From positions 1 through 28,417 of IMG/VR virus record IMGVR_UViG_3300037847_000042: 28,417 bases of DNA; one strand, written 5' to 3'. Both the position numbers and the translations under genes were made by a program. Under the pieces are notes generated by a model that saw only the letters and a list, made by a program, of their open reading frames with translations, was not told the origin of the DNA and made no database searches. Positions within the stretch are counted from its first letter, which is position 1; the number at the start of each line of letters is the position of its first letter. Shown piece by piece: positions 1 to 28,417 of the stretch. The stretch comes from a virus.

Positions 1-565
1 TTTTTATTTAGAGTAGATTATCTAATGTCTCATTATATGAGAAGTTATACCACACCCGCAAAATCCTGTCAAGCATAAACTTCAAAAAACATCCCGTACA
101 AATACTAGTTGCACAAAAATTAGGCAGATTGCACACTGGTTGTGCATCATTAGTTGTGAGTTGCCTTTGTGGTTAACACTCAATTTTCCCAATCTGTGTG
201 CTTCACTGTATATACGTACGTACACCCTACCGGTGGCCCCCGCCTACCGGCCTTCGGCCTGGAACAAAACGTGAACAAAAGGGGTACAAAGCGAGTACGA
301 TTGCCGCGTTCTTTAATATCGCGATGAGCATTGATTGCCAATCCCTTGTTATCATTAGCTTTTTTGTAACATGGTCAATGGATATGCTATGAATTGACGC
401 CATATCATGGCGCAATGGATGGCGTGTTTATGTTTTAGCACGTGAAAACGTAACGGCGATGCATGAAATCACACTATATATCCCTTTAAATCGATTGTGC
501 CTTATTCTTGCCACATTCATAACCTATCACGACAAAATATTCACGCGCATATGAAAGGACGCGAC
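1..565. other. Non-coding left leader region
   Basis: I see no convincing gene here. The one 64-codon frame (198-392, +) and its antisense mate have no ribosome site and no phage-like protein character. The stretch holds short dyads instead: TAGAT-T-ATCTA at 14-24, CTCAT-tat-ATGAG at 29-41, ACGT-gaaa-ACGT at 440-451, and a hairpin CGCCAT-atc-ATGGCG at 398-412. A GC-rich patch at 230-262 contains a GGCC-TTC-GGCC mini-hairpin without a T run. The first rightward gene starts at 566, so this is most simply its leader and promoter region, but I cannot place a good -35/-10 pair. Confidence 0.5.
109..146. promoter_or_regulatory. Cluster of TTGCACA half-sites
   Basis: TTGCACA occurs at 109-115 and again at 129-135, 20 bp apart (about two helical turns). 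The inverse TGTGCA follows at 141-146, so the last two form an imperfect dyad. The arrangement resembles a repressor or activator binding cluster in a non-coding leader. No regulator for it is visible in the window. Chance occurrence is possible, since the motif is only six to seven bases. Confidence 0.3.
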
Positions 566-775
566 ATGAAAAACGATGCTTGGCCGACTAATGCCATTGA
601 ATGCCGCGACATGGGCTGGCAAGAATATATGGCATATTCCGATGCCTATGAATTGCATATTTATGCACCAACCAATGCCGATTTGGACGACGTGTTAGAC
701 GTTTTCTGTCTGGCAGAATTTGAGATGATATCTATTGCCGGATATCTCTTCACGTTTGAAGCAATCACCGAATAA
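566..775 (+). CDS. Small acidic hypothetical protein (69 aa)
   Basis: First rightward gene. I chose the ATG at 566 rather than an upstream in-frame start at 497 because AAAGGA lies at 554-559, seven bases before it, and the extra N-terminus looks like translated leader. The product begins MKNDAWPTNAIECRDMGW, is acidic, and has a possible beta-alpha pattern ending in a hydrophobic stretch (FEMISIAGYLFTFEAI). I do not recognise the family. It is followed after 16 bases by the DUF7227-like gene, so the two are probably co-transcribed. Word use (GCCG, GGCG) matches the next two genes and differs from the genes after 2352. Confidence 0.65.
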   Translation: MKNDAWPTNAIECRDMGWQEYMAYSDAYELHIYAPTNADLDDVLDVFCLAEFEMISIAGYLFTFEAITE

Positions 776-791
776 GGAAGGAAACCGAGCT

Positions 792-1520
792 ATGATTATC
801 TATGACGGCCCATCACTGTTAGACGGAAAGCCGATTGTCGTTATTGCCACCAAAAAATCCGGCAATGCTAAAACCGGCGACATGGTGCAGACGTACATCC
901 TATGCCGCGACATAGACCCACGCGATGCGAACAAGCGCGGCGATGATTATTCCATCTGTGGGAATTGCAAACATCGCGGCACGGCGACCGATGACCCGAC
1001 CCGTAAACTGGCAAAAAATCGTTCATGCTATGTAAACATCGGGCAAGGCGTCTTGATTGTCTGGAAGGCGTTTCAACGTGGCGCATATGATGCTATCACC
1101 GGCCATGACAATATCGCCGCCATTGGCGCGGGTCGCATGGTACGGCTTGGCACATATGGCGACCCAAGCGCGTGTCCATCGTGGATATGGGAAAGCCTGT
1201 TATCACAAGCCGACGGTTGGACTGGATACAGCCACCAAGCCGACGTGACCGGTGCCGACTATAGGCCGGACATGGTGATGCGTTCCGCCGATACAGAACA
1301 AGAGGCGCGTGACGCATGGCAGAATGGCGAACGCACGTTCCGCGTGGTGGCGAACGTCGCCGACATTATCGCCGGACGTGAAATTCTATGCCCTGCCAGT
1401 AAAGAGGCGGGGCAGCGCGTTCAATGCCATGATTGCAAGCTATGCGCTGGCAGTAGCATTGCCGCCAAATCTATCGCCATTCCCGCACATGGTGCCGGTG
1501 CAACCCATTTCACGGCATAG
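792..1520 (+). CDS. DUF7227-like phage/plasmid protein (242 aa)
   Basis: The N-terminus MIIYDGPSLLDGKPIVVIAT, the segment CYVNIGQG...VWKAFQRGAY and the RLGTYGDPSACPSWIWE block match my memory of a widespread protein of phages and plasmids labelled DUF7227, whose function is not established. The start at 792 is favoured over an upstream in-frame ATG at 735 because AAGGAAGGAAA precedes it (774-784) and the family begins with MIIYDGP. Cysteines are clustered: C-x2-C near residue 57 with another C in SCYVN, and CPAS...CHDCKLC (C-x2-C-x2-C) near the C-terminus. This suggests a metal or Fe-S site, which is inference. It sits in the GC-richer left block. Confidence 0.8.
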   Translation: MIIYDGPSLLDGKPIVVIATKKSGNAKTGDMVQTYILCRDIDPRDANKRGDDYSICGNCKHRGTATDDPTRKLAKNRSCYVNIGQGVLIVWKAFQRGAYDAITGHDNIAAIGAGRMVRLGTYGDPSACPSWIWESLLSQADGWTGYSHQADVTGADYRPDMVMRSADTEQEARDAWQNGERTFRVVANVADIIAGREILCPASKEAGQRVQCHDCKLCAGSSIAAKSIAIPAHGAGATHFTA

Positions 1521-1536
1521 CCACAAAACGCCACGG

Positions 1537-1558
1537 CATGGCGGCGAATGTCGCCATG
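1537..1558. other. Hairpin between genes
   Basis: CATGGCG (1537-1543) pairs with CGCCATG (1552-1558) around an eight-base loop, inside the 91-base gap between the DUF7227-like gene and the next one. No T run follows, so it is not a simple intrinsic terminator. It may act in mRNA processing or stability. A smaller CGCCAT/ATGGCG hairpin at 398-412 uses the same stem sequence. Confidence 0.4.
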
Positions 1559-1611
1559 TCCTATTCATTAGCCAATAACGGCACGTAACCAAAAGAAGGG
1601 AATTTTGACCC

Positions 1612-1938
1612 ATGCAAAAGACATATAAAACGGCATTCAATCGCGGCAATGCGCGTATTTGGATTGAAGGCGACACGCTGGCATTGAACGGCTTTCATCA
1701 TGGCCGACGTTTTAAGCGCGTCATGGTGGCGACCATTGGCAGCAATGCGCCAAAGCTAACATTGCAATTCGACGACGTACGCGACACTGACAAAGGCAAA
1801 GGCAAGATTGCCGGAACGGTAGCGCGTCCGATTGTCGATTTAAATGGTCGCTACGTGTCGCAATTCTTGGACGGCGCGACCCATTACGTGGCGACGTTCG
1901 ACCGTTCCGCCGACATGATCACCATTGAAAGGGCATAG
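1612..1938 (+). CDS. Hypothetical beta-rich protein (108 aa)
   Basis: The ATG at 1612 lies about 11 bases after AAGGGAA (1593-1599), a long but usable spacing. The product is basic at the N-terminus (MQKTYKTAFNRGNARIWIEG) and alternates hydrophobic strands with glycine turns, as a small beta-barrel or sandwich would. No catalytic motif is evident and I do not recognise the family. It is the last gene of the GC-richer left block; a clear terminator follows 28 bases after its stop. Confidence 0.7.
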   Translation: MQKTYKTAFNRGNARIWIEGDTLALNGFHHGRRFKRVMVATIGSNAPKLTLQFDDVRDTDKGKGKIAGTVARPIVDLNGRYVSQFLDGATHYVATFDRSADMITIERA

Positions 1939-1966
1939 ACGGCAAATTTAGTCGGGCCTAATTTGG

Positions 1967-2002
1967 TGCCTAGCTGGTGACGATACTGGCTAGGCATTTT
2001 TT
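1967..2002 (+). terminator. Rho-independent terminator of left operon
   Basis: TGCCTAGC (1967-1974) pairs perfectly with GCTAGGCA (1989-1996) around a 14-base loop and is followed by six T residues (1997-2002). It lies just after the 108-aa gene, so it most likely ends the 566-1938 transcript and insulates it from the control region to the right. Confidence 0.8.
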
Positions 2003-2025
2003 ATTGTCAGATTCCTGGTTCCTGG

Positions 2026-2041
2026 TGTCAATATTTTGACA
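2026..2041. promoter_or_regulatory. Operator-like dyad, site 1
   Basis: TGTCAATATTTTGACA is a near-perfect inverted repeat (GTCAA-N4-TTGAC). It is the end of a 27-base segment (2014-2040) repeated with one mismatch at 2156-2182. This size and symmetry are typical of sites bound by dimeric helix-turn-helix regulators; the binding protein is unknown. Confidence 0.55.
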
Positions 2042-2043
2042 GT

Positions 2044-2157
2044 GTTAGGTGTGGCTAACATTTGGTAGCAGGGCTAATAAAGTTAGACGGGGCTAACATT
2101 CTATGCAACGACTAACAATATTAGGTGGGGCTAATTGTTTTAGTATGTTAAAACACC
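2044..2157. repeat. Three tandem units of 38 bp carrying GTTAG-N6-CTAAC
   Basis: The cores GTTAG-GTGTGG-CTAAC (2044-2059), GTTAG-ACGGGG-CTAAC (2082-2097) and ATTAG-GTGGGG-CTAAT (2120-2135) start exactly 38 bases apart. Units 1 and 2 also share flanking ACATT and CTAAYAA segments; unit 3 is more diverged outside the core. A fourth core, TTTAG-TCGGGC-CTAAT, lies at 1947-1962 before the terminator. The spacer is G-rich and not symmetrical, so the units have a direction. An iteron-like or regulatory array is the simplest reading. Confidence 0.65.
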
Positions 2158-2167
2158 TGGTTCCTGG

Positions 2168-2183
2168 TGTCAATATATTGACG
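2168..2183. promoter_or_regulatory. Operator-like dyad, site 2 (perfect core)
   Basis: The core GTCAATATATTGAC is a perfect 14-base palindrome inside TGTCAATATATTGACG. It ends the second copy of the 27-base repeat (2156-2182). Its TTGACG (2178-2183) also resembles a -35 hexamer; an 18-base spacer would place CAAAAT (2202-2207) as a weak -10. Overlap of an operator with a promoter is possible but unproven. Confidence 0.55.
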
Positions 2184-2198
2184 GGTGAGGTAGGGAGG

Positions 2199-2214
2199 TG
2201 TCAAAATGTTGACG
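2199..2214. promoter_or_regulatory. Operator-like dyad, site 3
   Basis: TGTCAAAATGTTGACG keeps both half-sites GTCAA and TTGAC with a different centre. It begins 31 bases after site 2, close to three turns of DNA, so regulators at sites 2 and 3 could sit on the same face. It is 138 bases before the start of the gene at 2352. Confidence 0.5.
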
Positions 2215-2235
2215 CAAAAAAAGTGCATCCGCCCT

Positions 2236-2276
2236 GAAATAATCACGATGTTGTCACAATCGTGCCACAATCATGG
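2236..2276. promoter_or_regulatory. Recurrent upstream element, copy A
   Basis: This stretch (GAAATAATCAC...CAATCGTGCCACAATCATGGG) recurs at 2678-2718 with roughly 80% identity. It contains a tandem 11-base direct repeat, CACAATCGTGC then CACAATCATGG. A perfect -10-like TATAAT follows at 2284-2289, but no good -35 lies 16-18 bases upstream of it, which would fit an activated promoter. The next gene starts at 2352 behind a very strong Shine-Dalgarno sequence. Confidence 0.45.
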
Positions 2277-2351
2277 GTCACTCTATAATCACACCGCGAG
2301 GCAATACCGTCTCACGGTCACTGCTCAAACCCTCACGAAAGGAGGTGTCCC

Positions 2352-2639
2352 ATGAGCAATCCCATTCGCCCCATCGTACGCGCTGCGTTCCGGTGTGATG
2401 CCCTCGTCTATCAGTTTGAGGACATCGACACGTCAGACGGTGTGCTGCCGACTGGTTCGATGGCTGATGTCGCCGCTGCCTACAGTGACGATGGCCTAAT
2501 CAGGGAAGCGGAGAATTGGCTGGATATATGCCAGTGCAATCTCGAAGACCTGATGTATCAGCGTGATAGCGAAGACTATCATGTGTGGGAACGCGAAGCT
2601 AAACAGCTACGCGCATTCATCAAAAAGTGGGGAGCCTAG
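2352..2639 (+). CDS. Hypothetical early protein (95 aa)
   Basis: The ATG at 2352 is preceded by AAAGGAGGTG (2338-2347), an almost complete match to the 3' end of 16S rRNA, so high translation is expected. The product is acidic with a helical C-terminal half (REAENWLDICQCNLEDLMYQRDSEDYHVWEREAKQLRAFIKKW). I recognise no family. Its place directly after the repeat and dyad control region suggests an immediate-early role, which is inference. A perfect six-base hairpin (GGAGCC-TAGC-GGCTCC, 2631-2646) overlaps its stop codon, without a T run. Confidence 0.75.
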   Translation: MSNPIRPIVRAAFRCDALVYQFEDIDTSDGVLPTGSMADVAAAYSDDGLIREAENWLDICQCNLEDLMYQRDSEDYHVWEREAKQLRAFIKKWGA

Positions 2640-2677
2640 CGGCTCCTCGCTAACAGAATTTCCTGGGAAATGGACAC

Positions 2678-2718
2678 GAAATAATCACTAATTGGACACA
2701 ATCGTGCCACATTCTTGG
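2678..2718. promoter_or_regulatory. Recurrent upstream element, copy B
   Basis: Second copy of the element at 2236-2276, again with the tandem pair CACAATCGTGC / CACATTCTTGG. It lies in the 281-base gap before the gene at 2921, which also holds GCCTA-ctagc-TAGGC (2778-2792), GGGGT-TG-ACCCC (2852-2863) and the palindrome GACTAGTC. GATACT at 2721-2726 could act as a -10. A weaker third match, ATTGTGCCTTATTCTTG, is at 494-510 before the first gene. All copies precede genes, so a promoter or activator role is likely. Confidence 0.45.
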
Positions 2719-2920
2719 GGGATACTGACAACATCGAAAGGCCGACAAAGAATGTTGAGCCGACGCCTAACAGGAAAGCCTACTAGCTAGGCATCACAAT
2801 GGGGCAGAGGCACAGCGCGTAACCAGCGGGTAGCGGCTAGACGATACAAAGGGGGTTGACCCCATGACCAGACTAGTCTAATGACTAGGTATCGAAACCA
2901 AAACGAAAGGACTATATATC

Positions 2921-3103
2921 ATGGAAAAGACAGTGTTTCAGAAGAACGTATCCGGCATCATTCGCAACCCTGTAGGTCTGGACAACATCCAGTTCCGGCG
3001 TACCACCGGACGCTACAAGCAGAAGGGTACGTTCTCCAACAACAAAGGCTACCTGATGGTGTCACGTGATGAGGCGTCCGGTAAGTTCGTGAAGCGTGCG
3101 TAG
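2921..3103 (+). CDS. Small basic hypothetical protein (60 aa)
   Basis: AAAGGA (2906-2911) lies nine bases before the ATG. The protein is strongly basic (many K and R, including FRRTTGRYKQKGTF) and has a VSRDEASGKFV stretch. It could bind nucleic acid, but no known fold is recognisable by eye. An overlapping frame starting at 2881 has no ribosome site and is rejected. It follows copy B of the recurrent element, and a long hairpin (3131-3164) separates it from the next small basic gene. Confidence 0.65.
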   Translation: MEKTVFQKNVSGIIRNPVGLDNIQFRRTTGRYKQKGTFSNNKGYLMVSRDEASGKFVKRA

Positions 3104-3130
3104 GATCACACCTATTAATCCAGTAGCAAA

Positions 3131-3164
3131 GGCACTTGCCTTGTCCAAACGCAGGGCAAGTGTC
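3131..3164. other. Intercistronic hairpin
   Basis: GGCACTTGCC (3131-3140) pairs with GGCAAGTGTC (3155-3164), with one G-T pair in ten, around a 14-base loop. No T run follows, so it is probably an mRNA-stabilising or processing structure between the 60-aa and 44-aa genes rather than an intrinsic terminator. Confidence 0.5.
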
Positions 3165-3207
3165 ATACCCAACAAGAAGAAGTACGACAGACGAAGGGAC
3201 AAAAAAG

Positions 3208-3342
3208 ATGTCGAAAAAAATTCTCACCTATCGCAAGCCGGTAAAGGTCAAGGCGATATCGACTAAACGTCGCAAGCCGGTAGCTGCCATTCGCAAGCAG
3301 CAACGGCAGAACAAGCAGCAACGCCAGAAGATGGGGTACTAG
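3208..3342 (+). CDS. Very basic short protein (44 aa)
   Basis: The start at 3208 is supported by AAGGGA eight bases upstream (3194-3199); an in-frame start at 3136 would cross the hairpin and is rejected. The product is rich in K, R and Q (for example RKPVAAIRKQQRQNKQQRQK) with almost no acidic residues, so it probably binds DNA or RNA. No family is recognised. It ends three bases before the methyltransferase gene, so the two are likely co-translated. Confidence 0.6.
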   Translation: MSKKILTYRKPVKVKAISTKRRKPVAAIRKQQRQNKQQRQKMGY

Positions 3343-3345
3343 ACC

Positions 3346-4167
3346 ATGAATGTACTATCGATGTTTGACGGCATGTCATGCGGACGTATCGCGCTGGATC
3401 GGGCTGGCATCAAGGTGGACAAGTACTACGCCAGCGAGATCGACAAGTATGCCATCAAGGTGGCACAAGCTAACTACCCTGACACGGTACAGCTAGGCGA
3501 CTGCACTGATCCAGCGTTTATGAATTGGGTCAATGCGATGGCAGACAGGGGTGGCATTGATCTACTGATCGGTGGCAGTCCATGCCAAGGATTCAGTAGC
3601 GCAGGACGGCATGGTCATTTCGATGACCCACGATCCAAGCTATTCTGGACGTACGTCAAGGTGCTACGCAAGCTACAGCCCCGATACTTTTTCCTGGAGA
3701 ATGTCAAGATGAAGCAGTCGTCTATGGACATCATCAGTGATGCGCTGGATGTCGAGCCGGTGTTCATCAACAGCGACAAGGTGTCGGCGCACAACAGGCA
3801 ACGATACTATTGGACTAACATTCCCTTTACAGGCAAGTACTACGAGCCTATCGACAAGGGTATCAAACTGTCCGATATCATCGAGTCCGGCTACGTGGAT
3901 CGGGACAAGTCGTACTGCATCGATGCCAACTACTGGAAGGGTGGCAACCTGACGCAATACTTTGAGAAGCGCAGACGCCAGCTAGTGTTCACTGACGAGA
4001 CGATGACTGAGTATCGCAAGCTAACGCCATTGGAGTGCGAGAGATTGCAGACTGTGCCGGAAGGGTACACTGATCACGTGTCCAACACACAACGCTATAA
4101 AATGCTTGGCAATGGGTGGACAGTTGATGTAGTATCTTATGTATTCGATGGAATGAAGGAGGACTAG
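3346..4167 (+). CDS. DNA (cytosine-5-)-methyltransferase
   Basis: Transfers a methyl group from S-adenosylmethionine to C5 of cytosine in DNA. Motif I is MFDGMSCGRIAL at the N-terminus. The catalytic loop GGSPCQGFSS has the nucleophile Cys80. Motif VI is LENV with Glu118, motif VIII is NRQRYYWTNIP, and the C-terminus carries ERLQTVPEGYT and GNGWTVDVV (motifs IX and X). At 273 aa it is short, leaving a small target-recognition region. The FDGMSCG...GGSPCQGFS pattern recalls the compact phage and Dnmt3-like branch. No restriction enzyme is adjacent, so an orphan role in protecting phage DNA from host restriction is likely (inference). Confidence 0.93.
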   Translation: MNVLSMFDGMSCGRIALDRAGIKVDKYYASEIDKYAIKVAQANYPDTVQLGDCTDPAFMNWVNAMADRGGIDLLIGGSPCQGFSSAGRHGHFDDPRSKLFWTYVKVLRKLQPRYFFLENVKMKQSSMDIISDALDVEPVFINSDKVSAHNRQRYYWTNIPFTGKYYEPIDKGIKLSDIIESGYVDRDKSYCIDANYWKGGNLTQYFEKRRRQLVFTDETMTEYRKLTPLECERLQTVPEGYTDHVSNTQRYKMLGNGWTVDVVSYVFDGMKED

Positions 4168-4170
4168 ACA

Positions 4171-4500
4171 ATGCTGAAACTTAACACAACACACTATGAC
4201 GCACCGAAAGAACATCTTGTAGAATCCTTGGGATTGCTGCCCCATTGGGTGGTAGAGTATAACCTGCTAGGTGAATCTGACATCGTGCGGTACATGACAG
4301 AACGCTACGGCTTTGGTGAACTGTACCGTTTCGGTGGCGACATCCAAGAGGACGGTTCATACAAGAGTAACTGTGACGAGGATGATGACTTGCAATACGT
4401 AGGCAAGATGGAAACAAAGGATGGCACAGTATACTTCTATCCATACGCCATCACTGCCCTGCCTACTGACGAAGGCTACTTCATCACGAGGATGGACTGA
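4171..4500 (+). CDS. Hypothetical protein (109 aa)
   Basis: GGAGG overlapping the methyltransferase stop lies close to the ATG at 4171, so translation is coupled. The acidic protein has aromatic-rich segments (LLPHWVVEYNLLG, RYGFGELYRFGG) and a DEDDDL patch. No known domain is recognised. Its stop overlaps the next start (ATGA at 4500). Confidence 0.65.
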   Translation: MLKLNTTHYDAPKEHLVESLGLLPHWVVEYNLLGESDIVRYMTERYGFGELYRFGGDIQEDGSYKSNCDEDDDLQYVGKMETKDGTVYFYPYAITALPTDEGYFITRMD

Positions 4501-4643
4501 TGACTGACAGAGAACGTATGATGCGAGGGCTGGAGCAGTTACTGTTCGACCACGATTGGATTGACACAGACGTGGTTGCCCTGCTAGACGAAGATGATCT
4601 ACGCCCAACCAACAGCAAGAAGGAGACACAAGATGACGATTGA
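4500..4643 (+). CDS. Short acidic protein (47 aa), overlapping start
   Basis: This frame begins MTDRERMMRGLEQLLFDHDW at the ATGA overlap with the upstream stop and ends at the TGA at 4641-4643, eleven bases into the next gene. The product is very acidic with a helical first half. The double overlap and close fit between neighbours argue that it is real, although it has no recognised family and no strong ribosome site of its own. Confidence 0.5.
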   Translation: MTDRERMMRGLEQLLFDHDWIDTDVVALLDEDDLRPTNSKKETQDDD

Positions 4644-5157
4644 TCAGCACTATGTGAAACGTGGCAATGTATTCTTTGAAGATGGCGAGTGGTGGTACTC
4701 ACGCCCGAACCAGAAGATACGAGAACGTATCGAAGGTCACGCCAAGAAGAACACGACACGTATGTTTGTGAATGGCAAGTACATTCCCAAGTCCCACCCT
4801 TTGCATAAACCTGGGCGATATAAAAGTCTGGACGATGCGTGGTCACACCAGCAGATCGACAGTGTACCAACAGGTGAAGTCTATGCCATCGTCAACAAGG
4901 CATGGCCTGAGTGGGTGAAGATTGGATGTGCAACCATTGCAGAGGATCGCCTCAATGGATACCAGACATCATCACCATTTCGTGACTACGAGATTGTGTG
5001 TACGTTCCAGTCAGCCAATCGGCGCAAAGCTGAGACAATCATGCATCGTACGCTGGAACAGTACGCAGATGAACGACGCAACGAGTGGTTCAAGATCGAC
5101 ATTGACAAGGTGAAAGAAATGTTCTATCACTATGACGATACAGTAGTAAGCAGCTAG
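4633..5157 (+). CDS. T5orf172 / GIY-YIG-like nuclease-fold protein (174 aa)
   Basis: The start at 4633 follows AAGGAG (4619-4624). Residues 81-165 look like the T5orf172 domain of the GIY-YIG superfamily: GEVYAIVN (81-88), WVKIG (94-98), Arg106 in AEDRLNGYQ, and a helix with Glu134 and His138 before EWF (151-153). The N-terminal 75 residues (GEWWYSRPNQKIRERIEGH) are basic and may bind DNA. Members of this group occur in phages as probable DNA-binding or nicking proteins; the biochemical activity is not known. It is a stand-alone gene, with no sign that it sits inside another gene as a homing endonuclease would. Confidence 0.75.
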   Translation: MTIDQHYVKRGNVFFEDGEWWYSRPNQKIRERIEGHAKKNTTRMFVNGKYIPKSHPLHKPGRYKSLDDAWSHQQIDSVPTGEVYAIVNKAWPEWVKIGCATIAEDRLNGYQTSSPFRDYEIVCTFQSANRRKAETIMHRTLEQYADERRNEWFKIDIDKVKEMFYHYDDTVVSS

Positions 5158-5170
5158 AAGGAGACACACT

Positions 5171-5680
5171 ATGCCGAATCATACCGACAACAGAGTCGTG
5201 CTGTCACACGAGGATGCAGCACAGATTACCAAGATTTGCAGGATCATGGAGGATGGGGGTGAGTTATGTCATGCCTTGATACCGGAACCACGCGACGAGA
5301 ACGACGAGCCTACAGAGGGCTGGTACGACTGGCGTATCGAGAATTGGGGAACCAAGTGGGAAATCTACAACACGTTTCATGATCGCTGGTCAGACAATGA
5401 GGTGTACCTGTCGTTTGACTCTGCATGGTCGCCGCCGGATCGCGTCTTTTATAGACTCGCAGAGATGGGTTTCGAGATTGATGCAAAATACCTGGATGAA
5501 GGCTGGATGTACATTGGCTGGTTTTTGCAAGAGGATGGACAGCTTATGGACTACACCGAATCCGACATTGACCTTGCCGTCAGCAAGCACCCACAGCTTG
5601 ACGAGGAGTTTGGCATCAGTGGTATGCAAGAAGAGTGGGATCACGAAGAACAGGAAGCAAACACAGGAGCAATAGCATGA
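5171..5680 (+). CDS. Api92-like (YubB-type) ferredoxin-fold protein (169 aa)
   Basis: AAGGAG precedes the ATG by a normal spacing. MPNHTDNRVV at the start, the block WYDWRIENWGTKWEIYN and FDSAWSPPDRVFYRLAE match the pattern of the Api92-like / YubB family, found in phages and plasmids with a ferredoxin-like fold and unknown role. The C-terminal 40 residues are acidic (EEWDHEEQEAN). Its TGA overlaps the start of the next gene. Confidence 0.75.
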   Translation: MPNHTDNRVVLSHEDAAQITKICRIMEDGGELCHALIPEPRDENDEPTEGWYDWRIENWGTKWEIYNTFHDRWSDNEVYLSFDSAWSPPDRVFYRLAEMGFEIDAKYLDEGWMYIGWFLQEDGQLMDYTESDIDLAVSKHPQLDEEFGISGMQEEWDHEEQEANTGAIA

Positions 5681-5874
5681 TTGGATTACTCGCAGTAGCA
5701 GTCGTGGCAATGTTCATGCATGACAACGCAGAGTTCATTGGCGACATGAATGACAAGTACGAGATGGGTTGTACCTTCACGTACCAAGGCAAGACCATTG
5801 CAAGAGAGGATGTACCACACATTGCCGTTGACGATACGTACATCTACTTCACGATGGAGCCGTGTGATGAATAG
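5677..5874 (+). CDS. Small protein with N-terminal hydrophobic segment (65 aa)
   Basis: The ATG at 5677 overlaps the previous stop (ATGA), and AGGAG lies at 5664-5668. It starts MIGLLAVAVVAMFMHDN, a signal-anchor-like hydrophobic stretch, followed by about 45 polar residues including GCTFTYQGKTIARED. It is probably membrane-attached with the polar part exported. Function unknown. Confidence 0.65.
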   Translation: MIGLLAVAVVAMFMHDNAEFIGDMNDKYEMGCTFTYQGKTIAREDVPHIAVDDTYIYFTMEPCDE

Positions 5875-6001
5875 ATACTATGTAGAGTTTGCAACCGTTT
5901 ACGAAATAGGTAAATACATCTATGTATATGCCTACAACGAACAACACGTGCGTGACATCTTTATGGACTACGAATTAGTAGCCATTGACCAGACAGACTA
6001 G
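5867..6001 (+). CDS. Hypothetical protein (44 aa)
   Basis: The ATG at 5867 overlaps the end of the preceding gene by eight bases. The product, MNRYYVEFATVYEIGKYIYV and on, alternates beta-prone aromatic residues and has a helix EQHVRDIFMDYE, so it may be a small ferredoxin-like unit. An in-frame start at 5750 would lie fully inside the previous gene and is rejected. Confidence 0.55.
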   Translation: MNRYYVEFATVYEIGKYIYVYAYNEQHVRDIFMDYELVAIDQTD

Positions 6002-6010
6002 GGGGTGAAC

Positions 6011-6523
6011 ATGAATAGGTTTGTAATTGACCATCACCCTACAGCCATAGCCAAGCAGCTATGTGATCAACACATTGTGAAGATGCCATTGGAAGAGGCG
6101 CAGATGTTATGCACCAGCCTGTGGCATCATGCACCAGAGTACGCAGAGGAAAAGGGACTGTACAAGCCTGTGCATCAGAAGCACCCCTGCACCCTGTGGG
6201 CAATGCGTAGCCAAGCTAACTACGTTTATGCTTTCAATTTGTACGCAGCTATGCTACAAGAATATACGTATCGATATGGCAAGATACATGGTGCCAGCAA
6301 ACATTTCATGGCACTGGCAGAGGGTAAGAAGTTTTTGCCTGTCGATGCTATCAACCACGTCACTGATCATCCAGAATGTTTCAGTGGTATGGATGACTTG
6401 AAGACAGGCGAACACTGGCCTATCAAGTCGTATCGTAAATTCTACATTGCAGACAAGTCTAGGTTTGCAAGGTACAACAAAGGTCGGGAAATTCCTGGCT
6501 GGATGAAAGGAGCAATACAATGA
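6011..6523 (+). CDS. Phage protein, possible pyrimidine-dimer glycosylase-like (170 aa)
   Basis: GGGGGTG (6001-6007) precedes the ATG; a GTG at 6005 is an alternative start. The pattern of an N-terminal MNRFVIDHHP, then KQLCDQHIVKMPLEEAQMLCTSLW, HPCTLWAMRSQANYVYAF and YTYRYGKIHGAS belongs to a protein family common in marine phages. I recall it being labelled pyrimidine-dimer DNA glycosylase (T4 endonuclease V-like), but identity to T4 endonuclease V is not visible by eye, so the activity is uncertain. Conserved His, Lys and Glu residues support an enzyme. Four-base overlap with the next gene. Confidence 0.6.
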   Translation: MNRFVIDHHPTAIAKQLCDQHIVKMPLEEAQMLCTSLWHHAPEYAEEKGLYKPVHQKHPCTLWAMRSQANYVYAFNLYAAMLQEYTYRYGKIHGASKHFMALAEGKKFLPVDAINHVTDHPECFSGMDDLKTGEHWPIKSYRKFYIADKSRFARYNKGREIPGWMKGAIQ

Positions 6524-6762
6524 GTGACAAAACTGAATGGGACATGAAACGTGAAGCAGCCACCGAATGCTGGAAGGCTATGACACCACATCAACAAGAG
6601 GCTATGCTGACGCTGCTCAATGCGTGGGTGCCGATTCGTACTCGCGTGAGTGAGTTGGTATCACTGGACTACGATGATCTACGTGCAGTCGATAACGCAT
6701 GGTGGGGAGTGAAACATGCGCTTCTAGATAAGGATGTCGAGATCAAAGAGTGGGATTACTAG
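6520..6762 (+). CDS. Hypothetical helical protein (80 aa)
   Basis: AAAGGAG upstream and the ATGA overlap with the previous gene support this start. The protein is acidic and Trp-rich (ECWKAMTPHQQEAMLTLLNAW, NAWWGVKHALL), probably all helical. No known family is recognised. The next gene begins on the base after its stop codon. Confidence 0.65.
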   Translation: MSDKTEWDMKREAATECWKAMTPHQQEAMLTLLNAWVPIRTRVSELVSLDYDDLRAVDNAWWGVKHALLDKDVEIKEWDY

Positions 6763-6945
6763 ATGGCGCGTATCGTAGAAGAGACTCTGGTCGCTGACTC
6801 CAAGGAAGACTTGGACATTCAAGTCGAGTGGTATCTTAACCAGTACCACCCCTTGGGGTACGACACTCGTATAATTAGGTCAACACATGATCCTGAGACT
6901 GGCAAGTACACAGCCACGATGTCTCGCTGGAACTCATGCGATTAG
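6763..6945 (+). CDS. Hypothetical protein (60 aa)
   Basis: Starts immediately after the preceding stop (TAG|ATG), so re-initiation is likely. Its pattern is strand, helix (SKEDLDIQVEWYLNQY), strand, strand (TGKYTATMSRW), a small alpha-beta fold. Its stop overlaps the strong ribosome site of the next tiny gene. Confidence 0.6.
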   Translation: MARIVEETLVADSKEDLDIQVEWYLNQYHPLGYDTRIIRSTHDPETGKYTATMSRWNSCD

Positions 6946-6956
6946 GAGGACACTAT

Positions 6957-7013
6957 ATGGACATCATTATTGCTATCGTTGGCATGATAATTTTGCTGGC
7001 GTTTGGGTTATGA
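6957..7013 (+). CDS. 18-residue membrane peptide coupled to integrase
   Basis: AGGAGG (6944-6949) stands seven bases before an ATG that opens an 18-codon frame, MDIIIAIVGMIILLAFGL, ending in TGA at 7011-7013. The integrase ATG (7010) overlaps that stop as ATGA. The peptide is almost entirely hydrophobic and would span a membrane once. The best ribosome site in the area belongs to this tiny frame rather than to the integrase, so it is either a real micro-protein or a translational leader controlling integrase synthesis. Confidence 0.6.
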   Translation: MDIIIAIVGMIILLAFGL

Positions 7014-7942
7014 CTAGCTTCAAGGAACTGGTCAACGACTACCATAAATCCTGGGAATACAATGACTTACGGGATGAAACTAAAGTTGACTATGACTATC
7101 TGATAGGCCAAGTTCTGGACACAAAGGTGGAGGGGAAATCCCTCCGCCACCAGGATGTCAAAAAATTGACGACCAAAATGTGTAAGACTGCGTATGACAT
7201 CTGGTGTCAACGTGGTATCCATTTTGCGAACAAGACGATGGCCGTCGCACGAGTCGTATACAACCACGGCTTGCGTATGGAGATGGTCAGCAGCAACCCT
7301 TTCAATTCTGTGCGTCGTCGTACGCCCAAGAGTCGTACCACCCTGTGGGAAAAGGATCATGTCATCCAGCTGCTGGACTTTGCGTATAGTGATTTCAGCA
7401 CACGCAATCTGGGTTTGATTGCACACATGGCGTACGAATGGTGCCAGCGTGTGGGCGACATGAGATTGTTGAAGTGGAGTAACATCGACATGGAACACAA
7501 GCGTGTACACATCTTGCAATCAAAGCGTAGAGCAGAGGTATACCTGCCTATCAGTGATGATCTGTACGCAATGCTTGAACAACAGATGGAAGACTTTGGA
7601 TTCCAGGAATATGTTGCACCACGTCCGAATCCAATTCGTGGATCATACGAGCCGTACACGAAGTACAAGATGTCGAAGCATGGGCGTAGCCTGATTCGTG
7701 CAGCCGGACTGCCGGATACCCTGCGACTATCTGACCTGCGACGTACTGGCACAACAGAAATGGTGCAAGCTGGTGTCGGTATCGGACAAATCATGTCGGT
7801 TACAGGACATGCTAACCCACAATCGGTGAAGCCATACATCAAAAACACGTTCGACGCTGCAAATTATGCGTTGACAAAACGAAATAGCCGTGGTAAAAGC
7901 ACATTAGATGCCGCACAAGAAGAGGATACATACTATGTATAA
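7010..7942 (+). CDS. int: Tyrosine recombinase (integrase)
   Basis: A 310-aa site-specific recombinase that would insert and excise the phage genome. The N-terminal part (FKELVNDYHKSWEYNDL... to about residue 95) is the core-binding domain. Catalytic residues read as Arg147 (CQRVGDM), Lys172 (QSKRRAEV), Arg244 (SDLRR), His267 (TGHANPQS) and Tyr276 (VKPYIKN). The usual His three residues before the second Arg is Ser241 here. The ATG at 7010 overlaps the stop of an 18-residue peptide frame; an in-frame start at 6887 would lie inside earlier genes. No attP site was recognised. Overlaps the primase start by eight bases. Confidence 0.92.
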   Translation: MTSFKELVNDYHKSWEYNDLRDETKVDYDYLIGQVLDTKVEGKSLRHQDVKKLTTKMCKTAYDIWCQRGIHFANKTMAVARVVYNHGLRMEMVSSNPFNSVRRRTPKSRTTLWEKDHVIQLLDFAYSDFSTRNLGLIAHMAYEWCQRVGDMRLLKWSNIDMEHKRVHILQSKRRAEVYLPISDDLYAMLEQQMEDFGFQEYVAPRPNPIRGSYEPYTKYKMSKHGRSLIRAAGLPDTLRLSDLRRTGTTEMVQAGVGIGQIMSVTGHANPQSVKPYIKNTFDAANYALTKRNSRGKSTLDAAQEEDTYYV

Positions 7943-8705
7943 TACATTAGATGATACAGTAAATGATATTGTATTATATGTAGGTGAATCCAAGCGTATT
8001 AATTGTCCTGTTTGTAAGGGACATAAGACCTTTACAATTTCAAACATTGGTGGTAATGTCGTATGGAATTGTTACAAGGCATCATGTGGTGTCAGTGGGG
8101 GTAAGCGTACAGGTCTTACTCCTGCCGACATCAAGCAGATGAAGATGAAGCAGGAAGAAAAGGATATTGATTTTACATTGCCCCCATACATTGTGGCGCA
8201 TCGTAACCAGAGACATCTTGTCAAGTGGTGTGCTGAGTGGGGCATTGATATAGACGAATGTGGTCTGATGTACGACGTGAAGGAAGACCGGATTGTATTT
8301 CCTATCGTACATGATGACAAGATTGTTGACGCTACTGGTCGGGCGTTGACAAAGCGACTCCCCAAGTGGCGAAGGTATGGGTCTTCTGGTCTTCCCTATA
8401 CCTGTGGTCAGGGTGATGTCGCCGTAGTTGTTGAGGACTGTGTGAGTGCGTCAGTAGTTGGTGGTGCTAGGTTTGTCGGGGTTGCGCTGCTAGGTACGTC
8501 ATTGCTTGAGGAACAGAAGCAATATCTCACACGGTTCTCAGCAGCTATCGTAGCACTAGACCCTGACGTGCTACCCAAGACTATTGCAATGGCTAAAGAA
8601 TTGCGTGGTCACATACCGAACGTAAAGGTGTTGCGCCTTGAGAAAGATTTGAAGTATCGCAACCCGACAGACATGGATAAACTAAAACAGCTAGGAGCAA
8701 CATAA
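7935..8705 (+). CDS. DNA primase (zinc + TOPRIM)
   Basis: Makes RNA primers for replication. The N-terminal zinc finger is C24-P-V-C27 with C46 and C51 (CYKASC). The TOPRIM part has VVVEDCVSA (Glu167) and ALDPDV (Asp209, Asp211). At 256 aa it corresponds to the primase half of T7 gp4, with the helicase supplied by the next gene. The ATG at 7935 is chosen over an earlier in-frame start because the zinc domain begins soon after it. Its stop overlaps the helicase start (TAATG), so the two are translated together. Codons at both ends of the gene are noticeably AT-rich. Confidence 0.88.
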   Translation: MYNTLDDTVNDIVLYVGESKRINCPVCKGHKTFTISNIGGNVVWNCYKASCGVSGGKRTGLTPADIKQMKMKQEEKDIDFTLPPYIVAHRNQRHLVKWCAEWGIDIDECGLMYDVKEDRIVFPIVHDDKIVDATGRALTKRLPKWRRYGSSGLPYTCGQGDVAVVVEDCVSASVVGGARFVGVALLGTSLLEEQKQYLTRFSAAIVALDPDVLPKTIAMAKELRGHIPNVKVLRLEKDLKYRNPTDMDKLKQLGAT

Positions 8706-9937
8706 TGGAACTGATGGAACTATCATTAGTGCGAAGTCTGATGAACAAGGACTTCTATGACAACAATCGTGGCGCACGGTGTCCTGACAAACTGTTCAGC
8801 GCAGATGTGCGTAAGATCAAGAAGGCAGTGGACACTGCGATGGATAGGTACAATCGTACTGTTACACCGGAAGAGGTACAGGCGTTATTCATATCCAGCA
8901 ACCCATCTATCACGCCAGCGCAGCGCGACTCATATGGCAGTCTCTTCAACAAAATCCAGCGCACTGACCCATTGGGTAACGACGTGGCAGGAGAGGTGCT
9001 TTCTCGCCTGTTTCAGCAGGTTGTGGGGGCAGAGATTGCAGAGTTGGGGTTTGACTATGTGAATGGAGACAAGTCCAGTCTGGAGCCTCTACAGCAGCTT
9101 CTTGAAAAGTATGGTGATGACTTCACACCCAAGCTAAACATTGAATGGGATGACATCACTATCGATACCATCATTGCTAAGAATGATCTAGAGGCACGTT
9201 GGACATTCAACATCTCAACCCTTGCACGTAAGGTTGCGGGTGTAAATGAGGGACATCTGATTGAGATTGGCGCTAGACCAAACACAGGCAAGACATCTTT
9301 CCATGCCAGTATCATCGCTGGTCCAGGAGGATTCGCGCAGCAGGGTGCCAACTGTATTGTCTTGTGTAACGAGGAAAGCTACCATCGTGTGGCAGCACGT
9401 TACCTTACGGCAGCTACAGGTCTGACCATGTGGGACGTGAAGAACAGCCCATCTAAAGCACGTGACTTGTATCGTCCAGTATATGACAAGATTCGTATAA
9501 AGGATTCTACAGGTAGGGACATGGCATGGGTAGAAAGTGTATGTAAATCGTACAAGCCTGACATTTTGGTACTTGACATGGGAGATAAATTCGCTACTAT
9601 GTCTGGCTACTCACGTCCTGATGAAGCACTGAAAGCAAATGCTATCTATGCTAGGATGATTGCCAAGCAGTACGGTTGTGCTGTATTCTATATGTCACAG
9701 CTTAGTGCAGAGGCAGAGGGTAAAACAATTCTGAATCAAAGCATGATGGAGGGTTCACGTACAGGCAAGGCAGCAGAAGCAGACTTGATGGTACTCATTG
9801 CAAAGAACCCACAGGTTGAGGGACAGGATGAAGAGGACACAGAACGTCATCTGTGTGTCGTCAAGAATAAACTCACTGGCTGGCATGGCAGGGTACACTG
9901 TGAATTGAACTATACTGTAGGGAGATATGAAGTATGA
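8705..9937 (+). CDS. Replicative DNA helicase, DnaB-like
   Basis: A 410-aa RecA-fold helicase expected to form a ring and unwind the fork. Walker A is ARPNTGKTS with Lys196; Walker B is DILVLDMGD with Asp291. Further on are the sensor-like FYMSQLSAEAEG and MEGSRTGKAAEADLMV (the residues expected near the arginine-finger loops). The first 150 residues form a helical N-domain without a zinc finger, consistent with the separate primase gene upstream. The polymerase start overlaps its stop (ATGA). Confidence 0.9.
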   Translation: MELMELSLVRSLMNKDFYDNNRGARCPDKLFSADVRKIKKAVDTAMDRYNRTVTPEEVQALFISSNPSITPAQRDSYGSLFNKIQRTDPLGNDVAGEVLSRLFQQVVGAEIAELGFDYVNGDKSSLEPLQQLLEKYGDDFTPKLNIEWDDITIDTIIAKNDLEARWTFNISTLARKVAGVNEGHLIEIGARPNTGKTSFHASIIAGPGGFAQQGANCIVLCNEESYHRVAARYLTAATGLTMWDVKNSPSKARDLYRPVYDKIRIKDSTGRDMAWVESVCKSYKPDILVLDMGDKFATMSGYSRPDEALKANAIYARMIAKQYGCAVFYMSQLSAEAEGKTILNQSMMEGSRTGKAAEADLMVLIAKNPQVEGQDEEDTERHLCVVKNKLTGWHGRVHCELNYTVGRYEV

Positions 9938-11976
9938 AGGTAACACTTGATGTAGAAAATACTGTCACACACCGTGATGGAAAGATGCACCTTGATCCCT
10001 TTGAGCCTGAGAACTCATTGGTCATGGTTGGTATACTAACTGACCAAGGGCAGTGCCTGACGTTTCCATTTGACCACGCTGATTATCCTAATCAGGATGA
10101 CTATCACGAACGTGTGCAGATGATTCTTGACGAGGCTACTGTTCTTATATGTCACAACGCAGCATATGATCTGGTGTGGCTGTGGGAGTCCGGCTTCAAG
10201 TATGATGGGCCTGTGTTCGACACAATGCTGGCAGAGTATGTGCTACAGCGTGGGGTCAAAGAACCTCTGTCTCTTGAGGCATGTGCTGAACGCTATGATC
10301 TTGATACCAAGAAGCAGGACACATTGAAGGAGTACTTCAAGAAGGGCATGAGTGTTCGTGACATTCCATACAATGAACTCACTGACTATCTCGTGGCTGA
10401 CCTTGAAGCTACGCAACAGCTGGCAGACAGGATCAACAGGCGTCTCAACTCTGTTGAAGATAGCCAGTTACTTAGCACAGTTAATCTGACCAATCAGGTG
10501 GCAGCATGCCTTGCACGAATATATCAACGTGGATTCAGTGTGGACTCAAACGTGTTGGACGATGTTCGCCAAGAATTTGAGCAAGAGAAGGCTGACCTTC
10601 TGGACAGTTTGCAGTCTCAGGTTCGTGAACTGATGGGTGACACGCCTATCAATCTCAATAGCCCAGAGCAGTTGTCGTGGGTTGTGTATAGCCGTAAGGT
10701 CAAGGACAAAAATGTATGGTCTAACTCAATCGAACCTTATATGAAGGCCACACCCTTTAACGCATTGATCAACAGTCAGACCGAACGAGTGTATAGAACA
10801 TATGCAGAACAGTGTCCTGACTGCAAGGGTACTGGTTACATACGTAAAACAAAAAAGGATGGCACACCCTTTGCCAAACCTAACAAGTGCGTGACCTGCG
10901 CAGCAAGTGGCTTCTTGTACAAAGCTACTGACAAGGTGGCTGGCCTAAAGTTTATGCCACCAAATGCAAAGTGGGCTAGTGCTGGTGGTTTCTCTACTAG
11001 TAAGAACAATCTTGAGATTCTTGAGAGGGCTGCACGTAGCAAGGGCATGGATGATGCTGTCAAGTTTCTGTCAGACGTAAGGCGTCTGTCTGCTGTTGAC
11101 ACCTATCTCTCATCCTTTGTCGAGGGTATCAGGACTCACACGAAGTCCGATGGTAAGTTGCACGTACGTTTGTTGCAACATAGGACTGCCACAGGTCGTC
11201 TGTCTGGTGCAGACCCGAACATGCAGAACATGCCACGTGGTGGTACGTTTCCTGTCAAGAAGGTGTTCGTATCCAGATGGCATGGTGGTAAGGTATTAGA
11301 AGCAGACTTTGCACAGCTAGAGTTTAGGGCTGCTGCATATTTATCACAGGATGGAGTAGCGATAGATGAAGTATCTACTGGATTTGATGTACATGCATAT
11401 ACCAGTCAAGTTATTACTGATGCTGGTCAACCGACGAGTCGCCAAGAAGCAAAGGCGCACACGTTCGCACCTCTTTATGGCGCAACGGGCTTTGGGAGAA
11501 CGCCAGCGGAGGCAGAGTACTACACACACTTCACGGAGAAATACCAAGGCATCGCAGATTGGCATACCCGATTGGCTAAAGAGGCTCTAAACACAGAGAT
11601 GATTACTACACCCTCTGGTCGTCAGTTTAAGTTTGAAGGTGTTCGTCGTCTGGAGAGTGGTAAGATAACCAACTTTACACAGATCAAGAACTATCCTGTA
11701 CAGTCGTTTGCTACAGCAGACATTGTGCCTATCGCACTACTGCACATAGATAAACTACTTGAGGGTATGCAATCATGTGTTGTTAATACAGTACACGATA
11801 GTATCGTAATTGATGTACATCCAAGTGAAGAGAGGCAGGTAATTGACATCATTAAAAAAACTAATGACGATCTTCCTGGTTTGATTACAATGAGATGGGG
11901 TATTGTATTTAATGTTCCACTAGAACTTGAAGCAAAAATTGGTGATAATTGGCTTGACACCAAAGACGTTGTATGA
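9934..11976 (+). CDS. Family A DNA polymerase with DnaJ-like zinc insert
   Basis: 680 aa. The N-terminal 3'-5' exonuclease shows LDVENT (DxE), NAAYDLVWLW and YLVADLEA. The polymerase part shows TATGRLSGADPNMQNMP, motif A EADFAQLEFRA (Asp458), motif B RQEAKAHTFAPLYGATG and motif C VHDSIVI (His621, Asp622). Between them, at 294-322, is CPDCKGTG...CVTCAASG, a four-cysteine zinc element like the DnaJ central domain, described for phage HMO-2011. It replicates the phage genome and probably proofreads. No thioredoxin-binding insert is recognised. The stretches around motif A and the 3' end use more AT-rich codons than the rest. Confidence 0.96.
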   Translation: MKVTLDVENTVTHRDGKMHLDPFEPENSLVMVGILTDQGQCLTFPFDHADYPNQDDYHERVQMILDEATVLICHNAAYDLVWLWESGFKYDGPVFDTMLAEYVLQRGVKEPLSLEACAERYDLDTKKQDTLKEYFKKGMSVRDIPYNELTDYLVADLEATQQLADRINRRLNSVEDSQLLSTVNLTNQVAACLARIYQRGFSVDSNVLDDVRQEFEQEKADLLDSLQSQVRELMGDTPINLNSPEQLSWVVYSRKVKDKNVWSNSIEPYMKATPFNALINSQTERVYRTYAEQCPDCKGTGYIRKTKKDGTPFAKPNKCVTCAASGFLYKATDKVAGLKFMPPNAKWASAGGFSTSKNNLEILERAARSKGMDDAVKFLSDVRRLSAVDTYLSSFVEGIRTHTKSDGKLHVRLLQHRTATGRLSGADPNMQNMPRGGTFPVKKVFVSRWHGGKVLEADFAQLEFRAAAYLSQDGVAIDEVSTGFDVHAYTSQVITDAGQPTSRQEAKAHTFAPLYGATGFGRTPAEAEYYTHFTEKYQGIADWHTRLAKEALNTEMITTPSGRQFKFEGVRRLESGKITNFTQIKNYPVQSFATADIVPIALLHIDKLLEGMQSCVVNTVHDSIVIDVHPSEERQVIDIIKKTNDDLPGLITMRWGIVFNVPLELEAKIGDNWLDTKDVV

Positions 11977-12017
11977 TACAACTATGCTTCTATTTGTCAA
12001 AAAAGGAGTAACTATAT

Positions 12018-12893
12018 ATGAGTGAACTTGCAGTAATTGATGCCAACAACTATGCAGCTATGGCCCAGATGATGGGCATGGCATACGATGCAAATGGTGG
12101 CAAGAATAAAAATACTCTTGCGCGTATCAAGGTGCAGAAGAAACCAATCAAAGGTAAGGCTACTGTCGATGGCAAAACCATGACTGTCGATATTGTACCT
12201 GCTGGTTCCTACATGATTGAGAAGGATGGTAAGACTCTATATGCTGAAAGCATGAAGATTCGTATTGCCCTTCAACGCTTCATGTATCAGAAGTATGACA
12301 ACTCAGTCAACAACTACGTCAAGACTGTGATGGCAGACAACTTGGATATTGATCTGAAAGACAACTATGGTGGCTTCAACTGTGGTAAACCATCAGGTTA
12401 TATTCAAGACTTCAACAGTCTGCCGGAAGCTACAAAGGAACTGATACGTTCTATCAAACGCACTCGCGTTATTCTTGGTAAGGTTACGTTCATCGATGCA
12501 AAGGATGATAAAGGAAATCCACATGAGGTAGAGGACTACCCATTTATTTGGGACGTAGATACCAAGGAAGGCTTCAAGAATTTGGGTGAGGCTACGGCAA
12601 AACTTGCCAAGCATCAGCGTCTTTCTCTATTCCACGACATCACTGTAAGTATCGGTGAACGTGAGGGTGTAGCTAATACGTACTACGTTCCTGTTTGCGA
12701 CGTTAACCTTGATGTTTCTCACGAGATCACTGACTCTGATCAGGAACTTATGCGTGACTTTATGGCTGTAGTAGAAGCCCACAATCGTTGGGTTCTGTCT
12801 GAGTGGGAACAGAAGCACATCGAAAAGGCAACGGATGATGAAAAGGAACTCGCAGAAGAGTTTGTAGTAATCTCTGTTGACGAGGAGGAATAG
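12018..12893 (+). CDS. Probable ssDNA-binding protein (291 aa)
   Basis: AAGGAG lies upstream of the ATG. The protein begins with a flexible stretch, then LARIKVQKKPIKG, alternating strands, and IRIALQRFMYQKYDNSVNNYVKT, rich in aromatic and basic residues. It ends in a very acidic tail (EEFVVISVDEEE), the arrangement seen in phage single-strand binding proteins such as T7 gp2.5. Its place between the polymerase and the exonuclease supports the idea. I see no decisive motif, so the role is inferred from position and tail. Confidence 0.55.
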   Translation: MSELAVIDANNYAAMAQMMGMAYDANGGKNKNTLARIKVQKKPIKGKATVDGKTMTVDIVPAGSYMIEKDGKTLYAESMKIRIALQRFMYQKYDNSVNNYVKTVMADNLDIDLKDNYGGFNCGKPSGYIQDFNSLPEATKELIRSIKRTRVILGKVTFIDAKDDKGNPHEVEDYPFIWDVDTKEGFKNLGEATAKLAKHQRLSLFHDITVSIGEREGVANTYYVPVCDVNLDVSHEITDSDQELMRDFMAVVEAHNRWVLSEWEQKHIEKATDDEKELAEEFVVISVDEEE

Positions 12894-12894
12894 T

Positions 12895-13749
12895 ATGAAT
12901 CACCCAGCTGAACTGGCGTTGCATCGCTATATGGATAATGCTGCTAATGGCAAATCCACCATGTCGGAAGAGACTATCAAGCAAGTTGGTCAAGATGTCA
13001 TGGATGCGCTTGCACGTCAGTTTGGTGGGGCAGGGAAGCGTGAGTTTCGCTTACGTATGTCTAATGTTGGTAGGCCAACCTGCCAGCTATGGTTTGAAAA
13101 GAACAAGCCAGAGACAGCCCTGCCTCGCCCTACCACATTCGTTATGAACATGATGCTTGGAGATATTGTTGAAGCAGTCTTCAAGGGTCTACTGAAAGAA
13201 GCAGGAGTGGAGTATGGAGATTCGGAGACTGTATCTCTGGACATTGGAGAGCATACAATTAATGGAACATATGACCTTACTATTGATGGTGCTGTCGATG
13301 ACGTTAAGTCAGCATCTGATTGGTCTTACAAGAACAAGTTTACATCATTTGAATCTTTACGTGATGGAGACGCTTTCGGGTATGTGGGTCAGCTTGCAGG
13401 GTATGCTCGTGCTACCGGACTAAAACCTGGTGGCTGGTGGGTTGTCAACAAAGCAAACGGAAACTTCAAATACGTGCCAGCTACTGGCATTGATGAAGAG
13501 CAAGAGATTCTGAAGATTCTTAAAACAGTGAAAACTGTTGAGGACAACAAGTTTCAGCGTTGCTTTGAGCCAGAGGAAGAGACATTTCGTGGCAAGCCTA
13601 CCGGCAACAAGGTCTTGTGTAAGCAGTGTTCGTTCTGTGACTTTAGAAAAGAGTGCTGGCCTACTCTCAAGGAATTGCCAGCAGTTAAGTCTCAGGCGAA
13701 ACAACCAAAGACTGTATCATACGTTGAACTGACAAAGGAGTATATGTAA
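12895..13749 (+). CDS. PD-(D/E)XK exonuclease with Fe-S cysteines (RecB/Cas4-like)
   Basis: GAGGAGGA just before the ATG at 12895 decides the start (a TTG at 12877 is discarded). The nuclease core is GTYDLTIDGAVDDVKSAS, with Asp127 and the Asp136-Val-Lys138 pair, followed by the QLAGYARATG helix typical of RecB-type nucleases. Cys63 plus C242-x2-C245-x2-C248-x5-C254 form the one-plus-three cysteine pattern of Cas4/AddB-type [4Fe-4S] nucleases. It probably digests DNA from ends, for recombination or host-DNA breakdown. Confidence 0.85.
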   Translation: MNHPAELALHRYMDNAANGKSTMSEETIKQVGQDVMDALARQFGGAGKREFRLRMSNVGRPTCQLWFEKNKPETALPRPTTFVMNMMLGDIVEAVFKGLLKEAGVEYGDSETVSLDIGEHTINGTYDLTIDGAVDDVKSASDWSYKNKFTSFESLRDGDAFGYVGQLAGYARATGLKPGGWWVVNKANGNFKYVPATGIDEEQEILKILKTVKTVEDNKFQRCFEPEEETFRGKPTGNKVLCKQCSFCDFRKECWPTLKELPAVKSQAKQPKTVSYVELTKEYM

Positions 13750-13750
13750 T

Positions 13751-13963
13751 ATGGATGACAACCTTGAACTTGAATCTCTCGCACAGGAGATCAAAGATAC
13801 CGAACAGAAACTTATGGACTTACGTAAAGAATATCGTGACCAGCGTACTGCTGGACTTCGTGCGGCTATTGAGGCACGTAACGAGGCCGATGCTATGATT
13901 CGTGAAGAGATGAAAGCATTGGGTTATCGCCACAACAACTTCACGTGGCGCAACCTTGCATAA
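13751..13963 (+). CDS. Small coiled-coil protein (70 aa)
   Basis: Starts two bases after the exonuclease stop, using AAGGAG within the upstream 3' end. The whole product is charged helix: LAQEIKDTEQKLMDLRKEYRDQR has heptad-like spacing, followed by an Ala/Arg helix and a short C-terminal YRHNNFTWRNLA. It may be a small DNA- or protein-binding partner of the nucleases on either side. Function unknown. Its end overlaps the TTG start of endonuclease I. Confidence 0.6.
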   Translation: MDDNLELESLAQEIKDTEQKLMDLRKEYRDQRTAGLRAAIEARNEADAMIREEMKALGYRHNNFTWRNLA

Positions 13964-14417
13964 CGCTAAACATTTTAGGGCAGCACGAAAGCTGGGTTTT
14001 CGTAGTGGCCTTGAGCATAAACTTTCTGAATATCTGATAGAACTCAAGATTAAATTTGATTACGAGCCTATGAAGATTGAATGGGAAGACCTTGCTTACA
14101 GGACATATACACCGGACTTCGTGCTGTCCAATGGTATCATCATTGAAACAAAGGGAATGTTCACAGCAGCAGATAGGCGTAAGCATTTAGCAATCAAACG
14201 CCAACATCCGAATTTAGATATTCGTTTTGTTTTTGAGAGCAGTCGCAGGAAGCTACGCAAAGGTGCTAAGTCTACGTATGGTGAGTGGTGCATTAAGCAC
14301 GGCTTTAGATACTATGACAGAGTAATACCGGAAGATTGGCTAAAAGAGAAGGGAAGAAATAAACATCCAAAGTTTGTAAAATTTAATGGCACAAAAGTGA
14401 AAAGGAGTAAACGATGA
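13956..14417 (+). CDS. T7-type endonuclease I (Holliday junction resolvase)
   Basis: Resolves branched DNA and helps break down host DNA in T7-like phages. The active-site residues are Glu20 (SGLEH), Asp54 (YTPDFV), Glu64 and Lys66 (IIETKG), nearly the same numbering as T7 gp3 (Glu20, Asp55, Glu65, Lys67). The middle RRKHLAIKRQHPNLDIRFVF and the end YGEWCIKHGFRY also fit. The reading frame opens with TTG at 13956, eight bases inside the previous gene; no ATG occurs before the catalytic Glu, so a TTG start is required. 153 aa against 149 in T7. Confidence 0.92.
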   Translation: MHNAKHFRAARKLGFRSGLEHKLSEYLIELKIKFDYEPMKIEWEDLAYRTYTPDFVLSNGIIIETKGMFTAADRRKHLAIKRQHPNLDIRFVFESSRRKLRKGAKSTYGEWCIKHGFRYYDRVIPEDWLKEKGRNKHPKFVKFNGTKVKRSKR

Positions 14418-14770
14418 CAGATGAACAAAACGATAGATACTTAGAAGAGGACTTTCTAATTCGTGTACGCCCCCTAAAGAGAGATGATGAATTTAATGGT
14501 GAGGCCAGTTTCTCTGTCATTAGTAGCGATAGTAGTGCTTTATCAGTTGACATGAAAGAGGATTTAGAGTATGTGGTAAAGTGTATGTTGTCTGTCGTTC
14601 CCTTGATGGAGCAGGATATGGAGTTCAGGAACTTTGTTGCGCATTATGTAGATAACTATTTTGTTTATGAGTTTGACGAAAGGACATCATCCAGTCAATC
14701 ATTAATCAAAGGGATCGACGGCAACGTAATCACTATTAACTTCAACACAGATACAGAGGGCAGTGCATAA
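14414..14770 (+). CDS. Hypothetical acidic protein (118 aa)
   Basis: AAAGGAG lies upstream and the ATGA overlap couples it to endonuclease I. The protein is acidic (DEQNDRYLEEDF at the start, then VVKCMLSVVPLMEQDMEFRNFVAHYVDNYFVYEFDE) and probably alpha-beta. No known domain. The next gene begins at its stop (TAATG). Confidence 0.65.
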   Translation: MTDEQNDRYLEEDFLIRVRPLKRDDEFNGEASFSVISSDSSALSVDMKEDLEYVVKCMLSVVPLMEQDMEFRNFVAHYVDNYFVYEFDERTSSSQSLIKGIDGNVITINFNTDTEGSA

Positions 14771-15033
14771 TGAGACATGAAGAATACATGAAACAAAAAG
14801 CAAATGAGCAGGACATGGTAAACAGTCCACCCCACTACAACAAAGCTGGTGTTGAATGCATCGATGCGATTCAGGCAGCTACAGGTGAGGGTTACGAGTT
14901 CTATTTACAAGGCAATATTCTCAAGTACCTGTGGCGCTATCGTTACAAGAATGGTACAGAGGATTTAAAAAAGGCACAGTGGTACTTGACGAAACTAGTA
15001 GAAGAGGTTGAAGGGTGCTACGATGAGAGTTAA
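14770..15033 (+). CDS. DUF3310 (SaV-like) protein (87 aa)
   Basis: NSPPHYNKAGVECIDAIQAATG and ILKYLWRYRYKNGTEDLKKAQWYLTKL are the signature of the DUF3310 / SaV-like family, common in phages and usually found near nucleotide-metabolism genes, as here. No activity is established. The extreme N-terminus is a charged helix. Eleven-base overlap with the next small gene. Confidence 0.85.
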   Translation: MRHEEYMKQKANEQDMVNSPPHYNKAGVECIDAIQAATGEGYEFYLQGNILKYLWRYRYKNGTEDLKKAQWYLTKLVEEVEGCYDES

Positions 15034-15181
15034 GATGTATATTACAATAGACATCGATCCAGAAGAATATCCTGTACCGGCTGACGAAAACGTAGGACAA
15101 GACATACAAGATAGTCTTGAGGAATATTTTTACGAAATAGATGGTGCAGAGATTAGACATATAAAAACAATAACGGAGTGA
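15023..15181 (+). CDS. Short hypothetical protein (52 aa)
   Basis: The frame MRVKMYITIDIDPEEYPVPA runs to TGA at 15179-15181 and fills the gap between the DUF3310 gene and the reductase gene. It has a strand, an acidic helix (GQDIQDSLEEYFYE) and a final strand (AEIRHIKTI), a plausible small alpha-beta fold. GAAGGG precedes the ATG by about 8 bases. Confidence 0.6.
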   Translation: MRVKMYITIDIDPEEYPVPADENVGQDIQDSLEEYFYEIDGAEIRHIKTITE

Positions 15182-15186
15182 CGACA

Positions 15187-17166
15187 ATGAACAATTATTT
15201 ACCTACAGATTATCAAAACTTTATCGCACTCTCCCGATATGCACGTTGGAAAGAAGACGAGCAGCGCAGAGAGACGTGGATGGAAACAGTCGAACGATAC
15301 TTCGACTACATGAGTAAGCACCTAGAGGAGAAGCATAACTACACCATGCCAGATGATCTGCGTGGTGAATTGGAAGTTGCTGTGCTTGACCAAGATATCA
15401 TGCCAAGTATGAGGGCATTGATGACTGCTGGCCCTGCGCTGGATCGTTGTCACGTTGGTGGCTACAACTGTTCTTACGTACCAGTAGACAGCCCACGTGC
15501 ATTTGATGAGACAATGTATATCCTCATGTGTGGCACTGGCGTAGGTTTCTCTGTGGAGAGAGACTGCATAGACATGTTGCCATATGTCAACGAAGAGATG
15601 CACGAAACAGATACTGTTATTAAGGTAGGCGACTCTCGTCCTGGTTGGGCAAAATCATTACGTGAACTTATATCGCTTCTTTACGCAGGACAAATTCCTA
15701 AATGGGATACCAGTGATGTACGTCCAGCTGGCGCACGTCTCAAGACATTTGGTGGTCGGGCTAGTGGCCCAGCACCCCTTGAGGAACTGTTCCAGTTTAC
15801 AGTAGACATGTTTAAGAAAGCAGCAGGTCGTCGTTTGTATCCTATCGAATGTCACGATCTGATGTGTAAGATTGGTGAGGTTGTCGTCGTAGGTGGTGTG
15901 CGTCGTAGCGCACTCATTAGCCTGTCAAATCTGAATGATGACCAGATGGCAAAGGCAAAGTCTGGACAGTGGTGGCAGAACGAAGGGCAACGTGCTTTGG
16001 CAAACAACTCTGTAGCGTATAGGTTCAAGCCAGAGATGGGTACATTCATGCGTGAGTGGGTATCACTGTACGACAGTAAGTCTGGTGAACGTGGTATCTT
16101 CAATCGTGAATCTGCAATTAAGCAAGCGCAGAAGAACGGGCGGCGCGAAACATTGACAGGTGAGAAGCATCATCTCACAAAGCAGCCACTTCACTACGAC
16201 TATGGTTGTAACCCGTGCAGTGAAATCATTCTGCGTCCATATCAGTTCTGCAATCTGTCTGAGGTTGTCGTTCGTGCATCTGATACGCAACAGACTCTTA
16301 CAGATAAGGTACGTCTTGCCACAATCCTTGGCACGTTCCAGTCTACACTGACTGACTTCAAATATCTACGTAAGGTGTGGAAGAAAAACACAGAAGAAGA
16401 ACGACTGCTTGGTGTGTCACTGACAGGTATCATGGACAATGCCATGATGTCCGGTAAGTCAGCGCACCTTGGCATGAACATTGGTGCTACGCTGAACGCA
16501 CTCAAGGAACAGGCTATTGCTACCAATGCTGCTATGGCTCAACGTCTGGGTATTCCACAGTCAGCAGCTATCACTTGTGTGAAGCCGTCTGGTACAGTCT
16601 CACAGCTTGTGGATAGTGCATCAGGTATTCATGCTCGTCACAACCCGTACTACATTCGCACTGTACGTGGTGACAACAAAGACCCCATCACGCAGTTCCT
16701 TATCTCTGAGGGTATCCCAGCAGAGCCGGACGTGATGAAGCCTGATAGCACAACAGTGTTCAGCTTCCCTATGAAGTCACCTCACGGTGCAGTGACACGC
16801 TTTGATATGTCTGCCATTGAGCAGCTTGAACTGTGGCTTCTGTATCAGCGTCACTGGTGTGAACACAAGCCGTCTGTCACCATCTCTGTAAAAGAAGATG
16901 AGTGGATGAAGGTAGGCTCTTGGGTGTATGACCACTTCGATGAAGTGTCAGGTATCAGCTTCCTGCCGTTCAGTGAGCATACCTACAAGCAAGCACCATA
17001 TCAGGACTGCACCGTTGAAGATTACGGCGCAATGCTGGAACAGATGCCCAAGAATGTTAATTGGGAATTGCTTCGTGAGTTCGAGAAGGAAGATACTACG
17101 TCAGGCGGACGAGAGTTGGCATGCACCGCTGGAGTGTGTGAGGTAGTTGATATTGAAGCAGCATGA
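15187..17166 (+). CDS. nrdJ: Class II (B12-dependent) ribonucleotide reductase, monomeric type
   Basis: Reduces ribonucleotides to deoxyribonucleotides using adenosylcobalamin. Cys95 (GGYNCSYVPVDS) and Cys344 (NPCSEI) are the expected reductase cysteines. GVRRSALISL, GVSLTGIMDNAMM and CVKPSGTVSQLVDSASGIHARH are typical NrdJ/RTPR blocks. The C-terminal CTAGVC pair would pass electrons from thioredoxin. At 659 aa, without an ATP-cone, it resembles the monomeric triphosphate reductase. The start is the ATG at 15187 with GGAG eight bases upstream; a GTG nine bases earlier is possible. No thioredoxin gene is in the window, so a host or distal one must serve. Confidence 0.94.
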   Translation: MNNYLPTDYQNFIALSRYARWKEDEQRRETWMETVERYFDYMSKHLEEKHNYTMPDDLRGELEVAVLDQDIMPSMRALMTAGPALDRCHVGGYNCSYVPVDSPRAFDETMYILMCGTGVGFSVERDCIDMLPYVNEEMHETDTVIKVGDSRPGWAKSLRELISLLYAGQIPKWDTSDVRPAGARLKTFGGRASGPAPLEELFQFTVDMFKKAAGRRLYPIECHDLMCKIGEVVVVGGVRRSALISLSNLNDDQMAKAKSGQWWQNEGQRALANNSVAYRFKPEMGTFMREWVSLYDSKSGERGIFNRESAIKQAQKNGRRETLTGEKHHLTKQPLHYDYGCNPCSEIILRPYQFCNLSEVVVRASDTQQTLTDKVRLATILGTFQSTLTDFKYLRKVWKKNTEEERLLGVSLTGIMDNAMMSGKSAHLGMNIGATLNALKEQAIATNAAMAQRLGIPQSAAITCVKPSGTVSQLVDSASGIHARHNPYYIRTVRGDNKDPITQFLISEGIPAEPDVMKPDSTTVFSFPMKSPHGAVTRFDMSAIEQLELWLLYQRHWCEHKPSVTISVKEDEWMKVGSWVYDHFDEVSGISFLPFSEHTYKQAPYQDCTVEDYGAMLEQMPKNVNWELLREFEKEDTTSGGRELACTAGVCEVVDIEAA

Positions 17167-17294
17167 TTGAAGGTGCAGACATGCCTAACTGGTGGCAGTG
17201 GTGGTTGTTATTCGCCATCACTGTCAACACCGCTATCAATGTGGTAGTGTTCTTTAAGCATAGGTTCAGGCAGAGAAAGGGCGTTGACACATGA
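17163..17294 (+). CDS. Small single-pass membrane protein (43 aa)
   Basis: Begins at an ATGA overlap with the reductase stop. MPNWWQWWLLFAITVNTAIN and the following VVVFFK make one Trp-rich membrane helix, with a basic tail (KHRFRQRKG) expected to stay inside. Unknown function; the size would suit a membrane effector or regulator. Confidence 0.55.
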   Translation: MIEGADMPNWWQWWLLFAITVNTAINVVVFFKHRFRQRKGVDT

Positions 17295-17428
17295 GTAAAG
17301 ATAAACTAATATGGAAACGAGGTGACGGCTGGGTGCAATACAATCCTCCTCGTCATCACCCTTGCTATGAAGAATGGATGAAACGAAAGGAGAAACAAAA
17401 TGAAAAGACAAATGATACAGGCTCTTAA
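17291..17428 (+). CDS. Short basic protein (45 aa)
   Basis: The start overlaps the previous stop (ATGA at 17291) and the frame MSKDKLIWKRGDGWVQYNPP runs 29 bases into the next gene. It is basic and Trp/His-rich, with KRKEKQNEKTND at the end. The overlap with a well-supported next gene lowers confidence, but the coupled start argues that it is translated. Confidence 0.45.
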   Translation: MSKDKLIWKRGDGWVQYNPPRHHPCYEEWMKRKEKQNEKTNDTGS

Positions 17429-17630
17429 AAATCATGCCATTGCAAATATACACCTACACAAAACAAATGTAGATGTATACTTTGCTAATCCTGCTGGTAT
17501 AGGGGAACACTCCGATATCATGGAAGCAATACAAAGTGAACTAGATAAGATTGCAGTGCATGAGGATCGTTTATCAATACTACGTCACTGGCCGATGGAG
17601 GAAGAGAATGAAAAAACCGATAGTAAATGA
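17400..17630 (+). CDS. Conserved small phage protein (76 aa)
   Basis: AAAGGAG gives a good ribosome site for the ATG at 17400. The core ALKNHAIANIHLHKTNVDVY, NPAGIGEHSDIMEAI and LDKIAVHEDRLSIL resembles a short helical protein I have seen often in marine phages, without a known role. The end overlaps the next gene by 23 bases. Confidence 0.65.
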   Translation: MKRQMIQALKNHAIANIHLHKTNVDVYFANPAGIGEHSDIMEAIQSELDKIAVHEDRLSILRHWPMEEENEKTDSK

Positions 17631-17823
17631 AAAACTTCTTGAAAACTTCAACGATGGTTACGCAGCATTTAGTCGTGTAGTCTTACGTAAAAAGAAATTT
17701 TTTCATCAGTGTGCTAATCCACTAAAACAAGAAACTACAGGCCACAAAGAATGGCAGAGGGGCTGGAATACTGCATACTTTGAGAACTTGGAGAAACTAA
17801 ATGGACTTGGAACTAGAGGCTAA
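17608..17823 (+). CDS. Ribosome modulation factor-like protein (71 aa)
   Basis: GGAGGA precedes the ATG at 17608. The pattern NFNDGYAAFSR ... NPL ... EWQRGWNTAYF parallels the RMF family (GYRAGL ... CPY ... WLGGWREA), small basic proteins that pair bacterial ribosomes into inactive dimers. The spacing fits but the similarity is short, so a role on ribosomes is inferred. The basic patch LRKKKF would suit rRNA binding. The alternative is a generic phage small protein with the same fold. Confidence 0.55.
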   Translation: MKKPIVNEKLLENFNDGYAAFSRVVLRKKKFFHQCANPLKQETTGHKEWQRGWNTAYFENLEKLNGLGTRG

Positions 17824-18184
17824 ACAGTGGATGAAGGAGAAATATATGTATGGTATAACTGCAGGAGCATACCAGATAGCTGCCTGTGATACAGCTATCT
17901 TCCCAAAAGAAAAAGCCCTTGAGTATTTAACTCTTGGGCTGACGGGAGAGGCAGGTGAAATAGCGAACAAGGTCAAGAAGTTTATACGGGATGGTGCGTC
18001 AAAAGAAGAGTACCTTGCCAAGCGTATTGAGATTGGATACGAGATTGGTGATGTGATGTGGTATTGTGCAGTACTAGCAGAAGAACTAGACATGAATCTT
18101 GGACACATTATGGAGAAAAATTTAGAGAAACTAGCTGACAGAAAGAAACGGGGCAAGCTGTCGGGTTCAGGTGATAACAGGTGA
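17801..18184 (+). CDS. mazG: MazG-like nucleotide pyrophosphohydrolase
   Basis: All-alpha NTP pyrophosphatase fold. The metal-binding set is Glu50-Ala-Gly-Glu53 (GEAGEIANKVKK) and Glu81-Ile-Gly-Asp84 (EIGDVMWY). It hydrolyses NTPs or dNTPs to monophosphates; in marine phages it has been proposed to alter host alarmone or nucleotide pools. Two starts are possible: 17801 (127 aa, GGAG about eight bases upstream) and the in-frame ATG at 17846 (112 aa, behind GAAGGAG), which would begin just before the conserved YQIAACDTAIFP. It overlaps the RMF-like gene and the next GTG start. Confidence 0.85.
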   Translation: MDLELEAKQWMKEKYMYGITAGAYQIAACDTAIFPKEKALEYLTLGLTGEAGEIANKVKKFIRDGASKEEYLAKRIEIGYEIGDVMWYCAVLAEELDMNLGHIMEKNLEKLADRKKRGKLSGSGDNR

Positions 18185-18657
18185 CGGAGGGAAAAAAGCT
18201 ATGGAAGAGAGTAAGTAGGATGGACTTAGGAAACCCTGTGATAACAGCTTTAGTAGGTTTGGTTATATTCTACGTAGGCTTGAAGACATTCTCTGGTGGC
18301 ATGAAATCTATGGGCAACATAGAACATCTTTCGTGGTTTTTGGGCAACCCGTTATACATGTTTGCAGGCGGTATCATAATGACACTGTTGTGGCAATCGT
18401 CCAGCCTGTCTACTACAGCCATCATTGCGCTGGTTGCCTCTGGTGCCTTGCCTTTACCTGCAGCTATTGCCGCAGTGCTAGGCGCAAACATAGGTACAAC
18501 AGGTACAATATGGCTGGCAGGTTTGTTTGTGTCAGACGGTATGCCTAAAGGAGATACGTTGCGTATTGCAATGGCACACACGGGTGTGAACTTGTTTATG
18601 GCAGCTACTTTGTTACCGTTTGTGTCACACATAGCACGATGGCTAGGCAGGTTCTAA
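18181..18657 (+). CDS. Half-size Na+/phosphate cotransporter-like membrane protein (158 aa)
   Basis: Residues 18-157 carry one repeat of the Na+/Pi cotransporter (NptA/SLC34-type) fold: WQSSSLSTTAII (QSSS at 72-75) and GANIGTT (101-107), the two sodium- and phosphate-binding signatures, amid about four hydrophobic segments. Full bacterial and animal transporters have two inverted repeats with a QSSS in each; here only one is present, so it would need to dimerise or pair with host subunits. It starts with GTG overlapping the MazG stop (GTGA); an ATG at 18220 would also keep the domain. It is the last rightward gene before a strong terminator. Confidence 0.8.
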   Translation: MTEGKKLWKRVSRMDLGNPVITALVGLVIFYVGLKTFSGGMKSMGNIEHLSWFLGNPLYMFAGGIIMTLLWQSSSLSTTAIIALVASGALPLPAAIAAVLGANIGTTGTIWLAGLFVSDGMPKGDTLRIAMAHTGVNLFMAATLLPFVSHIARWLGRF

Positions 18658-18665
18658 ATAAGAGA

Positions 18666-18689
18666 GGGGGCCGCGAAGCCCCCTTTTTT
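18666..18689 (+). terminator. Strong intrinsic terminator between convergent operons
   Basis: GGGGGC (18666-18671) and GCCCCC (18678-18683) form a perfect stem with a six-base loop, followed by six T residues (18684-18689). It stops the rightward early transcript and overlaps the stop codon of the leftward 1176-aa gene. Read leftward, only a poor T run follows (TCTCTTATTT), so it should work mainly for the + strand. Confidence 0.9.
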
Positions 18690-21600
18690 AATCATCGAAT
18701 ACGCCACCTTTACGCATCTGTGCAATATACTTGGCATAATATAGCAGCTTTGTGTAATCGTATTTGCCATCCTCTGGCACACCATGATTCTCATGGTATA
18801 CTTTCATTGCTCTTTCCTTATCAACTTTTTGAACTTTATTCCATGCAGTCTTTTCCATAGGATCAAAGCCGTAGCGTTCCTTGTATACTGGTTGCTTTGA
18901 ATTATATTCAACCAAGTCCATGATGTCGCTGCGATACTCTTGAATGACGCGCTTCAAGAAATCCTTCTTACCCTCACGAGTCAGTTTATCATACACGTCA
19001 CTCTGTTCAATCGCAGGTACGACATAATCTGTAATATATTCGCCCATAAACTGTGCAATAAGTGCATCAGCTTCTGGCACACCAGTCTTTGCGAACACAA
19101 TCTGCCGTGAGATTTTTAATTCGGCTAGTTCTTTTTCAAACCTGTTCTTGCGTTCGTTGAACAGCGCACCATATACTTGCCGTGAGAATGGCGTAGTACG
19201 GCGCAGGTCTTCTGCACGAGTCGGTGACTGATAAATCTCTGACGGATTTGTACCCAGCTTCTCCGACAAGAACTCCTCAATGCGATAGTTCATAGGAATC
19301 CTAGCAAGCGATTTGTTGATGAAGAAACTTAGCATGTCACTTGAGTTTGTGTTGCGTACAATTCGTGCATCATCTGGCGCAGCGAATGTATTGTACGTAT
19401 CCTGCAACATGGTCATTGGAATACTGAATGTGTTAATGATGTTGGCTGCAGCGGCTGTCAGCATACGCTGTGCTTTCTGTGGGTCATCCTCTGCCATGAC
19501 ATCGCGCAGTGCGTTGTCTAGTGCATACAGCCCCATACCTGCACGGAATTGTGTACCTGACAGTGCCTGAATGGCGTCAGCTAGTTCGTTACGATCACCA
19601 TAGAGTGGCCGGTCTTGTTCCTTAAAACCAGCAATGTTTGCCACATCTTGGTCAATAGATCGGGCCACTAGATCACCAAGGAATAGGAACGGTGCTGCAG
19701 GAAAAAATGGACGCAGGTCATAAGTACTTCCATCAGCACGTCTGCCTTCCCACCAGTTTTCGCCAGCGTGTTCAGACATACGGTATCCAATGGCACCCAT
19801 CAGTAATCCTGTACCAACCAGACCCTTGGCAAGTTCTTCGTAGTTATCTTGGTTCTTTGCTGCAAATCGTACAAAGCCAGCATCCAGCAAGTACAACGGA
19901 GAATACTCGTACGTAAATCGCATGGCGTTAGCAATAAAGCGAGGGAAAGGTACAAGGGATGTGGTAAGGAATGGTGCCTTGTGGATGCCATCAATTAGCG
20001 CACGTGCAACCTGACTGTCCGGCGTCTTCTGGTACGTGAAGTACAGTGCATCTTCCACAGCCTTGTCCAGCATTTTCTTGCCTTCACCTGTGCTGTAAAA
20101 TCCTTTGAACTTACCAGTGCGAACAATCTCACGCAGGTTGTATTCGGCTGCATCAGCCTGTGTCTTGTTGCCCTCACGAATTTGACGTGTGAACAGTTCG
20201 TTTAGCTGACGCTTCAAACTACCTACAAAAGCTGCACGTTTGAACATATTGTCTGATGCTTGGTTGAGTGCATTTAGGTTGGCACCTATTGCTCTCATTT
20301 TGTCCATCTTCACACCAGCTGCCATGTCTGTTGTGTTTGCAATGTCCTGCAACTCACGGAACATTTGACTTGCTTTAGTAGTAAAGCCAGACTTAAATAT
20401 GGCTTCGATAGCCATAGCTTCTTTTTTGTTTGTGATACCAAACAGAACAGCAAATATGTCTTCGTTTGCTTTCGCAACATTCTTGCCTACAGCAGTTGAG
20501 ATTCCTCTATCTAAAGCCTTTGTCAGCGTGTCGATACCAACACGTGCCACACCCGACACTGTGTTACGTACAGTTGTACCAGTCTGTGAAGTCATAGATG
20601 CAAGACGCAGTGCATCCAGAGCCTTTGCACCATTTAACATTCTTTTTGCAATGCCGACATTCATATCGTCGGTAATCATGTCTGTCTTTTCTAGGAACCT
20701 ATTTACACCTGCAGAACCTTCTTCTTCTAGTGCCTTTGTTGCTTGATACAAGTCGCCTTTGCGCTGCGCACTGAGGCCAAACAAATCATCATACGATGCA
20801 TCGATTGCTTTACGCACGGCACCTGCTTGCTGTAGAGTACGAGCAGCATGTGACACATCTGCCATAAACATATTAGCAAAGTCATCAGGAGTCAGATTAT
20901 ACTTCTTGAATATATCACCTAGATTCAAATTATTTTCTAGTGTCTCATCTGACGCGCTACGGAGTACACGACCAATAGCTTCAGTTATGCGTTCACCTTC
21001 GCGGCGACCACCACCTTTTGCAAGTATCTCTGTAGTCATGGCAAAGATACGTTTCTTTTTACTTGGGTCTAGGACAATATCAAACGTCGGAATAAAGTCA
21101 TACTCTTCACCAGGAATAGCCGCATCTTTGTCCATTCCCATACCCATTTTGTAACCAGTCTCTAGTTCGTCACGGACTTTATCTTTTACTGCTTCACCTC
21201 TCTTGACAGCTTCTGGATCAAGTGCGCGTAGAACTTCTTTGGTATCATCTAGAATTTTATCATCTACATCATTGAGTGTCTTTTCTGCAGCCTCGTTTGC
21301 TTCTGCAATAAGTTTCAGTTCAGCTTTATCTGCTTCATCCAACAAGTCTCCGACATTACGTTCTGCAAACCTAGAGAATCCTGTCTTTGCTAAACCTATT
21401 GCGGCAGCTGCTGGCAGCACACCACTGGCAACGGACGTGACCATCAATTCTTTGTTGTCAAACTCTTTACGTAGGTCTGCCTCAAGTTCTGTCTTCTGTG
21501 CTGCCACATTCTGTAGCGCACCAAATGCAGCTTCACCGGCAATGGTTGTCTTGATAGGATTAGATGCAGCAGCTTGAATCATACGACTGCCAATCCGTTG

Positions 21601-22218
21601 TGGTTGGAATGCCTGACGCAATGTACCAGCGACTGCAGCTTTTGCTGCTTGTGAACTTGCAACACCAGCTGCCTTGCCGTAACCAGGTAACAGAAGCCCC
21701 AAATAAGTAGACGGTGCCTTGAGCAAACCCTCGACATAATCGCCAAAGGCATTCTCAGCACCGCCTTCCTCATAAAAGTGAGGCATCTCTCTGAATGTTT
21801 GATACAGCAGACGATAGTCGGCCAGACGCATCTGTGCCTTCTCGTCGTCTCGCTTTGTAGCATCGGATGCAGCAGCAGATACATAACCGTAGTCACCCGC
21901 TGTTGTCATCTCATTTACGTCAAACGAACGGAAGTGACTGATGAACTCATCAATGACATCTTCGTCCTTGACTTTGGTCATGCCGTGCCGGTCTGCCAAG
22001 AATCTCTTAGCAGCCTCAAACACAGCAGGATTACGCTTGATTGCTTCGTATGATTTTACAGAATTGTTGAAGGTATCTGATTGAGCAAACCTGTTGGACA
22101 GCAGACTACCCCCACCTGATGGAGCAGGGCTTGTATCAAAGATGCTACTCGTTTCGGTTACAGCTTTAGGTTGCGTGACGCCAAGCCTGTCAGCGTATCG
22201 TTGTTCAAGTAGGCTCAT
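18688..22218 (-). CDS. Very large virion protein, putative internal (ejection) protein (1176 aa)
   Basis: A long, mostly helical protein (MSLLEQRYADRLGV... to RKGGVFDD), rich in Ala, Glu, Lys and Asp, with hydrophobic stretches near residues 170 (STYLGLLLPGYGKAAG), 290 (SVASGVLPAAAAIGLA) and 800-850 (GTGLLMGAIGY, PFFPAAPFLFLGDLVARS). I see no lysozyme or transglycosylase motif. Size, composition and place beside other structural genes suggest the large internal virion protein that podoviruses inject (compare T7 gp16 in role only). Its ATG directly follows the upstream stop. Confidence 0.65.
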   Translation of the reverse strand: MSLLEQRYADRLGVTQPKAVTETSSIFDTSPAPSGGGSLLSNRFAQSDTFNNSVKSYEAIKRNPAVFEAAKRFLADRHGMTKVKDEDVIDEFISHFRSFDVNEMTTAGDYGYVSAAASDATKRDDEKAQMRLADYRLLYQTFREMPHFYEEGGAENAFGDYVEGLLKAPSTYLGLLLPGYGKAAGVASSQAAKAAVAGTLRQAFQPQRIGSRMIQAAASNPIKTTIAGEAAFGALQNVAAQKTELEADLRKEFDNKELMVTSVASGVLPAAAAIGLAKTGFSRFAERNVGDLLDEADKAELKLIAEANEAAEKTLNDVDDKILDDTKEVLRALDPEAVKRGEAVKDKVRDELETGYKMGMGMDKDAAIPGEEYDFIPTFDIVLDPSKKKRIFAMTTEILAKGGGRREGERITEAIGRVLRSASDETLENNLNLGDIFKKYNLTPDDFANMFMADVSHAARTLQQAGAVRKAIDASYDDLFGLSAQRKGDLYQATKALEEEGSAGVNRFLEKTDMITDDMNVGIAKRMLNGAKALDALRLASMTSQTGTTVRNTVSGVARVGIDTLTKALDRGISTAVGKNVAKANEDIFAVLFGITNKKEAMAIEAIFKSGFTTKASQMFRELQDIANTTDMAAGVKMDKMRAIGANLNALNQASDNMFKRAAFVGSLKRQLNELFTRQIREGNKTQADAAEYNLREIVRTGKFKGFYSTGEGKKMLDKAVEDALYFTYQKTPDSQVARALIDGIHKAPFLTTSLVPFPRFIANAMRFTYEYSPLYLLDAGFVRFAAKNQDNYEELAKGLVGTGLLMGAIGYRMSEHAGENWWEGRRADGSTYDLRPFFPAAPFLFLGDLVARSIDQDVANIAGFKEQDRPLYGDRNELADAIQALSGTQFRAGMGLYALDNALRDVMAEDDPQKAQRMLTAAAANIINTFSIPMTMLQDTYNTFAAPDDARIVRNTNSSDMLSFFINKSLARIPMNYRIEEFLSEKLGTNPSEIYQSPTRAEDLRRTTPFSRQVYGALFNERKNRFEKELAELKISRQIVFAKTGVPEADALIAQFMGEYITDYVVPAIEQSDVYDKLTREGKKDFLKRVIQEYRSDIMDLVEYNSKQPVYKERYGFDPMEKTAWNKVQKVDKERAMKVYHENHGVPEDGKYDYTKLLYYAKYIAQMRKGGVFDD

Positions 22219-25200
22219 TTAACGCCTCATTAAGCCACCACGTGCAAACGGACGCTGCTTATTAGTCCGCCTACGCAATGCTGCAACCTGTTCTGCATCA
22301 AGGCTATCGTTTATTTCTGTGCCACGAATGGTCGTGCCGGTATATGCAGATACATCTTTTTCTGCTTGACGACGTGCCTTCACACGATTGACAGCCTGTG
22401 CAAACACCGCACCGTTTGGCCCTTTCAGGATAGCCTTCAGTTCTTGGGCTTCTGTCCGCGACAAAGTGCCATTAAGATACTTCATTGCCAATGCTACGGC
22501 ACTAAGTTTCTGCGCATTATCACCTTCGATAGCTTGATCCAGAACTGCCACATCGGATACTACGTCAACGCCACCAACCTGCTCTACGTCACGACGGTTA
22601 GGGTTATCAAGCATAGATTTACGCGCAGCATCTGCAGGGGATTTAGCAAGAGTGCCGTCATCTTTAATCCGATAGTAATCATCGCCCACCTTTTTGTACG
22701 GAATGCGACGACCCATACCACGGAAGATTACGTCGGGGGTGTATGTACGAGCAGACAAGTCTACGTCTGCATCATCACGGTCTGCCGCAGCAGCCGCATC
22801 TTCTGGTTGCCTAGAACGCTTGATGATTTCTTGCGTAGCTGCAGCCACTTGTGCATTGCTTGATGCATCATTTGTGATAATAGCGTTAAGGTCTGCCGTA
22901 GATAAAGACGTGAGGTTTACATCCATTGGGTCATCTTGCCCACCAAAGATGTTCTGTAGCTGTCCAATAATTGTATTGTCACGGAACTTTTCAGGAGAGA
23001 ATCCGTCATCAGTTTCGGGGGCAGCTTCAGCTTCTGCTTCTTCACCTACAGGGAAAAGACTGTTTATGATACTTGTAGCCTCTGCCTCTTGTACACCAAA
23101 CTTCGCCATGATTTGCTCAACAGCTTGACCACGACGAAGAATACGAGGCGGACCACCAAACAGTGGATCAGACAAATTGTTCTCGCGCACCAATGTTCTG
23201 CGGACATTTTCATCTGTCATAAACCGTGATGTCAATGGACGATTGAGGTTGTCAACAGCAATATCAACAAGTCTAGTTGCAGTAGCCTGATCAATGTCCA
23301 AGTTCTGCATAAGAGTTTGCGTTGCTTCTTTTACACCATTTGGATGAACCGTAGTATTGCCAGCTACCGTCGTTACATATCCTGTAGCTTCCAATGCGTC
23401 GTCTGCATTTTGCACAAGCATTTGAATATTGTCTTGGAAACTACTACCTTTGTGTACTTTAGCTGCCTCGTCAAATAGCACACCATAAGAAGAACCAGCC
23501 CTTAAAGAATCGCTTAACCATTTTGCTGCACCAGATGCATCATTAGGATAATCAGTTTGCAGATCAGCTATCTGGTCATCAGTCAATTCAATAATATTGA
23601 CATCTTCACCTCTATCTACAGCACCTACTTTATCTACGGTTACATCATCAGGAACAGGATCAGTTTGACTTCCTAAAGCAGCATCCGTGACACCCGTTGC
23701 AGCTTGTGTACCATCATCTGCGCCAGTATCTGCACCAAGGGCAGCGGCAGTTTGATCTGTACCTGTTGCGGCACCTGATGTACCAGCAGCTTCAGCTTGT
23801 CCCGCAGCAGCACTGAGAGCCGCATAATCAAGACCTTGGAATCTTGCGGCAGCAAGGTCGATACTTTTTGTGTTCCAGCCCTCTGCTACAGCTTGTTCTC
23901 TATTTACTTTGACAGCAGCAGCAATAGCTTTTTCAAACTCTTCTTTTGCATTTGCACCGGAATCTTCAAGCAGCTTAATAATTTTACCAAGCTGTGCAGC
24001 ATCTGTCATATCTGTCATAGACAGACCTTCCAATGCCGTAGCAAGTTTCGGATTACTGATTGCAAGATTCTTTTTTGCTGTAGCGTAAATGTTATTATAC
24101 GCAGCGTTTACTGACGCAGGTGTTGTACCAGAAAGATTTGCAGCTTCAGTCTTCAGCCGGTTACGGTTGAGGATATCTTCCGCCATGCCTTTACCGACAA
24201 ACGGACCTTCGCTGTTTCGATAGGCGTCACCGTGCTTGGCAATGTTACGCTGAATGTCTTCATCGATACGAGCAATCTGCGTTTCAAGCGGAACAAACCC
24301 GCCTGCCGCAAGATCATCTGCCTCTCTACTAAGTCTCGTAGCTTCTGTAACATCGCCATCACGTGCAGCAATAACTGCTCGTGCGCGAAGCACAGCTTCT
24401 GGACCTTCAAGTTGTGCCTGTTCAAGTTTTATCTTATCATCAATCGCACGTCGCTGTGTCAGTAAGTCCATGTAACCCTCATCTTCAGGGTCCATGAGAG
24501 ACAGCTGCTGATCTAGTGCTTTAAGCTGTGTGGCATCATCGCCTTGCTCACGTGCTACTTCAAGAAGTTTCTCACGTCTTTCTTCCGCTTTCTTTACATC
24601 TTCAGCTGATGATGTTGGATTAACGATGATGTCATTAAGATGATTGAGTTTGGAATTAGTATCCATAGAATGATAGTTCATTGCTTCCCTATCAAACGTA
24701 AATCTACCAAAGTCCAGAGACGTTGCAGTCGGCGTAGTGGTCATGCCAATAGCTGCCATCTGTTCTGTGGCACGTTCTGCGCCAGCAGCAGTGACATCAA
24801 ATCCAGGGGCAATAGCACTAATCAGGCCACTACCTTTGATAGTGCCTTTCGGGAATATCATATCAGATGGCGCATAGCTGCTCTCTGCGTCGGAGAGGCT
24901 GCGCACAATTTCTGACAGACTGTATTTATTAGCTGGGGCATCCACGCTGGCACGTTGGATGAAGTCGAGAGGACGGACACCTACACCAGCGTTACGCTGT
25001 TCTTTCATAAAGGTGATGTCGTCAGTGAAGCCAGACAGACCACGTTCTTTGTACAACGCAGCTGCAATGTTTTGCGCGTTCACATCATTGGCGTCACCAC
25101 CAATAACATAAGCAGCATCTCTGATCAGGGTTTCAATCTCCTGATCTTTCTTGCGACGTTCCTTTTCGCGTTCTTCCGCTTTCTTCAAACGCCACTTGGA

Positions 25201-25299
25201 CACCATGTCGATATTATCGCGTGTCCGTTCAATACTTTCTTTAAGCTGTGTGTCTACGGATTTAGCAAGACCCGTAGCAAATCCCATAAAGAAACTCAT
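22219..25299 (-). CDS. Large virion protein, putative internal protein (1026 aa)
   Basis: MSFFMGFATGLAKSVDTQLKE opens into a highly charged coiled-coil (about residues 15-65). A long helical body follows, then an Ala/Gly/Thr/Asp low-complexity linker near residues 496-550, and a final RPFARGGLMRR. The start follows GGAGAA and overlaps the preceding stop (TAATG). No enzyme motif was seen. An internal or ejected virion protein is likely, since the N-terminus resembles those of marine podovirus structural proteins; this is inference. Confidence 0.65.
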   Translation of the reverse strand: MSFFMGFATGLAKSVDTQLKESIERTRDNIDMVSKWRLKKAEEREKERRKKDQEIETLIRDAAYVIGGDANDVNAQNIAAALYKERGLSGFTDDITFMKEQRNAGVGVRPLDFIQRASVDAPANKYSLSEIVRSLSDAESSYAPSDMIFPKGTIKGSGLISAIAPGFDVTAAGAERATEQMAAIGMTTTPTATSLDFGRFTFDREAMNYHSMDTNSKLNHLNDIIVNPTSSAEDVKKAEERREKLLEVAREQGDDATQLKALDQQLSLMDPEDEGYMDLLTQRRAIDDKIKLEQAQLEGPEAVLRARAVIAARDGDVTEATRLSREADDLAAGGFVPLETQIARIDEDIQRNIAKHGDAYRNSEGPFVGKGMAEDILNRNRLKTEAANLSGTTPASVNAAYNNIYATAKKNLAISNPKLATALEGLSMTDMTDAAQLGKIIKLLEDSGANAKEEFEKAIAAAVKVNREQAVAEGWNTKSIDLAAARFQGLDYAALSAAAGQAEAAGTSGAATGTDQTAAALGADTGADDGTQAATGVTDAALGSQTDPVPDDVTVDKVGAVDRGEDVNIIELTDDQIADLQTDYPNDASGAAKWLSDSLRAGSSYGVLFDEAAKVHKGSSFQDNIQMLVQNADDALEATGYVTTVAGNTTVHPNGVKEATQTLMQNLDIDQATATRLVDIAVDNLNRPLTSRFMTDENVRRTLVRENNLSDPLFGGPPRILRRGQAVEQIMAKFGVQEAEATSIINSLFPVGEEAEAEAAPETDDGFSPEKFRDNTIIGQLQNIFGGQDDPMDVNLTSLSTADLNAIITNDASSNAQVAAATQEIIKRSRQPEDAAAAADRDDADVDLSARTYTPDVIFRGMGRRIPYKKVGDDYYRIKDDGTLAKSPADAARKSMLDNPNRRDVEQVGGVDVVSDVAVLDQAIEGDNAQKLSAVALAMKYLNGTLSRTEAQELKAILKGPNGAVFAQAVNRVKARRQAEKDVSAYTGTTIRGTEINDSLDAEQVAALRRRTNKQRPFARGGLMRR

Positions 25300-25826
25300 T
25301 AGCTTCTCCTGCCCATCAGACCTGTTGCACGTTCTGTCGCTGCTTCTCTGAGAGTTTGTGTAATCTCATCAGTAGTGGCTTGGCTTTCTGATGAATCACC
25401 CTCTTCAGTTTCTTCTTCTGATTGTTCTTGCAGCTTGACAAGAGCCTTGTCTATAAGTGTGCTACGAACCTCTGGGGATTTTTCCATTCCAGTATTATAT
25501 TCTATGCCTTCTTCATCTGCCATGAACATGATGAGTTCCATTAGCACAGGGATGACTAGCATACCAACATCTACACTATGCTTTCCTTCCATAACAGCTG
25601 CTGTTTGGATTGTGTTCGCTAGTGTTGTTACAGGCACACCCATTTCCAGAACATCCATAAGTTGTTCTGTTACATCATCGTTAGCAAAGCGGGGAATATA
25701 ATATTCAAGCGCTTCTTCAACAGTTGTGTACTGTGCGGGTGATTGCCACGGACGTGCGCCTAACTCATGTGTCAGTGACATTCCAGGAATTGGAGCATCC
25801 AGCACTGGTTCGTTTGTAATATCCAT
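25299..25826 (-). CDS. Conserved marine-phage structural-region protein (175 aa)
   Basis: The block IPGMSLTHELGARPWQSPAQ, then YTTVEEALEYYIPRF, is one I associate with marine phage structural clusters, but no function is known. The middle has hydrophobic helices (VDVGMLVIPVLMELIMFMAD) and the C-terminus is a Glu/Ser-rich disordered tail ending LMGRRS. TAATG overlaps link it to the genes on both sides, so it should be made with the virion proteins, possibly as an assembly partner. Confidence 0.65.
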   Translation of the reverse strand: MDITNEPVLDAPIPGMSLTHELGARPWQSPAQYTTVEEALEYYIPRFANDDVTEQLMDVLEMGVPVTTLANTIQTAAVMEGKHSVDVGMLVIPVLMELIMFMADEEGIEYNTGMEKSPEVRSTLIDKALVKLQEQSEEETEEGDSSESQATTDEITQTLREAATERATGLMGRRS

Positions 25827-26038
25827 TACGCTTTAGCTTCCTTCTTGTCACGAATCATAGTCATGTAAGAGGCTACACGATCCATAGGTTCTTGTATATT
25901 ACTTTGACGAGCAGGCATCTTGTCTTCAGACTTTGCCAGCAGCCCACGCATTGTAGGTTTAGGTTTGGCAGTCTCGACTTCTTTTTTTAGACGCCGGTCC
26001 ATGCTATGATACAACATAGCTGCGGGATTAGTTAGCAT
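25826..26038 (-). CDS. Small basic hypothetical protein (70 aa)
   Basis: Overlaps the 703-aa gene by 11 bases and the 175-aa gene by a TAATG. The protein is Lys/Arg-rich (MDRRLKKEVETAKPKPTMRG) with Met-rich helices and a KKEAKA end. No family is recognised. Its tight fit in the operon supports expression. Confidence 0.6.
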   Translation of the reverse strand: MLTNPAAMLYHSMDRRLKKEVETAKPKPTMRGLLAKSEDKMPARQSNIQEPMDRVASYMTMIRDKKEAKA

Positions 26039-28139
26039 AATTATACCTCACCTTGCGTTTGTTTACAACCAAATTCATCATCTGGCGAAGAATAAACTTA
26101 ATCTTGGGCTTGTCCTTAATATACTCTGCAAAGTCTTTGCCGTGCTTTACATATAGGTTGAACAGCCAGCGAGGTGCGTTCTTCTTCATCCAAGAACGGA
26201 ACATGAACCAGCGGATGTCAGCCGGTCCATATACCTCACGTGCCACCCAACAAAACTCAATGAATGCGCTGCCTAGTGTACCAATCAGGCCACCGATTGC
26301 GCTACCTGCAGCAGTCTTTCCTGCCGCCTTTGTAGCTGCTGCTTGTGCATCGGCACTCAGCTGTGCAATAGCCATGCTATTCAAACGATCTAGTTCATTC
26401 TCAGCAGATGTCCATGCCCACTCCATCGTGTCACCGTAATATTGCCACAGATTATCATAAGCATTTTTTGACACGTCCAACAGGGCAGTAGCGTTCAGTT
26501 CGTTTGCACGATTGATGGCAGCAGTGTTTGCTGTTGAAATCTCTCGACGCCACTGTGCGTTGTTTTGTGCAATCACAAGTTGGTTCTGTGCGTTAAACTG
26601 ATCCCGTTGGTTGTTCAATTCTGCATTAAATCGTTCGACTGTGTTGCGTTGCCCCGCATTAAATTGTGACTGTGCATTGGATTGTGCTGCGTTAAACTGT
26701 GATACTTGCGAAGAAAGACTAGCAAAGAATTGATTCACTTGGTTTTCAGATGTGGCGTTAAATTGACGTGCAGCATTTTCTGCCGCTTGATCAGTAAACA
26801 AACTTTGAATACGCTGTTGCGCTTTGAACATAGAGGTTTGTTGGCGATTTGATAGATTAGCCATATCCATCTGCAAGAATGCTTGCGCGTTCATAACGGA
26901 TGCTTGCTGACGGTTATTCAAATTAGCCATATCAAGCTGAGACAATGCTGCAGCCTCTGCCATTACAAGTGCTTGTTGATTATTTAAATTAGCAAGATTT
27001 ACGCTGTTTGCGGCACGTGCATTTTCTAGTGCAACTTGCTGTTCAGCAGTAAAGTTCATATTAGCAATGTCGCTAATCTTAGAAGCGTTCATCACTCGTG
27101 CTTGAAACGCCTGATTAAATTCCTGTCCTATAAAACTAGCACGTTGCTGTGCAGCAAGCATAGCGCGTTGCTGTCTATTTGATAAGTTTTGCGATTCAAA
27201 CTTTGCTACGGTAGATGCATCGGCTTGTGCAATAGGTAACGCACTTTCCATAGCGGCTTGAATTGCAGCCTGACCTGCTACACTAGATGCCCCCAGACCA
27301 CGTGCTTGCATACCAGCCATAGCATTGCGCATAGCACCCGCAGCCCACGTAGGAGTTTCGCCACCCTCAAACTGCTGCATTAGCCCTTCTAATTGACCTT
27401 GTACAGTAGCTTGTTTTGATGGAGTAGCTTGTGCCGCCTGAATTTCTTCAGAGAATTTAGCCGCCTTCTCTGCATTGAATGTCGGCTCAATAAGTTCACC
27501 CTGCTGAATCTCACGTTGTACAGGGTTATCTATTAGGATGGCATTACCTTGTGCGGCTTCTAAATTGCCTACACTAGATGTTGTTTGTTGCGCTGCAGTA
27601 ATTTGCGCACGTGGGTCTACTGTGCCTTGTGCAGCTTGTGTAGCATCCAGTGCAGCATCTACAGCTGGCGCTGCGTTTGCAGCTTTAATCTGTGCAGCTT
27701 CTGCTTCAACAACAGGGTCAGCCTGTGTTGTGCCTGCCATAGCTGTGGGTACAGTCATTGGACCACTAACTTGACCCACATCAGAATCTATAATTTGATC
27801 TTCTGTAGCTACTTGACCTACAGGAGCAACAGCACCACCCGCTGGAAGACCAGGGGTAAACGCTTGTTGTGCCATTATGTCGCCAAGATTTGCGCCTTCT
27901 GGAACTCCAGTAGTGGTAGGTACAACCTGTTGAGGCAATTGTACTGTACCACCCTCTTGCATTTTTACCACCCCACCACGCGCCATCTGCATAGCTTGAT
28001 TAGTGTAAGTTTGCATTTGCTGTTGACGCATTGGGTCTTGAGCAAGGTAGTCTTGAAAGCCTAGCATATTACCTTGATAGCCCATCGAACGTGCTATCTT
28101 TTCCATGCCGCTAGGCTTAAATGCTTTAAACATTGCCAT
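26028..28139 (-). CDS. Virion protein with 11-residue repeat rod (703 aa)
   Basis: Three parts. Residues 1-70 include MARGGVVKMQEGG (52-64). An Ala/Gln-rich middle contains a repeat rod: three 22-residue units starting ANLNN/ANLSN (383-448), one linker of 11, then six 11-residue units starting FNA or FFA (460-525). Together 383-525 is 13 units of 11, the spacing of hendecad coiled coils. A C-terminal Trp- and basic-rich domain begins FCWVAREVYGPADIRWFMFR, a block that recurs at the ends of phage tail and structural proteins. Probably a long fibrous or internal virion protein. Confidence 0.7.
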   Translation of the reverse strand: MAMFKAFKPSGMEKIARSMGYQGNMLGFQDYLAQDPMRQQQMQTYTNQAMQMARGGVVKMQEGGTVQLPQQVVPTTTGVPEGANLGDIMAQQAFTPGLPAGGAVAPVGQVATEDQIIDSDVGQVSGPMTVPTAMAGTTQADPVVEAEAAQIKAANAAPAVDAALDATQAAQGTVDPRAQITAAQQTTSSVGNLEAAQGNAILIDNPVQREIQQGELIEPTFNAEKAAKFSEEIQAAQATPSKQATVQGQLEGLMQQFEGGETPTWAAGAMRNAMAGMQARGLGASSVAGQAAIQAAMESALPIAQADASTVAKFESQNLSNRQQRAMLAAQQRASFIGQEFNQAFQARVMNASKISDIANMNFTAEQQVALENARAANSVNLANLNNQQALVMAEAAALSQLDMANLNNRQQASVMNAQAFLQMDMANLSNRQQTSMFKAQQRIQSLFTDQAAENAARQFNATSENQVNQFFASLSSQVSQFNAAQSNAQSQFNAGQRNTVERFNAELNNQRDQFNAQNQLVIAQNNAQWRREISTANTAAINRANELNATALLDVSKNAYDNLWQYYGDTMEWAWTSAENELDRLNSMAIAQLSADAQAAATKAAGKTAAGSAIGGLIGTLGSAFIEFCWVAREVYGPADIRWFMFRSWMKKNAPRWLFNLYVKHGKDFAEYIKDKPKIKFILRQMMNLVVNKRKVRYNYAN

Positions 28140-28357
28140 TACTTAATTCCCATAAATACTGATACTACCATTGCTACTACAAGAATGGTGCTACCCATAA
28201 TCATTGCTTCTAATCGCCACATACGCTTGTCCAAAGAATCGAGCCTATCTTGTACCGCCGCGTAACGAATTGCGCATTCTTTTTCATGCGCTTCTAATTC
28301 CAGCTGCGTTTTAAGTATGGGTTCCATTGTTTGCTCTAACTTCATACTAGCTTGCAT
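28139..28357 (-). CDS. Small coiled-coil plus membrane protein, holin-like (72 aa)
   Basis: Residues 1-48 are charged helix (LEAHEKECAIRYAAVQDRLD, then SLDKRMWRLEA) and 51-72 one hydrophobic segment (MIMGSTILVVAMVVSVFMGI) ending in Lys. This layout fits XhlA-like or other single-pass holin-class proteins. No endolysin lies nearby in the window, so a lysis role is inferred. Its ATG lies 11 bases inside the end of the preceding gene, and its stop overlaps the next start (TAATG). Confidence 0.55.
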   Translation of the reverse strand: MQASMKLEQTMEPILKTQLELEAHEKECAIRYAAVQDRLDSLDKRMWRLEAMIMGSTILVVAMVVSVFMGIK

Positions 28358-28417
28358 TTAGGCTACGACCTATTTCGTAGAGGTTCGTTCCGTCCGAAAG
28401 GAATGTGAAGATATCTT
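28347..28417 (-). CDS. C-terminal end of a probable tail-fibre-type protein (partial)
   Basis: From the right edge an open frame reads DIFTFLSDGTNLYEIGRSLN and then AS before TAG (28347-28349). A SDGTNLYE-like ending is frequent at the C-termini of marine phage tail and structural proteins. Only 22 codons are inside the window. The 11-base overlap with the holin-like start is like other overlaps in this operon, which supports the frame over the two alternatives. Confidence 0.45.
   Translation of the reverse strand, partial: DIFTFLSDGTNLYEIGRSLNAS

Follow-up and report, generated by a model that had tools for sequence, protein, structure and literature searches.

Three dyads of the general form YGTCAA-N4-TTGACR (16 bp), here called A1 to A3, occupy an intergenic gap in the window, by which we mean the whole stretch of 28,417 nucleotides analysed, a 28.4-kb virus record from IMG/VR. 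Early genes (792-1938) lie on one side of the gap and the next gene block, from 2352, lies on the other (Table 1). A first-pass annotation of this DNA had placed the dyads upstream of the early genes. This holds for the block from 2352, but the sites are downstream of 792-1938, and because the gap falls between two early-gene blocks, we place the dyads inside the early region and not ahead of all early genes.

Table 1 Features in and around the intergenic gap (window coordinates)
Feature	Position	Strand	Description
c1	792-1520	+	phrog_2554 / DUF7227 family; early gene, co-occurs with the array
g1612 (108 aa)	1612-1938	+	Predicted MraZ-like fold; candidate reader of the 19-bp repeats
Terminator-like hairpin	1965-1998	+	Closes the preceding early genes
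Paired CCTGG repeat	2014-2025	+	Immediately ahead of A1
Dyad A1	2026-2041	.	TGTCAATATTTTGACA; kept in five relatives
Six 19-bp direct repeats	2044-2157	+	Between A1 and A2; last unit weak
Paired CCTGG repeat	2156-2167	+	Immediately ahead of A2
Dyad A2	2168-2183	.	TGTCAATATATTGACG; kept in five relatives
Dyad A3	2199-2214	.	TGTCAAAATGTTGACG; kept in 4/5 relatives, degenerate in G001
Promoter-like repeat	2236-2289	+	TATAAT at 2284-2289; the repeat recurs from 2678
First gene after the array (95 aa)	2352-2639	+	No family match

Anatomy of the gap and identity of the phage

The three TGTCAA-N4-TTGAC dyads of the first-pass annotation were all recovered, and they stand far above chance: with up to one mismatch allowed, the pattern has 9 matches in the window against 0.97 expected, a number that 0 of 100 shuffles equalled. 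A2 contains the 14-bp perfect palindrome that had been described (GTCAATATATTGAC), its start lies the reported 31 bp from the start of A3, and the duplicated 27-bp segment is found at 2014-2040 and 2156-2182 with one mismatch between the copies. A fourth exact dyad at 7156-7171, within the integrase gene, is kept in several relatives. It coincides with the codons D-V-K/N-x-L-T, and we rejected it as a fourth operator since conserved codons explain it; that it is probably a coding coincidence also follows from its presence in a subgroup of phages that lack the early array.

Between A1 and A2 we observed an array of 19-bp direct repeats that was absent from the first-pass annotation. GTTAG-N6-CTAAC is present in several of the units, and the number of units differs among relatives. 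The 19-bp period was significant in all five phages tested (p of 0.001 or less) and falls within the iteron-type size of about 17-22 bp for tandem direct repeats. The repeat directly ahead of A1 and A2 is CCTGGTTCCTGG. GC content over 1950-2249 is 0.39-0.45, compared to about 0.5-0.58 around it.

Farther downstream, a 42-bp sequence occurs twice (2236-2277 and 2678-2719), the copies being 83% alike and 442 bp apart, with TATAAT after the first copy. Standing ahead of two early genes, it is likely an early promoter that this phage type carries in repeated form. All dyads lie upstream of the best promoter-like site (2262-2289), with 48 bp between the end of A3 and the first hexamer of that site. 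Leftward promoter-like sites over A1 and A2 reach 10/12 in the window; on reading, relatives do not keep them, and they were rejected.

Similar elements were seen in unrelated viral sequences. In three contigs (L503:2730, L575:7017 and L578:476, of which the last two look like one phage family), a TGTCAA dyad is immediately preceded by a paired CCAGCT repeat that recalls CCTGGTTCCTGG in the window, and GTTAG-N6-CTAAC dyads lie near these sites. Tandem GTTAG-N6-CTAAC, often as GTTAGTNNNNACTAAC, was found in at least 120 viral loci (L474-L592), few of which adjoin HTH genes. None of these loci has a g1612 homologue, and GTTAG-N6-CTAAC was therefore rejected as a mark of g1612.

The window matches Puniceispirillum phage HMO-2011, to which it shows 71.9% DNA identity across 8220-12062 (primase, helicase and DNA polymerase) within a syntenic genome plan. 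The window carries the primase-helicase-polymerase block of HMO-2011-type phages and a polymerase with a partial DnaJ zinc motif; a CxxCxGxG-type motif was seen in the polymerase translation (9934-11976). Judged by sequence, the window is an HMO-2011-type podovirus, and because HMO-2011 has 55 kb, it represents about half of a genome of this type. At 18181-18657, a small Na/Pi-cotransporter-like protein ends the rightward gene block and adjoins MazG.

Conservation in relatives and recurrence in other viruses

Five relatives carry the same module (L005, L006, L008, L009 and the 53.5-kb record G001), and the conservation argument is carried by the alignment of these with the window, six related phages in all. 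Arm positions were invariant at 28 of 30 sites, in comparison to 102 of 205 in the surrounding sequence and 5 of 12 in the spacers (Fisher p = 2e-6), and the distance from A1 to A2 ranged from 135 to 218 bp among relatives. The invariant arms, their contrast with the surroundings and the variable distances therefore support selection on the paired arms. The array co-occurs with the genes at 792-1520 and 1612-1938 and not with integrase type, being retained where the integrase is only 59-60% alike (L287, L006).

When viral contigs were scanned for pairs of dyads separated by 10-40 bp, the tandem dyad was found in at least 120 loci, compared to 3 for a control palindrome of the same composition. 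By a simple grouping rule on DNA similarity, these loci form at least 63 independent groups. The array lies outside ORFs of 90 aa or more in 58 of the 63, and where both flanking genes could be judged, they were divergent in 18 groups, on one strand in 26 and convergent in 4. Spacings between neighbouring dyads fall near multiples of 10.5-10.9 bp, in helical phase, in a test that is affected by the imposed 10-40 bp range. The motif did not behave as background in array-bearing viral records: in most of the longer ones examined, the dyads are gathered in a single cluster, and a reversed control pattern was almost absent. Of the 63 groups, 6 have a member of the 792-1520 family close to the array, versus 0 of 75 control groups. 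Clustering, Pfam and PHROGs revealed no regulator family common to the viral TGTCAA-array loci, and we found no description of the dyad motif in phages in the literature.

Bacterial genomes showed this tandem pattern at 65 loci, and 11 of 62 neighbouring proteins there are MarR-family regulators. No MarR gene was found beside the viral arrays examined. In roseophage CRP-403, a gene annotated as a MarR-family regulator directly precedes the integrase (L274:1686-2027).

Candidate DNA-binding proteins and competing explanations

The AlphaFold2 model of the g1612 product (pLDDT 90.6) has MraZ structures as its top five structural matches (Z 6.5 to 7.3 over 90 of 108 residues, all below Z 8), followed by an unrelated match at Z 2.6. 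Foldseek gave nothing significant for the model, g1612 has no Pfam or other family match, and a profile search of PDB sequences found no MraZ. Because Foldseek was not significant and sequence support is absent, we describe this as a fold resemblance of middling strength and not as MraZ membership. MraZ itself binds as an octamer to direct repeats arranged in tandem (PMC5282649), and g1612 thus fits the 19-bp repeats better than the dyads. On the predicted structure, it is the best local candidate reader, probably for the 19-bp repeats.

An unrelated virus (L177) has a g1612 homologue, the 792-1520 family and CCTGGTGTCAA dyads together. Beyond the window's group, this is the only one of the tandem-dyad loci examined to hold a homologue, and g1612 was rejected as a general dyad reader. 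In G001, the homologue is spread over three frames (L281:1645-1964) and the 792-1520 homologue also looks broken, which may reflect real decay or sequence errors; two dyads are retained there despite the split g1612. In another phage group, repeated AACGTACT / AGTACGTT boxes about 10-12 bp apart precede the g1612 homologue (L024:7720-8000, L029:3450-3700), and these are possibly binding sites of the homologue itself.

We tentatively interpret 1965-2289 as a composite control region for the early block from 2352, giving this slightly less than an even chance, and the sequence evidence points to a region that is most likely bound by protein and controls early genes. A dimeric DNA-binding protein would occupy each dyad, the 19-bp repeats would be covered by another protein, for which the g1612 product with its MraZ-like fold, as an oligomer, is the most likely candidate, and the complex, upstream of the promoter-like sequence, would activate or silence the downstream early genes. 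The anatomy, conservation, periodicity and recurrence of the array are the part of this explanation that can be read directly from the sequences. It is supported because the arms are almost invariant (28/30) while inter-site distances vary, because the 19-bp periodicity persists with a variable number of units, and because the array goes with c1 and g1612 and not with the integrase. Further support comes from the at least 63 viral groups that carry the tandem dyad, 58 of them outside long ORFs and with helical spacing, and from the control palindrome, with its 3 loci against at least 120. The explanation is weakened because the MraZ likeness comes from a predicted structure, stays below Z 8 and has no sequence support, because g1612 is split in G001 while two dyads remain, and because the 19-bp repeats also suit a replication origin.

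Such an origin is the main rival, and we regard it as unlikely. The 19-bp repeats would then be iterons for an initiator and the dyads auxiliary sites, with the adjoining terminator and promoter restraining transcription or priming replication. Tandem 19-bp repeats with internal dyads and a variable copy number would suit this arrangement, as would a GC of 0.39-0.44 over the array, lower than around it, but the same dyads occur in other viruses without 19-bp repeats and no initiator gene was recognised when small proteins from the window and G001 were scanned together. Among the first 25 families listed for these proteins were an integrase, T5orf172, pyrimidine-dimer glycosylase, lysozyme, MazG, a Na/Pi-cotransporter-like protein and a terminase small subunit. 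Repressors, including helix-turn-helix repressors, were likewise missing from the families listed, in agreement with the first-pass annotation, which had recognised no repressor gene in the window; the same is true of G001.

This bears on the earlier proposal that the dyads are operator-like sites suited to a lysogeny-type repressor. Their reading as operator-like protein sites is supported by arm conservation and by recurrence in many viruses, but the lysogeny repressor is not. A phage repressor of an unrecognised family could bind the dyads and silence the early genes in a lysogen, and the tyrosine integrase and the conserved tandem dyads would be in line with this. HMO-2011-type phages can be temperate, and CRP-3, of the same type, integrates into its host (PMC6918029). 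However, no repressor domain was found among the families listed for the window and G001, so that of the marks of an operator region the conserved tandem dyads are present and a recognised cognate repressor gene was not found. In addition, array and integrase types are uncoupled, the array being kept with integrases 59-60% alike, the parts of temperate CRP-3 examined have no such dyads, and the sites lie upstream of the best promoter-like site and do not overlap it. We consider lysogeny operators quite improbable.

The dyads might instead be bound by a regulator of the host, such as one of MarR type, through which the phage would set the timing of its early genes. The MarR-family genes that adjoin the same tandem dyad in bacteria (11 of 62 neighbouring proteins) and the lack of a regulator common to the viral arrays would agree with this, but the bacterial cases come from many scattered phyla, unrelated regulators may be involved, and we judge the chance of such a host factor to be small. 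Even taken together, -35 boxes, IHF sites, integrase arm sites, a packaging site and RNA leader hairpins have a low probability. TTGACA equals the -35 consensus, and across 560 half-sites there was no enrichment of a TATAAT-like -10 at spacers of 16-18, by which the arms were rejected as -35 boxes. TCAA-N4-TTG resembles the IHF core; IHF sites (WATCAANNNNTTR) have A before TCAA, and the G found there in 18 of 18 aligned sites does not fit them. Integrase arm sites are disfavoured because the array is unchanged with different integrases. Terminase genes often lie near such arrays in other viruses, as would suit a packaging site. In this phage type, however, the terminase lies about 8 kb from the array, and a packaging site was rejected. 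The dyads do fold as RNA, but any palindrome folds and there was no Rfam match. Compared with a control region, the -35-box, IHF, integrase-arm and RNA-hairpin readings agree less well with the observations.

Beyond the window, YGTCAA-N4-TTGACR arrays could be a cis-element common to many unrelated, mostly uncultured viruses, usually forming one cluster beside early or terminase genes. They would be read by one conserved factor that is not obviously phage-encoded, the MraZ-like protein on 19-bp repeats having been added in the window's lineage. We offer this broader idea as doubtful.

Relation to known systems

HMO-2011-type phages are an abundant marine group, and the literature we found does not describe their early-gene and lysogeny control. 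The region offers a compact target for testing, consisting of a 300-bp fragment and the 108-aa protein encoded beside it. That at least 63 virus groups carry the same dyad is a hint of a regulatory code common to uncultured viruses, through which the host or phage regulators that act on the dyads could be found.

The isolates HMO-2011, CRP-1, CRP-345 and CRP-3 share the genome plan of the window, but no TGTCAA array was found in those parts of them that were scanned. Repeated dyads of another kind stand in the early regions of HMO-2011 and CRP-1, and TGTCCAACGTTGGACA is present in CRP-1 and also in CRP-345. The operators of bacterial MarR-family regulators, ATGTCAA-N4-TTGACAT, have the same dyad letters and spacer as the window; they adjoin MarR genes in bacteria, unlike the viral arrays examined. 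MraZ with its direct-repeat boxes resembles g1612 in predicted fold (90 of 108 residues) and in the adjacent tandem direct repeats. The MraZ boxes, (AAAGTGKN3)3, have a period of roughly 10 bp (PMC5282649), compared to 19 bp in the window, and MraZ belongs to a cell-division context, whereas g1612 is in a phage context and has no MraZ sequence match.

Operator or iteron control regions of phages and plasmids, such as lambda-type operators and iteron origins, are like the array in their tandem dyads, helical phasing and adjoining promoter, and in direct repeats that measure about 19 bp and have dyad character. The array differs from them in having no recognised repressor or initiator gene, in the position of its sites upstream of the best promoter-like site and not over it, and in combining dyads and iteron-like repeats in one block.
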